From Niveispirillum lacus (GTDB taxonomy: Bacteria > Pseudomonadota > Alphaproteobacteria > Azospirillales > Azospirillaceae), in assembly GCF_002251795.1 (NCBI RefSeq), contig NZ_NOXU01000031.1, positions 248,001 through 312,000 on the forward strand: 64,000 nucleotides of DNA, given 5' to 3'. The notes under the pieces were generated by a model. It saw only the letters and a list, made by a program, of their open reading frames with translations, did not search any database and was not told the origin of the DNA. How positions within the stretch are numbered: position 1 is the stretch's first letter; each line of letters begins with the position of its first letter. Below, one piece after another: positions 1-64,000 of the stretch. The position numbers were made by a program, and so were the translations under genes.

Positions 1-2
1 TG

Positions 3-341
3 GACATGGTGGGCGGAGATTATTTACCCCGCAATATCGAGTGTCTGGCCGTCGATGGCCGGCATGTCTCGATCGCATTTCTGCGCGGGCCCAAGGTGGA
101 ACTGAACCTCGCACCGGTCATGCTTAAACGCCTGACCCTGACCGGGTCCACCCTGCGGGCGCGGTCGTCAGTGCAGAAGGCGGCCCTGGCAGCGACTGTA
201 CGGGACAAGGTCTGGCCGCTTGTGACGGCCGGCAAGGTGCGCCCGGTCATTGCCACGACCTTCCCGCTGGAACAGGCGGCAGATGCACATCGGCTGATGG
301 AAAGCTCTGCCCATATCGGAAAGATCATGCTGGTTCTGTAA
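3..341 (+). CDS. Quinone oxidoreductase / zinc-type alcohol dehydrogenase, C-terminal part (5' end outside window)
   Basis: The reading frame is open from the first bases of the window, so the gene begins upstream and only about the last 112 residues are seen. The end matches the C-terminal part of NAD(P)H:quinone oxidoreductases of the MDR superfamily: a segment on raising or moving residues around a nucleotide domain, then the family's closing pattern 'PLEQAADAHRLMESSAHIGKIML', which in shorter form reads AADAHRLMES followed by GKI. MDR enzymes of this type reduce quinones or enones with NADPH in the cytosol. The catalytic and nucleotide-binding parts are not in view, so the substrate class cannot be fixed. 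Confidence 0.8.
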   Translation, partial: DMVGGDYLPRNIECLAVDGRHVSIAFLRGPKVELNLAPVMLKRLTLTGSTLRARSSVQKAALAATVRDKVWPLVTAGKVRPVIATTFPLEQAADAHRLMESSAHIGKIMLVL

Positions 342-527
342 GCCTGCTGCCTGTTTGGTAAAAAATCCCGTGGCTTGTCCCGTGCCGGGACGCTATAGGT
401 GATGCGTCGTTGACTTGTCCGTCCGGTTGGCTGCGCGGGGCCCCTCCCGCGCGCGACGGGCGGCTTTTGCGTTCATGGATCGATTTGCTACCGGCCCGAT
501 GGTCGGCAAAGCGTTTGAGGAGGAAGC

Positions 528-1130
528 ATGGCACTGCCCCTGATGCCGAAGGCCACCGCCGTGTGGCTGGTCGAAAATACCAGCCTGACCTTTGAGCAGG
601 TCGCGGAATTCTGCGGCATGCATGAGCTTGAGGTGCAGGCCATCGCCGATGGCGAGGTGGCGGTTGGCATGGTCGGCCGCGACCCAGTGGCCGGCGGTGA
701 ACTGACGGCGGAAGAGATTGCCCGTGTTGAGGCCAATCCCAACCTGAAACTGAAGATGCGCCATCAGGACCTGCCGCAGCCGGTGGCCCGTTCCAAGGGC
801 CCGCGCTACACACCGGTCACCAAGCGTGGCGACAAGCCCGATGCGATTGCTCACCTGCTGAAGGCCCATCCGGAATTGTCGGATGCACAGATCTGCAAGC
901 TGATCGGCACGACCAAGCCGACCATTGCTGCCGTTCGTGACAAGACCCATTGGAATTCCGCCAACATCAAGGCCCGTAACCCTGTGCTGCTGGGTCTGTG
1001 CAGCCAGCGCGAGTTGGATGCCGCCTTGGAGCGGGCCCGCCGTGGCCGTCCTGAGCTGGAAACCCCTGAAATGGACGCGGTGGACGAGGATATGGACCCG
1101 ACGCTGGCCGAGGGTGATCAGGAAGACTGA
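528..1130 (+). CDS. trcR: Cell-cycle transcriptional regulator TrcR (DUF1013 family)
   Basis: The 200-residue protein matches the DUF1013/TrcR family, which is almost confined to alphaproteobacteria. The N-terminal part (about 1-60) contains a helix-turn-helix-like stretch around FEQVAEFCGMHELEV. A second conserved block at about 95-150 contains SDAQICKLIGTTKPTI and the pattern HWNSANIKARNP. The C terminus is acidic. The start is well set by a strong AGGAGGAAG Shine-Dalgarno sequence just before the ATG. TrcR is reported as a cell-cycle-linked DNA-binding regulator; the assignment here is by family resemblance. A strong intrinsic terminator follows the stop codon, so the gene probably ends its own transcript. 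Confidence 0.88.
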   Translation: MALPLMPKATAVWLVENTSLTFEQVAEFCGMHELEVQAIADGEVAVGMVGRDPVAGGELTAEEIARVEANPNLKLKMRHQDLPQPVARSKGPRYTPVTKRGDKPDAIAHLLKAHPELSDAQICKLIGTTKPTIAAVRDKTHWNSANIKARNPVLLGLCSQRELDAALERARRGRPELETPEMDAVDEDMDPTLAEGDQED

Positions 1131-1156
1131 GCGGTACCTTGCGTTCATCGGAAATT

Positions 1157-1187
1157 GGCCGGCTTCCCTTGTGAAGCCGGCCTTTTT
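1157..1187 (+). terminator. Intrinsic terminator after trcR
   Basis: A perfect 10-base-pair stem (GGCCGGCTTC with GAAGCCGGCC, six-base loop) is followed at once by TTTTTCTTTT. It lies 26 bases after the trcR stop codon. Confidence 0.88.
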
Positions 1188-1245
1188 CTTTTCAGGCGTT
1201 GGTACGATATCCTGCTTCTCGACGGCTAACGCTATGGGGGGTGAA

Positions 1246-2253
1246 ATGGTGCAGTGGTTCTTCCATAATGATGACGAGCGTGTAGGCCCCCTGGAAGGGC
1301 AGGCGGCCCTGGATTATGTGCGTGCCCACCCCGACGCATTCTGCTGGCGCCATGGAATGGCCGAGTGGCTGCCGGTGCGGGCGGTCGCAGAACTGGTGCC
1401 GCAAGACAGCCCGTGGGGAACGGCTGGGGCGCCCCCGCCCCCGCCGCGCGGCGGCGCCCGTTATTCCCGTGCCGACCGGATCGATTTCAAGATCCACGGG
1501 CAGGAAATGCAGTTTGTGGAGGTTGAACTGGACCCTGGCGAAAGCGCCATCGCCGAAGCGGGGGCCATGGTCTACAAGGACCCGTCGGTGGAGATGCACA
1601 CAATCTTCGGCGATGGCAACGAGTCGGGCGGTTTCCTGGATAAGCTGATCGGTGCTGGCAAACGGGTGTTGACGGGAGAAAGCCTGTTTACCACCGTGTT
1701 CACCCAGGCGGGCCAGGGCAAGGCCCGCGTAGCGTTTGCGGCCCCGTTTCCGGGCACGATCCTGCCGCTGAACCTGGCAGACCTTGGTGGTGGCCTGATT
1801 TGCCAGAAGGACAGTTTCCTGGCGGCAGCCAAGGGGGTGTCAGTGGGCATCCATTTCCAGCGGCGTGTCCTGACCGGACTGTTCGGTGGTGAAGGTTTCA
1901 TCATGCAGAAGTTGACCGGCGACGGTTGGGTTTTCGCCCATGTCGGCGGGGCCGTCATGGAGCGGCAGTTAGCAGCGGGTGAAGTGCTGCATGTGGATAC
2001 GGGCTGCGTGGCCGCCTTTACGCCCGATATCGACTTTGATCTGGTGCAGGTGGGCGGGGTAAAATCCGTCCTGTTCGGCGGCGAAGGCCTGTTTTTTGCC
2101 ACGCTGCGCGGTCCGGGCCGGGTCTGGATTCAGTCATTGCCGTTCTCGCGGCTGGCGGGTCGGATGCTGTCAGCGGCCGTGCCGGGCGCCGGCAAGGGAG
2201 AGGGCAGCGTCCTGGGGCCGCTGGGTGAGTTTGTTATGGGGGGCAAACGCTGA
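1246..2253 (+). CDS. GYF_2-AIM24 fusion protein (TIGR00266 family)
   Basis: The 335-residue protein has two parts. Residues 1-55 look like a bacterial GYF_2 domain: WFFHNDDERVGPL, then a later WRHGMAEWLPV. After a proline/glycine-rich linker (PPPPPRGG), residues 75-320 match the AIM24/TIGR00266 family, with the typical GESAIAEAGAMVY, a glycine-rich middle and GEGFIMQKLTGDGWVF. AIM24 domains form a trimeric beta-prism; the bacterial function is not settled. GYF_2 domains are predicted peptide- or membrane-associated modules. The start at 1246 is preferred because of the GGGGGGTGA run just upstream; an in-frame ATG at 1234 is the alternative. A longer open frame upstream overlaps trcR and is not used. 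Confidence 0.8.
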   Translation: MVQWFFHNDDERVGPLEGQAALDYVRAHPDAFCWRHGMAEWLPVRAVAELVPQDSPWGTAGAPPPPPRGGARYSRADRIDFKIHGQEMQFVEVELDPGESAIAEAGAMVYKDPSVEMHTIFGDGNESGGFLDKLIGAGKRVLTGESLFTTVFTQAGQGKARVAFAAPFPGTILPLNLADLGGGLICQKDSFLAAAKGVSVGIHFQRRVLTGLFGGEGFIMQKLTGDGWVFAHVGGAVMERQLAAGEVLHVDTGCVAAFTPDIDFDLVQVGGVKSVLFGGEGLFFATLRGPGRVWIQSLPFSRLAGRMLSAAVPGAGKGEGSVLGPLGEFVMGGKR

Positions 2254-2384
2254 ACTTTGCGGTCGAACCGTGGTTCTGTGCGAATGGATAGCTTGCGGTG
2301 CCGAAGACATCGCGACAGGGTGACGGTGTGACCGGGCCACCGCCGTTCCGGTTGATCATGACCGACCGGTAAGAGGACGTCACA

Positions 2385-2732
2385 ATGGGCATCGTCATCC
2401 CTTTTCCAGGCGCCGCAGAACCTTTCAGCCGGGCGGTGACACTGGCCGATCAATTGGTCGATGTTACGGCAGGCCTGCCCCTGCTGGTGCATGCGGTTGA
2501 TGATCTTGGTCGGTCAGCGGAAAGCCTATGCCGCACGCTTCAAGGTGGGTTGATGGCCATGAACCAGGCATTTGGTCAGGCCTTGCGGGTCAATGCCGCG
2601 CATCACCAGATCCAGGTCGAAGCGCAGGCAGCGATTGATCTGGCCGCCACCAACCCGGAGGCCGCTGCCGCGCGGCTGACCGAACTGCGTGCGGATTATG
2701 CGCGACTGACGAGCCCGGACTTTCGCGCCTGA
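2385..2732 (+). CDS. Hypothetical protein, 115 residues
   Basis: No family was recognised. The protein is predicted to be mostly helical and rich in Ala and Leu, without a signal peptide or membrane segment. An AGAGGA ribosome-binding site lies eight bases before the ATG and codon use resembles that of the neighbours, so it is likely to be real. It sits alone between the AIM24 gene and the M16 peptidase pair. Confidence 0.6.
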   Translation: MGIVIPFPGAAEPFSRAVTLADQLVDVTAGLPLLVHAVDDLGRSAESLCRTLQGGLMAMNQAFGQALRVNAAHHQIQVEAQAAIDLAATNPEAAAARLTELRADYARLTSPDFRA

Positions 2733-2832
2733 CGCGTGGATTACAATGCGTTCACCTTAATTCCATTGGCTTTCCATCCACCCCGCGCCAGAGTGTGGCC
2801 CATGTGCCCCGAGCCGGGAGGAAAGAAGCCTC

Positions 2833-4269
2833 GTGAACCAGAATGCACGTCCTCAACAAAGCCGCCGCTGGCGCCTGCTGGCGGCCGGCGTCGTGTTGTC
2901 GGCTTTTGTCAGCCTTGCGGCTACCCTGCCGTCTGCCGCCCGCGTCTTTGATCCGGAGACCTTCACCCTGAAAAATGGGATGCAGGTGGTGGTGATCAAT
3001 AATCCCCGTGCCCCGGTCGTCAGCCATATGGTCTGGTATAAGGTGGGGTCGGCAGATGAGACGCCGGGCAAATCCGGTCTGGCCCATTATCTTGAGCATC
3101 TGATGTTCAAGGGCACAGACAAAATGAAGCCGTCAGAGTTTTCCCGCACGGTGGCCCGCAATGGCGGGCGCGACAACGCCTTCACCGCTTATGATTATAC
3201 GGCCTATTTCGAGAATATCGCCCGTGACCGCCTGGAACTGGTCATGGGGATGGAGGCCGATCGGATGGTGAACCTGCGTCTCACCGATGAGATTGTTCTG
3301 CCTGAACGTCAGGTGATTCAGGAGGAACGGCGGCAGCGGACCGAGAATGAGCCGGCATCGCGCCTGTTCGAGCAGATGTACAGCCTGCTGTTTGTGCACC
3401 ACCCCTATGGCACCCCCATCATCGGTTGGATGCATGAAATTGAGAAATTGACCACCCAGGACGCCCTGGATTTCTACAAACGTCATTATGCGCCCAACAA
3501 TGCCATCCTGGTGGTGGCGGGCGATATCACGGCCAAAGAACTGAAGCCGCTGGCGGAGAAGACCTATGGTCAGATCGCACCAGTGGACAATATCCCAGCG
3601 CGTGTGCGGGTGACCGAACCCCCCACCGAGGGTGCGCGGCGCATCACCCTGACCGATGATCAGGTGCGCCAGCCCAATTGGACCCGGATGTGGCGGGCCC
3701 CCAGCTATAATGCCGGGGAGAAACAGCATGCCTATCCGCTGGAAGTGCTGGAAAACATTCTGGCCGATGGGGCCACCTCCCGGCTGTACCGGTCGCTGGT
3801 GGTGGAACAGAAAATCGCGGCGGGGGTGAACCTGTCCTATAATGCCTCTGCTCTGGACCTTGGCACCTTGTCCATTTCCGCCACCCCAGCTCCTGGGCAG
3901 GATGTGGCCGCCATGGAGGCGGCCATTGACGCCGAGTTGGCGAAACTGCTGTCAGGCGGTGTAACCGATGCCGAAGTGGCATCGGCCAAAGTCCGCCTGC
4001 GTCGCGACGCGATCTTTGCCCGCGACAGCCTGCAGGGTCCGGCCTACGCTTTTGGTGTCGCGCTGACCACCGGGCAGACGGTGGCCGATGTGGAAGCGTG
4101 GCCCGATCGGATTGCAGCGGTTACCCGTGAGCAGGTTGAGGCAGCCGCCCGCCATGTTCTGTCTCAGGGTAACCATGTCACCGGCATCCTGATGCCCGCC
4201 GAACCGGCGGCGACCGCCGCTTCGGCGCCGCCGACTGCCGCGCCGGCCACCGTCGGGGGAAGCAAATGA
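2833..4269 (+). CDS. M16 family zinc peptidase, catalytic member of a pair
   Basis: The 478-residue protein is an insulinase/processing-peptidase (M16) homologue. An N-terminal signal sequence (about 1-36, with a hydrophobic VVLSAFVSLAATLPSAA core) predicts export to the periplasm. The inverted zinc motif HYLEH is at residues 85-89, and an acidic stretch around PERQVIQEER supplies the usual third ligand region. A second M16 C-terminal domain spans about 200-440. The last 30 residues are an Ala/Pro-rich tail. The start is a GTG after GGGAGGAAAG. The stop overlaps the next start by four bases, so the two peptidases are co-translated and probably form a heterodimer, as in other bacterial M16 pairs. 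Confidence 0.9.
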   Translation: MNQNARPQQSRRWRLLAAGVVLSAFVSLAATLPSAARVFDPETFTLKNGMQVVVINNPRAPVVSHMVWYKVGSADETPGKSGLAHYLEHLMFKGTDKMKPSEFSRTVARNGGRDNAFTAYDYTAYFENIARDRLELVMGMEADRMVNLRLTDEIVLPERQVIQEERRQRTENEPASRLFEQMYSLLFVHHPYGTPIIGWMHEIEKLTTQDALDFYKRHYAPNNAILVVAGDITAKELKPLAEKTYGQIAPVDNIPARVRVTEPPTEGARRITLTDDQVRQPNWTRMWRAPSYNAGEKQHAYPLEVLENILADGATSRLYRSLVVEQKIAAGVNLSYNASALDLGTLSISATPAPGQDVAAMEAAIDAELAKLLSGGVTDAEVASAKVRLRRDAIFARDSLQGPAYAFGVALTTGQTVADVEAWPDRIAAVTREQVEAAARHVLSQGNHVTGILMPAEPAATAASAPPTAAPATVGGSK

Positions 4270-5675
4270 TGGATTTTACCAAGATGATCCACCGCGCCGG
4301 TCTGTTGCTGCTGGCTGTCGTCGCCATGCTTGTCCCCAGCCTGCCTGCCGCCGCCGTCGATATTGAAAAGGTGGTTAGCAAGGGTGAGATAGAGGCCTGG
4401 CTGGTCCGGGACACCAAGAACCCAATCATCGCGATGCAGTTCGCGTTTGAAGGCGGAACGGAGCGTGATCCGGCCGATAAGCTGGGCCTCGCCATTATGG
4501 TTGCCAGCACCATGGATGAAGGGGCAGGGAACCTGGACAGCCAGGCATTTCAGGGCAAGCTGGATGAAAACTCCATCACCCTTTCCTTTAATGCCGGTCG
4601 TGACGCATTCGTTGGCCAGTTGGTCACCTTGCGGGAGACAAAGGACACGGCCTTCGATCTGATGCGTTTGGCCCTGACCCAGCCGCGCTTTGACATGGAA
4701 GCTGTCGAGCGCATCCGCGGACAGTTGCAGACCAGTCTCCGCCGGTCACAAGCCGATCCCAGTTACTGGGCGCAACTCGCCTTTGGATATGCCTTATTCC
4801 CCAATCATCCCTATGGTTTGCCACAGCGCGGCTTTACCGAAACCCTGGCGGCCATCACCCGTGATGATCTGGTGCAGTTCGCCCGTACCCGCCTGTCCCG
4901 GCAGGGCTTAAAAGTCGCCGTTTCGGGCGATATCACCGCCAAGGAACTGGCGCCGCTGCTGGATAAGCTGTTCGGTGCGCTGCCGGTCAAGGCCACACTG
5001 GCGCCGGTGGCCGATGTAACGCCTGCCGCGCAGGGAAAGACCATTCTGGTCCCCCGCCCCATTCCGCAGACTGTCATGGTTCTCGCCCATAGCGGTCTGG
5101 ATCGGTCGGACCCGGACTGGTATGCCGCGACCATCGTGAATTATGTCCTTGGCGGTGGTGGCTTCTCCTCCCGTCTCATGGACGAAGTCAGGGAAAAGCG
5201 GGGCCTGACCTATGGTATCGGGTCCTCGCTGCAAAGCTTTGACCATGCCAACCTGATCACTGTCAGTGGCTCGACGGTCAATGAGAAGGCAGCGGAGGCC
5301 ATTTCGGTTACGAAACAGATCTGGGGGGAAGTGGCCAAGAATGGGATTACGGAGGCCGAACTGCGTGATGCCCAAACCTATCTGACGGGGTCGTTCCCGC
5401 TGCAGTTCACCAATAACGGGGCGATTGCCGGTCTGTTGTTGCAGGTACAGCGTGATGATTTGGGTATCGATTTTCTGAACAAGCGCAACGACCTGCTGAA
5501 TGCCGTAACCATTTCGGATGTGAAACGTGTGGCGGACCGCCTTCTTGACCCTGAGAAACTGACCACGGTGCTGGTCGGTCAACCGGTGGGGATTGAGCCC
5601 ACAGGAACCTTTGTCATGCAGGGTCAAAAAATCGGGATTGTGGGTCCAGAGGCGCTTTTGGACCAACCCAAATGA
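4266..5675 (+). CDS. M16 family peptidase-like protein, non-catalytic partner
   Basis: The 469-residue protein has the two-domain M16 fold and an N-terminal signal sequence (LLLLAVVAMLVPSLPAAA), but the zinc site is lost: where HxxEH is expected it reads MVASTMDEGAG. The C-terminal domain keeps the substrate-binding RxxY-type region around EVREKRGLTYGIGSSL. In M16 heterodimers (as in mitochondrial MPP alpha/beta) the inactive subunit helps bind substrate. The ATG overlaps the preceding stop codon (ATGA), which supports coupled expression with the catalytic subunit. A bidirectional terminator follows. Confidence 0.9.
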   Translation: MMDFTKMIHRAGLLLLAVVAMLVPSLPAAAVDIEKVVSKGEIEAWLVRDTKNPIIAMQFAFEGGTERDPADKLGLAIMVASTMDEGAGNLDSQAFQGKLDENSITLSFNAGRDAFVGQLVTLRETKDTAFDLMRLALTQPRFDMEAVERIRGQLQTSLRRSQADPSYWAQLAFGYALFPNHPYGLPQRGFTETLAAITRDDLVQFARTRLSRQGLKVAVSGDITAKELAPLLDKLFGALPVKATLAPVADVTPAAQGKTILVPRPIPQTVMVLAHSGLDRSDPDWYAATIVNYVLGGGGFSSRLMDEVREKRGLTYGIGSSLQSFDHANLITVSGSTVNEKAAEAISVTKQIWGEVAKNGITEAELRDAQTYLTGSFPLQFTNNGAIAGLLLQVQRDDLGIDFLNKRNDLLNAVTISDVKRVADRLLDPEKLTTVLVGQPVGIEPTGTFVMQGQKIGIVGPEALLDQPK

Positions 5676-5699
5676 TCCCTCTGCCATAAGCAGAAAAGA

Positions 5700-5727
5700 A
5701 AAGGGGCGGCCAATCAGCCGCCCCTTT
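5700..5727. terminator. Bidirectional intrinsic terminator between the M16 pair and purF
   Basis: A perfect stem (AAGGGGCGGC with GCCGCCCCTT, loop CAATCA) lies between the converging genes. On the minus strand the hairpin is followed by TTTTCTTTTC, so it is strongest as the terminator of the radA-cvpA-purF operon. On the plus strand only three T residues follow. Confidence 0.8.
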
Positions 5728-5755
5728 GCGTTCTGACGGGCTGATGGCGTGCCGT

Positions 5756-7207
5756 TCAGGCGCGCTTGGCCCCGATATAGGCCACATCACTGCGGCCCGT
5801 ATCGAAATCGGTCAGCGGGATCGGGTATTCGCCGGTGAAGCAGGCGTCGCAATATTGCGGCAGATCGCCATCGCGCTTGGCATGGTCCAGCGACTTGTAC
5901 AGCCCGTCCAGCGAGATGAAAGCCAGACTGTCGGCATTGATGAAAGAGCGCATTTCTTCCACCGTCATGCGGTGGGCGAGCAGCTTTTCCTTTTCCGGCG
6001 TGTCGATACCGTAGAAACAGGGATGGCTGGTCGGCGGGCTGGAAATGCGCATATGCACTTCCTTGGCGCCGGCATCGCGCATCATCTCAACGATCTTCAC
6101 CGATGTGGTGCCGCGAACAATACTGTCATCCACCAGAATGATGCGCTTGCCCTCAATAAAATGCCGGTTGGCATTATGCTTGAGCTTCACGCCCAGGCGG
6201 CGGATTTTGTCCGTTGGCTGAATGAAGGTGCGGCCGACATAATGGTTGCGGATAATTCCCAGATCGAAGGGAATACCGCTCTCTTCCGCGTAGCCCAGGG
6301 CCGCCGGCACACCGGAATCCGGCACGGGGATCACCAGGTCAGCGTCGATATGGCTTTCGATGGCCAGTTGCGCACCGATCTTCTTGCGCACGCCATAGAC
6401 AGAGTGCCCTTCCATGAAGCTGTCCGGGCGGGCGAAATAGATATACTCAAAAATACAGAATTTGGAGCCGGTCTGCTGGAACGGGCGCAGCGACTGCACG
6501 CCGTTCTTGTCCAGCACCACCATCTCGCCCGGCGCGATATCGCGCACATACTCGGCGCCGATAATGTCCAGTGCCACGGTCTCAGAGGCCAGCACATGGG
6601 TATCGCCCAGACGGCCCAGGACCAGCGGACGCACACCATGCGGGTCACGCACGCCCACAACCTGATCCTTGGCCATGCAGACCAGGGAATAGGCACCCTC
6701 AATCTGACGCAACGCGTCCACCAGACGGTCGATGACCGAACCGTTACGGCTTGTCGCCATCAGATGGATGATGGTCTCGGTATCGGAGGTCGACTGGAAC
6801 AGGCAGCCGCGGCGCACCAACTGCCGGCGCAACTGCATGGCATTGGTCAAGTTGCCGTTATGGGCCAGGGCGAAGCCGCCGAACTCAAACTCTGCGAAAA
6901 GCGGCTGCACATTGCGCAGCGAGCGTTCGCCGGTGGTGGCATAACGCACATGGCCGATGGCGATGTCACCGGTCAGGTTGCGCATAACCGTTTCGCTGCC
7001 AAAGATATCCCCGACCTGGCCCAGGGCCCGATGCTGGGGGAAATCCTGACCGTCGAAGCTGACGATACCTGCCGCCTCCTGACCGCGATGCTGGAGCGCA
7101 TGCAGGCCCAGCGCCACAAGCGCCGCTGCATCCTGGGGACCGTACACACCGAAGACGCCGCACTCCTCGCGCAGCTTGTCGTCGTCGAAGGGATGGGTCG
7201 TGAGCAT
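5756..7207 (-). CDS. purF: Amidophosphoribosyltransferase
   Basis: The enzyme transfers ammonia from glutamine to PRPP, the first committed step of purine synthesis. The 483-residue protein starts with a short propeptide before Cys16 (EECGVFGVYG), which becomes the N-terminal nucleophile of the glutaminase domain. The phosphoribosyltransferase domain carries the PRPP loop ILVDDSIVRGTTS near residue 360. Cysteines in KFCIFEY, SHPCFYG and YCDACFTGEYP match the 4Fe-4S ligands of the Bacillus subtilis type, unlike E. coli PurF. It is the last gene of radA-cvpA-purF, 60 bases after cvpA. Confidence 0.97.
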   Translation of the reverse strand: MLTTHPFDDDKLREECGVFGVYGPQDAAALVALGLHALQHRGQEAAGIVSFDGQDFPQHRALGQVGDIFGSETVMRNLTGDIAIGHVRYATTGERSLRNVQPLFAEFEFGGFALAHNGNLTNAMQLRRQLVRRGCLFQSTSDTETIIHLMATSRNGSVIDRLVDALRQIEGAYSLVCMAKDQVVGVRDPHGVRPLVLGRLGDTHVLASETVALDIIGAEYVRDIAPGEMVVLDKNGVQSLRPFQQTGSKFCIFEYIYFARPDSFMEGHSVYGVRKKIGAQLAIESHIDADLVIPVPDSGVPAALGYAEESGIPFDLGIIRNHYVGRTFIQPTDKIRRLGVKLKHNANRHFIEGKRIILVDDSIVRGTTSVKIVEMMRDAGAKEVHMRISSPPTSHPCFYGIDTPEKEKLLAHRMTVEEMRSFINADSLAFISLDGLYKSLDHAKRDGDLPQYCDACFTGEYPIPLTDFDTGRSDVAYIGAKRA

Positions 7208-7267
7208 GGGCAGGGCGCCTTTCGCGGGGAAGATGGTGTCCGGTGGGGTCGTGTTCTAAGGCCCGGT

Positions 7268-7993
7268 TCAGCGTTGGTCCCCTTCGGGACGTCGATCCGG
7301 TTGGTCTGGTTGCGGCTGATCGGTGCTTTTGATCACCTGGTCAAGACGACCAAGATCTTCGGCATTATAGCCGCGATCCGTCTCCGGCACAGCCGCGTTC
7401 CCCGCAGATGTGGGGCGCGGATTGGCCAGTCGTTCCAGGGTGCGTCGCGCGTTCTCGGCTTCCTCCAGCCGCTGTTGGGCGCGTTGCGCCTCGCGCTGCG
7501 CTGGGGACAGGTCGGCATTGGGCAGGAAGTCGCGCAGAATGTCGGCACCGGTTTCCAGGAAAGGGCGCGACTTCGCCTCGCGTAGCCAGACCGGTTGTTC
7601 CGGCCAGAGCCAGGCAGCAAAAAGAAAAGCCAGCGACACCAGCACCGCACCCCGCACCACCCCGAAGGCAAAGCCCAGCGACCGGTCGATGGCCGAGAGG
7701 CTGCTTTCCTGCACCTTGCCGGAAATGGTGCTGGTCACCACCGAGAGCGCGATCAGCGACAAGGTAAAGACGCCGAGAATGGTGACGCCATCGGCGACAT
7801 ATTGGGTGCTGATATAGGTGCGGGTGTAGGGCGCTGCCGCCGGAAACAGCCAGAGGGTGGCCAGGGCCGCACCAATCCAGGCGGCGACCGACAGCACTTC
7901 GCGCACGAAACCGCGCGCAAACGCCATCAAGGCCGAGATCAGCAGGACGGTGACGACGGCAACGTCAACGGGGTTCAGGCTGCTGCCTTCCAT
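7268..7993 (-). CDS. cvpA: CvpA family membrane protein
   Basis: The 241-residue protein has about four hydrophobic segments in residues 8-130, with the family hallmark ARGFVREVLSVAAW near residues 25-40 and a conserved SAIDRSLGFAFGVVRG. The last 90 residues are charged and predicted cytoplasmic, with a coiled-coil-like Ala/Glu/Arg stretch. CvpA proteins are inner-membrane proteins first linked to colicin V production and later to envelope stress and purine-linked operons; the molecular role is unclear. It starts 12 bases after radA and precedes purF, a common alphaproteobacterial gene order. Confidence 0.92.
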   Translation of the reverse strand: MEGSSLNPVDVAVVTVLLISALMAFARGFVREVLSVAAWIGAALATLWLFPAAAPYTRTYISTQYVADGVTILGVFTLSLIALSVVTSTISGKVQESSLSAIDRSLGFAFGVVRGAVLVSLAFLFAAWLWPEQPVWLREAKSRPFLETGADILRDFLPNADLSPAQREAQRAQQRLEEAENARRTLERLANPRPTSAGNAAVPETDRGYNAEDLGRLDQVIKSTDQPQPDQPDRRPEGDQR

Positions 7994-8005
7994 GCGGCTT
8001 CCCCC

Positions 8006-9406
8006 TCAATCCCGGCTGCGTGGCGGGCGCGGTGGTGCGTCCGCCTGGAACAATGGCAACAGATCGGACAGATGGTCCAGTTCGATACGCCGCAACCCTT
8101 CCGCCGAACCATCGCCGCGCGACCGGCGCGGCTGTGGCATCAGGGCACGGTTGAAGCCCAGTTTGGCGGCTTCCTTCAAACGCTGGTCGGTCTGGCTGAC
8201 CGCGCGGATATCGCCCGACAGGCCGATTTCGCCAAAAACAACAGCATCGGCCGGCACCGGTTCCCCCGTCAGGGAACTGATCAGGGCAGCAGCAACCGCC
8301 AGATCGGCAGCGGGTTCGGAGATTTTCAGGCCGCCGGCCACCGACAGGTAAACATCGTTGGCCCCGATGGCAACGCCGCAACGAGCCTCCAGCACGGCCA
8401 GAACCATGGCGAGGCGCGACGTGTCCCAGCCCACGACGGCCCGCCGCGGCGTGCCCAGCGGTGAGGGGGCAACCAGGGCCTGCACCTCCACCAACACGGG
8501 TCGTGTCCCCTCCAGCCCGGCGAAGACCGCGGTCCCGGTAATGTCGCGGCGGCGGTCGGCCAGAAACAGTTCGGACGGGTTCGGCACCTCGACCAACCCA
8601 TCCTCCCCCATTTCGAACACGCCGATTTCATCGGTGGCCCCGAAACGGTTCTTGACCGCGCGCAGGATGCGGAACTGGTGCCCGCGCTCCCCTTCAAAAT
8701 AAAGCACGGTGTCGACCATATGTTCCAGGACGCGAGGGCCTGCGATTTGCCCATCCTTGGTCACATGGCCCACGATCAACAGGGTGATGCCCTTGCGCTT
8801 GGCCACCCGGATCAGTTCCGCCGAACAGGCCCGCACCTGGGCCACGGTGCCCGGCGCGCTGTCCAGATTGTCGATATACATGGTCTGGATCGAATCGATC
8901 ACCGCGACCTGTGGCCCATCGGCGGCTTCCAGGCTGGCCACGATATCGCGGACATTGTTGGCTGATGCCAATTGGACGGGTGCGTTCGCCAGACCCAGAC
9001 GGGATGCGCGCATGCGCACCTGATCGACCGCTTCCTCCCCGCTGATATAGGCGCAGCGTGTGTCCTGGGCCAGGCAGCAGGTTGCCTGCAGCAAGAGGGT
9101 GGATTTGCCGATGCCGGGGTCACCGCCCACCAGCAGGGCCGAGCCATGGACCAGACCGCCGCCGCAGACGCGGTCAAATTCCTGGATGCCCGTCATACGA
9201 CGGGGCGCATCGGCCGGGACACCAGAGAGAGCAACAAATTCGATCTTGCGCCCGCCGCCGGCCTTGCCCAGCCCCTTGGGCATGGCATCGGCCACCTGCT
9301 CTTCGACAAGTGTGTTCCATTCACCGCAAGCGTCGCACTTGCCCGACCATTTGGGGAAGCTGGCGCCGCAATTCTGGCAGACATATTTGCTGGTGGCGCG
9401 GGCCAA
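8006..9406 (-). CDS. radA: DNA repair protein RadA
   Basis: RadA is a RecA-like ATPase that promotes branch migration in recombination and repair. In this 466-residue protein the N-terminal zinc finger uses Cys10, Cys13, Cys24 and Cys27. The Walker A motif is GGDPGIGKST at 94-103. The RadA-specific KNRFG motif follows in the middle of the protein, and the C-terminal Lon-like domain contains the DLAVAAALISS and FGEIGLSG motifs. It is the first gene of an apparent operon with cvpA and purF. Confidence 0.96.
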   Translation of the reverse strand: MARATSKYVCQNCGASFPKWSGKCDACGEWNTLVEEQVADAMPKGLGKAGGGRKIEFVALSGVPADAPRRMTGIQEFDRVCGGGLVHGSALLVGGDPGIGKSTLLLQATCCLAQDTRCAYISGEEAVDQVRMRASRLGLANAPVQLASANNVRDIVASLEAADGPQVAVIDSIQTMYIDNLDSAPGTVAQVRACSAELIRVAKRKGITLLIVGHVTKDGQIAGPRVLEHMVDTVLYFEGERGHQFRILRAVKNRFGATDEIGVFEMGEDGLVEVPNPSELFLADRRRDITGTAVFAGLEGTRPVLVEVQALVAPSPLGTPRRAVVGWDTSRLAMVLAVLEARCGVAIGANDVYLSVAGGLKISEPAADLAVAAALISSLTGEPVPADAVVFGEIGLSGDIRAVSQTDQRLKEAAKLGFNRALMPQPRRSRGDGSAEGLRRIELDHLSDLLPLFQADAPPRPPRSRD

Positions 9407-9692
9407 ATTCGTCCTGGCTCCAGGGGTGGTGACGCGGCCCCTATATAGACATTGAAAGGCCGGCTGGGGAGACCTTCATAACACGATTGCAACATGCGCA
9501 GGGACCTTCGCACAGGGCCTATGCCTGACGGGTGGGGAGCCGCCTATCTGTGCTGTGAAAAATCGTCTCGTCAGCAACGGTTGGGCGTGAGAGCAAGGGA
9601 GTTGAGAAGTGCCTGGACCTGAACGGGCACCATCGGTCGCGTCACCGCAGGATGACGGGGCCGCACACGCCATGTCCAAGGAGACAGCAATC

Positions 9693-10934
9693 ATGACCAC
9701 CGAGTCCCCCGCCCTTGCTGTGACGCTGGCCGATATCAAGGAGGCCGCGCAGGCCCTGGCCGGCCATATCATGGAGACGCCCTGCGTGCCGTCGCGCACC
9801 CTGTCGCATCTGACGGGAGCCGAAATCTGGGTGAAGTTTGAGAATTTGCAGTTCACGGCAGCGTTTAAGGAACGCGGCGCGTTGAACAAGCTGCGCAAGC
9901 TGACCACGGCGGAACGGGCGCGGGGTGTGGTGGCCATGTCGGCCGGCAATCATGCGCAGGGTGTGGCCTATCATGCCGGACGTCTGGGTATACCCGCCAC
10001 CATCGTCATGCCAGAAGGCACCCCCTTCACCAAGGTGGAACGCACAGAGGAACATGGGGCACGGGTCGTACTGAAAGGGGCGGTCCTGGCCGAGGCGGCG
10101 GCGGAAGCCGAGCGCCTGAGCCAGGAAGAAGGCTTGGTCTTTGTGCATCCTTATGATGATGTGGATGTCATCGCGGGGCAGGGCACGATCGGCCTGGAAA
10201 TGCTGATGGCGGCCCCGCATCTGGATACGCTGGTTGTGCCGGTGGGCGGCGGCGGGCTGATCAGCGGTATCGCCGTGGCCGCCAAGGCCCTGAATCCGGC
10301 CATTCGGATCATCGGCGTCGAGGTGGAAGCCTACCCGGCCATGGTCCAGGCCCTCAAGGGCGAACCGATCCAGGTGGGTGGCGACACTATCGCAGAAGGC
10401 ATTGCGGTGAAGAATGTCGGTGCCAAGACATTGGAGATCTGCCGCGCCCTGGTCGATCAGGTCGTGCTGGTTCCTGATGTGGCGGTGGAAGAGGCCGTGG
10501 CCTTGTTCTTGAACATCGAGAAGACCGTGGCGGAAGGGGCGGGTGCCGCAGGGCTGGCGGCGGTCCTGACCCATCCGCAGATGTTCCAGGGATCGAAGGT
10601 CGGTCTGGTCCTGTGCGGGGGCAATATCGACAGCCGCCTGCTGGCCCAGGTGATCATGCGCCAGTTGGTCCGCGAAAGCCGCCTGATCGCCGTCCGTATC
10701 GCCATCCCGGACCGGCCCGGCGTGCTGGCCCGGATCACCGGTCTGGTGGGTGAAGCCGGTGGCAATATCATCGAAGCCTCGCACCAGCGCCTGTTCACGA
10801 CCACCACTGTCAAGGCCACCGACATCGACCTGACCATCGAGTGCCGATCCAAGCGCCATGCCGAACGCGTCCTGGAGACGCTGCGCACACGCGGCGGGTT
10901 GCAGGTGCAGGTTCTGGCGGGCGGGGTGGAGTGA
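9693..10934 (+). CDS. ilvA: Threonine ammonia-lyase with ACT domain
   Basis: This PLP enzyme deaminates threonine to 2-oxobutyrate, the entry to isoleucine synthesis or threonine breakdown. The 413-residue protein has the PLP lysine at Lys59 in FTAAFKERGA and the phosphate-binding glycine loop PVGGGGLISG near residue 185. A single ACT domain at about 330-405 (IPDRPGVLARITGLVGEAGGN) suggests allosteric control. The length and single ACT domain fit the shorter TdcB/IlvA subgroup, so the biosynthetic or catabolic role is not fixed. The start at 9693 is chosen for the AAGGAGA site nine bases upstream; the longer frame to 9609 is less likely. Confidence 0.92.
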   Translation: MTTESPALAVTLADIKEAAQALAGHIMETPCVPSRTLSHLTGAEIWVKFENLQFTAAFKERGALNKLRKLTTAERARGVVAMSAGNHAQGVAYHAGRLGIPATIVMPEGTPFTKVERTEEHGARVVLKGAVLAEAAAEAERLSQEEGLVFVHPYDDVDVIAGQGTIGLEMLMAAPHLDTLVVPVGGGGLISGIAVAAKALNPAIRIIGVEVEAYPAMVQALKGEPIQVGGDTIAEGIAVKNVGAKTLEICRALVDQVVLVPDVAVEEAVALFLNIEKTVAEGAGAAGLAAVLTHPQMFQGSKVGLVLCGGNIDSRLLAQVIMRQLVRESRLIAVRIAIPDRPGVLARITGLVGEAGGNIIEASHQRLFTTTTVKATDIDLTIECRSKRHAERVLETLRTRGGLQVQVLAGGVE

Positions 10935-10977
10935 TATGGAGCCTGTCAGGTGAGTGCGCGCTCCGCACAGCCTGTCT

Positions 10978-11373
10978 TCACGCCGCCCGCACAATCTCCA
11001 CGCCCACGGCTTCACATTCCTCGAAAGCGTCGAGTTTTTCGAGGCGAATCAGGGCGGTCAGGACGCGGTTGGGGGACAGCAGGGCCGCAGCCAGCCGTTC
11101 GGCCAGGCATTCCAGCAGATTGGTATGGCCTTCTGTCACGATGCGGCTGGCCGTTTCCACAAGGGCCGCATGGGTCCAGGGGGCGGGGTCGTCCGGCGCC
11201 AGGGCCAGTTCCAGGTTGAGGCGCAGGCGCTGTGGCTTCACATGTTCGTAATCATAGATGCCGATCAGCGTCGTGACCACCAGATCGCGCACAACCAGCA
11301 CCACCTGTCCGGCGTCGCGCGGCGGCGCGGCGGGGGCGGGGTGGGGCACGGGGCGGAGCTGCGGCTGCGTCAT
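10978..11373 (-). CDS. folB: Dihydroneopterin aldolase family protein
   Basis: The 131-residue protein matches FolB, which converts dihydroneopterin to 6-hydroxymethyl-dihydropterin in folate synthesis. The conserved patterns are VRDLVVTTLIGIYDYEHVKPQRLRLNLEL at about 30-58 (key block GIYDYEHVKPQ), a lysine in IRLEKLDAFEE, and the central ECLAERLA helix. The position usually held by Glu in GxxxxE is Asp here. The start at 11373 removes an Arg/Pro-rich extension that has no family counterpart. It converges on ilvA, with a gap of about 40 bases. Confidence 0.82.
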   Translation of the reverse strand: MTQPQLRPVPHPAPAAPPRDAGQVVLVVRDLVVTTLIGIYDYEHVKPQRLRLNLELALAPDDPAPWTHAALVETASRIVTEGHTNLLECLAERLAAALLSPNRVLTALIRLEKLDAFEECEAVGVEIVRAA

Positions 11374-11546
11374 GCGCCTTCGTCTATCATTGGGACCGGG
11401 TGGCGGCAAGCGACGGGGACGCCGGGGCAGACCCGACGCTTTCACGGGCGGACGGCCTTTAGAGCCCATCCTTTCGGTGCGGTGGTGCTTCTTGCCTTCG
11501 AGAGATAGAGTGCGCGACACTCAGTCAAAGGCATACGGGGACACTC

Positions 11547-12074
11547 ATGCGTTACGAACAGGATGCGGCACAGAGGGCGACGGTATTGCGACATTTGTCG
11601 CAATCGCTCGCCGGTGCTGTCGCCCTGTTTGAAAAGCATGAGCATGTCAAGCTGGCCACCTTTCCGGATTTTAAGAAAGCGCGCGCCCGCTATCTGGAAA
11701 TCCAAGCATTGATCTTCACCATTACCGACAAGGCGGAGGAAGCGCCCAATCGTGGAGTTCCGGCCGATCTGAAAGGATGGTTGATCCGCATGCGGTTGCG
11801 CGGCATCGCCAGCTTCACCCGCATGAGCCTCAGTTTCTTCCGCGACCCGCCGGAGCTGCTGATCCATGCGCTGGGTGCTTATGACATCCTGCAAGAGGAA
11901 CGCGACGGGCTGATGAGCCTGCTGAATGATTTTGACATGATGCTCATGGAAGCGGCATTGGACGACAAGACCTCCATGGAACTGGACAAGGTCCGGGGCC
12001 AGATGGAGGAGATTGTCGTACTGCTGGACAAGCATCTAAAGGGCGCGCCAGCGGCGCTGCGCACCTTCGACTGA
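11547..12074 (+). CDS. Hypothetical helical protein, 175 residues
   Basis: No domain was recognised. The sequence is almost all helical, with amphipathic stretches and a conserved-looking core RMRLRGIASFTRMSLSFF around residues 80-97. It has no signal peptide or membrane helix. It diverges from folB, with only 173 bases between the two start codons. Codon use and length suggest a real gene, but I cannot assign a role. Confidence 0.65.
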   Translation: MRYEQDAAQRATVLRHLSQSLAGAVALFEKHEHVKLATFPDFKKARARYLEIQALIFTITDKAEEAPNRGVPADLKGWLIRMRLRGIASFTRMSLSFFRDPPELLIHALGAYDILQEERDGLMSLLNDFDMMLMEAALDDKTSMELDKVRGQMEEIVVLLDKHLKGAPAALRTFD

Positions 12075-12137
12075 TCGACAACACCAGGACACAGCGTCCC
12101 GATGGGTAGAACTTATCAGGGGCTGGCGTTTCAGTGC

Positions 12138-14162
12138 TTATCCCGCGGCGCGGGCCCGTTCGACCAGGAACCGGTCCTCAAATTCAGCCGCAGGCAGGGG
12201 ACGGGAGATCAGGAACCCCTGGATCGTCTGGCACCCCATGTCGCATAGCCAGTCCCGCTGCGGCTCCGTCTCCACCCCCTCTGCCACAATCTCCAGACCC
12301 AGGCGTTGACCCAGTTCGAGAATGGTGGCGGGGATGGCCACATCGTGCGGCACCGTCTGCATAAAGCCACGGTCGATCTTCAGCACTGTCAGCGGAATAC
12401 GCCGCAGATGGGAAAGGGAGGAATAACCCGTGCCAAAATCATCAATAGCCATGCCGACGCCGATGTCGCGCAGGACCCGCAGCATGGCGAAGTCGCCCGT
12501 CGCCGCCGTCATGGCCACGGTTTCTGTAATCTCAAGCGTCAGCAGATGTGCCGGCAGCCCGGATTTGGCCAGGGCAACGCGGACACGGTTGGGAAAATCG
12601 GCATCGGCCAGTTGCCGCGGGCTGACATTGATGGCGACCGGCAAATCACCATGCTGGCGCCGCCAAGCCGCGGCTTGCCGGCAGGCTTCCCCCAGGACCC
12701 AGTCGCCGATCGGGCCAATCAGTCCCGTTTCTTCCGCCACCGGGATAAAATCGCCGGGGGCGACATAACCCTCGTCGGTCTTCCAGCGCAGAAGCGCCTC
12801 TGCACCCCGCAGAAGCAGGCTGCGCGGGTCCATCTTGGGTTGGTAAAACAGTTCGAATTCGCCGCGCAGTTCAGCCGCGCGTAACCGCGCCTCGGTCCGC
12901 AGGCGCGACATGGCCTGTTCCGACATTTCAGCCGAAAACATCCGCCAGCACCCGGTGCCCGCGGCCTTGGCGGCATACATGGCGACGTCGGCACAGCGGA
13001 GGATCTGCCGCGCGTCCTGTCCGTCACTGGGCCACAGCGAGATGCCGATAGACGCACTGGGATGCAGTTGATGGCCATCCAGATCCAGCGGTCGGGCCAG
13101 GGTCGCCAGAATACGATCCGCGACCTGAATTGCCTCTTTCGGTTCCCGCACTTCTTCGACCAGCACCAGGAATTCATCCCCGCCCAGGCGTCCAACCGTG
13201 TCAGAATGGCGCAGCGTTTCGGCAAGGCGCTGGGCGATACCTTGCAGCATACGGTCGCCCATATCATGCCCGAGGCTGTCATTCACATGCTTGAAACGAT
13301 CAAGGTCGAGGAACAGCACTGCCAGCCCCCGCTTCGTCCGCCGTGCCCGCGACAGCGCATGTTCCAACCGTTCCAGCAGTAGTGCGCGGTTGGGCAGTTC
13401 AGTTAGCGGGTCACGGGTGGCCAGTTGCCGCAATTGCCCCTGGCTTTCATCCAGCTTATCCAGTGTTTCGTTGATCCGTTGGGTCAGACGGCCCAACTCG
13501 TCCCGTTCATGCCCTGGTGGCACCGTCACCCGGGTATCACGGGGATTATCCGGGTCGATGCCGGCCACCGCCTGTTCCAGTTCTACCAATGGCCGGGTCA
13601 GGAAACGGTGAAACACCCAGGTCAGCATCAGGCCCAGCAGAATATTGCGCACCAGGCCGCCCAACAAGGAAGAGCCGACAAAGGCGATGTAGTCAGCGGA
13701 CACCAGCGCCATGTCGAGATCAATGCGCAGAAGACCGATCGGGGGTTTTTCCCGGCCATCATCCTGTGGACGATAAAGAATCCGGGTTCCGCGTGCCAGA
13801 TCGCCGAAAACCAGCCGCCCGATGGTGCTGTTGCCCGCTGTGCTGGCGGGCAGGGCGCGATGGTGCGCCCAAAGAGGCTGGTCATCGGAAATCCGGATTT
13901 CGATGCCGGCGATGGCACCAATTGACAGCGCCGAATTGCCGATTTGCTGAGCCAGCGCCTCGTCCACGTTCCAGGCGGCCGCAGCAGCGCTGCCTTCCAT
14001 CAGGTCGAGCATCTGTTCGACCAGTTCACTGGCCTTGCCCCGTTCACGCCATGTTGCCCAGGCGACTTCCAGCCCGCTTAGGAACAGCCCGATGATACAG
14101 GCAGCCAGGACGGCCCGCGCCGCCTGTCTTGCCGCCAAAGAATTGCCCAGCCCCTTCAGCAT
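12138..14162 (-). CDS. Membrane GGDEF-EAL c-di-GMP signalling protein
   Basis: The 674-residue protein has an N-terminal membrane helix (about 13-35), a periplasmic sensor loop of roughly 130 residues, a second membrane helix (about 163-185) and a HAMP-like linker with PLVELEQAV. A GGDEF domain follows (intact GGDEF motif near residue 330 in RLGGDEFLVL), then an EAL domain (AEALLRW near residue 455, DDFGTGYSSL and a conserved VAEGVET near the end). Both active-site signatures are intact, so it could make and break cyclic di-GMP. No ligand-binding family was recognised in the periplasmic part. It is monocistronic. Confidence 0.92.
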   Translation of the reverse strand: MLKGLGNSLAARQAARAVLAACIIGLFLSGLEVAWATWRERGKASELVEQMLDLMEGSAAAAAWNVDEALAQQIGNSALSIGAIAGIEIRISDDQPLWAHHRALPASTAGNSTIGRLVFGDLARGTRILYRPQDDGREKPPIGLLRIDLDMALVSADYIAFVGSSLLGGLVRNILLGLMLTWVFHRFLTRPLVELEQAVAGIDPDNPRDTRVTVPPGHERDELGRLTQRINETLDKLDESQGQLRQLATRDPLTELPNRALLLERLEHALSRARRTKRGLAVLFLDLDRFKHVNDSLGHDMGDRMLQGIAQRLAETLRHSDTVGRLGGDEFLVLVEEVREPKEAIQVADRILATLARPLDLDGHQLHPSASIGISLWPSDGQDARQILRCADVAMYAAKAAGTGCWRMFSAEMSEQAMSRLRTEARLRAAELRGEFELFYQPKMDPRSLLLRGAEALLRWKTDEGYVAPGDFIPVAEETGLIGPIGDWVLGEACRQAAAWRRQHGDLPVAINVSPRQLADADFPNRVRVALAKSGLPAHLLTLEITETVAMTAATGDFAMLRVLRDIGVGMAIDDFGTGYSSLSHLRRIPLTVLKIDRGFMQTVPHDVAIPATILELGQRLGLEIVAEGVETEPQRDWLCDMGCQTIQGFLISRPLPAAEFEDRFLVERARAAG

Positions 14163-14383
14163 CGCCCTCCCCGGAGGCTTCGCGTCGGCCGTTTATCCGG
14201 CGACACCGTTCAGGTCCCCGTAAGGGGTAGCATGACAGTATTGCGGTAATTCGCGGTCGCCATCATGCCCGAAAACCGGTCGGACTGTACAAGCAATTAT
14301 TGGGCAAGCGGTCAGAACTTCGCCAAACAACTTTTGCGTCATTACCTCAAAGATTTCTTCTTCCTTTTTTCGCAGCAAAACAA

Positions 14384-14412
14384 AAAGGGCCGGCCCACTG
14401 GGCCGACCCTTT
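14384..14412 (-). terminator. Intrinsic terminator of the 64-residue gene
   Basis: On the minus strand a stem of 13 nearly perfect pairs (AAAGGGTCGGCCC with GGGCCGGCCCTTT) closes a three-base loop and is followed by TTGTTTTG. It lies 38 bases after the stop codon of the small gene at 14450-14644. Confidence 0.87.
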
Positions 14413-14449
14413 GATAGACAAACGCAGTGTCCCGGCAGGGGCCCGCTGG

Positions 14450-14644
14450 TTAGGAAGCCGTTTTCAGCTTGCGGAACTGTGCCCACATGGGTGAGGGATT
14501 CTTGTCCAGGTCAAACGCGCGGGTGTTCTTGGGGTCCAAACCCTGGCGGCGGCATTCCAGCGCGAAGATGTTGGTGTTGGCCGGGTCCAGGCCCAGTTCG
14601 GTGCAGGCGGTATTAAAAGCGTTCTGGAAATCGGCGCTGCTCAT
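14450..14644 (-). CDS. Small hypothetical protein, 64 residues
   Basis: The 64-residue protein begins MSSADFQNAFNTACTELGL and has repeated short patterns around GLDPANTNIFALE and GLDPKNTRAFDLD, suggesting two copies of a short helical unit. No known domain was recognised. It is supported as a gene by its own strong terminator and by a purine-rich site before the ATG (GAAGGTGACAAG). No signal peptide or membrane helix is seen. Confidence 0.65.
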   Translation of the reverse strand: MSSADFQNAFNTACTELGLDPANTNIFALECRRQGLDPKNTRAFDLDKNPSPMWAQFRKLKTAS

Positions 14645-14930
14645 CTTGTCACCTTCGCAGGTTGAACGATCTTCGGGTCCATCGGGCCGGTCCGGTGTCG
14701 GTCAACAGCTCCAGGCCGTCTTCCTTCACGCATCGCAGCATCGCCGGCCATTACGGCCGAATTGCGAAGCCTTTGATCCAAAACGATGGCATTCACATGA
14801 TCAGATCAAATCATCGGGGTATCTGTTGCAACAGCGAACAATGCATAGCGGACCCTTTTGCGTCGCGGGATGATTGTGTGCTGCCCAGGCCCCGGTTGTT
14901 GAATGGACCGACAGCGATTATGGTCCGGTC

Positions 14931-16397
14931 ATGAGCACACGACCCTTGCCCTTTGTCCTAGCGTTGGACCTGCCCGATCCGCTGGCGGCGTTTGCCGTCC
15001 TGGCGGGGGAGAGGGGCGCTATGCTGCTGGATGGCGCAGCAGCGGAGGGGGCGCGTGCGCAGTACACGATTCTGGCTGCCGATCCGTTCAGTTGGATCGA
15101 AGCGGCCAGCGACGGCACCGTGAGGCGTGATGGAGCCCTGCTGTCGGTGGACCCCTTCACCGCACTGGAACAGGCACTCGTACCGTTTTCTCGGCCGGTT
15201 CCCCCTGGCCTGCCCGCCTTTACCGGCGGCGCAGTCGGGGTGATGGGGTATGAGTTGGGGCGTCATCTGGAACGGTTGCCGACCCCGCACCGCACCGGTA
15301 TCCATCTGCCCGATATGGCCTTTGGCCTGTATGACACGGTCGCAGTGATCAGTCATGCCGAGAATCGGGCCTGGGTACTGTCGGGGGCAGAGCGCGAGGC
15401 TGATGAGGCGTGTCGCCCTGCCAGGGCCAGGGTGTTGGCCCAGGCGCTGCACGATCGGCTTACCGCTGCCCCGGCCTTGGCGCGCGACACGGGCGACGGT
15501 CTGTTGCGGCGGCCCGGTTGGGGGGCCGAGCTGTCGCCCGCTACCTATCGTGACCGTGTCGTGCGTATTCTCGACTATATCCGGGCCGGTGATATCTATC
15601 AGGCCAACATGACCCAGCGCTTCCTGGGCCGATTGCGATCCGGAGTGACCGCCTGGGATGTGTATCGCCGGCTGCGCCCCCGGACGGCAGCGCCGTTTTC
15701 TGCCTATTTGAACCTGGGACAGGGCCGGGCAATTGCGTCGGGATCGCCGGAACGGTTTTTATCGCTGACCGCCGGTGGCGCCATCGAAACGCGGCCCATC
15801 AAGGGCACCCGCCCCCGCCATGCCGATGCTGCGCGCGATGCGGCCCTGGCTGCCGAACTATTGTTGTCGGAGAAGGACCGGGCGGAAAATCTGATGATCG
15901 TGGACCTGCTGCGCAATGACCTGTCGCGGGTGGCGCAGATCGGATCGGTAAAGGTGCCCAGTCTGTGGGGCCTGGAAAGCTACCGCACCGTGCATCACCT
16001 GACCTCTGTCGTCACGGGCCGGTTGAAGCCGGGCCTGGGCCCCGTCGATTTGTTGCGCGCCAGTTTCCCCGGCGGGTCGATCACCGGCGCGCCCAAGATA
16101 CGGGCCATGGAGATCATCCATGAGCTGGAACCTGCCCGGCGCGGCCCCTATTGCGGATCGGTAATGTGGATCGGCTGGGATGGCGCCATGGACAGTTCCA
16201 TCATCATCCGTACCGCCGCGATGTCGGGCGACAAGGTGCAGGTGCAGGCGGGCGGCGGCATCGTGGCCGACAGCGAGCCGGAGGCCGAGTATCAGGAGAG
16301 CCTGACCAAGGCCAAAGCCATCCTGACCGCTCTGGACCCCGCCATGGCCTGGCCCCCCGCTATTGCGGCGGATGAGGCGGGGGAGCAGGCGGCATGA
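14931..16397 (+). CDS. pabB: Aminodeoxychorismate synthase component I
   Basis: The 488-residue enzyme makes 4-amino-4-deoxychorismate from chorismate and ammonia for folate synthesis. The chorismate-binding domain has GDIYQANMTQRF, PIKGTRPR, DRAENLMIVDLLRNDLSRV and FPGGSITGAPKIRAMEII. Lys in PIKGT is the hallmark of PabB rather than anthranilate synthase, which has PIAGT. No glutaminase domain is fused, so a separate PabA must supply ammonia. The ATG at 14931 has no clear ribosome-binding site; GTG codons at 14874-14877 are an alternative. The stop overlaps pabC by four bases. Confidence 0.93.
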   Translation: MSTRPLPFVLALDLPDPLAAFAVLAGERGAMLLDGAAAEGARAQYTILAADPFSWIEAASDGTVRRDGALLSVDPFTALEQALVPFSRPVPPGLPAFTGGAVGVMGYELGRHLERLPTPHRTGIHLPDMAFGLYDTVAVISHAENRAWVLSGAEREADEACRPARARVLAQALHDRLTAAPALARDTGDGLLRRPGWGAELSPATYRDRVVRILDYIRAGDIYQANMTQRFLGRLRSGVTAWDVYRRLRPRTAAPFSAYLNLGQGRAIASGSPERFLSLTAGGAIETRPIKGTRPRHADAARDAALAAELLLSEKDRAENLMIVDLLRNDLSRVAQIGSVKVPSLWGLESYRTVHHLTSVVTGRLKPGLGPVDLLRASFPGGSITGAPKIRAMEIIHELEPARRGPYCGSVMWIGWDGAMDSSIIIRTAAMSGDKVQVQAGGGIVADSEPEAEYQESLTKAKAILTALDPAMAWPPAIAADEAGEQAA

Positions 16398-17143
16398 GTG
16401 TCATCTGGCTGAACGGTGATTTTGTGGCTGCCGAAAAGCCAGCTCTGTTGGGCCATGATCGCGGTTTCACCTTGGGTGACGGCCTGTTTGAGACCATCGC
16501 CGTCAAAGCCGGCGTGCCCCTGCGTCTGGATGCCCACCTGAAACGCCTGCGCGACGGGGCAGACTTTCTGGGCTTGGCTGTGCCGGCGTCTGACCAGGCC
16601 CTGCACGACGCCATTCTGGGTCTTCTGGGGGCGAACGGCATGGGGGGGGAAGCAGCGGTGCGTCTCACCCTGACCGCCGGTCCCGGCCCACGGGGCCTGC
16701 CACGGCCAGAGGTCGCCGCCCCCACCCTGATGCTGGCTGCCGGCCGTATCCCGGCAGAGGCCCCGCCCGCGAAACTGATTATCGCACGGACCACCTGCCG
16801 CAACGAGAAATCACCCTTGTCGCGGCTGAAAACGCTGAACTATCTCGACAGTATCATCGCCCGGCGGGAGGCGGTTGCGCGCGGGGCCGATGATGCCGTG
16901 ATGCTGAACAGCCAGGGGCGCGTGGCGGAAGCCACCGCCGCCAACCTGTTCTTGTCGCTGAACGGGCGTTGGGTCACGCCGGCCGTGGCCGAAGGCGCCT
17001 TGCCTGGCACCATGCGCGCGGCGCTGATCAAGAACTGGCGGGCGGAGGAACGGGCGGTGACCGTGGAGGAACTGCGCCGCGCCGACGACATGGTCCTGAC
17101 CAACGCGCTGGGCCTGCGTAAGGTGGCGCGGGTACTGGGTTGA
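16394..17143 (+). CDS. pabC: Aminodeoxychorismate lyase (class IV aminotransferase fold)
   Basis: The 249-residue PLP protein matches the class IV aminotransferase family: GHDRGFTLGDGLFETI near the N terminus, and the PLP lysine in SRLKTLNYLDSI. Later comes the conserved GRVAEATAANLF and the TNALGLRKV close to the end. Directly after pabB and overlapping it by ATGA, it most likely cleaves aminodeoxychorismate to 4-aminobenzoate. D-amino-acid or branched-chain aminotransferases share the fold, but context favours PabC. Confidence 0.9.
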   Translation: MSVIWLNGDFVAAEKPALLGHDRGFTLGDGLFETIAVKAGVPLRLDAHLKRLRDGADFLGLAVPASDQALHDAILGLLGANGMGGEAAVRLTLTAGPGPRGLPRPEVAAPTLMLAAGRIPAEAPPAKLIIARTTCRNEKSPLSRLKTLNYLDSIIARREAVARGADDAVMLNSQGRVAEATAANLFLSLNGRWVTPAVAEGALPGTMRAALIKNWRAEERAVTVEELRRADDMVLTNALGLRKVARVLG

Positions 17144-17158
17144 TGCCCTATCGGCGTG

Positions 17159-18406
17159 TCATCTGGCGCGATAGGTCAGGCTGTCATCCACGGCAAAAGA
17201 CACAAGACAGCCGCGATGGCCGGTTGGCAGACGGTCCCGCCGGCAAAGGATGATGTGGCTGTCATCCGAGCAGATATATTTCACAGCCTCTTCCAGCAGG
17301 GACAGAGAGAACCAGCGACCGGGGCATAGTCGTTTTCCCATGCCGAACGGCAGGTAGCGGAAGCCTTTGGCCGCATCGGGGTCCAGAAAACGCTCTGGCA
17401 TGAATTTGCGGGGCATGTCCCAATGATCCGCCTTGCGGTGTAGCGCGTAAGTGGAGATCACGAATTCGCCGGATGCCCCCACAGGACACTTGCTGTCTTT
17501 TCCATCCGACACTTGCTCGTAGCCGAATTGCCGGAAGGGTGGATAAAGCCGCAGCACCTCCATCACGAAGCAGCGGGCGAAATCAGGATCATCATGGATC
17601 TGCCGTTGGTACTGGGGTCGGGCCGCCAGACAGAGCAGTGCCGATCCCAGCGCGGAGGACAGGCTGAAGGAGGCGACCAGCATGCTGGTCACTTCGCCAT
17701 TCACCTGCGCCTGGGTCAGCTTGCCCTGGTTGCGCAGGTCCAGCAGCGTGGACAGCCATGACCCCTCACGCGGGACCGCCTGTACTGCGATCAGTTTTTC
17801 CAGTTTCTGAGAGATGCGCTGCATGTAGCGCGTGCGCCGGAAAAACAGCCATTCCAGAGCATAGAGCAGCGGGCGCAGCAGAAGCCGGTGCAGGTTCAAC
17901 GAATACATCAACCCTTCCAGCACCATGGGCCGGGTCGCATGCCGGAAACGGGTCTTGCGGATATAATCGTCCAGAGGTGGAAGAGGATCGATCTTCAGCA
18001 CCTTGTCCAGCATCGCGCGGTAGGTTTCCCGGATCAGTTCGTCCGAAACATTCACCGTCACCGGTCCTGAACCGGGGGCCGGCGTGGGCAGGGCCGCTGT
18101 CAGGATCGCCCGCGCCATCGTTGGTGTGGTGCCATCCATGGGAAGGTGGGGCAGGAACAGCGGCTTCAGCCAGCGGACATGGTCATCCTCGCTGACCACC
18201 AGGGAATTCCGGCTGAGATGGAATTCCGCAATCATGGTTCGGACCAGCCGCGAGCGTGTGAAGCGTGTGCGCGCATATTCCGCGATCCGGCGAGGATCGG
18301 AACTATACTCAACACGCAGCCGACCCAAGGGCGATTGATAGTACCCGTCCTTCACGCGCGACTGAAACAGATCGACAATGGTCTTGCTCAGGGGCGGAGG
18401 TTTCAT
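17159..18406 (-). CDS. Cytochrome P450 with atypical I-helix, downstream of the borosin-like gene
   Basis: The 415-residue protein has the P450 landmarks: the ExxR of helix K (Glu283 and Arg286 in MEVLRLYPP), a PERFLDPDA meander, and the heme loop FGMGKRLCPG with ligand Cys361. The I-helix is unusual: where most P450s have an A-G-x-(D/E)-T-T pattern it reads A245-S-F-S-L-S, so both the acid and the threonine used in oxygen activation are missing. That is known in some peroxygenase-like or otherwise atypical P450s. The start at 18406 has an AGAGCAGG site. It lies 92 bases after the methyltransferase fusion gene on the same strand, so it may modify the same product; that is inference. Confidence 0.9.
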   Translation of the reverse strand: MKPPPLSKTIVDLFQSRVKDGYYQSPLGRLRVEYSSDPRRIAEYARTRFTRSRLVRTMIAEFHLSRNSLVVSEDDHVRWLKPLFLPHLPMDGTTPTMARAILTAALPTPAPGSGPVTVNVSDELIRETYRAMLDKVLKIDPLPPLDDYIRKTRFRHATRPMVLEGLMYSLNLHRLLLRPLLYALEWLFFRRTRYMQRISQKLEKLIAVQAVPREGSWLSTLLDLRNQGKLTQAQVNGEVTSMLVASFSLSSALGSALLCLAARPQYQRQIHDDPDFARCFVMEVLRLYPPFRQFGYEQVSDGKDSKCPVGASGEFVISTYALHRKADHWDMPRKFMPERFLDPDAAKGFRYLPFGMGKRLCPGRWFSLSLLEEAVKYICSDDSHIILCRRDRLPTGHRGCLVSFAVDDSLTYRAR

Positions 18407-18449
18407 TGCCTGCTCTTTATGCACAGTGAACGAGTGCCGGATTGGCCGA

Positions 18450-18469
18450 GGGAGACATTCCCGTCTCCC
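18450..18469 (-). other. Intercistronic hairpin between the borosin-like gene and the P450 gene
   Basis: A perfect seven-base-pair stem (GGGAGAC with GTCTCCC, six-base loop) lies in the 91-base gap between the two minus-strand genes. No U-run follows, so it is more likely an mRNA processing or stability element than a terminator. Confidence 0.4.
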
Positions 18470-18497
18470 CCGACCGATCCGTTCCGGGTGACGCCCG

Positions 18498-21400
18498 TCA
18501 GCGATCAAACAGACGCTTGAAGCGCCGCTTGGCCAGCCCCAGGGTGGCCGCGCGATACGTCAGATAAACCCTCAAGGACAGTTTCAGGATACCGTAGCGC
18601 AGCACATAGGGCAGGGGGATGCGGGCAAACCCGCCCAGACCATAGCGGTACACCGCCTCCACCAGCTCTTTATCCGTGTAGGTCGTGACCTTGCGGTTGA
18701 TCAGGTCGGCCGACGCCATGTCGTATAGCGACTTGGCCAGATCATGTTCGCCCAGCTTCACCAGCTCGGTGATCGGGTGCAGATGATCGGACCAGAATTG
18801 CTGCCATTCGGCGTCACTGGACCGCGCCACGATCTGCGGGGCCACCTTGTAGTAGAGATTGACCGCCGACCGTTCCTTGTCGGTCTGCATCTTCTTGTCA
18901 CGCAGGAAGCGGGCCAGCGTCAGTGGTTCGCAATCATCGGGCAGGCCGCGTGTACGCACCGCCGCGGTGGTCAGGAAGCAGCTGGCATCATCCTCGTCAT
19001 TGTCATCATTGTCGTCGTTATCATCGTTGTCGTCATTGTCGTCGTCATTATCATCATTGTCGTCGTTGTCATCATCGTCATTGTCGTCGCCGTCGGGATT
19101 ATCTTCTTCATTGAACTGGTTGGCTTCGTCTGGCGGCACTTCCCCGGCGGCGGCTTCCTCATTCAGGGCGTTGCCTTCCCCAAACAGGTTCTGGTAGGCG
19201 GCGCTGAGGTAGTTATAGCCAAGCTTTGCCAGGTACTTCATGGCTTCGAACACAACCATGACGGAAACGCCGATGGCGATGGCCTTGGCAACGGCCGCCC
19301 ATTCGGAGTCCTCCTGTTGGGACTGTGATGGTTTCGGCGGGTCGGAGGCGCTGCCTTCGTTGCCATACAGGTTTGGCGAACTCGGCTTTGTTGTGCCCGT
19401 TGTATAATAATAACCGAACAGGTTGGCGCCCGTGTAGGTATTGTCCGAATACATCTGGTTGTACCACCACTGCATATAGATCAGCAGCGTGTAGCTCCCG
19501 ATCGTCGCCGTAAAGGTACTGTTCAGCGGGCTGAAGGTGGCGGGTGCGGTCGTGCCCTGGAAGGTGATGGTCGACCCATCCGATGAAATGGTCAGGGTCG
19601 CAGTGGTTGAACTGTTGAGCGTGCATTGGTAATCGCCAGCCCACAGGCTGGGTGAATCCAGTCCGCTTGGTTGCAACGACGCGCTGGACGAGTAGACACT
19701 GCGCCGACCGGTGGAATTGATGGCCGCCCCACCCGAGGAGGATGTCAGGGCAACGGTGACATTGAAATCAGTCGTCTGCACGCCGCCGGGTGGCACAACA
19801 ACGCATGAGGACAGGACGATCGAGCCGTTATAGGGAAATGCCGCCGAGCTGCCGACAAAGAACGTGCCGGTAGTGTTGTTGAAACCACAACTGCTGGTGA
19901 TGTCGACCAGCGGGATGGTCGATGTCGCCACCTTTAACTGCCAGGCGCCATTGTTGCTGCCCAGCGTGACATAGATGCTGGCATCGCCGCTGGAAGTGAA
20001 GGTCTGGTAGGACCCATAGGCCACCGACGGGGAGGTGCCGAAAGGCGGATAGGTGGTCAGACCATTGCTGCTGGTTGTCGTCGTGGCATTGGCCGTCAGG
20101 GTCGTCGACTGGGTCGTGCTGGGTGACGTGCCATCAATGGTGCCGCCGGTCACCGTGGCAATGGAGTTGTAGACGTCCTGCGTTGTAACCTGGGTATATC
20201 CATCATTGTTGATGAGCGTCTGAACCGCCGCATCGGCATCGGATGCGGACCCGCCTGCGGCCAAGGCGTTGTAATAGGTGGTGTAAAGCGTGGCGCTGGT
20301 GTTGTTTTCCAGCAGGCTGTTCAGATAGTCGTTGGCATTGTCTGTCGAACTGTCCGTCGAACTCGCCGTGGTGGCATCGGCCGTCGCAAAATCGGCGGTG
20401 GTCGGGGCGGTGGCGGTCAGGGCAGCGGGGTTGCGTTTAGAAACGCTGGACACCCGGCCCATCGACCGCGAGAGCACGGCCTGTGTTTCTGCCTTCGACA
20501 GGGTCGGATAGGCGCGCAGTGTCTTGCGCGGGTTCTGCTCAAAATGCCGCAGCACCCGTGCATCGGTCGCCAGATCGGAGACCAGCTTTAATAACGCGTC
20601 ACTGGACCGCCGTTCGAAATACCCCTCTGGCAGCTTGTGTCTGGCAAGGCTGTCCGCCGCACGTTTTGTCTTTTCTGTATTGGCGGTCTCCCACAGGGTG
20701 GGGCCGACCGACTGGGTTGCGCCGACCTTGCCATAGCCAGCGGCCTTGACCCGATCTTCCGCAGCGCCCAACAGGGTTTTGGGCGGCAGGTACAGGGTGC
20801 TGACGCCCGAAATATGCGCCTTCTGCGCGTCGGGGTTCAGCAGATCCGACAGTTTCAGGTCGATACGGGAGGGAGCGAAACCAGGATAATTGGAGGCACG
20901 GTAGATGGTGCAATCATGATCGCCCTGGTAATCATCCAGCAAAGCCTGGATCAGAAGACTGAGATTCTTTTTGCCATAACCATTAAAGTCGAACTTGCTA
21001 TCGGCGAAGGCACCGATCTGCATCATGATGACTTGGCTGGTTGTGTTTAGCGGGCGTTTTCGGATGTAATAATCCGTTGCGTCTAGAATCTGACAGCCAT
21101 TGCGTGATGGGTCCACTTCCAGATCAGCAAAGACACAATCCATGGTGGTGATGCCGGGATAGATAATGGCTTCGCACCCGTCCTGGCGCGCCTGATAAAC
21201 CACGCGGCGGACCGCCTTCACAAAGACGCTGGGATGGCCATAAAACACGCCGCAGACGGATTCCCCGGCCCGGACACTTTTCAGTATGGCCTCTGCCATC
21301 TGCATATAGGTGATGTTGCGGCGTTTCCCCGTGCCATAATACTTATAAAGATCATGGCAATTTTCGTTCAGAGATCGAATAAAGGCAGCAGTCACGCCAT

Positions 21401-21535
21401 CAGCGGCGTGATAAATACACGATCCGCCGCCTTTATCTCGGCCACGGACTCCATCGTCATATGCGCAATAGATTTCAGACCGGTTCCGACAAAGGCGACA
21501 CGGCCTTTGCGGGGATTGTTGGTATCGGCGGGCAT
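18498..21535 (-). CDS. Borosin-type peptide alpha-N-methyltransferase fused to a ~640-residue C-terminal region (one-base frame break)
   Basis: Residues are numbered from the GTG at 21395. The N-terminal part resembles omphalotin precursor OphMA, an S-adenosylmethionine-dependent enzyme that methylates backbone amides of its own C-terminal core. Matching blocks include NENCHDLYKYY, VCGVFYGHPSVFV and CVFADLEVDPS. OphMA active-site Tyr66, Arg72, Tyr76 and Tyr98 correspond to Tyr20, Arg26, Tyr30 and Tyr52 with the same spacing. Residues 265-320 resemble the OphMA clasp helices. Beyond lie a Thr/Ser/Ala linker (325-450), a beta-rich part (450-670), a hydrophobic segment (698-718), an Asp/Asn repeat (766-803) and a CFI-box-like end (CFLTTA at 806). 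The nucleotide-binding start (VAFVGTG) is in another frame, from ATG 21535 behind GAGGAGA. Tetrapyrrole methylases share the fold, but the clasp and motifs favour a borosin. Function of the tail is unknown. Confidence 0.8.
18987..19100 (-). repeat. Asp/Asn codon repeat inside the borosin-like gene
   Basis: About 38 codons, almost all GAY and AAY, encode a (Asp-Asp-Asn)n-like tract at residues 766-803. On the plus strand it reads as alternating GTC/ATC/ATT triplets. Such a tract can expand or contract by slippage. At protein level it is an acidic spacer, perhaps calcium-binding, before the C-terminal CFI-box-like domain. Confidence 0.9.
21392..21403 (-). other. Frame break in the borosin-like gene (GTGA overlap)
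   Basis: The 47-codon upstream frame (21535 to 21395, stop TGA at 21394-21392) ends in RVFITPLMA. The long downstream frame starts at an overlapping GTG (21395). Aligned to OphMA, the two join without gap as RVFITPL-D-GVTAAFI if one base is added, or one is re-read, at about 21401. No slippery heptamer is visible. The site could be a mutation, a sequencing error, or a true two-part gene with translational coupling. Confidence 0.75.
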
Positions 21536-21686
21536 TTGGCGGGTCTCCTCACGCTATATCGGGATGGCAAGGGGGATCGCGGCGTGCTGTAGCAGCACAC
21601 CTTCGCAGGGCAATGTGGAAATCAGTTGAGTTGGTGTTAGACTAATACCACTACAGGAATATCACCGCAATGGATGCGAAAGACAT

Positions 21687-21712
21687 ATGACTAAAAATTC
21701 CATAAAAGTCAT
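21687..21712. promoter_or_regulatory. AT-rich inverted repeat upstream of the borosin-like gene
   Basis: ATGACT and AGTCAT form a perfect six-base inverted repeat around a 14-base AT-rich spacer, about 150 bases upstream of the ATG at 21535. Position and composition fit an operator or promoter element, but no regulator is known and the repeat is short. Confidence 0.3.
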
Positions 21713-21823
21713 TTAACTGACATTTATACGCACCGAAATGTGCCCTCGTTTCGCCATCAAACTGGCCAGCAACGGCGGCCCACCGCCTGTGTGGCAGGCG
21801 GATTGGCGGGCACCAGACATGAT

Positions 21824-21859
21824 AAGGGGCCGTTGCAGCCTTTGCGGCACCGGCCCCTT
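21824..21859 (-). terminator. Probable terminator of the DUF1593 gene
   Basis: AAGGGGCCG and CGGCCCCTT form a perfect nine-base-pair stem 22 bases after the stop codon of the minus-strand gene, with matching CATG-type flanks on both sides. The T-run is poor, so termination strength is uncertain. Confidence 0.6.
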
Positions 21860-21880
21860 GTCACATGATTAGGGGTGAGT

Positions 21881-23332
21881 TTAGCCGCGCGGCACGACGG
21901 TCACGATCACCCGCCGGTAGCGTGTCAGCGCGGGCGTGCCCTTATCGGAAACCGCGGCGATGAAATGGGCAGTTTCCGGCTTCGTCACCATCGGCGCGCG
22001 GAAGGTGACACGGTAGATATTCTCTGCCCCTTTGGCCGGGATCGGCTGTTTCCAGCTACCCACCTCCGGGTAATGGAACCAGAGATAGGAAAGGCTGTCG
22101 CCGTCAGGGTCGCTGCTGCCCTTGGCACTGAGCTGAAAAAGCTCCCCAGCGGTGACGGTCAGGCGGTCGGCATGGTCCAGCGCGGCAACAGGCGGGTGGT
22201 TGGCCTTGTCCGGCGGCTGCGTGGTCCAAGCAATGCGAGCCGCGAAATCATTCTGGAACGCATCGCGCCAGCGCCAGATCGTGGCTTGGAAATGGCTGTA
22301 GCTGCGCGGACCTTGCTTCACTGGCCGACCATAGGGGTTGGCGATATAGGGCGTGACATTGTCGACGGCGTTGGTCCAGATGGGGCGGGTTTCCTGTTCC
22401 ACCGGCACACCGCCATTGAAGCCCTTGGGGTCGGTGGCCTCCAGCGCTGGGGTATAGAGTTCATAGCGCCCACCCCAGCCACCCCAATCCGGCCGTTCAG
22501 GGTCGGACAGGCCGTTGGGGATCAAACCCAGGAAGGCGGGGGTATCCCCCTCCATGCCGTAAGCGACGTCAGGATAGGTGGCGCCCAGAGGACCCTGGTT
22601 CTGTTGGATATTGCGGGTGATCCAGTCGGTAGAGACGGTGGTGTTATCCAGCCCCTCAACCGCGTTAAACATTCCCCCCCAAGTCGCAGCGGCATAGCTG
22701 CCGGGACTGACGATATAAAACAGGGTAGGGAATGTGCGGCGAATCCAGGCCCCCGCATCATCCTGGTCAGAGATGGTATAGACGCGCAGCTTGGCCACCA
22801 GCCGCGACAGCTCTGCCGGCGATCGTGTCGCCTTCAGGGTCAACAAGGCCTGCGCCAACGTATTAGCCCCACCCCAGACCGACACCCAGAGCGGGCGCGG
22901 GTCGGCGTTATCCAGCGCGGCGATGATGCGTTTTGCCCCCTCACTATCCTTGCCCGGCCCCGTCGCCGCCATGCCATAGGCCGGTTGCCCTGCATGCACC
23001 AGCATCGACAGGCTGTCCGCCGTGGGATACCCCGCCGCGTGACGCAGCAGGTTGGGTTGCACCTGCCCATAGGCGGCAATGGTTCGATGGATAGAATCAG
23101 GATGAATTTCGGTGCGCATGTGGATGGATGTGGTGGCGATCAACGCCTCAATATCCAGTTCGTTGGCATAGAGCAGCAACCGCACCAGCGACTGCGCGTC
23201 ATCGGGTTCATTCTCAATATCGGTCAGGACGATCAGGCGCGCCTTCGTCACCGGTGGCGTTGCCATTGCCGGCACGGACAATAACCCAGCCAGCACAACG
23301 CCCATGGCAACACGCTGCATCCACGACGCCAT
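21881..23332 (-). CDS. Secreted DUF1593 (nucleoside hydrolase-like) protein
   Basis: The 483-residue protein has a signal peptide (about 1-24, AMA cleavage region) and a DUF1593 domain with the nucleoside-hydrolase-like acidic motif LTDIENEPDDAQS at about 35-48. It also has the family block WVSVWGGANTLAQAL and the later DQDDAGAWIRR. The last 100 residues form an Ig/PKD-like beta domain (SSDPDGDSLSYLWF), as in other members. The family is often found near carbohydrate-degradation genes and may act on ribosyl or glycosidic bonds, but no activity is certain. Despite the same strand, a terminator and 345 bases separate it from the borosin-like gene. Confidence 0.88.
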   Translation of the reverse strand: MASWMQRVAMGVVLAGLLSVPAMATPPVTKARLIVLTDIENEPDDAQSLVRLLLYANELDIEALIATTSIHMRTEIHPDSIHRTIAAYGQVQPNLLRHAAGYPTADSLSMLVHAGQPAYGMAATGPGKDSEGAKRIIAALDNADPRPLWVSVWGGANTLAQALLTLKATRSPAELSRLVAKLRVYTISDQDDAGAWIRRTFPTLFYIVSPGSYAAATWGGMFNAVEGLDNTTVSTDWITRNIQQNQGPLGATYPDVAYGMEGDTPAFLGLIPNGLSDPERPDWGGWGGRYELYTPALEATDPKGFNGGVPVEQETRPIWTNAVDNVTPYIANPYGRPVKQGPRSYSHFQATIWRWRDAFQNDFAARIAWTTQPPDKANHPPVAALDHADRLTVTAGELFQLSAKGSSDPDGDSLSYLWFHYPEVGSWKQPIPAKGAENIYRVTFRAPMVTKPETAHFIAAVSDKGTPALTRYRRVIVTVVPRG

Positions 23333-23662
23333 TTTCCATCCCCGTTTCCGCCCAAGTTCATGCCAGGCGGGTTAGCGCTATCATTGCGGGCCAAGATACA
23401 GGGTGGAGCGGTGGAGGGCTAGTGGGTTGTAGAGGCGTGCCTTCGTGCGGGCCCCGCCAGCGGGTGCCGGCTGCAACCGCTTGGGTTGCGCGCAACCGAA
23501 CCAGATACGCTGTCGGTTGATCAGCAAATGAGCCGAGTTATCGCTTGACCATGCAGAGCCAAAAAGCGGCATCCTGATCGGATGCCACCTTTTGTCTATT
23601 CTTGGGGCGCCCACATCGGCTCAATGCTGGCTCAATGCCGGGCGCCACCGGAAACTCCAGGC
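23333..23662. other. Gene-free region between the DUF1593 and VHL-like genes
   Basis: This stretch of 330 bases includes the upstream region of the DUF1593 gene and the terminator at 23561-23586. A 77-codon open frame on the minus strand (23381-23614) has an Arg/Pro-rich composition and runs through the terminator, so I do not call it. Confidence 0.5.
23561..23586 (-). terminator. Intrinsic terminator after the VHL-like gene
   Basis: GGCATCC and GGATGCC form a perfect seven-base-pair stem with a five-base loop. On the minus strand it is followed by GCTTTTTGG. It lies about 76 bases after the stop codon at 23663. Confidence 0.7.
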
Positions 23663-24055
23663 TTACTCCACCTTGCAGGCCTGCTGCTCGTAAAGGAAAC
23701 CCTGGCTATCCAATTCTATTCTCATTTTGCAGGTCGTGTTGACCTGCGCGGGCCGAATAGGGCCAAGGCAAACTGCCCCTTCAGGGGTAAATGCTTCCAA
23801 ATACCAGATATGGCCGACATAGCTGTCGAACGCCGCCGTCTGTTTGGGTTGTAGGGTTGTATAATGTGTCAGGACACCTTCAAAATCGGCCCACAGCACG
23901 TTGATCTGGCTGGTCGTGGCATTTTGCAGGCTCATTCCCGCCTTGGTTCGTGTTTGCGGAGATGGCTGTTGTTGATTATCGCACTGCTGGGCATGAGCCG
24001 ATGAGGCAGCGATGACAGAGATTGCCATCGCGCAGGCAACGAAAAATCCACGCAT
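23663..24055 (-). CDS. Secreted von Hippel-Lindau beta-domain-like protein
   Basis: The 130-residue protein has a signal peptide (about 1-22, cleavage after AHA). Residues 41-100 resemble the beta domain of human pVHL: VLWADFEG matches VWLNFDG, HYTTLQP matches PYPTLPP and SYVGHIWYL matches SYRGHLWLF. The five residues that hold hydroxyproline of HIF in human pVHL (Trp88, Tyr98, Ser111, His115, Trp117) correspond to Trp55, Tyr65, Ser78, His82 and Trp84 with identical spacing. The alpha domain that recruits elongin C is absent. VHL-like beta domains are known in bacteria without an assigned role. Four cysteines (25, 96, 109, 127) may form disulfides in the periplasm. Confidence 0.8.
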   Translation of the reverse strand: MRGFFVACAMAISVIAASSAHAQQCDNQQQPSPQTRTKAGMSLQNATTSQINVLWADFEGVLTHYTTLQPKQTAAFDSYVGHIWYLEAFTPEGAVCLGPIRPAQVNTTCKMRIELDSQGFLYEQQACKVE

Positions 24056-24192
24056 ATTGACCCCCCAATTGGATGAACTGTTGTTGTCAGTTAATGAACA
24101 TGCCGGGTCGCCCGGTGTTTAATGGCCAGGTGCGCAGTAACACAGGTAATTTTTTGAAACGGCGCATCAGACCTTCCGGACGGCATGAGGCA

Positions 24193-24537
24193 TCACCCGT
24201 CCATTCCCACCTTTTTGACCTGCCCATTGACCGACTCACCGGTATTGGGGTCTTGGCAAGAACATCCCGAACCCTCCGGCGATGAGGCCGGACAAAGCAA
24301 TGTATAGGTACGGGCGGGGGCGGCACAACTCGCCCTTATTTGAAGATTATCAGCATCAATAGCTTCGGCGGGGCCGATATCAGCAGCAGCCCCGTCATCG
24401 GGTTTGCAGGCAAGAAACGTGATGCCAGCACTATTCGTGACTTGGTTACATTGTGCCGGGCTGCCAGTTTCTTGTGCGGAAACAGAAAAAGCAAAACTGC
24501 TCAACGTCAAGACCGCAAAAAGAGACATTCTCGACAT
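24193..24537 (-). CDS. Small secreted cysteine-rich hypothetical protein
   Basis: The 114-residue protein has a clear signal peptide (SLFAVLTLSSFAFSVSAQ) and six cysteines in the mature part, including a CSC pair near the C terminus, which suggests disulfide bonds. No family was recognised. It sits 137 bases upstream of the VHL-like gene on the same strand, so the two exported proteins may be transcribed together. Confidence 0.6.
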   Translation of the reverse strand: MSRMSLFAVLTLSSFAFSVSAQETGSPAQCNQVTNSAGITFLACKPDDGAAADIGPAEAIDADNLQIRASCAAPARTYTLLCPASSPEGSGCSCQDPNTGESVNGQVKKVGMDG

Positions 24538-24799
24538 GATGAGTGCTTTCTTAACTGTGGCTTATTCTTACCTTTTTACCATGATTTTTTGTGGTAATCA
24601 ACATGCCCCGATTGGTGCCACTCAATGCTGAACAGCGCTGTATGCCAACTAGTCATGAGCAACACTGTTCTTCCAAGCTAGTTCGTTGGCGCCGGCGCCA
24701 AGCCGGGTATGGCTACACAGGCACCCCAGGCCATTGTTCAGATCAATCTTTGGTCGTTCTCAGCCTGCCATTCCCGTACTGGCCCATTTGCGCGCGCCC

Positions 24800-25288
24800 C
24801 TATCGACCCGGCACGGGCACGACATGCGTGTTCTTCACCTCTTCCATCACCATATAGGTGTGGGTCTGGGCGACGCCTTGGATCGAGGAGAGTTTGTCAC
24901 CCAGGAAGGCGCGGTAGGCGGCCATATCGGCGACGCGGACCTTGATCAGGTAGTCGAAGCCGCCGGCCACCATATGCGCCTCCTGGATCTCATCGAACCG
25001 GCGGACGGCCTCGGCGAAAATCTGGAAGACGTCGGGGGTGGTGCGGTCCAAGCGCACCTCAATAAAGGCCGCGAGTGACCGGTCCAGCAACTCCGGGTCC
25101 AGCAGGGCCACATACTGGCGGATGAAGCCATCCCGCTCCAGTCGGCGCACCCGTTCCAGGCAGGGCGTGGGGGAAAGGTTCACCCGCCGGGCCAGTTCCA
25201 CGTTCGAAATCCGGCCATCTTCCTGCAGGATGCGCAGGATGTTCTGGTCGATACGGTCGAGCTTCGCGGTTGCGGAATCGGCAGGCAT
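24800..25288 (-). CDS. Lrp/AsnC family transcriptional regulator, likely regulator of putA
   Basis: The 162-residue protein has an N-terminal winged helix-turn-helix (LDRIDQNILRILQEDGRISN, then LARRVNLSPTPCLERVRRLE) and a C-terminal RAM/ACT-like ligand domain (about 75-150) with GGFDYLIKVRV. The start is the ATG at 25288; a longer open frame upstream runs into putA on the other strand and is not used. It diverges from putA, the standard arrangement of the proline-responsive activator PutR in alphaproteobacteria, so it probably senses proline and controls putA. Confidence 0.92.
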   Translation of the reverse strand: MPADSATAKLDRIDQNILRILQEDGRISNVELARRVNLSPTPCLERVRRLERDGFIRQYVALLDPELLDRSLAAFIEVRLDRTTPDVFQIFAEAVRRFDEIQEAHMVAGGFDYLIKVRVADMAAYRAFLGDKLSSIQGVAQTHTYMVMEEVKNTHVVPVPGR

Positions 25289-25420
25289 GACATTCTCTGG
25301 CAAAAGGTCGCAATGGCCGGATGATATCCTGTCAAAACCCTTTATTTGGAGAAAAATCGTCCAGCGAATTTGCCATACTCCGAGCAATTCAAAACCCCAG
25401 CTTTTCTCGGAGTTACGGCA
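25289..25420. promoter_or_regulatory. Shared regulatory region of the Lrp-type regulator and putA
   Basis: These 132 bases lie between the two divergent start codons. The middle is AT-rich (CCTTTATTTGGAGAAAAATC and nearby), as expected for Lrp-family binding sites and the putA promoter. I cannot assign exact boxes. Confidence 0.45.
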
Positions 25421-28400
25421 ATGTCCGGCACCGTCCTGAATGACCTGCGCAAGGCCAAGCATGCCGATGAGGTCACTGTCGTCACCGGCCTGCTGCGCAG
25501 CCATGGCCTGACCGCGGCGGAACGTACTGGCATCCATGACCGGGCGGTGGCGATTGTGGAGGCGGCGCGGCTGCGTCGGCGTGAACTGGGGCCACTCGAT
25601 AACTTCCTGCAGGAATTCGGCCTGTCGAATAATGAGGGCATTGCCCTGATGTGCATTGCCGAATGCCTGCTGCGCATCGCCGATCCGGAGACGGCAGACC
25701 GCCTGATCGCGGAGAAGATCGCGCAGGGTCAATGGGATGCGCATCTGGGCCGCAGCGACAGCGCCTTTGTCAATGCCGCCGCCTGGGGCCTGATGCTGAC
25801 GGGCAAGATCACCGATCTGGAACGCGGTGGGGAGCGGGATGCCGGCAATTTCCTGAAGCGTATGGTGGCGCGGTCGGGCGAAAGCGTCATCCGCACCGCC
25901 ATGGGTCAGGCCATGCGCGTCATGGGCAGCCATTTTGTCCTGGGCCGCACCATCAAGGAAGCCATGGGGGAGGCCCGCAAGGCCCGGCCCCTGGGGACCG
26001 TCCATTCCTATGATATGCTGGGCGAGGGCGCGCGCACCTGGGAACAGGCGACGCGCTACCTGGATGCCTATGTGAAGGCCATCGACGCCGTCGGGGCAGA
26101 GGCCGCCGGTCGTGGCCCGGTGGCGGCACCGGGCGTGTCGATCAAGCTGTCGGCCCTGCACCCGCGCTATGTCCAGGCACAACATGCGGACGTGATGGCG
26201 CGGCTGGTCCCCGCCGTGAAGGGGCTGGCGCTACAGGCCAAGCGCTGGGACATCAACCTGACCATCGATGCCGAAGAGGCAGACCGTCTGGAACTGTCGC
26301 AGGATATCCTGTCGGCGCTGGCCAATGATCCCGATCTGGCCGGGTGGAACGGGCTGGGTCTGGCCATCCAGGCCTATTCCAAGCGCACGCATCTGCTGGT
26401 TGACTGGCTGGTCGATCTGGCCCGTGCCGCCGGTCGTCGCTTGATGGTGCGTCTGGTCAAGGGGGCCTATTGGGACACTGAAATCAAGATGTCCCAGATC
26501 GCGTCGCACCCGGATTATCCGGTGTTCACGCGCAAGGCGGCGACGGACCTCTCATATCTGGTCTGCGCGCGCAAGATGCTGGCCGCCAAGGACGCAATCT
26601 ATCCGCAGTTCGCCACCCACAATGCCTATACGATCGCAGCCATCCTTCATCTGGCCGGCGATAACCGCGACCTGGAGTTCCAGCGCCTGCATGGCATGGG
26701 CGAGCTGCTCTACACGGCAGCGCGTGAGGTTCTGCCCGCCTTCCCGCGTGTGCGCATCTATGCGCCGGTGGGCACGCATGAGGACCTGCTGCCCTATCTG
26801 GTTCGCCGTCTGCTGGAAAACGGTGCGAATAGCAATTTCGTCAACGCCTATATGGACCCGGAGGTGCCCGTCAGTGACGTGGTTGCCGACCCGGCCGCCT
26901 TCCTGGAGAACAATGGCATGCTGCGTCATCCGCGCATCCCCACCCCCGCCGACATCTATGGGTCGGAACGTCCCAATTCCAAGGGGTTCGACCTGACGGC
27001 GCCCGAGAAGGTGGCAGCACTGACCGAGCAGATGCAGGCAGCCCTGGCCCGGAACTGGACGGCGGGCCCCATCGTGGGCGGGGTCGAACTGTCGGGTCCC
27101 ACCCAGCCCGTGACCGACCCCGCCAACCGGGCGCGCACCGTTGGCACCGTGGTTCTGGCCGACAGGCAGGCCGTTGAACGCGCCCTGTCCCTGTCGGTGG
27201 CCGCCCAGAAGGCCTGGGACCGGGAAGGGGCCGATCACCGCGCCGCCTGCCTGGACCGCGCCGCCGACCTGATGGAAGCCGACACCCCGGCCCTGATGGC
27301 CCTGCTGGTCCGGGAGGCAGGCAAGACCCTGCCCGACGCCATCGCCGAAGTGCGCGAGGCCGTGGATTTCTGCCGCTATTACGCCGCTCAGGCCCGCAGC
27401 GGGCTGAAGCCGGTGCTGCTGCCCGGCCCGACGGGGGAGCGCAACGAGTTGCACCTGACCGGCCGCGGCACCTTTGCCTGCATCAGCCCCTGGAACTTCC
27501 CGCTGGCCATTTTTGTGGGTCAGGTCGTGGCGGCCCTGGTGACCGGCAACGCCGTGATCGCCAAGCCCGCCGAACAGACCCCGCTGATCGCGGCGGAAGC
27601 CGTTCGCATGCTGCACAAGGCCGGTGTACCGGGCGATGTCCTGCATCTGCTGCCGGGTGATGGCGCGACGGTGGGTGCCGCGCTGGTGGTCGATGCGCGC
27701 ATCGCCGGTGTCTGCTTCACTGGTTCCACCGAAACCGCCCGCCTGATCAACCGCAGCCTGGCCGACCGTGACGGCGCCATTGTGCCGCTGATCGCGGAGA
27801 CGGGCGGCCAGAACTGCATGATCGTGGACAGTACGGCTCTGCTGGAGCAGGTGGTGGATGATTGCGTCACCTCGGCCTTCCAGTCGGCGGGGCAGCGTTG
27901 TTCGGCCATGCGCGTCCTGTTCGCACAGGAAGAGATTGCCGACAAGCTGGCCGACATGCTGGCCGGGGCCATGGAGCTGATCCGTCTGGGCGACCCGATG
28001 GATGTGGCGACCGATGTTGGCCCCGTCATCGACAATGACGCCCGTGACATCCTGATTGCCCATGCGCAGCGTATGGATGGTGAGGCACGCCTGATCAAGG
28101 CCGTGACCGTGCCGGATGCGGTGCAGAACGGCACCTTCTTCGGTCCGCGCCTTTACGAGATTGACGGCCTGTCGCGTCTGAAGCGCGAGGTGTTTGGCCC
28201 TATCCTGCATATCGTGCGCTTCAAGGCAGCGGAACTGGACAAGGTGGCGGCAGAAATCGCGGCCACCGGTTATGGCCTGACCTTCGGGGTGCATAGCCGC
28301 CTGGAAGGCCGCGCCCAGACCCTGTTCAAGACGCTGCCGGTGGGCAACACCTATATCAACCGCAACATGGTGGGTGCGGTGGTCGGTGTGCAGCCCTTTG

Positions 28401-28537
28401 GTGGCCAGGGTCTGTCAGGCACAGGACCCAAGGCTGGCGGTCCGCACTATCTGCACCGCTTCGTCACGGAAAAGACGCTGACCGTCAACACGACGGCGTT
28501 CGGCGGCAATGCTTCGCTTCTGGAACTGGGGGCGTAA
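25421..28537 (+). CDS. putA: Bifunctional proline dehydrogenase / P5C dehydrogenase
   Basis: PutA oxidises proline to glutamate in two steps on one polypeptide of 1038 residues. The N-terminal part has no ribbon-helix-helix DNA-binding domain, so it is not its own repressor, in line with the adjacent Lrp-type gene. The FAD-dependent proline dehydrogenase domain (about 150-470) has RLMVRLVKGAYWDTEIK. The aldehyde dehydrogenase domain (about 540-1010) has the catalytic Cys827 in GQRCSAMR and the general base Glu in IAETGGQN. The start at 25421 follows CGGAGTTACGGCA; a TTG at 25346 would add 25 residues. Confidence 0.96.
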   Translation: MSGTVLNDLRKAKHADEVTVVTGLLRSHGLTAAERTGIHDRAVAIVEAARLRRRELGPLDNFLQEFGLSNNEGIALMCIAECLLRIADPETADRLIAEKIAQGQWDAHLGRSDSAFVNAAAWGLMLTGKITDLERGGERDAGNFLKRMVARSGESVIRTAMGQAMRVMGSHFVLGRTIKEAMGEARKARPLGTVHSYDMLGEGARTWEQATRYLDAYVKAIDAVGAEAAGRGPVAAPGVSIKLSALHPRYVQAQHADVMARLVPAVKGLALQAKRWDINLTIDAEEADRLELSQDILSALANDPDLAGWNGLGLAIQAYSKRTHLLVDWLVDLARAAGRRLMVRLVKGAYWDTEIKMSQIASHPDYPVFTRKAATDLSYLVCARKMLAAKDAIYPQFATHNAYTIAAILHLAGDNRDLEFQRLHGMGELLYTAAREVLPAFPRVRIYAPVGTHEDLLPYLVRRLLENGANSNFVNAYMDPEVPVSDVVADPAAFLENNGMLRHPRIPTPADIYGSERPNSKGFDLTAPEKVAALTEQMQAALARNWTAGPIVGGVELSGPTQPVTDPANRARTVGTVVLADRQAVERALSLSVAAQKAWDREGADHRAACLDRAADLMEADTPALMALLVREAGKTLPDAIAEVREAVDFCRYYAAQARSGLKPVLLPGPTGERNELHLTGRGTFACISPWNFPLAIFVGQVVAALVTGNAVIAKPAEQTPLIAAEAVRMLHKAGVPGDVLHLLPGDGATVGAALVVDARIAGVCFTGSTETARLINRSLADRDGAIVPLIAETGGQNCMIVDSTALLEQVVDDCVTSAFQSAGQRCSAMRVLFAQEEIADKLADMLAGAMELIRLGDPMDVATDVGPVIDNDARDILIAHAQRMDGEARLIKAVTVPDAVQNGTFFGPRLYEIDGLSRLKREVFGPILHIVRFKAAELDKVAAEIAATGYGLTFGVHSRLEGRAQTLFKTLPVGNTYINRNMVGAVVGVQPFGGQGLSGTGPKAGGPHYLHRFVTEKTLTVNTTAFGGNASLLELGA

Positions 28538-28652
28538 ACCGACCCGCCGGGGGGCAAGCCCCGCCCTCCGGCCTGGGTGACGGAAACATCGACAATCAGA
28601 TGTTTTCGTATTCAATAAGAATACAACTTAAGACAGCAATCTACCTACCGCA

Positions 28653-28706
28653 CCGTTGGGCGGTGGTCTCCCATGCGGGGGATCATCGCCCAACGGCTTC
28701 ATTTTT
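28653..28706 (+). terminator. Long hairpin with T-run downstream of putA
   Basis: A perfect ten-base-pair stem (CCGTTGGGCG with CGCCCAACGG) encloses a second stem (TCTCCC with GGGGGA, loop ATGC). It is followed by CTTCATTTTT. It lies 116 bases after the putA stop and before the response regulator, so it is probably the putA terminator. Confidence 0.6.
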
Positions 28707-28799
28707 CTGCGAAAAAGAGCTATAGCCGGAAGAACGTTCTACGCCGGGCGCTGTTTCCGCTCCGGCATCCCGCACCCGCTGGATGGAGTTCCGTTCCGG

Positions 28800-29522
28800 A
28801 TGTCCGAGATTGCCGACGCCCCGCTGGTTCTGATTGTCGAGGATGAGCCGGCAACACGCGCTTTGCTGGCCGGTTATTTCCATGAGGCCGGCTTCCTGGT
28901 GGCAGAGGCGGAGAACGGCAAGCAGACCCGTGAGGTCATGCTGCGTCAACCGCCTGATCTAGTGCTGCTGGATATCGAACTGCCGGACGAGGATGGGTTC
29001 AGCCTGGCCCGGTCCATCCGCGAAATTTCCAATGTTGGGATCATCATTGTCACCCAACGGGCCAATGATGGCGACCGCGTCTTCGGGCTAGAGACCGGCG
29101 GCGATGATTATGTGACCAAGCCGCCCAACCCGCGTGAATTGCTGGCCCGTGCTCGCAACCTGCTGCGCCGAACCCATCCCAGCAAGATGTACAAGGCGGA
29201 AGGGGCGGTGCGCTATTTTGCCGGCTGGACCATGGATTTGGCCCGCCGCCGCCTCGTCGATCCGGCTGGGGTCGAGGTACGGGTGACGCGCGGTGAGTTT
29301 GAGCTGTTGGGTTTGCTGGTTCGGTCTGGTGGGCGGGTGGTGACCCGCGATCAGTTGATCGACGCGGTCAGCGGCACCGACCGCAACCCGAATGACCGTA
29401 CCATTGATGTGCTGGTCAGCCGCCTACGCCGCAAGATGCAGGACAGCGGTTCGCTGGACGTCATCGTAACGGAAAAGGGGCTTGGCTACCGGCTGGCGGC
29501 AGAGATTACCGATCAGCCGTGA
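28800..29522 (+). CDS. OmpR/PhoB-family response regulator
   Basis: The 240-residue protein has a receiver domain (about 8-120) with phosphoacceptor Asp58 in VLLDIELPDEDG, acidic residues in VEDEP, and the lysine in YVTKPPNP. A winged-helix DNA-binding domain spans about 140-235 (VTRGEFELLGLLV, then RTIDVLVSRLRRKM). It looks like the TorR/OmpR subgroup. No sensor kinase gene is adjacent, so its partner is encoded elsewhere. The start is the ATG at 28800, with GGATGGAG upstream; the longer frame covers the putA terminator hairpin and is not used. Confidence 0.9.
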   Translation: MSEIADAPLVLIVEDEPATRALLAGYFHEAGFLVAEAENGKQTREVMLRQPPDLVLLDIELPDEDGFSLARSIREISNVGIIIVTQRANDGDRVFGLETGGDDYVTKPPNPRELLARARNLLRRTHPSKMYKAEGAVRYFAGWTMDLARRRLVDPAGVEVRVTRGEFELLGLLVRSGGRVVTRDQLIDAVSGTDRNPNDRTIDVLVSRLRRKMQDSGSLDVIVTEKGLGYRLAAEITDQP

Positions 29523-29537
29523 GTGGCGGGGCGGGTG

Positions 29538-31091
29538 TTACCCACCCCCCAGCACAACCCTCGGGCTGACATTGATGCGGCGCAAAGGGGTGCCGCCGGG
29601 TGCTTCCACTTCAGCCAGGACCACCTCATACCCCCAAAGGTCCGCCAGATGCTGGATGACCGAGCGGGCTTCCTCCTCGTCCAGCAGAATCTGGTTCATC
29701 ACGTGATGTTCGAGCATCAGTTTGCGGTCACCGACCAGATCGACATCGACGATCTGGATATCGGCCTCTGCCCAGGCGATGTCGTATTGCCGCGCAAGGG
29801 CTTGACGCACGGCGCGGTAGCCGCGTTCGTCGTGGATGGCTGCCACCTTCATTTCGGGGTCCCGCGCATCATCGGCGACATGGAACAGCCGGAATTTGCG
29901 GATCAGGGCCGGTGACAGGTACTGCAGGATGAAGCTTTCATCCCGGAAATTGGCCCAGGCATCGCGCAATGCGCCCATCGGGTCGCCCTTGCCCGCGAGA
30001 TCGGGGAACCAGTACCGGTCTTCCTGGGTCGGGTGGGTCACCATACGCTCGATATCCTGCATCATGGCGAAACCCAGGGCGTAAGGGTTAATGCCGCCAT
30101 AGCGCCGATCATCGAAGTCCGGCTGGAACACCACATTGGTGTGGCTGTGCATCGCCTCCATCCAAGCCCCGTCGGTCAGGGCACCGCGTTCATGCAGGGT
30201 CGACAGAATGCGGTAATGGCAATAGGTGGCGCAGCCCTCATTCATCACTTTGGTCTGACGCTGCGGATAGAAATACTGTGCCACGTGCCGCACGATGCGC
30301 AGCACTTCCCGCTGCCAGCCCTGCAAGCGGGGTGCCTTCTTTTCCAGGAAATAGAGGATGTTCTCCTCCGGCAATTCCAGCAGGGTCCGCCGCCGGTCCC
30401 GGTTGGACAGCGGGCTGGGGCCACCGGCCTTGGTGGGAACGGTGCGCCACAGGTCATTGAAGGTCGCTTCGGCATGTTCCAGCCGTTCGCGCGCACGGCG
30501 TTCCTCGTTCCGCAGGTCGGGTCCGCGGCGGCGGGGATAGCGGTGGACGCCGTGGTTCATCAAGGCATGGGCGGCATCCAATACCCGTTCGACCATGGCA
30601 TGGCCATACCGTTCCTCGCACTGGCTGATATAGGATTTGGCGAAGGACAGATAGTCCAGGATGCCGTCGGCATCGGTCCATTGTTGGAACAGGTAGTTGT
30701 TCTTGAAGAAATGGTTATGGCCGAAGGCGGCATGTGCGATCACCAGCGTCTGCATCGTCATGGTATTTTCTTCCATGATGTAGCTGATGCAGGGATTGGA
30801 ATTGATCACGATCTCATAGGCAAGACCCCGCTGGCCCTTGCGGTACATCGCCTCGTCCCGAGCGAAATGCTTGCCGAAGGACCAGTGCTTGTAGAAAAGC
30901 GGCATGCCGATGCTGGAATAGGCATCCAGCATCTGTTCGGACGTGATCACCTCGATCTGGTTGGTGTAGCAATCCAGGCCCATCTCCCCCAACGCCACCT
31001 TTTCGATGGCATCATAGACACGGCGGACCTTGTCATAGTCCCAGTCGGCACCCGTGTAGAGCGGGGCGGTCTCAAAGGCGGTCAGGGTCAT
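29538..31091 (-). CDS. SpoVR family protein
   Basis: The 517-residue protein matches the SpoVR/YcgB family along its full length, with blocks such as SYIMEENTMTMQTLVIAHAA (residues near 105-125), the histidine-rich FGHNHFF, and MNEGCATYCHYRI. In Bacillus SpoVR affects spore cortex; in non-sporulating proteobacteria it is part of a stationary-phase/nutrient-stress set with PrkA and YeaH. It is the third gene of that operon here, and its ATG overlaps the stop codon of the YeaH-type gene by four bases. Confidence 0.95.
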   Translation of the reverse strand: MTLTAFETAPLYTGADWDYDKVRRVYDAIEKVALGEMGLDCYTNQIEVITSEQMLDAYSSIGMPLFYKHWSFGKHFARDEAMYRKGQRGLAYEIVINSNPCISYIMEENTMTMQTLVIAHAAFGHNHFFKNNYLFQQWTDADGILDYLSFAKSYISQCEERYGHAMVERVLDAAHALMNHGVHRYPRRRGPDLRNEERRARERLEHAEATFNDLWRTVPTKAGGPSPLSNRDRRRTLLELPEENILYFLEKKAPRLQGWQREVLRIVRHVAQYFYPQRQTKVMNEGCATYCHYRILSTLHERGALTDGAWMEAMHSHTNVVFQPDFDDRRYGGINPYALGFAMMQDIERMVTHPTQEDRYWFPDLAGKGDPMGALRDAWANFRDESFILQYLSPALIRKFRLFHVADDARDPEMKVAAIHDERGYRAVRQALARQYDIAWAEADIQIVDVDLVGDRKLMLEHHVMNQILLDEEEARSVIQHLADLWGYEVVLAEVEAPGGTPLRRINVSPRVVLGGG

Positions 31092-32410
31092 GCACTCACC
31101 TCCGCCGGTTGCCCGGCCTTGTCCTTGGCGAACAGTTCGCGGAAGACGGGGTAGATTTCCTTGCGTTCGGTCACGCGCCGCATGGCCAGCAGGCCGCCGG
31201 CATTGATCTGCTTATAGGTACGCCACAAGTCGGTTTCGCGTGGCCCCCCGCCATAGGGCAGGCCTGGGCTCATCCCCTCCTGCCCCACCTCCAGATAGGC
31301 GTAATATTGGCAGTCGGGCAGGATGAAATCGGTCATCAACTGCGCTGTCTTGGTGTTGTCTGACAGCGCATTATCGCCATCGCTGGCCTGGGCCGCATAG
31401 ATGTTCCATTCCGCCGGCGGGTAGCGTTCCTTGATCACCCGCGCCATCTCCTCCAGTGCCGTCGATACCACGGTGCCGCCGGTTTCGGCGCTGTAAAAGA
31501 AGGTTTCCTCATCCACCTCCGCAGCCTTGTGCGTGTGGCGGATGAAGACCACGTCCACATGCTTGTACCGCCGCGACAAGAACAGATAGAGCAGCATGTA
31601 AAAGCGCTTGGCCAGATCCTTCATATGTTCTGTCATGCTGCCCGATACATCCATCAGGCAAAACATCACAGCCTGGGCCGACGGCCTTGGCGTGGCCGTA
31701 AACCGGTTGTAGCGGACATCGACCGGGTCGATATAGGGGATGCGCTGGGTTCGTTTCAGCGCCTCTGCCAATGCTAGTCGTGCCTGTTCCAGACGGTCGC
31801 GGTCGCGGCCCGTCCGTTCCAGATCGTCGATTTCCTGGCGCAGGGCCTTGATCTCATCCCCTGTGGGGCGGTGAAGCGCCATGCGGCGAGCCAGCGAATT
31901 CCGCATGGTGCGCACCAGATTGAGGTTGGCCGGTGATCCCGCCACCGAATAGCCCGCACGGTGCCAGTCCATGGCATCGGTAACCGCCAGCTTGCGCTTG
32001 GCCAGGTCGGGCAGTTCCAGATCCTCAAGGAACAGGTCGATGAATTCCTCGCGGCTCAACACAAAACGGAATTCATCCTGGCCGTCGCCATCGTCCGCTC
32101 CCTGATTGCCCCCACCCCCGCCGCCACCCTGTGGTGGGCGTTTGATCTTGTCGCCCGACATAAACTCCTTGTTTCCGGGAACGACATAGTTGCGGTGCCC
32201 GCCGGTGGAGGATCGGCGCAGGGTCGGCTCGCGGATGCCATCTGGCGCGATGGTGATATCGCCGCCCATGTCGATGTCGCGGATACCGCGCTTGGCCGAG
32301 GCGTCGCGCACGGCCCGCATCACCTGTTCCTTGGCACGCCGCAGGAAACGTTGGCGGTTGGCCAGACTTTTGCCCGACGGATTGAGACGTCGGTCGACAA
32401 TGGTGAACAA
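31088..32410 (-). CDS. YeaH/YhbH family protein (DUF444)
   Basis: The 440-residue protein matches the DUF444 family. It has a basic N-terminal part, a glycine-rich region (about 90-110, PPQGGGGGGGNQG) and a VWA-like C-terminal domain with MIDAS-type residues in LMDVSGSMTEHMKD. The start appears to be a TTG at 32410 with AAAGGA upstream. In E. coli YeaH works with the YeaG (PrkA) kinase in the response to sustained nitrogen starvation. It lies between prkA and spoVR, with a strong hairpin separating it from prkA. Confidence 0.93.
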   Translation of the reverse strand: MFTIVDRRLNPSGKSLANRQRFLRRAKEQVMRAVRDASAKRGIRDIDMGGDITIAPDGIREPTLRRSSTGGHRNYVVPGNKEFMSGDKIKRPPQGGGGGGGNQGADDGDGQDEFRFVLSREEFIDLFLEDLELPDLAKRKLAVTDAMDWHRAGYSVAGSPANLNLVRTMRNSLARRMALHRPTGDEIKALRQEIDDLERTGRDRDRLEQARLALAEALKRTQRIPYIDPVDVRYNRFTATPRPSAQAVMFCLMDVSGSMTEHMKDLAKRFYMLLYLFLSRRYKHVDVVFIRHTHKAAEVDEETFFYSAETGGTVVSTALEEMARVIKERYPPAEWNIYAAQASDGDNALSDNTKTAQLMTDFILPDCQYYAYLEVGQEGMSPGLPYGGGPRETDLWRTYKQINAGGLLAMRRVTERKEIYPVFRELFAKDKAGQPAEVSA

Positions 32411-32445
32411 GGTTGCACCGTCCTTTCGATGAGGGCCGAACCTTT

Positions 32446-32477
32446 CGCCCTTCCCCCGTAACAGTGGGGGAAGGGCG
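32446..32477 (-). other. Strong hairpin between prkA and the YeaH-type gene
   Basis: A perfect twelve-base-pair stem (CGCCCTTCCCCC with GGGGGAAGGGCG, eight-base loop) starts five bases after the prkA stop codon. On the minus strand no real U-run follows. It may stop part of the transcripts or protect the prkA mRNA end, so that PrkA is made in excess over the downstream proteins. Confidence 0.55.
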
Positions 32478-32482
32478 TTTCC

Positions 32483-34432
32483 TCACCCCGCCTGTTTCAC
32501 CCGCATGTACCATTCGACCAAACGCCGGACCTGTCGTTCGGTGTAGCCGCGGGCCATCATGCGATTGACGAACTCACTGTGTTTTTTCTCTGTCTCGCTG
32601 TCCTTCTTGGAACCGAAGCTGATGACGGGCAGCAACTCCTCCACCTGACTGAACATCCGCTTCTCGATCACATCGCGCAGCTTTTCATAGCTGGTCCAGG
32701 ACGGGTTGCGGCCACTGTTACCGGCCCGCATCCGCAGGGCAAACTTCACCACCTCATTGCGGAAATCCTTGGGATTGGCGATGCCGGCCGGCTTTTCGAT
32801 CTTGGTCAATTCCTGGTTCAACAGGTCGCGATTTAGCAACTGACCCGTGTCGGGGTCCTTGAAATCCTGATCCTCGATCCAGGCATCGGCATAGTCGACA
32901 TAGCGGTCGAACAGGTTCTGACCATAATCGTGATAGCTTTCCAGGTACGCCTTCTGAATCTCGTTGCCAATGAACTCGGCATAACGGGGTGCCAATTCGC
33001 CCTTGATGAACTCCATGTACTTCTTCTCCACCTCGTCGGGGAATTGTTCCCGCTTGATGGATTGTTCCAGGATGTACATCAAATGGACGGGATCTGCCCC
33101 GACCTCGGTATTGTCATAGTTGAAGGTGCTGGCCAGGACCTTGAAGGCGAAGCGGGTGGAGATGCCATTCATCCCTTCATCCACCCCAGCCGCATCCTTA
33201 TATTCCTGCATGGTCTTAGCCTTCGGGTCCGTCTCCTTCAGGCTTTCCCCGTCATAGACCCGCATCTTGCTGAACAGGTTGGAATTGCCATGGTCGCGCA
33301 GGCGGGACAGGACCGTGAAGCGTGCCAGCATTTCCAGTGTCGCAGGCGCACAAGGCGCACCCGCCAGTTCGGAGGTCTTGATGAGCTTTTCATAGATGCG
33401 CTGTTCTTCCACCACGCGCAGGCAATAGGGCACCTTCACCACACAGATACGGTCGATGAAGGCCTCGTTATTTTTATTGTTCTTGAAGCTTTGCCACTCC
33501 GCTTCGTTGCTGTGGGCCATAATCACGCCCTGGAAGGGCAAGGCGCCGATATTTTCCGTGCCGATATAGTTGCCCTCCTGCGTGGCGGTCAGCAGCGGGT
33601 GAAGCATCTTGATCGGGGCTTTGAACATCTCCACGAATTCCAACATGCCCTGGTTCGCGCGGTTCAGGCCGCCGGAATAGGAATAGGCGTCGGGATCGTT
33701 CTGGCTATAGAGCTCCAGTTTGCGGATATCGACTTTGCCGACCAGGGATGAGATGTCCTGATTATTTTCATCCCCCGGTTCCGTCTTCGAAATGCCGATC
33801 TGGCGCAGGCGCGACGGCCGTAGCTTCACCACCTTGAAACGACGGATATCGCCGTCGAACTCATCCAGCCGTTTCAGGGCCCAGGGGCTCATCAGGCCGG
33901 TCAGGCGGCGGCGGGGAATGCCAAACTTTTCCTCAATCGCCGCACCCATGGTCACGGGATCGAACAGGCCCAGCGGGCTCTCAAAAACGGGACTGATCTG
34001 GTCGCCGGCCTTCAGGGCATAGATCGGCTTGTCTTCCATCAGCGCTTTCAGACGTTCAGCCAGCGATGATTTGCCACCGCCGACGGGACCCAGCAGGTAA
34101 AGCACCTGCTTACGTTCCTCCAGCCCTTGGGCCGCATGACGGAAGAACCCGACGATCCGCTCAATCGTTTCTTCCATACCAAAGAACTCGGCAAAGGCCG
34201 GGTAGACCTTGATGGTCCGGTTCATGAAGATACGGGCAAGGCGCGCATCCTTGGCGGTATCAATCACCTCCGGCTCGCCAATGGCCGCCAGTAGCCGTTC
34301 GGCCGCACTGGCATACATCAGCGGATCAGCGCGGCAGCCTTCTAGATATTCCATCAGCGACATTTCGATGTCGCGACGGCTTTCATAGGTGCTGGCATAG
34401 CTGGCAAACAGGTCTGTGACCAGACTGCTCAT
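32483..34432 (-). CDS. prkA: PrkA family serine protein kinase
   Basis: The 649-residue protein matches PrkA/YeaG. The N-terminal AAA-type domain has a Walker A motif GPVGGGKSS near residue 110, and the C-terminal domain is the PrkA-specific kinase-like part. The start at 34432 has an excellent AAGGAGAG site; the longer frame to 34654 adds a Pro-rich stretch with no family counterpart. PrkA proteins are reported to phosphorylate serines and also to act as ATP-dependent proteases in Bacillus. It is the first gene of prkA-yeaH-spoVR, a general stress set. Confidence 0.95.
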   Translation of the reverse strand: MSSLVTDLFASYASTYESRRDIEMSLMEYLEGCRADPLMYASAAERLLAAIGEPEVIDTAKDARLARIFMNRTIKVYPAFAEFFGMEETIERIVGFFRHAAQGLEERKQVLYLLGPVGGGKSSLAERLKALMEDKPIYALKAGDQISPVFESPLGLFDPVTMGAAIEEKFGIPRRRLTGLMSPWALKRLDEFDGDIRRFKVVKLRPSRLRQIGISKTEPGDENNQDISSLVGKVDIRKLELYSQNDPDAYSYSGGLNRANQGMLEFVEMFKAPIKMLHPLLTATQEGNYIGTENIGALPFQGVIMAHSNEAEWQSFKNNKNNEAFIDRICVVKVPYCLRVVEEQRIYEKLIKTSELAGAPCAPATLEMLARFTVLSRLRDHGNSNLFSKMRVYDGESLKETDPKAKTMQEYKDAAGVDEGMNGISTRFAFKVLASTFNYDNTEVGADPVHLMYILEQSIKREQFPDEVEKKYMEFIKGELAPRYAEFIGNEIQKAYLESYHDYGQNLFDRYVDYADAWIEDQDFKDPDTGQLLNRDLLNQELTKIEKPAGIANPKDFRNEVVKFALRMRAGNSGRNPSWTSYEKLRDVIEKRMFSQVEELLPVISFGSKKDSETEKKHSEFVNRMMARGYTERQVRRLVEWYMRVKQAG

Positions 34433-35331
34433 CGGCACTCTCCTTCCTGGCGACCGGTCAGTGGGCGAAAAGGCGGGCATGGACCAACCATGCGTGACCT
34501 TGTCCGACCGGTTGGGAACAGCGGAATACGGTGGCGGTCGATCTGAAGCCGGGCCTCCCGGCCCTGCGCCCGTCGCGGCGGCGTTTTGGCCTGCCGGCGG
34601 GTCGTTCTTGTCGTCATCAGCAGAGAGACGCAATGGCACGAACCAGCCAGCCACACGGGCAAGGCCGATCGGAGCGATCGGTTGTTTCCGTCAGCGCTGG
34701 TTTTCCCGTCACCCATTACCGCCTCTCCCAATTCCGGGCATCAATCGGCAATCAAGCTGCTGGTACCAAACGAATGATCAATCGTAACGAAACCGAACTG
34801 ACGCAAAGCATCATCTTCCCCGATTGGGGCAGGCCAATGGCATAGGGACGTATGCCGAAGCACCTGCCCGTCCGGGCGACCGAGTGGCGTTCGGCGCCAG
34901 CCCGTTGGGGGGAACCGCCCCCGAATTAACCCCCGCTCATCCACGCATGGGGCCATTTCCACAGCATGACCTGAAAGCGGGCCGTCGGTCAAAGCATACG
35001 GGTGTACCATCTGCTGAATAGTTAACGACCCAAGCAAATCCGACATTGCCTTACAGCATATGGCGCGGGCGTTGCGGGCGGGAAAGCCCCTCAGCACGCG
35101 ACAAAACAGGCGACATGCAAAAAACCTTTGCCGACGCGACGGATCTTTCCGGCATCGAATCGGCTGCGCCGCATACGCTGGACGCCCGGCCGGATCGCGC
35201 CATATTGCATCTGTGGTACGCGCCCAGGCTGCGTGCGCAAGAACAACATCGTAACCGGGTTGTTTCACCGCTAGCCCTTAGGGTGTGATCCCAGCTAGAC
35301 TGTGACGGTTCGGCATCAATCGGAACGGGTC
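34433..35331. other. Gene-free region of about 900 bases between prkA and sppA
   Basis: This is the longest gap in the window. It must hold the divergent promoters of the prkA operon and sppA. Several open frames exist on both strands, but none shows a ribosome-binding site or family resemblance. A 17-base palindrome CCGATCG-GAG-CGATCGG lies at 34665-34681. No tRNA or recognisable RNA fold was found by eye. Confidence 0.5.
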
Positions 35332-37140
35332 ATGCGGATCATTCTTCGCGTCTTTGCGATCATCGGCTTCCTGTCGGTGCTTCTCGTCGCCGGGGCCATC
35401 GGTCTTGGTTACCATCTCGCCAGTCGGCAGCCGAAGTTGCCGGACACCATTGTCCTTGAACTGGATCTGGAAAAGCCATTGGCGGAAGCGCCGGCCACCG
35501 ATCCAGTGGCGGGCTTGCTGGGCAACCAGCGGGACACTGTGGAGCAGGTGGTGCGCACACTTAACCGGGCGGCCAAGGACCCGCGGGTGAAGGGCATCAT
35601 CGCCCGCACCGGCAATGGCGTTCATTCCTTTGCGGTTACGCAGGAGTTGCGTGACAGCATCGCCAAACTGCGCAAGGAGGGGCGATTCGCCATCATCCAT
35701 GCCGAAAGTTTTGGTGAACTGGGCAATGGCATGCAGCCCTATTATCTGGCGACGGCGTTTGAGCAGATCTGGATGCAGCCGATGGGCGATCTCGCCATTA
35801 CCGGCATGCAGGCGGAGTTGGCATTTCTGCGCGGCACGCTGGACAAGCTGAATGTCGAACCGCAGTTCCGCCAGCGTGAGGAGTATAAGTCCTTTGCCGA
35901 GCAATACACGGAAACTGGCCCGACACCTGCCAACCGTGAAGCGGTCGACAGCCTGGTCGGCGATCTGTTTAACCAATGGGTCAGCGATGTCGCACTGGCC
36001 CGCGGCCTGAACGAAACGGCGGTGCGTGCGGCGGTGGACAAGGCGCCGCTGCTGGACGCCGACGCCGTAGGGGCCAAGCTGGTCGACAAGTTGGCCTATT
36101 GGGATGAAGCGGTGGACTGGGCCCTGGAAAAGGCCAAAGCCGGTGGGCCGGAAGTGGCCAAGCCAGAGCTGGTCAGCCTGCACGATTACAGCCGTAGTCC
36201 GCCGGAGATGGACCTGTCGATCACCGAGGCGCCGCTGGTTGCCATGATTGTCGGCGATGGCGCCATCCTGCGCGGTGACAGTCAGGCGGACCCGCTGTCC
36301 GGTGCGGAAACATTCGGTGCCGCCACCATTGCCGCCGCCTTTGACGAAGCCATCGAGAATGAGCAGGTCAAAGCCATCCTGTTCCGTGTGAACAGCCCCG
36401 GCGGCAGTGCGGTCGCATCGGAAGTGGTGCGCCGAAAAGTGTTGAAGGCCAAGGCGGCTGGTAAGCCGGTCATCGTGTCGATGGGGTCTGTGGCTGCCTC
36501 TGGCGGCTACTGGGTGTCGATGGGGGCCGACCGTATCGTAGCGGCACCGGGCACGATTACCGGTTCCATCGGCGTCTTGGCCGGCAAGATGGTGTTGCGT
36601 GGCCTGACCGACTGGGCTGGCGTCAATATCGAGCCGATCAGCCGTGGCGCCAACGCGGGCATGTGGTCATCCAACACACCGTTCACACCGGCCCAGGAAG
36701 AGCGGTTGAATGCTTTCCTGGATTCGACCTACGCCTCCTTCACCCAGGGTGTTGCTGATGGTCGCAATCTTCCCCTGGACAAGGTGAAGCAGATCGCCAA
36801 GGGCCGTGTCTATACCGGTCGCCAAGCGAAGGAACTGGGGCTGGTGGATGCGCTGGGTGGCTATGCCACCGCGTTGGCCGAGGTGCGCAAGGTGCTGAAG
36901 TTAGCAGAGGATGCGCCGTTACGCGCCATCACCCTGCCGCAAAAGCGTTCGCAGTTTGAGTTCCTTCTGGACATGCTTTCCGGGGATGCGCGCGTGTCCC
37001 TGGGTGATGCAATGGCCGCGCAGGTGACCGACCGTACCCTGGCGCCATATCGCCCCACGATTGCGGCCCTGGCCCCCTATCTCCGCACCGATCAGGACAT
37101 GGTGGCCGTGATGCCCGCCATGGTGCGGCACGGGTTCTGA
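35332..37140 (+). CDS. sppA: Signal peptide peptidase SppA, 67K type
   Basis: The 602-residue protein has one N-terminal membrane helix (about 6-28) and two tandem S49 domains. SppA breaks down cleaved signal peptides at the inner membrane. The catalytic Ser lies in the C-terminal domain (SMGSVAASGGYW), and the general-base Lys in the N-terminal domain (EEYKSFAEQY), as in E. coli SppA. The ATG at 35332 puts the membrane helix at the usual distance; a GTG at 35302 would add ten residues. Confidence 0.95.
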   Translation: MRIILRVFAIIGFLSVLLVAGAIGLGYHLASRQPKLPDTIVLELDLEKPLAEAPATDPVAGLLGNQRDTVEQVVRTLNRAAKDPRVKGIIARTGNGVHSFAVTQELRDSIAKLRKEGRFAIIHAESFGELGNGMQPYYLATAFEQIWMQPMGDLAITGMQAELAFLRGTLDKLNVEPQFRQREEYKSFAEQYTETGPTPANREAVDSLVGDLFNQWVSDVALARGLNETAVRAAVDKAPLLDADAVGAKLVDKLAYWDEAVDWALEKAKAGGPEVAKPELVSLHDYSRSPPEMDLSITEAPLVAMIVGDGAILRGDSQADPLSGAETFGAATIAAAFDEAIENEQVKAILFRVNSPGGSAVASEVVRRKVLKAKAAGKPVIVSMGSVAASGGYWVSMGADRIVAAPGTITGSIGVLAGKMVLRGLTDWAGVNIEPISRGANAGMWSSNTPFTPAQEERLNAFLDSTYASFTQGVADGRNLPLDKVKQIAKGRVYTGRQAKELGLVDALGGYATALAEVRKVLKLAEDAPLRAITLPQKRSQFEFLLDMLSGDARVSLGDAMAAQVTDRTLAPYRPTIAALAPYLRTDQDMVAVMPAMVRHGF

Positions 37141-37154
37141 GCTGTGACCCTGTT

Positions 37155-37188
37155 GCGGTGATCAGGATCTGATGGTCTTGATCACCGC
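37155..37188 (+). terminator. Hairpin after sppA
   Basis: GCGGTGATCA and TGATCACCGC form a perfect ten-base-pair stem with a 14-base loop, 14 bases after the sppA stop. There is no T-run, so it may end transcription weakly or protect the mRNA end. Confidence 0.45.
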
Positions 37189-37353
37189 TCGTCATGGGCG
37201 GCGTCATCATCCATCGGTTTGGCTGGACCACATCATCCGGATGGCCGAAGGGCGGCGCCCACCGACGCCCCAGTTCGCGACAAGATGTCCCTGTCGCAGT
37301 TTGGCGTGAGACCAAGGTTGCCTGCGGCTCCGTTTGTCCACAGGCACCTTGGG

Positions 37354-38970
37354 TTACGCCATGACCACGCGGTTGCGGCCTTCCAATTTGGCCGTGTACA
37401 GGGCGCGGTCGGCACGGTTCAGGACCTGATCAAGGCTTTCGCCCGCGGCCAGCATGGCGACCCCGACGCTGACGGTGAGGAACCGGTGTTCCATCGGTTC
37501 GGCGTCATGTTTTTCGACCTCCACCCGCAGCCTTTCGGCCACAGCCAACGCCCCGGCTATATCGGTATCGGTTAACAATACCGCGAATTCTTCGCCGCCG
37601 ATTCGGGCCATGACATCCTGTTCCCGCAGCGCCTGCCGGCTGGCCTTGCAGAAGACCACCAGGCTGGCATCGCCGGCGGCGTGGCCGAACTGGTCATTGA
37701 TCGACTTGAAATGGTCGATATCCAGCATCATGAGGCATAGGGGCGTGCCGGTCATCCGAGCCCGTGACACCTCCTTCTGCGCGGTTTCGAGAAAGGACCG
37801 GCGGTTGGGCAGACCGGTAAGACCATCCTGACTGGCCAGGACCCTGAAATGGGCTTCCAGCCGCGACCGTTCAGCCACCTCCATGCGCAGACGCCGGTTC
37901 AAGGCCCGAAACCGCGCTGTGACAAGACCGATGGCCGCTGTCAGCAGGCCCAGGACCCCCAGGGCTGTGTATAGCCATGTCATGTCCGGCTTCTGATCAA
38001 AATCATACAGAAAGCCTGACAGGTCGGTGTCGCGAGGCACCAGGCCGGCGGCAGCAAAACCCTCTGCGATGTGCCGCCAGCGCCCGTCATGCATATAGCC
38101 GACCTCAACCATATCGGCCATCATCAACCGGGCCATTTCCTCCGCTTCGAAGGTCAGGCGTGACCGCTCCAATCCGGGCGCATAGGAGCGGCGGATCAGG
38201 TCGATGGCGGCGGCGGGATCGGCCAGCGCCTCACGCCAGCCGCGCAAACTGGCCTTCCGGAACGCCTGCACGACGGCGGGGGCCTCGCGGATCATCCGGT
38301 CCGACGTGAAGATCGTATCGCCATAGAAGTCGATACCCGCGGCCCGCGGGGAGAAGACTTGGTAGGGAATGCCTGCGGCGCGCAGATCGTAAGGCTCGCT
38401 GGTTGTGTAGGCGGTGATGGCGTCCACCTCTCCCTTGATCAGCGCATCCACCGAACCGCTATGCGGGACAATTGTCAGCATCCCGACAGGCACCCGCTCG
38501 GCCGCCAGGTAGGCCAGCAGTTCCTCCGCATGGGTTTCCAGCATCAGACGGTGGCCCGGAAGGGCATGGACATGAGGCGGACCGGTATCCGTGCGCGTCA
38601 GCAGGACAAACGGGGAGTGCTGCATCAGAGCAGCCAGGGCCACTATCGGTCGCCCCTTCACCCGTTCCACCAGCAGACCAGCCGAGCCAACGCCAAAGTC
38701 GGCTTCACCACGGGCCACGCGTTCGACGGCATCGATGGTGGGGCCACCTTCGATAATGCTGACATCCAGCCCGGCTTCACGGTAATAGCCGCGCTCCAGC
38801 GCCAGATAGAAACCGGCCCCCTGGAATTGATGTGTCCATTTCAATTGCAGACGAACCGGCGTCAGCAAACCGTCACCAGCGGCTTGTGCCCAAGCAGGAG
38901 GTAGCCCGGCAAGCAAAGCCACCAGCAGGGTCGACAAAGCCAGGATCAGAAATTGCAGACGTTGAGGCAT
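37354..38970 (-). CDS. NMT1/THI5-type substrate-binding protein fused to a GGDEF domain
   Basis: The 538-residue protein has a signal sequence (about 1-28) and a periplasmic NMT1/THI5-like substrate-binding domain (about 38-300: LQLKWTHQFQGAGFYLALERG and GEADFGVGSAGLLV). One membrane helix (about 332-352) follows, then a GGDEF diguanylate cyclase domain with an intact GGEEF motif (RIGGEEFAVL). This layout suggests a one-component sensor that reads a pyrimidine, nitrate, sulfonate or similar solute outside and sets c-di-GMP inside. The ligand is unknown. It is monocistronic. Confidence 0.92.
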   Translation of the reverse strand: MPQRLQFLILALSTLLVALLAGLPPAWAQAAGDGLLTPVRLQLKWTHQFQGAGFYLALERGYYREAGLDVSIIEGGPTIDAVERVARGEADFGVGSAGLLVERVKGRPIVALAALMQHSPFVLLTRTDTGPPHVHALPGHRLMLETHAEELLAYLAAERVPVGMLTIVPHSGSVDALIKGEVDAITAYTTSEPYDLRAAGIPYQVFSPRAAGIDFYGDTIFTSDRMIREAPAVVQAFRKASLRGWREALADPAAAIDLIRRSYAPGLERSRLTFEAEEMARLMMADMVEVGYMHDGRWRHIAEGFAAAGLVPRDTDLSGFLYDFDQKPDMTWLYTALGVLGLLTAAIGLVTARFRALNRRLRMEVAERSRLEAHFRVLASQDGLTGLPNRRSFLETAQKEVSRARMTGTPLCLMMLDIDHFKSINDQFGHAAGDASLVVFCKASRQALREQDVMARIGGEEFAVLLTDTDIAGALAVAERLRVEVEKHDAEPMEHRFLTVSVGVAMLAAGESLDQVLNRADRALYTAKLEGRNRVVMA

Positions 38971-39049
38971 CGCCGACCGTGACGGAGTGAAGCTTGTCAG
39001 GCTACACCAGGATGTCTGGATCGGCGGCCGTCAAAACCAGTTCAGAAGG

Positions 39050-39559
39050 TTATTTCGGCTGATCGTCCATCAGCCCAGCCGGCTCCGGCAGATCACTGTC
39101 AGACCGGCCCATGACATCGGTTCCCCAATCCGCAATCAGCAGTCCGCGGCGTTCCTCCAGTTCCTTGATCCTGGACTGGCTACGCAGGCTCATTACCGCT
39201 GCAACGATCTGTGGGATGAAGAAATACATCAGCCAGCCGATGGCCGCTGCGCCGAACATCACCAGCCAGGTGGCCGGATCGGCCAGCATGCGCAGTGTGA
39301 CGGCCATTTCATGACCCTGCTGCCATAGCCGCACGACATAGGGGGCGACACCGCAGAGATTCATCGCGCCGACGGTCAGCGCCGCAGATTTTTCTGGGTC
39401 GCGGTCAATCAGATAAGCCACGAATGTGGGGGCCAACCCCGCCAGAAGCAGAACAGTGGTCGGCATCATCATCAGTCCGGCCGGTGCCAGCAGCACCAGA
39501 AGCAGCAGCGCTCCGCCACCGCTGGGCCGTTTCGGCCGTCGGGTCAACGACCTGGTCAT
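39050..39559 (-). CDS. Membrane protein, partner of the pseudokinase gene
   Basis: The 169-residue protein has about three hydrophobic segments (about 17-50, 60-75 and 95-120) and a charged cytoplasmic C terminus with RIKELEERRGLLIADWG. No family was recognised. Its start overlaps the stop of the upstream kinase-like gene by four bases (39556-39559), so both are co-translated. Since the kinase-like protein ends in a membrane anchor, they may form one inner-membrane complex; this is inference. Confidence 0.75.
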   Translation of the reverse strand: MTRSLTRRPKRPSGGGALLLLVLLAPAGLMMMPTTVLLLAGLAPTFVAYLIDRDPEKSAALTVGAMNLCGVAPYVVRLWQQGHEMAVTLRMLADPATWLVMFGAAAIGWLMYFFIPQIVAAVMSLRSQSRIKELEERRGLLIADWGTDVMGRSDSDLPEPAGLMDDQPK

Positions 39560-41628
39560 GGCATCCTCAACATATAGATCACGGTACCGACCATGGTGAC
39601 GCCGGCCAGGATGGCGGTGACGACGGCCGCAACCTGGCGGCCCGTCCCCTCCGCCATCCCATTTTTGTCATCAGCCGCCGCGCGGAGCTTCTCAATCTGT
39701 CGGGTCAGGCTTTCATATTGCCGCATCGCTGCCAGGAAGCCTTTGTCGTCGGCGCGGATAGCATCGACATTGTCGACGATCCGCACCAGGGCATCCAAGA
39801 CCCCGTCGCGCGCCACCTGTGCCACCTCTGCCTTCATCCGGTCCCGTGTCTCCCGGTTCTTGAACCGTTTGAAGACTGGGTCCATCAGGGCCACCAGCCA
39901 GTTGCAAAGGTTAGGCAGCCGGGCCGGTCCAAAGCGATTCTGCACATCGGCCAGTACCGTGATCAGCGCAATCATGCGACGGGCTGGGTCATGCGGATTG
40001 GACAGCGGCACCAGCAACCGGTCGTTCAGTTTCTTGTGGTGGGTGGTGATGTAGCCCAACACATGCCGATCCACAGGGTCGCGGCCGCGATTAGGCTTGG
40101 TCGCAATCTGGTCCAGCGCGGTCAGCAATTCCGCCGGCGACAGCACATAATAATCCCGAAGCTGTGGCGACAGGCAAGGACAGGCGGGACAGAGTTCGTA
40201 GACGATGCGTTCGATGCCAAATCCCATACCGACATGTTCCAGCAGCGCCCGATACCCGTCATAGGCCTGAACCATCGGCACATATTCCGGCCGGAAATCG
40301 GTCTGGCAATTCACCCAGAAATGCGGAAACTGGGCGAGGACGAATTCGGCGTAAGGCTGGATATTGGTATTCTGCCAGATGGCTTCGGCCAGGGCCGGCC
40401 CCAGGCCGTCAGGCAGGATGGAGAGGCCGCGATAACGGATGGGGGCGGGCGGGTCCAGGGCGATGGACACACGGGTGACCAGCTTGTCTTCCTGGCTCGC
40501 CCCCCGCCCCCCGACGCCCGCCGACGCAATGGCGGTCTGCATCGCTTCGGCCCGCGCCTCATCCCCGACAGAACGGCGCACCCATTTTTCAACATCGCCG
40601 CGCTCAATCAGGGCAGCGGCAGCCGCGCTGGCCCGTGTCAGGGACCGGGACAGCGCCCGGCAATGCATCAACTCTTCACCCTGGAATTCGAATGGGCGCG
40701 CGCCGCGCCGGGGAACCTGCGGCTGTTTGGGCGACATGCGCCGGCCTTGCAGCCACAGGTCCAGGTCAGAGACCGACCAGCGCTGTTTAGGATCGTCGAT
40801 CATCAGCCCGCGCAGCGGTTCCACAAGACTTTGCGGCAGGCGGATCTGACTGGTCAGGGCAGGGTAAGTGCCCTTGTCCATCTTCAGCTTCAGGATGCTT
40901 TCATCATCCAGGTCGGCCAGGGGATTGCGGCCCAGATGCAGCATCAGCAAAGAGACGCCCAGCGCATAAAGGTCATCGCCGATGGTACCCGGCCCCCGTC
41001 CGGCCGGCTGGGCCATGCCGCGTTCGATGGTTTCGACCAGCAGGGGCTGACCGTAACCCACCGGGGTGGATAGGCAATCACCGATGCAGATCACAGGGGA
41101 TGCCGGGTCTTTATGAAACAGGTTGGTCGGCCGCACGGCGCCGCAGGTCATGCCCCGCGCATTCATTTCCCGCAGCGCGAACAGCAGGGTTGGAATCACC
41201 GATCGGATGATCTGATCGTCGGGCAGCGGATCACGTGTTTCGGTCATGTCCTGCATAACGCGCCGACCTCCCGGCCGCTCATAGATCAGGACAAATCGTT
41301 TTTTTCCCTCCGGCGACCAATCGACCGTGCCCCAGTCCAGCAGACGCAGAAGCGCCGGATTCTCGACACCGCGGTAGGTTGCCATCATATCGATCCGGGC
41401 GGGAACCGAACGGTCAGTAACGATGGCGAACGCTTCGGTCTTGCGATCCCGGGATAAGCGAGCGGCATAGGCGGCTCCCCCCGCCGCATCCAATGCCGGC
41501 ATGGGTGTTCCAGGCATGATCTCGCAGCGCCCGCCAAGGTCGACCGGCATTGCGGGCGTTATCGCCTCCAGGCTACGCCGTGAGGGTACGGGGGCCGGCT
41601 TTTCGTCGGGATCGGCGCTGCTGGCCAT
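39556..41628 (-). CDS. Membrane-anchored protein-kinase-like protein (probable pseudokinase)
   Basis: The 690-residue protein has a serine/threonine-kinase-like domain at about 20-310. The catalytic signatures are changed: the HRDLKPxN loop reads CGAVRPTNLF and the DFG motif reads GDC. The later IGDDLYALGVSLLMLHLG matches the helix-F region of kinases, and DDPKQRWSV the kinase end. Without the HRD and DFG aspartates, phosphotransfer is unlikely. The middle part (about 310-640) is helical and unassigned. A single membrane helix closes the protein (VVTAILAGVTMVGTVIYML). The start is uncertain: ATG 41628 or 41694, or TTG 41718, none with a good ribosome-binding site. Confidence 0.8.
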   Translation of the reverse strand: MASSADPDEKPAPVPSRRSLEAITPAMPVDLGGRCEIMPGTPMPALDAAGGAAYAARLSRDRKTEAFAIVTDRSVPARIDMMATYRGVENPALLRLLDWGTVDWSPEGKKRFVLIYERPGGRRVMQDMTETRDPLPDDQIIRSVIPTLLFALREMNARGMTCGAVRPTNLFHKDPASPVICIGDCLSTPVGYGQPLLVETIERGMAQPAGRGPGTIGDDLYALGVSLLMLHLGRNPLADLDDESILKLKMDKGTYPALTSQIRLPQSLVEPLRGLMIDDPKQRWSVSDLDLWLQGRRMSPKQPQVPRRGARPFEFQGEELMHCRALSRSLTRASAAAAALIERGDVEKWVRRSVGDEARAEAMQTAIASAGVGGRGASQEDKLVTRVSIALDPPAPIRYRGLSILPDGLGPALAEAIWQNTNIQPYAEFVLAQFPHFWVNCQTDFRPEYVPMVQAYDGYRALLEHVGMGFGIERIVYELCPACPCLSPQLRDYYVLSPAELLTALDQIATKPNRGRDPVDRHVLGYITTHHKKLNDRLLVPLSNPHDPARRMIALITVLADVQNRFGPARLPNLCNWLVALMDPVFKRFKNRETRDRMKAEVAQVARDGVLDALVRIVDNVDAIRADDKGFLAAMRQYESLTRQIEKLRAAADDKNGMAEGTGRQVAAVVTAILAGVTMVGTVIYMLRMP

Positions 41629-41811
41629 GAGAGGGGGTGGGCTCACTCTGGTCGGAATGGCGGGGTCTGGCTCCGCCCGATCATCGCAAACCATGTGCCA
41701 TTGCACAATGCCGCCCAAAGGGGCTGTCTGCTCCCAGCCTTTTTGCAGAGGGACCTAGAGCCCAGCGTCTCCTGTCACGTGCCCGATGGGTCATACCTAT
41801 CGGGGCCGTTA

Positions 41812-43149
41812 TCAGTGCCCGTGCCGCAGTTCCAAAATCTGATCGGGGTCCAGTGGTCGGTAGTAAAAGTAACCCTGGCCATAATCACATCCAGCATCGG
41901 CCAGAGCCACCAACTGGTTCAGATGCTCGATCCCTTCCACGACAGTCTCCATGCCCAGTCGGCGCGCCAGGTCGACGATAAAATGAACGATGGCCAACTG
42001 CCGCTCATTTTCCACCACATTATCGACGAAGCTTTTGTCGATCTTCAATGTTGTCGCCGGACAATCCACCAGCAGCGAAAGGGCGGAATGTTCGCGTCCG
42101 AAATCGTCTACGGCAATGCCAAACCCTGCCTTGGCGATCTGGCGGACCTGGCCCATCACCGTGTCATTGCTTAACAGCCCTTCCGTAATCTCGACCTCCA
42201 ATCGTTCATGGCGCAGGTCCAAACGCCTGCATTCACGGATCAGGGTCTCCAGCACGCAAGGCCCGTCATTTTCTGCCCCCAGTTGCTGGGGGGACACATT
42301 AATGGACATGCTGATGTCCTGGCCGTGGCGTTGCCAGGCGCTTTTCTGATTAAGGGCTGTTCGCGTCAGCCATTCTCCAATGGGAAAAATGGCCCGTGTG
42401 CGTTCCGCCAGCGGTATGAACTCTGCCGGGGAGACCCGACCCAATTCGGGATGCTGCCAGCGCAACAGGGCTTCCACCCCAATCACCTTGCCCGCACGGA
42501 TGTCTATTTTAGGCTGATAGACAAGTGAAAGGCCGCTGCCATCACGGGCAAACCAAAGCCCATCCTCAATAGCACGCTGCCGGGCCAACCGGCGGCGCAT
42601 GTCGTCGGCGTACCATCCCACCTGCCGTTGTGTGCGCTGGGCATCCTGCTTGGCGGACCGCGCTGCCATGATCAACATATCCATGTTGTCAGCCGGGTCG
42701 GTTACAGAGGCGACGCCGCATGACAATGAAAGGTGGCAGATCGCCATCTCTATCCGTAGCGGTGTTTCCAGGGCACGGACCGTCTCCTCGATCCCGATCT
42801 GCCCGTCCGTCAACATCGCGGCAAATCGTTCACTGTCAAACCGGGCCAGCAGCGCCTCCTTGCCAAAGACCGCCCGCATCCGGTCGCGCATCGTGGACAG
42901 CAGGATGAGCGAAGCATCATACCCAAGACGGGAGATCAGCCCGTCGTAGTCATTCAGTTCCAGATAAATGACAATGGCGCCACGTCCCTGAAGCGGCATT
43001 TGCCGCAACAAGCGGTTGCCCTCCGTCACAAAGCCATGCTTGTTGTAAAGGCCGGTCAGCGGATCGTGCAGGAGTTGTGGCGCGTTGTAAGCGCAGGTGC
43101 AGTCCTCAGGCTGTTTTACGGTTGGAAGCAAACGTTCCATGAGCTGCAC
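41812..43149 (-). CDS. EAL-domain c-di-GMP phosphodiesterase with degenerate GGDEF (twin 1)
   Basis: The 445-residue protein has a GGDEF-like domain (about 28-170) in which the active-site loop reads RFDSERFA instead of RxGGDEFA, so it cannot be a diguanylate cyclase. An intact EAL domain follows (VEALLRW near residue 225, INVSPQQL, EITEGLL, DDFGREHSALSL, VVEGIE). The EAL metal and catalytic residues appear present, so phosphodiesterase activity is likely. No membrane helix or signal peptide is seen. It is a tandem paralogue of the next gene, 125 bases away on the same strand. Confidence 0.9.
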   Translation of the reverse strand: MQLMERLLPTVKQPEDCTCAYNAPQLLHDPLTGLYNKHGFVTEGNRLLRQMPLQGRGAIVIYLELNDYDGLISRLGYDASLILLSTMRDRMRAVFGKEALLARFDSERFAAMLTDGQIGIEETVRALETPLRIEMAICHLSLSCGVASVTDPADNMDMLIMAARSAKQDAQRTQRQVGWYADDMRRRLARQRAIEDGLWFARDGSGLSLVYQPKIDIRAGKVIGVEALLRWQHPELGRVSPAEFIPLAERTRAIFPIGEWLTRTALNQKSAWQRHGQDISMSINVSPQQLGAENDGPCVLETLIRECRRLDLRHERLEVEITEGLLSNDTVMGQVRQIAKAGFGIAVDDFGREHSALSLLVDCPATTLKIDKSFVDNVVENERQLAIVHFIVDLARRLGMETVVEGIEHLNQLVALADAGCDYGQGYFYYRPLDPDQILELRHGH

Positions 43150-43273
43150 CGGCTAAAGTTCATAAAATAGCTTAGTTCGACTCTATTCTTAATCCATGTT
43201 TCCAAAGGTTCAGGTTTCCTGTTTTCTTGTTTGGCCACTGCGATCATTCAGATTTCAGGTGATAAATATGGGA

Positions 43274-44614
43274 TCAGGCATCTGCCTTCAGGCCAAGGAT
43301 GCGATCACCACACATGGGGCGATAGTAGAAATAGCCCTGAGCAACGTCACAGCCACAACCAGCAACGGCCACCAGTTGTCGAATGTCTTCAATGCCTTCC
43401 ACGACTGTCCGCATGCCCAACCCATGGGCCAGTTCTGTGATGAATCGGATAATGGCAACCTGTCGGTCATTGCGCACGACGTTGTCCACAAACCCTTTGT
43501 CGATCTTCAAGGTGCGTGCTGGGCTTTCGGCCAGCAACGACAAGGCGGCGTGGTCACGGCCGAAATCATCAATGACAATGTGGAACCCAGCATCAGCCAG
43601 GGTCCGAACCTCGTCCATTGCCGCCCGGTCTGGCAACAGGCTCTCTGTAATTTCCAGTTCTACCATGGACCGGTCCAGGTCAAGACGATCACATTCATCC
43701 GTCAGGATGTCCATGACCGGGGTGCCGCCGGCCCCTGCTGCCAGTTGCGCGGGTGAGACATTGATACCCACCGACAGATCCAAACCCTTGCGGCGCCACT
43801 CGGCCTGCTGGTTCAGGGTTTCGCGGATGATCCACTCACCCAGCGGGATGATGGTGCGTGTCCGCTCGGCTACCGGCACGAACTCTGCGGGCGAGACCGT
43901 TCCCAGTTCCGGGTGGTGCCAGCGCATCAGTGCCTCCACGCCGGTCACCTGTCCGGAGAGGATGTCCACCTTGGGTTGGTAAACAAGCGCCATTCCGGCA
44001 CCGCCCCGGCTTTCCCACAGGCCGTCCTCAATCGCCCGACTTCGGGCCAACCGTCGGCGTTGGTCGCTGGAGAACACGGAGACCAGATGGCCGGCGGTCA
44101 GCGCCTCGCGGCGGGCAATACGAGCAGCGATCAACAGCATATGCATATTGTCCGCCGCCTCGGGATAGGGAGCGACACCGCAGGTGATGGACAGGTGGTA
44201 GGCGCCATTGCCAATGATCACCGGCGCGTCCTGTATCCGTTGCAGCGCCTCAAACTCGTGCGTTGCATCAGGCAGCAACACAGCAAACCGCTCACAGTCA
44301 AAACGCGCCAAGAGGGCATCATGCCCGAACGCCATTTCCAGTCGCCGCCGTATGGCGTGTAAAAGGTCCATCGCCTCCGAACAGGTCATTCTGGAAACAA
44401 GGCCTTCGTAATTGTTCAACTCTATGAACACTACCTGTGGATGGTGTCCGGCGGCGGCAAGTCCTGGCAGGCGGCGGTTGCCTTCACGGATGAACCCGTC
44501 ATTGTCCAAGAGACCGTTAAGCGGGTCACCACGCGTCAAACGTCCATCCAGGTGAGCGGCCGCCGGAGCGCCCGGCCCTGGGCCAGTTTGATGTGCCAAT
44601 GCCTGCTGATCCAC
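43274..44614 (-). CDS. EAL-domain c-di-GMP phosphodiesterase with degenerate GGDEF (twin 2)
   Basis: The 446-residue protein is collinear with twin 1. Its GGDEF loop reads RFDCERFA, the same kind of loss, and its EAL domain is intact (VEALMRW, INVSPAQL, EITESLL, DDFGRDHAALSL, VVEGIED). The N-terminal 30 residues differ between the twins. The start is taken as GTG 44614, with GAGG about nine bases upstream. The shared loss indicates that duplication came after the GGDEF domain had decayed. Confidence 0.9.
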   Translation of the reverse strand: MDQQALAHQTGPGPGAPAAAHLDGRLTRGDPLNGLLDNDGFIREGNRRLPGLAAAGHHPQVVFIELNNYEGLVSRMTCSEAMDLLHAIRRRLEMAFGHDALLARFDCERFAVLLPDATHEFEALQRIQDAPVIIGNGAYHLSITCGVAPYPEAADNMHMLLIAARIARREALTAGHLVSVFSSDQRRRLARSRAIEDGLWESRGGAGMALVYQPKVDILSGQVTGVEALMRWHHPELGTVSPAEFVPVAERTRTIIPLGEWIIRETLNQQAEWRRKGLDLSVGINVSPAQLAAGAGGTPVMDILTDECDRLDLDRSMVELEITESLLPDRAAMDEVRTLADAGFHIVIDDFGRDHAALSLLAESPARTLKIDKGFVDNVVRNDRQVAIIRFITELAHGLGMRTVVEGIEDIRQLVAVAGCGCDVAQGYFYYRPMCGDRILGLKADA

Positions 44615-44931
44615 CTGACATTACCTCAAATCGCCCAATCAAAAGCTGCACAAGGTGCCAAATCGCCTAGCGTATGTATGCCAGCGTGATTATGCCCATT
44701 TGCAATCATTTGCATCTATTGTAGGCGAACGGGGTACACTTGTCAGATGTCCAGAGGGATAGGGGTATGTTTCAAATAAGGAACAAATGATCGGTGTTGC
44801 GATATACGATTTCCTGACGGTTTCCAAGTCCAGATGCCGTCTGGATACACGGAGATCCGCAACGATATCTTATTTTGTCTGGGTTTTGCGCTCCGCCCGG
44901 ATCGGAATCTTGTTTCCGATTAAGGCCGCGA
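44615..44931. other. Gene-free region between EAL twin 2 and the N-formylglutamate amidohydrolase gene
   Basis: This stretch of 317 bases is less GC-rich than its surroundings. It contains two short perfect inverted repeats: TCCAGA-TGCCG-TCTGGA at 44829-44845, and ATCGGAA with TTCCGAT at 44901-44920, the second just after the minus-strand amidohydrolase stop and perhaps part of its terminator. The promoter of EAL twin 2 should also lie here. Confidence 0.5.
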
Positions 44932-45792
44932 TTATTCCGCAGCAAGTCCGGCAGTCCGCGCCAGTGCATAATCCCGCAGCACATGGACCAGCGCAATCAG
45001 ATCGTTCCGAAGCACCTGGAAGCCGGCATGGATCTCAAGTGTCTCTTCGTTCATGTAGAGACGGCGGTCGATTTCCAATTGCAGGGAATGCCGGCCGCGG
45101 GCCGGATTGGAATAGCGTCGTACCAGTTCGACGCCCTTGTAGGGATCGTTCAGGCGGACGGTGTAGCCCATGGACCGCAGCGTATCAACGACCAGCCGCG
45201 TGAAGCCGCGCTCGGCTGTAGACCCGTCACGGTCGCCGATGACAAAGTCCGGTGACTGTCGTTCCGGACCGATCACAAAGGAAGGCATGGAGTGACAGTT
45301 GATATGATAGACGGCGCCAAACTGGCTAAAGATTCCATCCATGGTTTCCGACAGGAGGTCATGGTAGGGGCGCCAATAATTCTCAATCCGTTCCTGCACC
45401 ACCGCGACCGGCAGTCGACCATCATACATGGGTATGCCTGGCCGGCAGAGATGCCGGACCAGTCCCATGCCTGCCAGACTTTTGGACGAGGGGTTGACAG
45501 GCGCCGGCCACTCCCCCTCCAGCATCACCGGGTCGATATCATCGGGTGCCCGATTCACATCGATGTAAGAGCGTGGAAAGAGAGCGCAGAGAAGGGTCGC
45601 CCCCAGGTCCGGGACCATGGCGAACAGTTCATCGACATGTGTATCCTCCGCCTGCCGCAATAAGGGGAAAGGGCAGGTGAAGTCGAAGTCGGCAGGGTAA
45701 CGGGTGCCGCTGTGCGGGCTGTCGAACAGCAAAGGGACCGGGGGCCCGACCGGATCGTGCCGGACGACCACATCGTCGATCACCAAACTCAT
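44932..45792 (-). CDS. N-formylglutamate amidohydrolase family protein
   Basis: The 286-residue protein matches the FGase (HutG-type) family, zinc enzymes that release formate from N-formylglutamate in histidine breakdown. Landmarks are LFDSPHSGTRYP near residue 25, RSYIDVNRAPDDID near 75, and HINCHSMPS near 165. No other hut gene is nearby, so the true substrate may be another N-acyl amino acid. It diverges from the AstE-like gene, another amide hydrolase. Confidence 0.9.
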   Translation of the reverse strand: MSLVIDDVVVRHDPVGPPVPLLFDSPHSGTRYPADFDFTCPFPLLRQAEDTHVDELFAMVPDLGATLLCALFPRSYIDVNRAPDDIDPVMLEGEWPAPVNPSSKSLAGMGLVRHLCRPGIPMYDGRLPVAVVQERIENYWRPYHDLLSETMDGIFSQFGAVYHINCHSMPSFVIGPERQSPDFVIGDRDGSTAERGFTRLVVDTLRSMGYTVRLNDPYKGVELVRRYSNPARGRHSLQLEIDRRLYMNEETLEIHAGFQVLRNDLIALVHVLRDYALARTAGLAAE

Positions 45793-45982
45793 TCAACCTG
45801 TCCCCGGCTCCGGAAAGTCGCGATGAAGATGCTGCGGGAATGAAACCGCTCTTTCATCGTAGTGACTTGGAACCTATACCTTGGCTATGGGGCCGGCGTC
45901 GATAGTGCAGAAGACATGTCTGCCTTTGTTGGTCCCGTCTGACCAGTCCAGCCATTCATATTCCCGCCGGCGGGAGAGGGGC

Positions 45983-46945
45983 ATGGTGCGTATCGAAGCC
46001 TTAACCGATCGTGATCTCCGGCCCCCCGATCTGTCCGCCTGGGCGGCGGGAAACTGTGGTACACCGTTCGTCCACCGGTTCGACAGCGCCCGACCGGGAC
46101 CGCATGTCGTGATCAATGCCCTGATGCATGGCAACGAGTTTTCCGGTGCTATCGCTGCGGCCACGCTGCTGTCGGCTGGTATCCGCCCGACCTGTGGACG
46201 GCTGACCTTTTGCTTTGCCAATGTGGCAGCATTCGCGCAGTTCGACCCCCTGTTCCCCATCATGTCCCGCTATGTGGAAGAGGATATGAACCGGGTCTGG
46301 GCGCCCGGGTCGCTGGCCGATGGGCCGGACAGCCACGAACGGCGGCGGGCCCGCGAGCTCTGGCCGCTATTCGCCTCGGCTGATCTGGTGCTGGACCTGC
46401 ATTCGATGCAGCATGACCGTGTTCCACTCATGCTGTGCGGCCGGTCATCCCGTGCACGCGCCGTTGCGCGCCATGTCGGCCTGCCGGGGATTGTTGTTGC
46501 CGACGCGGGACATGTGGGGGGGAGCCGCCTGATTGATCATCCCCGCTTTACGGAGGGCGAGGCAGGGCCGGTGGCGCTGCTGGCTGAATGTGGGCAGCAT
46601 TGGGACCCGGCCAGCGCCGACACTGCCCTGGCGGTCACGGCGCGGTTCCTTCTTGTCTCCGGGATTGTCGCTGCGGCTGCGCTTGACCCATGGCTGCCAT
46701 CCGCTGAACCGCCGCAGCCCCGGCTTGTCGAGGTGACGGAAACCATTACGGTGGTGACTGAGCGTTTTCGGTTCCTGAAGGAATATCAGGGCATGGATGT
46801 CATTCCGGCTGCCGGCACAGCCTATGCCCTGGATGGGGAGGTGCCGCTGCACACCCCCTATGATGATTGTGTGATGATCATGCCTGCACGCCGCAAAGCT
46901 GACCGCGGGCAGACAGCGGTCCGATTAGGGCGTTTCGCGGGATGA
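45983..46945 (+). CDS. Succinylglutamate desuccinylase / aspartoacylase family protein
   Basis: The 320-residue protein is a zinc-carboxypeptidase-like deacylase of the AstE/AspA family. The metal ligands are in LMHGNEFSGA (His and Glu) and LVLDLHSMQ (His), and MNRVW marks the substrate region. A GGRRGAGGGGC-like purine run (GGGAGAGGGGC) precedes the ATG at 45983. No other arginine-succinyltransferase pathway gene is present, so the substrate is open. Its stop overlaps the AbrB-family gene by four bases, suggesting a link between the hydrolase and a membrane protein. Confidence 0.88.
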   Translation: MVRIEALTDRDLRPPDLSAWAAGNCGTPFVHRFDSARPGPHVVINALMHGNEFSGAIAAATLLSAGIRPTCGRLTFCFANVAAFAQFDPLFPIMSRYVEEDMNRVWAPGSLADGPDSHERRRARELWPLFASADLVLDLHSMQHDRVPLMLCGRSSRARAVARHVGLPGIVVADAGHVGGSRLIDHPRFTEGEAGPVALLAECGQHWDPASADTALAVTARFLLVSGIVAAAALDPWLPSAEPPQPRLVEVTETITVVTERFRFLKEYQGMDVIPAAGTAYALDGEVPLHTPYDDCVMIMPARRKADRGQTAVRLGRFAG

Positions 46946-48057
46946 CCTCACCCGTTACCGATCCCGTTCCGAACCTTCACCATCGCCGTACCGACTGGTC
47001 GGGCTTTATCACCGCCATGGTGCTGGGGACGGCCGGCGGATTTGTCTGCTTCAAACTGCATGTGCCCCTGGCCTTCATGATCGGGGCGATGCTGGCCACG
47101 ACCATTGCCGCCTTGGCGGGTGTGCGAACCATGGTGCCGCCCAGCCTGCGGGACGGTCTTGTGATTGTTCTGGGCATCATGCTGGGCAGTTCGTTCACCC
47201 CGGCACTGCTGGGTCATCTGGCCGAATGGTCGGTCAGCCTTGGGTTCATGGCCGTTTATATCGTGATCGGGGCGGCGGCTGGCACCTTCTATCTGCGCCG
47301 ATTTGCCCGCTATGACCCGGCCACTGCCTATTTCACGGCCATGCCCGGCGGGTTCACCGAGATGGTGATGATGGGGGGTGCGCTGGGCGGTGATGATCGC
47401 TCCATCGCTCTGGGCCACAGTCTGCGGATCATGCTGGTGGTCATGAGTGTGCCGTTCGCCTTCCAGGCGTTGCCGGGATATGATGCCGCAGGCCGGGACT
47501 GGAGCCTGCATGGGCTGGGCCCCTATCCCTGGGAACTGACTATCGCTGACTATGCCATGATCATGGTCTGTTTCGTCGGGGCCCCGGGGGCACAGAAACT
47601 TCGGATACCGGCCGGTGTCCTGGTGGGCCCCATGCTGTTGTCAGCCGTGCTGCACCTGACGGGGCTGACAGCGGCAAAGCCGCCGGGCCTGCTAGTCGCG
47701 GCTGCGCAGGTGGTGATCGGTGCATCCATCGGCGGCCGGTTTCAGCACGTACCGTTGATGCTCATCGCGCGCACCGCCGGGGTGGCGGCGGGGTTGACGA
47801 TGGTCCTGCTGCTGGTGACGCTAGGCCTGTCGCTGTTGGTACATTTTCTGACGGGTCTGAGCCTGGCGGCCCTGATCCTGGCCTATGCGCCCGGTGGGTT
47901 GGCGGAGATGAGCCTTGTGGCGCTGGCGCTGCACGTCGATGCGGCTTTTGTCGCCACACATCATATCGTGCGCATTGTGCTGATCATCCTTTTGGCACCT
48001 GCCGCCTATCACCTCTGGCGGCGCTGGGGGGTGCGGGATGCCCCGCCTGCGACCTGA
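46942..48057 (+). CDS. AbrB family membrane protein
   Basis: The 371-residue protein is strongly hydrophobic with about nine to ten membrane segments. It matches the AbrB/YshB-type family (PF05145, two internal repeats), with conserved LPLAFMIGAML-like and MPGGFTEMVMMGGALGG / APGGLAEMSLVALAL blocks in the two halves. Members have been annotated as ammonia-monooxygenase-like, but the function is not known; transport is plausible. It is co-translated with the AstE-like deacylase. Confidence 0.88.
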   Translation: MTSPVTDPVPNLHHRRTDWSGFITAMVLGTAGGFVCFKLHVPLAFMIGAMLATTIAALAGVRTMVPPSLRDGLVIVLGIMLGSSFTPALLGHLAEWSVSLGFMAVYIVIGAAAGTFYLRRFARYDPATAYFTAMPGGFTEMVMMGGALGGDDRSIALGHSLRIMLVVMSVPFAFQALPGYDAAGRDWSLHGLGPYPWELTIADYAMIMVCFVGAPGAQKLRIPAGVLVGPMLLSAVLHLTGLTAAKPPGLLVAAAQVVIGASIGGRFQHVPLMLIARTAGVAAGLTMVLLLVTLGLSLLVHFLTGLSLAALILAYAPGGLAEMSLVALALHVDAAFVATHHIVRIVLIILLAPAAYHLWRRWGVRDAPPAT

Positions 48058-48063
48058 ACAGGT

Positions 48064-48102
48064 GCCGACCCAGCCGTCACTGATGGCGAACGGTGGGTCG
48101 GC
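48064..48102. terminator. Hairpin between converging genes at 48.1 kb
   Basis: GCCGACCCA and TGGGTCGGC form a perfect nine-base-pair stem with an inner GCC/GGC pair of arms. It lies just after the AbrB-family stop and just before the end of the converging gene. No T-run is present. Confidence 0.45.
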
Positions 48103-48109
48103 GCCACCC

Positions 48110-49858
48110 TTACATGAACTGCGCCTGTCGCAGCAGTCCGTAGAACTGGCGCAGGGCGTTGGCCTGTTCTTGCGGCGTGTTCAGACCTTCGACGAACTTA
48201 CCATCGAAGTTGGGCTGACGCAGATGCCCCACAATCTGGTCGCGGACCATTTTGCGGGCCTTGGGGCTGGACAGCACATCGTTGGCGGCGAACTGCATCA
48301 GCCGGGTGGCGCGGATACGCAAGGACGCGGAAGGATCGTCCAGACGTTCGATCACCTTGGCCTGGGCGATGTAGCTGGCCACGATCTCGTCCACCCGGTC
48401 GGCCAGCATGATGCGTACATCGTCAGGTAAAGCCGATCTGCTGACGCTTGTATAGAGGGAGGCCATCGCCTGCATCTTCGGCTTCAAAGGGACCTGCAAG
48501 CCCACCAACTGGTTCACATCACGGTCTGTAGACAGCAGCGGGCGCAAGCGCGCCACCACGGTCTCCATTTCCCGTTGACCCACATCGCCGCCCGCCAGTT
48601 CCGCCAGGAACAGGGCGCGATCACGCAGGTTGGGCAGCAGTCCCATCACCCCCTCGATCGAGAGACGCCGGCCTTCGCCCCCGCCCTGTTCGATAAACCG
48701 CAGGTAACCCAGCGCCAGGGCATCGGCTACCCGCGCCCCCCCGAACAGCCCCGCAGGGGTGATCAGTCGCGCAGCAATGGTGGTAAAGCTGGTGCGGTTG
48801 CGATCCGGGTCGCGGGCCAAAGGCGTGGTGCCCCGCAGAGAGCGCAGGAAACCTTCCAATACCACCTGCCAGGTCTGTGGTGCATGACCCGACCCCAACC
48901 AGTTGCTCAGCACCTTGGCGATGGGGGGAGCCATTTCCCGCTCAGTCGGCTCAAACTTGCCTTCCAGCAAGTCCAGCATCCGTAGCAGGGCAGTCGCCAG
49001 ATCCGGCTGCCGGCCGAGAAGGTCCTGAAGCACAGACGGAAAGCTGCTGGCATCTGCGACCAGTGTATCAATGATGTTAATATGGGCCGTCCGGTTCTGG
49101 GCGGCATCACCAGCCGATTCCAACAGCCATTCTACTTTGCCCAACAGGTTGCGGATCTGTACCAGATCGCGGCAAAGGATAACTTTCGACAGGTAATCGG
49201 CTTCCGCATCATCACCGTTGCACAGGGCATCGACCTTTTCCAGCGCCCCGCGGAATCCATCCTGTTTTACACTGAAGCCGACGCGCTTTTGTGCTTCCTC
49301 TGCCTTGGTGCGGAGGTCGGTGAGGCTGGAATAGATCAGGTCGCGACGTTCGCGCACGTCTTGCCCGGTAACTTTGCCCTGGATGCTGGCCACGCGCCCC
49401 ACGGCGGTGGGGATCAAATTCTCAAAATTGATGGCGCGCTTCATCTCGGCCGCGTTGTACAGCAGTTCCGAGGCGGTTAGCGCCTTATCCTCCAGATATT
49501 GCCGTAACAGTTTGGAGATGGTCTGGCGGCTATCCGCTTCGAGATAGGCACGCGTATCGGTGCAGACAGGACTGTCCTCGACAGGCTGGACCGAGATGGT
49601 CTTGCCTTTCTTCTCCCGCATTTCAGAGAAGATGATGGTTTCTGTTGCCGGTTTCCCAGGGACACCGGCGAAGTCGCGCACGATGCGCACACCGTCGCGG
49701 TTCGGCAGTAACTTGGTGGCCAGTGCCCTGGCCTCTTCTTCCGTGGCCAGACTGTCTTCGATGACCCAATGGTCCGATTTGAACGTCTGGACCTCAAAAT
49801 TCAGGCGCCGACCAATGGCTCCGCCACTGCCGCCCCCGAGCAGGTTGGACACCCACAT
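48110..49858 (-). CDS. Hypothetical protein, 582 residues
   Basis: No family was recognised. The N terminus (MWVSNLLGGGSGGAIGR) is followed by a short mixed part (about 20-110), then a long, almost fully helical region to the end, possibly an alpha-helical repeat scaffold. There is no signal peptide or membrane helix. The start at 49858 is favoured over 49915, which adds a stretch without support. Codon use fits the chromosome, so it is likely to be a conserved gene of this lineage. Confidence 0.7.
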   Translation of the reverse strand: MWVSNLLGGGSGGAIGRRLNFEVQTFKSDHWVIEDSLATEEEARALATKLLPNRDGVRIVRDFAGVPGKPATETIIFSEMREKKGKTISVQPVEDSPVCTDTRAYLEADSRQTISKLLRQYLEDKALTASELLYNAAEMKRAINFENLIPTAVGRVASIQGKVTGQDVRERRDLIYSSLTDLRTKAEEAQKRVGFSVKQDGFRGALEKVDALCNGDDAEADYLSKVILCRDLVQIRNLLGKVEWLLESAGDAAQNRTAHINIIDTLVADASSFPSVLQDLLGRQPDLATALLRMLDLLEGKFEPTEREMAPPIAKVLSNWLGSGHAPQTWQVVLEGFLRSLRGTTPLARDPDRNRTSFTTIAARLITPAGLFGGARVADALALGYLRFIEQGGGEGRRLSIEGVMGLLPNLRDRALFLAELAGGDVGQREMETVVARLRPLLSTDRDVNQLVGLQVPLKPKMQAMASLYTSVSRSALPDDVRIMLADRVDEIVASYIAQAKVIERLDDPSASLRIRATRLMQFAANDVLSSPKARKMVRDQIVGHLRQPNFDGKFVEGLNTPQEQANALRQFYGLLRQAQFM

Positions 49859-50004
49859 AACCTTGCCCCCATTTTGGAGTATGCATTGTCCCTTTGGGAT
49901 AGGGATACATACCACCGAACGGCTCGCTAATTAAACCTTGTATTAACCCATTTGTGGGTTTTTGACAAAGAAAAGCGGGAAAAGGGCGTGGCCGAGGCCA
50001 GGGT

Positions 50005-50490
50005 TTACCTGGGCTTTCCCTTTTCCCAGACCGGATTGGCCGCGAACAGAGGCACCGTGGAAATCGACATTTTCGCCGATGCGTCCTTCACCTGCCGGCT
50101 ATAAACCACATAGATCAGGGTGTCGTTGGCCTTGTCATAGATACGGCGTACTGCAATCGACTTGAACACAAGGCTCTTGCGTTCGGAGAAGACTTCTTCC
50201 CCGCGCCGGGACAGATCAATATCGCCGATGACCACGGGGCCGGTTTGACGGCAGGCGAGCGACGCGTTGGAGGGGTCCTCAAACCAGTTTCCTTTCGACA
50301 ACCGGTCCCAGACCGACCGGTCGAAATCCACGATGTGGCATGTGATGCCCTTGACCGCAGGGTCGGGAAAAGCCGTGATATCCAGCTCGTTGCCGGTCCA
50401 GTCATTGCTGAACTCCCCCACCACTTCCTGGGCCGCCGATGGAAGCACCAGGGCCAGAGAGAGAAGAAGGGCGGTCAGGGGGCGGCGCAT
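50005..50490 (-). CDS. creA: CreA family periplasmic protein
   Basis: The 161-residue protein has a signal peptide (LLLSLALVLPSAAQ) and matches CreA: VGEFSNDWTGNELDITAF, the conserved KGITCHIVDFDR and the end block MSISTVPLF. Two cysteines (ITCHI and LACRQ) can form a disulfide. CreA is widespread in proteobacteria; its role is unknown. It diverges from the band-7 gene. Confidence 0.93.
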   Translation of the reverse strand: MRRPLTALLLSLALVLPSAAQEVVGEFSNDWTGNELDITAFPDPAVKGITCHIVDFDRSVWDRLSKGNWFEDPSNASLACRQTGPVVIGDIDLSRRGEEVFSERKSLVFKSIAVRRIYDKANDTLIYVVYSRQVKDASAKMSISTVPLFAANPVWEKGKPR

Positions 50491-50674
50491 GATGGTGCTC
50501 CAGGTTCTGGCAACAGGTGGGCCGCAGGCTATGCTGACCGGGTCCTGGGGGCAAGCAGAGGCTGGAAACGGCCCCTTGAGAAAATCGGTTAATGGTTGTG
50601 TGTGCTCACTTGCGCTCGCCTTTTACCCTTCCCACATGCCATACCGGGCTTATGGTTAAAGGGGGGGCTGACGA

Positions 50675-51730
50675 ATGGAATTGTTGATCTTTGCCGGTGT
50701 TGTTGCCTTGTTCGGTGCCATTCTGGCCTTTGCCGGTATCAAAACGGTACCGCAGGGCATGGAATACACGATTGAACGGTTTGGCCGTTATACCCACACG
50801 CTACGCCCCGGGCTGCATTTCATCGTGCCTTTCATCGACAGCATCGGCGCCAAGATGAACATGATGGAGATTGTCCTGGACGTGCCCAGCCAGGAGGTCA
50901 TCACCAAGGACAATGCCATGGTGAAGGTCGATGGCGTGGTGTTTTATCAGGTGCTCGACGCAGCTAAGGCGGCGTACGAAGTCAGCCAGTTGCAGGTTGC
51001 CATCCTGAACCTGACCATGACCAATATCCGGACCGTCATGGGCTCCATGGACCTGGATGAGTTGCTGTCGCAGCGCGACCGCATCAATGCCCAGCTTCTG
51101 CATGTGGTGGATGAGGCGACACAGCCCTGGGGCATCAAGGTCACCCGCATTGAAATCCGCGATATCCAACCGCCACGTGATCTTGTCGACAGCATGGCCC
51201 GGCAGATGAAGGCGGAACGTGATCGCCGTGCCCTGATTTTGGAAGCAGAAGGCGCGCGGCAGTCGGCCATCCTGAAGGCGGAAGGTCAGAAGCAGGCGGC
51301 AATCCTGGAGGCGGAGGGCCGGCGCGAGGCCGCCTTCCGTGACGCTGAGGCACGAGAGCGCGAAGCAGAGGCCGAGGCTGCGGCCACCCGCATGGTGTCT
51401 GATGCTATCGCCGGCGGTAACGTCCAGGCCATCAATTACTTTGTGGCCCAACAATATCTGACCACTTTCAAGGAATTTGCGCACAGCCCGAACCAGAAGG
51501 TCTTCTTCATGCCGATGGAGGCGACCGGCATCATCAGTTCCCTTGGGGGCCTGGCAGAACTGGCCAAGGACGCGTTCAAGGGCGATGGCAGCGGCGGCCT
51601 GCCCCCGCCCCCTACGCCAGCGCCGCCGCGGAAGCCGGCCTCATCGGGTCTGCCGAGCGCCGGTGCTAGCACTGCTGAACAGTTGGCCGTCACTCAGCCG
51701 TCGCCCTGGGGCGACAATACCGGAGCCTGA
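50675..51730 (+). CDS. qmcA: SPFH/band-7 membrane protein (QmcA/stomatin-like)
   Basis: The 351-residue protein has one N-terminal membrane helix (about 3-22), an SPFH domain (about 25-185: [20 protein letters not shown] and [17 protein letters not shown]), then an Ala/Glu-rich coiled coil (about 185-245) and a Pro-rich C-terminal tail. Such proteins form large ring assemblies in the inner membrane and associate with proteases and NfeD partners. An NfeD gene follows 21 bases later, the usual operon. Confidence 0.93.
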
Positions 51731-51751
51731 CCGCAGGCAGGGGAGGGTTAC

Positions 51752-52192
51752 ATGGAAGGTTTTCGTGTTCTCTACTGGCACTGGTGGGGGCTAGCCCTGA
51801 TTTTGGCCGCACTGGAAATGTTTTTGCCCGGCGCAGCCTTCCTATGGATCGGCGGGGCGGCCGCCATTGTCGGGCTGCTGGCCCTGTTGGTCGATGTCGG
51901 CTTCGCGATTCAGTTGTTCCTGTTTGGCGCGCTGGCGGTGCTGGCCTGGTTTCTATCGCGGCTGGTGGCCCGGCGTGACCCGACGGATGTTCACGCCGCC
52001 ACCCTGAACCGGCGTGGTGAGCAATATCTGGGTCACGTGCTGATCCTGGATGCTGCCATTGAAAATGGCTTTGGCCGGGCGCGGGTCGGCGACACGGTGT
52101 GGCGTGTCGCGGCCGCTGCCGATCTGCCGCAAGGCGCGCGTGTGCGTGTCACCGGGGTGGATGGTGCTCTGCTGCTGGTGGAGGCCGCCTGA
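51752..52192 (+). CDS. NfeD family protein
   Basis: The 146-residue protein has two to three membrane helices in the first 75 residues (ALILAALEMFLPGAAFLWIG marks the first) and a C-terminal OB-fold-like NfeD domain (RRGEQYLGH to the end, with GDTVWRVAAAADLPQGARV). GGGGAGGG precedes the ATG. It is the partner of the band-7 protein and lacks the ClpP-like protease domain of long NfeD proteins. Confidence 0.92.
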   Translation: MEGFRVLYWHWWGLALILAALEMFLPGAAFLWIGGAAAIVGLLALLVDVGFAIQLFLFGALAVLAWFLSRLVARRDPTDVHAATLNRRGEQYLGHVLILDAAIENGFGRARVGDTVWRVAAAADLPQGARVRVTGVDGALLLVEAA

Positions 52193-52197
52193 GGGGT

Positions 52198-52971
52198 TCA
52201 GGGCGCGAATTGTTCCTTCAGAATGCGCTCCTCCAGGGCCATCTCCGGGTCGAACAGCAAGGTACAGGTCACTTTGCGATCTTCGCTGATCTCTACTCGC
52301 GCCACATCACGCACTTCGGTAAAGTCGGCCACGGCGCTGACCGGGCGTTTGGCGGGTTCCAACACATCGAACTGAATGCGGGCCGTATGGGGCAACAGGG
52401 CCCCGCGCCAGCGCCGAGGACGGAAAGCGCTGATCGGGGTCAAGGCCAGGATATCGGCGCCCAGCGGCAGGATGGGGCCGTGGGCGGACAGGTTGTACGC
52501 CGTACTGCCGGCAGGGGTGGAAACCAACGCCCCGTCACAGGTCAGTTCCGGCATCCGTTCCTTGCCATCCACAGTGATCCGCAGTTTTGCGGCTTGCCGG
52601 GTTTCGCGCAGCAGCGAGACCTCGTTGAAGGCCAGACCCTCAATCTCTGCCCCGTCGCGCGTTGTCGCCTTCATGCGCAGCGGATGCAAAACAACGCGTT
52701 GTGCCCGCATCAGGCGGCGGGTCAGCCCATCCTCGCTATATTCATTCAGCAAGAACCCGACGGAGCCGCGATTCATCCCATATACGGGCACACCACGGAA
52801 CAGACAGCGGTGCAATGTTTCCAGCAGGAAGCCATCGCCGCCCAGGGCCACCACAATGCCGGCTTCCTCCGGCGGGACCCCGGCATAACGGATGGCAAGC
52901 CTGTCCCTGGCAGCGCGCGCGTCCGGCGTATCGGCGGCAACGAAGGCGAGCGGCACGGGGGTCTGTGACAA
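52198..52971 (-). CDS. nadK: NAD kinase
   Basis: The enzyme makes NADP from NAD and ATP or polyphosphate. The 257-residue protein has the conserved [11 protein letters not shown] (with the GGDG motif near residue 45), [14 protein letters not shown], and the second glycine-rich block [18 protein letters not shown]. The length is typical for alphaproteobacterial NadK. It lies 57 bases after moaA on the same strand and converges on the NfeD gene. Confidence 0.96.
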
Positions 52972-53028
52972 AGCGATGTTCCCGGTATCACGGCGGAGAG
53001 TGACAGTACCCCAGGCTGGGGCGGTTTC

Positions 53029-54060
53029 TCAACCGCCGGTGACGCTCATATGACGCCCGACCGCTGGCCCTCGGTCACGGCCGATGATGAAATCATGGCC
53101 CTTGGGCTTGCGGGTGATCGCGTCGCGGATGGCTTGGTGCAGCAGATCATCGTCGGCGCTGGCGCGCAGCGGTGCCCGCAGATCGGCGGCATCCTCCTGC
53201 CCCAGGCACATATAAAGGGTCCCGGTGCAGGTGACGCGGACCCGGTTGCACGCCTCGCAGAAATTATGGGTCATGGGTGTGATGAAACCCAGGCGGCGGC
53301 CTGTTTCCCGCACCGTGACATAGCGGGCGGGCCCGCCCGTGCGATGCGTGCTGTCCAGCAGGGTCCAGCGCTTTTCAAGGTCAGCGCGCACATCGCGCAG
53401 CGACAGGAACTGCTCTTCACGCACGGCCCCGCCGCCATTACCGTCCATATCGCCCAGCGGCATCACCTCGATCAAAGTCAGGTCAAAGCCCTTTTCCCCG
53501 CACCAGGCCAGCATCTGGTCCAGTTCCTGATCATTGACGCCCTTCAATGCGACCGCATTGATCTTTACTGCCAAGCCGGCCGTCCGGGCCGCCTCCAGCC
53601 CGTCCAGCACCTGGGCCAGCCGGCCCCAGCGGGTGATCTGTGCGAACCGGTCGGCGTCCAGCGTGTCGACCGACACATTGATCCGGCGCACTCCGGCGGC
53701 GCGCAGATCATCGGCATATTTGGCCAGTTGGCTGCCATTGGTGGTCAATGTCAGTTCATCCAGGGCGCCTGACGCAACGTGCCGTCCCAGGGACCGGATC
53801 AGTTCCATGATGTTACGGCGGACCAGGGGCTCTCCCCCCGTCAGGCGCAGTTTGCGCGTGCCTAGCGCCACAAAGGCAGAACAGAGCCTGTCCAACTCCT
53901 CCAGCGACAGGATGTCGGCCTTAGGCAGGAAGGCCATATCTTCCGACATGCAATAGACACAGCGAAAGTCGCATCGGTCGGTCACCGACACCCGCACATA
54001 GGTGATGGCGCGGCCGAACGGATCGACCAGAGGGGCGGGGGCGGGGGAAATCTGGCTCAT
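53029..54060 (-). CDS. moaA: GTP 3',8-cyclase MoaA
   Basis: This radical SAM enzyme converts GTP to 3',8-cyclo-GTP in molybdenum cofactor synthesis. In the 343-residue protein the radical SAM cluster is bound by Cys30, Cys34 and Cys37 ([12 protein letters not shown]). The C-terminal cluster uses cysteines in [16 protein letters not shown]. The protein ends in Gly-Gly, as required in MoaA. The start at 54060 fits the family; the longer frame to 54177 is not supported. It may share a transcript with nadK. Confidence 0.96.
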
Positions 54061-54206
54061 CGTGCCTTGGATATAGCGCCAATGGCGTCCGGCTCCAAGG
54101 ATGACCCGCACGAAAGATACTGCTTTCGGCCTTGTCTTGGGCTGATCCGGCTGGAACACTGGTTTCAACGAAATCAATCCGTTCCTGACGAGACAGACCT
54201 GAAGCC

Positions 54207-56114
54207 ATGCGGAAGTTCGCCTTCATCCTGTCCATGGTGCTGTTGGTGCCGATCGCGGCGGCCGTCGCGTTGCCGTTTCTGGTACCCGTTGGCGCGATCG
54301 TCGCCGAAGTTGAACGACAGGTGGAGACGAAGACCGGCCGGGCGCTGACCATCAAGGGCAGGGTTGATCTGGCTTACTTCCCGTCCATCGCGGTGACGGC
54401 CGATCAGGTGCATTTCGCTGGTGTGCGACAGGGTGAAGATCTGCTGGCTGTGAAGCAACTGGCGGTTCGCCTGCGCCTCATGCCCTTGCTGCGCGGCAAG
54501 GCCGAGGTGGAAAAGTTCGTGCTGACCGAGCCGTCCATCGACCTGACAGTGGACAGGCAGGGCAAGCCCAATTGGGACCTATCCCTGGCCGATAGCCCGA
54601 CGGAAGCCGGCCCCGGTTTTATCGCCGATCTTTCGCTGACCGAGGTGGAGGTGGTCGATGGTCGCGTCCGTTACCACGACCTGCGGACCGGTATGGTGCG
54701 CGAGGCGACAGAGGTTAATGTCGCTCTCTCCCTCCCGGATCTGGACAGCGCCATGGTGGTGGAAGCGTCCGGCCTGCTCAACGGTACGCCGCTGTCGTTG
54801 GACCTGGGAATCGAACCGGTCCGGCCGCTTCTATCGGGCGGGGTGGCGGGCCTGAACCTGCGGCTGGTGGGTGCTGCAACGAATGTGGTGGTGACGGGGC
54901 AGATGCAAAGGCAGGGCGAAGCGCCCCTCGCTTTGTCGGGTGACCTGTCGTTGGATGTTGCATCCCTGGCCGACCTGATCAAGGCAGCGACGGCGACCGT
55001 GCCGTCGGACCTGCCTGTCAATGACCTGACCCTTTCGGGCAAACTGGCCGGCACTCTGGCACGGCTGGCCTTGACGGACCTGGTGGCCAAGGCCGGTGAC
55101 CTGTCTGCCACGGGTGCATTGTCAGTCAGGCTCGACGGTGCGCGTCCGGCCTTGGGGGGTAACCTGTCATTGCCCCGGCTGGAGTTGGACCGTTATCTGC
55201 CGGCACCGGGTGCGACCGATCCGGCCTTGCCCGCGCCGGAGGTGGGTCCAGCAGGGTGGAGCAAGGAACGCATTGACCTTGCCGTCCTGAAAACCGCTGA
55301 CCTAGACCTGACCCTGCACCTCGCCGGACTGTTGGTGAAAGGGGTGGAGGCGGGGGCCACCACCTTGACCTTAAAACTGAGCGATGGTCGGCTTCATGCC
55401 GGGTTGGCCGAAACAGCCCTGTTCGGGGGCACGATGAGCGGAAAAATGACCCTGGATGCCGGAAGGCAAACCCTTTCGTTGGCGGTTGCGGCCACGGCCA
55501 GGGGGATGCAGGCTGAACCGTTGCTTACGCGTTTTGCGGACTTCGATCGGCTGTCGGGCACCATGGAAGGCACCATCGACTTTCGCACCTCTGGCGCCAA
55601 TCAGCAGGAACTGGTGGGCGGCCTCAACGGTGCCGGCACCGTTCTGTTCCGTGATGGAGCGGTCAAGGGGATCAATTTAGCGCAACTGGTCCGCAGCGCC
55701 ATTGGCCATGGCAGCGAAGCGCCGCCGCAGACGGACTTCGCCGAAATGGGTGGCAGCGTTGTTCTGGCTGATGGCGTTGCTACAACTGAGGATTTCCGCC
55801 TGCTGGCGCCGCTGCTGCGTGTCAGCGGCAAGGGTACTGTCAACCTGCCCTCCAAGCGGGTGGATATGCGGCTGTCCTCCCGGTTGGTGGGCAGTCTGGA
55901 AGGGCAGGGGACCAGCCGCGTCGATGTTGATGGCATAACGATCCCGGTACGGGTACGCGGGCCTTTTGACAACCTGTCCTGGACGCCCGATCTCTCCTCC
56001 TCTGTCAGATCGGCGCTGAAGGACCCGAAAAAGGCCCAGGAGCAGTTGGAAAGGCTGAGATCGAAGGAAGGGGCGAAAAGCCTGCTGAACAGCCTGATCG
56101 GCAACAAGCAATAG
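54207..56114 (+). CDS. AsmA family protein
   Basis: The 635-residue protein has one N-terminal membrane helix (about 5-27) and a long, beta-strand-rich periplasmic part. It matches AsmA: an N-terminal chorein-like start ([23 protein letters not shown]) and a C-terminal AsmA domain with [23 protein letters not shown] and [14 protein letters not shown]. AsmA-like proteins are bridge-like lipid carriers or outer-membrane biogenesis factors. It diverges from moaA. Confidence 0.93.
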
Positions 56115-56125
56115 GTGCGGAGAGC

Positions 56126-56156
56126 GGGTGGTGAGGGGATATCCCCCCACCACCCC
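56126..56156. terminator. Hairpin between the converging asmA-like and asd genes
   Basis: GGGTGGTG-A-GGGG pairs with CCCCCCACCACCC around an ATAT loop. It lies in the 49-base gap between the two stop codons and can serve both. There is no T-run. Confidence 0.5.
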
Positions 56157-56163
56157 GGATCTC

Positions 56164-57216
56164 TCACCCGACCAGTCGCTGCAGGATCTGCACGGCGTTC
56201 AGGGCCGCACCCTTCAACAACTGATCGCCAGCCAGGAACAGGGCAATCGAGCGTCCGGACGGATCGCCGACATCACGGCGGATGCGGCCGACCAGGACAT
56301 CCCCTTGGCCCGAGGCTTCATTGGGCATGGGGAAGTGGTTGGCCTCAAGCTCATCCACAATCCGAACGCCCGGCGCGTCCTTCAGGATGGCGCGGACTTC
56401 TTCAGGGCTCACCGCATGCTCGAACTCCACGGTAACGGCCATGGAATGGGCGCGCAGAACGGGGACACGCACGCAGGTGATGCTGATCAGCAGGTCGGGG
56501 CGGCACATGATCTTCCGCGTCTCCTCGATCACCTTTTCTTCTTCACCATTGTAGCCCGTCTCGGGATTGACGGCAGCGTTATGGGAGAAGACGTTGAAAG
56601 CGTAGGGGTGCTTCAGTACACGCGGTTCATAATGTTCGCCTGCCAGATAGGCCGCGGTGGAAAGGCGCAACTCTTCCATGGCGGCGGCACCCGCACCGCT
56701 TGCCGCCTGATAGGTGGCGATGTTCAGGCGGCGGATCGTGTGACGGGCATTCAGCGGGGCTAAAGGCACCGTTGCAATAATAGCGACGCAGTTGGGGTTG
56801 GCGATGATGCCGGGCTGGGCCGGGATCACGTCCTGGTTGACCTCCGGCACGACCAGCGGGATGGCTGCATCCATGCGGAAGGCGGACGAATTGTCGATGA
56901 CGATGGCTCCTGCTGCCACGGCCTTGGGAGCGAACTCCTTCGAGACCCCGCTGCCGGCGGAAAACAGTGCATAGTCGATGCCCCGGAAGCTGTCATCTGT
57001 CAGCTCCTCAATCACCAGCGTACCATTGCCGAATGGAACGGTCTGACCTGCCGAGCGCTTGGAAGCCAGCAGGCGGACTGTGGCGAGGTTCAGGCCCGAT
57101 TTTTCCAGGCAATCGCGGATTTCAACGCCAACTGCACCGGTGGCACCCACCACGGCAACAGATATAGCCCGGCCAGCGGCTTGGTTCAGGCCTTCGGGGG
57201 CAACGCGGATATTCAT
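56164..57216 (-). CDS. asd: Aspartate-semialdehyde dehydrogenase
   Basis: The enzyme reduces aspartyl phosphate to the semialdehyde shared by lysine, methionine and threonine synthesis. In the 350-residue protein, the NADP fold has AVVGATGAVGVEI near residue 20, DNSSAFRMD and the catalytic Cys143 in ANPNCVAI. The later HNAAVNPETGYNGEEEKV and RVPVLRAHS are typical. The start at 57216 follows AAGGAACAGGG. It converges on the AsmA-like gene. Confidence 0.96.
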   Translation of the reverse strand: MNIRVAPEGLNQAAGRAISVAVVGATGAVGVEIRDCLEKSGLNLATVRLLASKRSAGQTVPFGNGTLVIEELTDDSFRGIDYALFSAGSGVSKEFAPKAVAAGAIVIDNSSAFRMDAAIPLVVPEVNQDVIPAQPGIIANPNCVAIIATVPLAPLNARHTIRRLNIATYQAASGAGAAAMEELRLSTAAYLAGEHYEPRVLKHPYAFNVFSHNAAVNPETGYNGEEEKVIEETRKIMCRPDLLISITCVRVPVLRAHSMAVTVEFEHAVSPEEVRAILKDAPGVRIVDELEANHFPMPNEASGQGDVLVGRIRRDVGDPSGRSIALFLAGDQLLKGAALNAVQILQRLVG

Positions 57217-57568
57217 GGGACCCTGTTCCTTCAACGGCTGTGCCGGCGACAGGGTCTGGTCCATCCTTGGCCACCCCGTCCGTTCCCGGCGGGGCATCTG
57301 GCTTTCTGTCGAACCGCGTTAGACCGCGCTCATGACAAAAGGCCCGCCCCGCAGGGTGGTCTTTTTAGTCATGGTAGTGGTGGTCTGAAAGCGCTTGGAC
57401 ATGGGTGAACGATGCCGAGACACCAGCCATGTGTAAACCCGCCATCGATGCGGAGTACGCTTGCGCGAACTGCATGGCACAGAGTTTCCAGACTAATTGT
57501 TGCGGTTTTCTGTAGACGGTGGGACTATATAGGCGAGAGTGATTGTACCTGAAGGGTGCGTGTTGAAC
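57217..57568. other. Gene-free region upstream of asd
   Basis: This region of 352 bases separates the divergent asd and 119-residue hypothetical genes. It contains the imperfect hairpin listed at 57336-57366, and near the hypothetical gene an AT-rich stretch GGACTATATAGG that could serve as a -10 box. Nothing coding is seen. Confidence 0.5.
57336..57366. other. Imperfect hairpin with T-runs in the asd leader
   Basis: AAAGGCCCGCCC and GGGTGGTCTTT form a stem with one bulge and two G-U pairs, followed by TTTTT on the plus strand and preceded by a matching A-run. It lies about 120 bases before the asd start. It could be a terminator, an attenuator, or chance. Confidence 0.25.
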
Positions 57569-57928
57569 ATGTCCGTGGAACTGAACGATCCCAAGACCTT
57601 GGAAGCTATCGGGATTCTGGCGGGTGCCCTTGATGATGTCACGGGACCGGAACGCCTGGAATGCCTAATGGCGGCCAATGCCTTGCGCCAGGTCGTGGAA
57701 ACCCGGTCGGAGAACGCGCTGCAGTTCGCCCAGCAGGCTTTCGAGTCCCTGGACGAAGGCGTTCGGCGCCGGGTGGAGACTGACGCCACCACAACCGCCA
57801 TTAAGGTTGTCGAACAGGCCAACAAGAAGCCCAACCCACGAATGGTCCGTGCCCAGCGGCCTAAGGCCAGTGGCAGCTTCCTGGATGCCTTGAACGGCGG
57901 GCAGCTAAAGACCGAGCGTAAATGGTGA
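57569..57928 (+). CDS. Hypothetical protein, 119 residues
   Basis: No domain was recognised. The protein is helical and charged (MSVELNDPKTLEAIGILAG at the start, a basic C-terminal tail), with no signal peptide or membrane helix. A strong bidirectional terminator follows. The start at 57569 is chosen over a GTG at 57539. It looks conserved, judging by composition and position, but the role is unknown. Confidence 0.65.
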   Translation: MSVELNDPKTLEAIGILAGALDDVTGPERLECLMAANALRQVVETRSENALQFAQQAFESLDEGVRRRVETDATTTAIKVVEQANKKPNPRMVRAQRPKASGSFLDALNGGQLKTERKW

Positions 57929-57969
57929 CCGTTTGGTTACCCGATTACGAACGGTAAGCCCTCCTGTGT

Positions 57970-57999
57970 AAAAAGCGCCCATGGTCGGGCGCTTTTTTT
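57970..57999. terminator. Bidirectional intrinsic terminator
   Basis: AAAAAGCGCCC pairs with GGGCGCTTTTTT. The T-run continues on the plus strand, and the A-run gives TTTTT on the minus strand. It serves the 119-residue gene and the converging DUF3553 gene. Confidence 0.87.
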
Positions 58000-58036
58000 A
58001 TGGTTGAACTGGCAATGGTGTCGGTCTGGGTCGCTA

Positions 58037-58219
58037 TCATTCTGCGTCGTCAGGGTCGACAACCCTGAGCGATATGGCCGCCGCGTTGATCAGCAGTTTG
58101 CCGGCATGTTCGAAATTCACGGTCACCCGCTGCCCGACAACGGATTGCACCTGACCCAGGCCCCAGTCAGGCTGGGCCGGATGGCGAACAAAAACGCCGG
58201 GGGTCAGAAATTCGGACAT
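58037..58219 (-). CDS. DUF3553 family small protein
   Basis: The 60-residue protein matches the DUF3553 family: PGVFVRHPAQPDWGLGQVQS, then VTVNFEHAGK. It resembles the small beta-barrel domain of UvrD-like helicases that binds RNA polymerase or DNA, but here it stands alone. The ATG at 58219 has GGAAA eight bases upstream. It diverges from chpT, 100 bases away. Confidence 0.85.
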   Translation of the reverse strand: MSEFLTPGVFVRHPAQPDWGLGQVQSVVGQRVTVNFEHAGKLLINAAAISLRVVDPDDAE

Positions 58220-58319
58220 TGTCACAGTTTCCAGAACAAGGGACGCGCCTTATCCTAACGCCAGGTGACACAGCAAGCCATGCCCGAATGGGCCGGCAGC
58301 TTTTGTGCTGAGGATAGGG

Positions 58320-58934
58320 ATGAGCCTGGGAATACGGGCGATGGAGCTGCTTTGCTCCCGCCTTTGCCATGATCTTGTCGGCCCTCTCGGGGCCATCAAT
58401 AACGGCGTTGAGCTTCTGGATGAAGGTGGCGATGCCGGTGACGAGGCGCTGGACCTGATCGCCGGCAGCGCAGAGACGGCGACGGCACGGTTGCGCCTGT
58501 ACCGGCTGGCGCTTGGGGCAGCCGGGGGGCAATCCTTGTCTGCCGCCGATGCCCGCGGGGCGCTTGAGGGCTGGTTCCGGGGCGGTAAAGTGCGCCTGGA
58601 ATGGCTGGTACAGTCCGCCCCATCGGCGCCGGGTCTCTTGAAACTCGCCCTTCTGGCCGCGTTGCTGGCAGAGGAAAGCCTGCCGCGCGGCGGGACCATC
58701 ACCGTGTCTAGTGGCGAAAAGGATATTGCAGTACGCGGCATGGGCGCTGGTTGTGCCCTTCGTCCGGAAATGGCCCCAGCGCTGGCCGGGCAAGTGGCGG
58801 AAAGCGATTTGGGCCCACGTTCCATCTTGTCGCATGTCACCCCGTTGCTGGCAGCCGCCTATGGGCTGGATATCAGCTTTGACACCGTGCCTGCCGGCGA
58901 GGTCGTGTTCCGACTCCACCCAGCTAAAGGGTGA
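58320..58934 (+). CDS. chpT: Histidine phosphotransferase ChpT family protein
   Basis: The 204-residue protein matches alphaproteobacterial ChpT: an N-terminal dimerisation helix pair with the phosphorylated His17 in RLCHDLVGPLGAINNG, and a degenerate ATPase-like C-terminal domain. ChpT passes phosphate from CckA to CtrA and CpdR in the cell cycle; in Rhodospirillales it also affects motility. The start at 58320 follows GAGGATAGGG. A gene-free gap of 309 bases separates it from cheA. Confidence 0.87.
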   Translation: MSLGIRAMELLCSRLCHDLVGPLGAINNGVELLDEGGDAGDEALDLIAGSAETATARLRLYRLALGAAGGQSLSAADARGALEGWFRGGKVRLEWLVQSAPSAPGLLKLALLAALLAEESLPRGGTITVSSGEKDIAVRGMGAGCALRPEMAPALAGQVAESDLGPRSILSHVTPLLAAAYGLDISFDTVPAGEVVFRLHPAKG

Positions 58935-59243
58935 TACCACTTTAGGATTTGATGGGAATGCGGCAGCGGATGGGCCGCTCAACCGTGCCGGGCGTACCGG
59001 TGGGGGGCCGACTTTGGCATTGCGGCAGATCAAGATGGTCGAACCTAACCGAAAAGAGGTAATGTTCCCCTTGCCAAAGCCATGCCCGACAGGCCATCAA
59101 TTCCCTTGTGCCGATACGAATTTAACCGAAATCCGAGACTCTTCATTTGGCCGACGGGCGGCCGGCGCGTACAAGGGTGCTTCACCGGACTGAAGACCGG
59201 CGTATGACGCGGAAACTGTGATTTCCCGAACGGGGCGTGGACC
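58935..59243. other. Gene-free region upstream of cheA
   Basis: This gap of 309 bases between chpT and cheA should contain the promoter of the chemotaxis operon. A GCCGATAC sequence at about 59110 resembles a FliA -10 box, but no matching TAAA -35 box lies at the right distance. No other structure was found. Confidence 0.45.
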
Positions 59244-61949
59244 ATGGATGATCTGCTGAGTGAATTCCTCACTGAGACCAATGAGAACCTCGCCGTCCTC
59301 GACGTCGAGCTGGTGAAGCTGGAGCAGAACCCCAACGATCCGGGGCTGTTGTCGAACATCTTCCGTCTGGTTCATACGATCAAGGGCACCTGCGGGTTCC
59401 TGGGTCTGCCCCGGCTGGAATCGGTGGCGCATGCCGCCGAAAACGTGCTGGGCAAGTTCCGGGATGGCGAACTGCACGTATCTCCCTATGCGGTGTCGCT
59501 GATCCTCGAATCGCTGGATACGATCAAGGGAATCCTGTCTGTCCTGGAAGCGACCGAGGCGGAGCCGCCGGGTGGTGATCAGGATCTGATTGACCGGCTG
59601 AACGCTATGGCCGAAGGCAAGGAGCTTCCCAAGGTGGCGGCTCCGGCGCCTGTCGCGGCCGAGCCCACCCCGCCCGCGAACGATCCCGATGAATTGTTCA
59701 CGCCGGTGCCGGCCCACCTGACCCATACATTGGCGCCGGTCGCACCGCCGCCCCCGCCGCCGCCGACACCGGCGCCGGTTGCAAAGGCAGAGCCGCCGGC
59801 TCCGGTTGCCGAAGTCGCGCCTCCCCCGCCACCCCCGCCGCCGCCGCCCCGTGCCGAGCCGCAGGATGATGTGCGTGGGGAGTCCAAGGAAAGCGCCCTT
59901 GCCCAACAGACGATCCGCGTGCATGTGGACCTGCTGGAAAACCTGATGACCATGGTTTCCGAGCTGGTGCTGACCCGCAACCAACTCCTCCAGATCCTGC
60001 GTTCGCAAAAGGATAGCGAGTTTGCCGCCCCCCTCCAGCGCCTGAACCATGTGACCTCTGAGTTGCAGGAAGGCGTCATGAAGACGCGCATGCAGCCCAT
60101 TGGCAACGCCTGGGCCAAGCTGCCGCGTCTGGTCCGCGATCTCAGCCACGAACTGCACAAGAAGATCGAGCTGCAGATGCTGGGCGCCGAAACGGAACTG
60201 GACCGTCAGGTCCTGGAACTGATCAAAGACCCGCTGACCCACATGGTGCGCAATTCCGGCGATCATGGTCTGGAAGTGCCAGCCGACCGTCTGGCCGCCG
60301 GTAAGTCCGAAACGGGCCGCATCACCCTGAACGCCTACCACGAAGGCGGCCACATCATCATCGAGATCGCGGACGATGGCCGTGGTCTCGCGCTGTCCAA
60401 GATCAAGGCCAAGATTGTCCAGAACGGCTTGGCGACCGAGTCTGAACTGGCCCAGATGTCGGACCAGCAGATCCAGCAGTTCATCTTTAAGCCCGGCTTC
60501 TCCACCGCTGCCAAGGTGACGTCCGTGTCCGGTCGCGGCGTGGGCATGGATGTGGTGAAGACCAATATCGAGAAAATCGGCGGCACCATCGAGATGCGGT
60601 CGATCGAAGGGCGCGGTACGACCTTCACCATCAAGATCCCGCTGACCTTGGCCATTGTCTCGGCCCTGATTGTCGAATGCGCGTCCGAACGGTTTGCCGT
60701 ACCCCAGATCAGCGTCATCGAATTGGTTCGTGCCGCCAGCGACAGCGAACACAAGATCGAGCGTATCAACGGTGCGCCAGTGCTGCGTCTGCGCAATCGT
60801 CTGCTGCCGCTGGTCAGCCTGCAAAACCTGCTCAAGCTGGGCAAGGCCGAAGATGACGACAAGCGTGAGACGTTCATCGTTGTCAGCCAGGTTGGCAATT
60901 ACACGTTCGGCATCATTGTTGATCGCGTCTTCGATACCGAAGAAATCGTTGTGAAGCCGGTAGCGCCCATCCTGCGTCATATCGAACTGTTCTCGGGCAA
61001 TACGATCCTGGGCGATGGTTCGGTCATCATGATCTTGGACCCCAATGGGATCGCGACGGCATCCGGTTCCATGGGCGGTACTGCCGACAATGCTGCGGCG
61101 GGTTCGCAGGAAGTGGCGAAGTCGGCCCGTCGGGAGGACGACAAGTTGGCGTTGCTTCTGTTCAGCGCTGGGGAAGGCGGACCGAAGGCCGTGCCGCTCT
61201 CCCTGGTTGCCCGCTTGGAAGATATCGACCTCAACCAGGTCGAATTGTCGAATGGCGAACCGGTGGTCCAGTATCGCGGCAAGCTGATGCCGCTGGTACC
61301 GATCGATCCGAACTGGAAGATCGTCCGCGACAAGCGTCAGCCTGTCGTTGTGTTTGCCGACGGCGACCGGTCCATGGGTCTGGTCGTGGACGAGATTGTC
61401 GATATCGTCGAAGATCGTTTGCAGGTCGAGTTGGGCACGGAACGCCAAGGGTTCCTGGGTTCGGCCATCATCGCCAACAAAGCGACCGACGTTATCGATG
61501 CTGGTTTCTACCTGACCCGTGCCTTCAAGGATTGGTTCGGTAACAATCATGAAAGCTTCGAGGATGATCGCCAGCATCGTGTGCTGCTGGTCGATGACAG
61601 CCCGTTCTTCCGCAATTTGCTGACGCCTCTGCTGACCGTCTCCGGTTATGATGTGACGGCAGTGGAAAGCGCGGATGAGGCCCTGGCCTTGTGCGAGTCG
61701 GGCGAGGATTTTGATGTCATCGTCTCTGACATTGAGATGCCGGGCATGAGTGGCCTGGACTTTGCCCAGGCAGTCCGTTCCAGCGCGCGCTGGTCGGGTA
61801 CGCCGATGGTGGCTCTCTCCAGCCATGCGGCCCCGCGTGATCTGGAGCGTGGTCGCCAGGCCGGCTTCAATGACTACGTCGCCAAATTCGACCGTGAAGC
61901 CCTTCTCTTCACCCTGCAGCAGACCATCACCGAGAAAGGTGCCGCATGA
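59244..61949 (+). CDS. cheA: Hybrid chemotaxis histidine kinase CheA with two CheW-like domains and a receiver domain
   Basis: The 901-residue protein has an HPt domain with phosphorylated His44 (FRLVHTIKGTCGFLG) and a long Pro/Ala-rich linker (about 130-215) in place of a clear P2 domain. A dimerisation domain (about 220-285) and an ATPase domain with MVRNSGDHGLE, ADDGRGL and SGRGVGMDVV follow. Then come a CheW-like domain (about 470-610), a second one (about 630-765) and a receiver domain with Asp829 in IVSDIEMPG. The two coupling domains and the receiver distinguish it from E. coli CheA. Its stop overlaps cheW by four bases. Confidence 0.95.
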   Translation: MDDLLSEFLTETNENLAVLDVELVKLEQNPNDPGLLSNIFRLVHTIKGTCGFLGLPRLESVAHAAENVLGKFRDGELHVSPYAVSLILESLDTIKGILSVLEATEAEPPGGDQDLIDRLNAMAEGKELPKVAAPAPVAAEPTPPANDPDELFTPVPAHLTHTLAPVAPPPPPPPTPAPVAKAEPPAPVAEVAPPPPPPPPPPRAEPQDDVRGESKESALAQQTIRVHVDLLENLMTMVSELVLTRNQLLQILRSQKDSEFAAPLQRLNHVTSELQEGVMKTRMQPIGNAWAKLPRLVRDLSHELHKKIELQMLGAETELDRQVLELIKDPLTHMVRNSGDHGLEVPADRLAAGKSETGRITLNAYHEGGHIIIEIADDGRGLALSKIKAKIVQNGLATESELAQMSDQQIQQFIFKPGFSTAAKVTSVSGRGVGMDVVKTNIEKIGGTIEMRSIEGRGTTFTIKIPLTLAIVSALIVECASERFAVPQISVIELVRAASDSEHKIERINGAPVLRLRNRLLPLVSLQNLLKLGKAEDDDKRETFIVVSQVGNYTFGIIVDRVFDTEEIVVKPVAPILRHIELFSGNTILGDGSVIMILDPNGIATASGSMGGTADNAAAGSQEVAKSARREDDKLALLLFSAGEGGPKAVPLSLVARLEDIDLNQVELSNGEPVVQYRGKLMPLVPIDPNWKIVRDKRQPVVVFADGDRSMGLVVDEIVDIVEDRLQVELGTERQGFLGSAIIANKATDVIDAGFYLTRAFKDWFGNNHESFEDDRQHRVLLVDDSPFFRNLLTPLLTVSGYDVTAVESADEALALCESGEDFDVIVSDIEMPGMSGLDFAQAVRSSARWSGTPMVALSSHAAPRDLERGRQAGFNDYVAKFDREALLFTLQQTITEKGAA

Positions 61950-62443
61950 GTGCCCGTCTCCCCGCCGTCAAAAAGGCCGGTTCCCAGGAAGTCGCCGTTG
62001 TAAAGAACGAGGATTTCGTTACCGCTACCATCGCGAACCAGCTCTTCGGCATCCCGGTCCTGCAGGTCCAGGATGTCCTGGGGCCGCAGAAAATCACCCG
62101 GATTCCTCTGGCCCCGCCAGAGGTTGCCGGATCGCTGAACCTGCGCGGTCGTATCGTGACGGCCATTGATGTGCGGTTGCGGCTTGGTCTGCCGCCGCGC
62201 CCCGCTGATGGCAAGCCGGTGATGAGCATTGTTGTCGATCATAAAGGCGAGCTTTATTCGCTGATGGTCGACAATGTCGGTGAAGTCCTGTCCTTGTCAT
62301 CAGACGATTTTGAGCGCCACCCCGCCACCCTGGACCCCCGGTGGCGCGAGATTTCGACAGGCATCTATCGCTTAAAAGAAACATTGCTCGTCGTTCTGGA
62401 TGTCTCAAAGCTGCTGAATTTTGCTAACATCGAAGCGGCCTAA
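61946..62443 (+). CDS. cheW: Chemotaxis coupling protein CheW
   Basis: The 165-residue protein is a single CheW domain (about 20-160) with FGIPVLQVQDVLGPQ, the conserved NLRGRIVTAIDVR near the middle and the IYRLKETLLVVLDVSKLL end block. CheW links receptors to CheA. It overlaps cheA by four bases (ATGA). Confidence 0.95.
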   Translation: MSARLPAVKKAGSQEVAVVKNEDFVTATIANQLFGIPVLQVQDVLGPQKITRIPLAPPEVAGSLNLRGRIVTAIDVRLRLGLPPRPADGKPVMSIVVDHKGELYSLMVDNVGEVLSLSSDDFERHPATLDPRWREISTGIYRLKETLLVVLDVSKLLNFANIEAA

Positions 62444-62470
62444 ACCGCATCCGGCAATCGAGGTCCGTTG

Positions 62471-62836
62471 ATGAAGTCCTGTCTGGTCGTCGATGACAGC
62501 CGCGTTGTCCGCAAGGTCGCGCGTAAGATTCTGGAAGAACTCGGCTTTTCCTGTGAGGAGGCCGAGGATGGCAAGCAGGCCATGGAGCTTTGCGCCAAGC
62601 GGATGCCCGACGCCATCCTGCTGGACTGGAATATGCCCGTCATGACGGGTATCGAGTTCCTGCGTCGGTTACGGAAGATGACCGGGGGTGAGAGCCCCCG
62701 CGTGGTCTTCTGCACTACTGAAAACGACCTGGCGCATATCCAGGAAGCCCTGTCGGCCGGTGCCAATGAGTACATCATGAAGCCGTTCGACAGTGACATC
62801 ATCCAAACCAAGTTCCAGCAGGTCGGCCTCCTCTGA
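62471..62836 (+). CDS. cheY: Chemotaxis response regulator CheY
   Basis: The 121-residue protein is a stand-alone receiver domain: the acidic pair in LVVDDSRVV, phosphoacceptor Asp52 in ILLDWNMPVMTG, a conserved Thr in FCTTEN and the Lys in YIMKPFD. It is a CheY-type flagellar-switch regulator by context. The start is the ATG at 62471 with GAGG upstream; a TTG just before it would add one residue. Confidence 0.94.
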   Translation: MKSCLVVDDSRVVRKVARKILEELGFSCEEAEDGKQAMELCAKRMPDAILLDWNMPVMTGIEFLRRLRKMTGGESPRVVFCTTENDLAHIQEALSAGANEYIMKPFDSDIIQTKFQQVGLL

Positions 62837-62857
62837 GGCTGTCCGGGATTGCAGGCA

Positions 62858-64000
62858 ATGAACGAGCTTCCCGGAAAGACGGCGCCGACAGCAGCGCCAG
62901 CCGGATCAGAGCCCTACCGGGTCATGGTGGTGGATGACAGTGCCGTCATTCGCGGCCTGTTGACACGTTCGCTGGAAGGCGATCCGGAGGTGAAGGTTGT
63001 CGCCTCCGTCGCCAACGGGCAAATGGCGATCAACACGCTGCAACGGCAGACGATTGATGTCATCGTGCTGGATATCGAGATGCCGGTGCTGGATGGACTG
63101 TCTGCCCTGCCGCATCTGCTGAATGTCGATCCGCATGTGAAAATCGTGATGGCGTCGACGCTGACGGCCAAGAACGCCGATATCAGCTTGCGCGCGCTGA
63201 AGGCTGGTGCGGCGGACTACATCCCCAAACCGTCGTCAACGCGCGAGCTGACCAGTGCGGATGATTTCAAGCGTGAGTTGACGGAGAAGGTCAAGGTTCT
63301 GGCCATGGCAGCGCGGAAGGCCGATCCGCGCAAGGGTGCCCCTGTGCCCGCCCCAGCGCCCGGTGCAGCACCCGCGCCGCGGGTCGCGCCGGTCGGGAAC
63401 ATCGCCCCCACCACAAGCTTCACCCTTGCGACGCCTATCCGCCCCAAGCCGGAACCGGGCCCGATCAGCCTTCGCCCCCTGCCGGAATTCCGTCCGGATA
63501 TTCTGGCGATTGGCAGTTCCACCGGTGGCCCCCAGGCCCTGTTTGAGGTGTTGAGCCATCTGAAGGATGTCAAACAACCCATCCTGATCACCCAGCATAT
63601 GCCTGCGACCTTCACCACCATCCTGGCCGAACACATTACCCGCCAGTGCGGCGTGCAATGTGCCGAGGCCAAAGAAGGCGAAGTGATAGTTGGCGGCCGC
63701 GCTTATGTGGCACCTGGCGATTTCCATATGTTGGTTGTGCAGAAGAATGGACAGAACTGTTTGACCTTGACCAAGGACCCGCCGGAGAATTTCTGCCGGC
63801 CAGCCGTGGACCCCATGTTGCGCAGCATTGTGCGTGCCTATGGCAAGCGGGTATTGGTCACCATTCTGACTGGCATGGGGCATGATGGTCAGCGGGGTGC
63901 GGAAGTCGTGGTGGCCGCCGGCGGTGCCGTGTTGGGCCAGGATGAACCCTCCTCGGTTGTGTGGGGTATGCCAGGAGCGGTGGCGAATGCGGGGCTATGT
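62858..64000 (+). CDS. cheB: Protein-glutamate methylesterase CheB (3' end outside window)
   Basis: The frame runs open to the window end (381 codons seen). A receiver domain (about 20-140) has Asp72 in IVLDIEMPVLDG. A Pro/Ala-rich linker is followed by the methylesterase domain, with catalytic Ser221 in GSSTGG, His247 in QHMP and Asp343 in GMGHDG. CheB removes methyl groups from receptors when phosphorylated by CheA. It follows cheY by 21 bases; cheR would be expected further on. Confidence 0.95.
   Translation, partial: MNELPGKTAPTAAPAGSEPYRVMVVDDSAVIRGLLTRSLEGDPEVKVVASVANGQMAINTLQRQTIDVIVLDIEMPVLDGLSALPHLLNVDPHVKIVMASTLTAKNADISLRALKAGAADYIPKPSSTRELTSADDFKRELTEKVKVLAMAARKADPRKGAPVPAPAPGAAPAPRVAPVGNIAPTTSFTLATPIRPKPEPGPISLRPLPEFRPDILAIGSSTGGPQALFEVLSHLKDVKQPILITQHMPATFTTILAEHITRQCGVQCAEAKEGEVIVGGRAYVAPGDFHMLVVQKNGQNCLTLTKDPPENFCRPAVDPMLRSIVRAYGKRVLVTILTGMGHDGQRGAEVVVAAGGAVLGQDEPSSVVWGMPGAVANAGLC

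Follow-up and report, generated by a model that had tools for sequence, protein, structure and literature searches.

Where along its own chain does a borosin methylate when a long tail lies beyond its clasp? The question is raised by the window analysed here, a 64,000-nt stretch of Niveispirillum lacus DNA, in which a minus-strand open reading frame running from a GTG at 21395 to 18498 encodes 965 aa that begin with a borosin alpha-N-methyltransferase and a clasp (Table 1). A sequence-only reading of this DNA had picked out the frame, several of its motifs and about 640 residues beyond the clasp; frame and motifs were both found at the positions it gave, and the tail has that length.

The N-terminal part is a borosin-type alpha-N-methyltransferase, as that reading had proposed. 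The best phmmer match in the PDB was dbOphMA (E 3.6e-56), over residues 2-336 of the query, that is, through the clasp, with OphMA (~5e-51), MroMA (~2e-35) and SonM (~1e-26, residues 6-208) matching at higher E-values. At a cut-off of E<=1, 29 PDB sequences matched: 25 borosin enzymes, and four that reflect chance or low-complexity similarity. The name of the matching Pfam domain, TP_methylase (PF00590, residues 24-164, E 2.8e-10), would suit a tetrapyrrole (corrin or porphyrin) methylase unrelated to peptide methylation. However, we rejected this model as having a negligible chance of being right, as no corrin/porphyrin methylase is found among the 29 PDB sequences at E<=1, against 25 borosin enzymes, and the clasp is matched as well. 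The presence of the clasp, another claim of the earlier reading, is supported at the sequence level by the reach of the dbOphMA alignment to residue 336; this support comes from sequence because the predicted models were unusable (AlphaFold2 mean pLDDT of 31.1 at full length and 48.5 for the C-terminal 160 aa), also as input for fold searches.

The catalytic residues are likewise in place. Tyr20, Arg26, Tyr30 and Tyr52 align gap-free with their dbOphMA and OphMA counterparts (Tyr66, Arg72, Tyr76 and Tyr98 of OphMA, in the numbering given by the sequence-only reading), and the spacing is identical, as had been claimed. When the best tblastn match was taken at each of 40 relative loci, with no motif filter applied, Tyr20, Arg26 and Tyr30 were each conserved in 40/40 and Tyr52 in 38/40, the exceptions having Phe (L021) or Glu (L028).

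Full-length relatives turned out to be rare. A scan of genome contigs returned one locus and a scan of viral contigs none, and the further search through 82 family genomes (the order-level sample has the same size, 82), 385 class genomes, 398 phylum genomes and eight genomes of the family of G481 gave a single protein. This ortholog (L003), from an Azospirillum sp. MAG, reads through 1013 aa, is 88% identical to the window protein and was recovered again, as the same protein, in another genome (L004). A complete in-frame SAM-binding N-terminus is present in the ortholog and absent in the window copy. There, the glycine-rich SAM-binding strand lies in a 47-aa frame that runs from an ATG at 21535 to a stop codon at 21392, where it overlaps the GTG, and a frame break lies between this frame and the main one. 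As the ortholog reads through uninterrupted, the copy of the sequenced strain is either disabled or misassembled in its N-terminal part. That it is a pseudogene, an inactive remnant whose SAM-binding strand has fallen out of frame with the remainder while the ortholog stayed intact, is doubtful but deserves attention, and it would be compatible with any reading at the family level. Beyond the break, no further stop occurs in 965 codons, and this, together with the low dN/dS of the catalytic domain (0.04), means that any loss of function would be recent; an assembly error is also possible.

Table 1. Features of the borosin locus, in window positions, with the evidence for each
Feature	Position	Strand	Evidence
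Upstream ATG frame, 47 aa, N-terminal SAM-binding strand	21392..21535	-	translation; first 41 residues correspond to 1-41 of ortholog L003, by eye
Borosin alpha-N-methyltransferase domain, residues 1-208	20772..21395	-	phmmer against PDB, Pfam PF00590, catalytic residues; ortholog identity 96%, dN/dS 0.04
Clasp / borosin-binding-type helical region, 256-322	20430..20630	-	dbOphMA alignment; comparable segment in fused homologs; identity 84%, dN/dS 0.10
Variable linker 323-352, equivalent place of the OphMA core	20340..20429	-	identity 60%, dN/dS 0.19
Conserved helical segment 353-412	20160..20339	-	identity 92%, dN/dS 0.10; helical only in a very-low-confidence AF2 model
Two presumed beta, Ser/Thr-rich segments, 446-680	19356..20060	-	ortholog comparison
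Hydrophobic helix 701-735	19191..19295	-	Kyte-Doolittle 19-residue mean 1.95 at 701; identity 89%, dN/dS 0.13
D/N acidic tract 757-804, candidate methylation target (core)	18984..19127	-	ortholog conservation, composition
C-terminal 160-aa domain 806-965, CFI-box-like start	18498..18980	-	NCBIfam; identity to E. coli plasmid proteins
Cytochrome P450 gene, ATG 18406	17159..18406	-	PF00067 E 2.9e-21; 91 nt downstream of the borosin ORF

The protein was split by eye into 14 segments, which were compared codon by codon between the window ORF and the single ortholog. The whole ORF is under purifying selection (dN 0.072, dS 0.67), and the constraint is unevenly spread. The linker between methyltransferase and clasp (79% identity, dN/dS 0.20), the Ser/Thr segment 413-445 (73%, 0.26), the variable presumed beta segment 446-560 (76%, 0.22) and the linker 681-700 (65%, 0.45) have all drifted, and the linker 323-352 directly behind the clasp ranks last among the 14 in conservation. 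High identity was seen in the presumed beta segment 561-680, which holds a W-A-G-x-Y motif (94%, 0.05), as well as in 736-756 (86%, 0.05), 805-840 (92%, 0.09) and 841-965 (90%, 0.11). Residues 446-680 had no match in Pfam and none in the PDB at E<=1. The methyltransferase contains the longest run of identity in the pair, 12-118; the D/N tract lies within the second longest, 757-814.

This tract, in which 26 Asp, 12 Asn and 4 Glu leave room for only 6 other residues, is frozen between the two proteins: they agree at 48/48 positions, although its 19 silent sites show 15 silent changes. Its share of silently changed two-fold codons (13/44) is similar to that found elsewhere in the pair (66/260), so the DNA of the tract is not unusually slow. 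Under uniform placement, the probability that the tract would stay free of all 120 differences is 0.00175, a figure that describes one protein pair. Drift, both in length and in sequence, is what one would expect of a low-complexity spacer; the other linkers of this protein do drift in sequence, but the D/N tract does not. With only one full-length relative at hand, the whole conservation argument rests on that single pair. Within this scope, the comparison with an orthologue called for by the sequence-only reading separated an invariant tract from a post-clasp linker of 60% identity. Its proposal of a core within the long tail was borne out to the extent that the substrate probably lies inside it: comparison favours the internal D/N tract over the post-clasp segment and the extreme C-terminus, and residues 757-804 are probably the likeliest methylation target.

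The main doubt about this candidate is chemical. Characterised borosin enzymes prefer aliphatic residues, with the bacterial KchMA taking Ala, Val, Leu and some Asp, according to the account in PMC11395268, and 42 of the 48 tract residues are Asp, Asn or Glu. The Asp alternates with Asn in a (DDN)n-like manner, almost without hydrophobic partner residues. In the same account, type III cores contain alternating acidic residues, and some Asp is modified by wild-type KchMA, while an engineered KchMA left acidic residues unmethylated (PMC11395268).

The domain that follows the tract is relevant here. It shares a C-terminal CFLTTA...GLPDDC motif, and 38% identity over 86 aa, with annotated CFI-box-CTERM proteins of E. 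coli plasmids, but scores 27.4 bits with NCBIfam NF041770, below the curated cut-off of 40; it had no Pfam match, and no paper in the literature searched names the CFI-box-CTERM domain. The C-terminal 161 aa are present in 2/81 family genomes, the same two that have the full-length protein, and among the 398 phylum genomes in the own genome only. An E. coli CFI-box protein (L029) has a Ser-rich low-complexity linker ahead of its CFI-box domain. As such domains can come after low-complexity linkers elsewhere, the D/N tract may be a linker too.

This would fit a fused borosin whose core lies in 323-352, in the Ser/Thr-rich segments or at the CFI-box end, with the tract as an acidic spacer. The position of OphMA-type cores directly after the clasp and the end of the dbOphMA alignment at residue 336 agree with such a model, as does the composition of the tract. 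We nonetheless consider it rather unlikely, because the post-clasp linker and the Ser/Thr stretch are 60% and 73% identical and the D/N tract 100%, and because the shorter fused borosins of the family bear acidic repeats as tails. A core directly behind the clasp is disfavoured by the low rank of 323-352 among the segments.

Those shorter relatives came from a search of family genomes, which gave matches at E<=1e-10 in 17/82; in the wider samples, 3/385 class genomes and 15/398 phylum genomes matched. Once G481 and the own genome are set aside, matches at the phylum level extend over the methyltransferase only and lie in open frames of 269-452 aa. Besides the two full-length orthologs, the family genomes hold 17 shorter fused borosins of 449-625 aa as read, three of which run off a contig end. 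By eye, 16 of the 17, L006 being the exception, end in tandem acidic repeats with units such as SVEDVQEQN, DAAELN and ATEEHDASEEHI. A paralog in the own genome (L002) has 564 aa and repeats of the TEQH type.

A comparable arrangement was found in more distant borosins. G481 encodes a distant and independent fused borosin (L050) of 1174 aa with methyltransferase, clasp and five W/Y-x-G-x-Y units, and its C-terminal part has a strong hydrophobic helix and then an acidic tract of the alternating type. A P450 gene lies ~3 kb upstream of L050. The plasmid loci L025 and L026 (Azospirillum lipoferum and Mycetohabitans) encode clasped methyltransferases, as in the window, with separate upstream proteins of 632 and 618 aa in which a hydrophobic helix precedes a DVDVDIDTDTDNV-like tract, with more C-terminal sequence behind it. 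Unlike in the window, the presumed precursor is separately encoded, the tract combines Asp with Val, Ile, Thr and Asn, and the tails have no significant homology. The separate protein encoded on a Burkholderia arboris plasmid has 308 aa and TEVT repeats but lacks a hydrophobic helix. We presume the separate proteins of the A. lipoferum, Mycetohabitans and B. arboris loci to be borosin precursors.

Ten proteins were scanned for 40-residue windows with at least 35% Asp+Glu, and six have one. In five of these six (the window protein, L003, the G481 protein and the two presumed precursors), the window protein and L003 not being independent, a hydrophobic 19-residue window begins 34-47 residues ahead of the acidic stretch. 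The sixth is the other Mycetohabitans protein, whose acidic stretch comes at the very end of the chain and lies far from its hydrophobic windows. To the eye, other borosin tails look similar in their W-x-G-x-Y motif and in how their parts are ordered. Sequence homology with the L024, L025, L026 and L050 tails was tested and not found: the middle region of the window protein gave a best BLASTP E of 0.085 against the L024 precursor and a best hhalign E of 0.086, neither of them significant, and a beta-unit HMM, used to compare it with L024, L025 and L050, left the window protein without a match among the matches listed. Several shuffled controls outscored the real L025 precursor with this HMM. 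Pfam matched neither the L024 protein nor the L025 protein of 632 aa at E<=0.01. As tail homology was not significant in any test, we claim a shared layout and not shared descent.

The gene neighborhood adds a possible tailoring enzyme. The P450 gene next to the borosin ORF adjoins the ortholog as well, and the two P450s are 86% identical. A longer P450 ORF starts from a TTG at 18508. No P450-type haem motif was seen near the shorter fused borosins in a motif search of eight loci. The remaining neighbours are ordinary, encoding a class IV aminotransferase, a chorismate-binding enzyme, a GGDEF-EAL protein, an Sde182-like hydrolase and a proline dehydrogenase/aldehyde dehydrogenase, and Pfam found no protease family in the eight neighbouring genes of the window that were scanned.

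The lack of a protease match in these eight genes would favor a model where the enzyme permanently methylates a membrane-anchored or exported domain and the modified polyprotein is itself the product, no small peptide being released. A methylated structural, exported or membrane-linked domain had been the second alternative of the sequence-only reading. The hydrophobic helix 701-735 is in line with it, and so are the large, conserved presumed beta segment 561-680 and the conserved C-terminal domain, which would hardly be needed in a disposable leader. We find this model improbable, since the P450 and the known logic of borosins indicate a tailored peptide and a membrane-inserted core would be beyond the reach of a cytosolic enzyme. 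That the invariant Asp/Asn tract is N-methylated inside a membrane-anchored multidomain protein and acts there, with no release as a peptide, appears slightly less probable still.

The explanation that we prefer, with a probability of roughly 0.5, is that of a fused bacterial (type III-like) borosin precursor whose internal D/N tract is methylated, tailored by the P450 and released. By analogy with OphMA, the N-terminal methyltransferase would act as a clasped homodimer and, as inferred from homology, each subunit would methylate backbone amides in the tail of its partner. The substrate would be the tract between the hydrophobic helix and the CFI-box-like C-terminal domain, and we infer that the helical and presumed beta segments could serve as a structured leader. 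An oxidation would probably be added by the P450 next door, and a protease encoded elsewhere may release the product.

How far this departs from known borosins depends on the system compared. With OphMA and dbOphMA (types I-III), the window protein shares methyltransferase and clasp in one chain and the same catalytic residues and spacing. OphMA, however, has 417 aa (PMC8429565) and a C-terminal core as described in PMC11395268, while the candidate core of the window protein, within its far longer tail, is preceded by a hydrophobic helix and trailed by a C-terminal domain. The validated fungal fused borosins are given as ~400-850 aa in PMC8429565. That the core of known fused borosins is a short C-terminal tail, as the sequence-only reading assumed, does not hold in the account of PMC11395268: the type III KchMA carries up to 11 modifications within 742-796, and the 'cluster 4' fused borosins with a type VIII-like C-terminus continue for ~160 aa beyond the presumed core. 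Like KchMA as described there, the window protein is bacterial and fused, with a candidate target far down the chain, but its tract is mainly Asp/Asn, away from the residues KchMA prefers. It fits the published description of 'cluster 4' closely (PMC11395268) and may belong there; residues 806-965 likewise make 160 aa after the candidate core. The type IV pair SonM/SonA has the same methyltransferase domain by sequence, but there the substrate is a separate protein and the enzyme lacks a clasp (PMC8429565). Split type IV borosins occur in bacteria, none of these pathways having a final natural product at the time of their description in PMC8429565, and few mature borosins are known according to PMC11395268. 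No literature on borosins in Azospirill* organisms was found in a search that had most subscription journals outside its scope.

The protein is ordinary in kind, as a fused borosin, and unusual in its tail, whose layout has seldom been described. Its invariant internal Asp/Asn tract, with a hydrophobic helix ahead of it and a CFI-box-like end behind, is the strongest new fact and the best candidate for the methylated core, a defined candidate target that would lie at the limit of the substrates known for these enzymes. If this tract is methylated, borosin chemistry would extend beyond mainly aliphatic backbones to acidic ones, and folded parts would be shown to be possible on both sides of a core.

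At the frame break in the window, the 47-aa frame lying upstream ends in a stop codon that shares bases with the GTG start of the borosin gene (GTGA), an arrangement that can permit coupled re-initiation. The same genome encodes a second fused borosin (locus L002), whose tail is a tandem repeat of the TEQHETEQHEAEQHV type. In the distant giant fused borosin of L050, five W/Y-x-G-x-Y units are accompanied by a transmembrane-like helix and by an acidic tract at the C-terminus; a PLD/beta-propeller protein adjoins this borosin, and a P450 is encoded nearby.

Coordinates of the features described in this part
Feature	Position	Strand
Fused borosin, 1174 aa, independent	L050:6839-10363	
Second fused borosin of the window's genome (L002)	L051:9525-11219	
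Borosin ORF	L054:8168-9802	(-)
GTGA stop/start overlap	window 21392-21395	

At the Azospirillum lipoferum and Mycetohabitans plasmid loci (L025 and L026), separate proteins with Asp/Val/Ile/Thr alternation are found upstream of the clasped borosin enzymes, and a StrG-annotated gene lies downstream. A Bradyrhizobium sp. 155 plasmid (L028) encodes two closely spaced borosin-type methyltransferases, one with Glu at the position of active-site Tyr52; a gene of the prolyl oligopeptidase family and one for a dioxygenase accompany them.

The genes adjoining shorter fused borosins were surveyed at eight Azospirillaceae loci (L051-L058), L051 being from the window's own genome. Tandem acidic-repeat tails were present on the borosins at seven of these. 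At L054, the borosin frame runs on upstream into a tandem SWTWPNSPAA-type repeat that could be an N-terminal core, in the fashion of type 0 borosins, or could simply reflect a repeat ORF of GHVQLAAGE type on the opposite strand.

Throughout L051-L058, the next long same-strand ORF beside the borosin encodes a sensor-kinase-like protein, of the TPR-GAF-HATPase type in 7/8 loci (assigned by Pfam scan for L052 and L053 and by BLAST similarity for the other five) and of the propeller-Y_Y_Y-GAF-HATPase type at L055. A tblastn search of the window, L003 (the locus of its intact ortholog) and L050 gave no match to the sensor-kinase-like protein. This gene arrangement suggests a signalling role for the shorter fused borosins of L051-L058.
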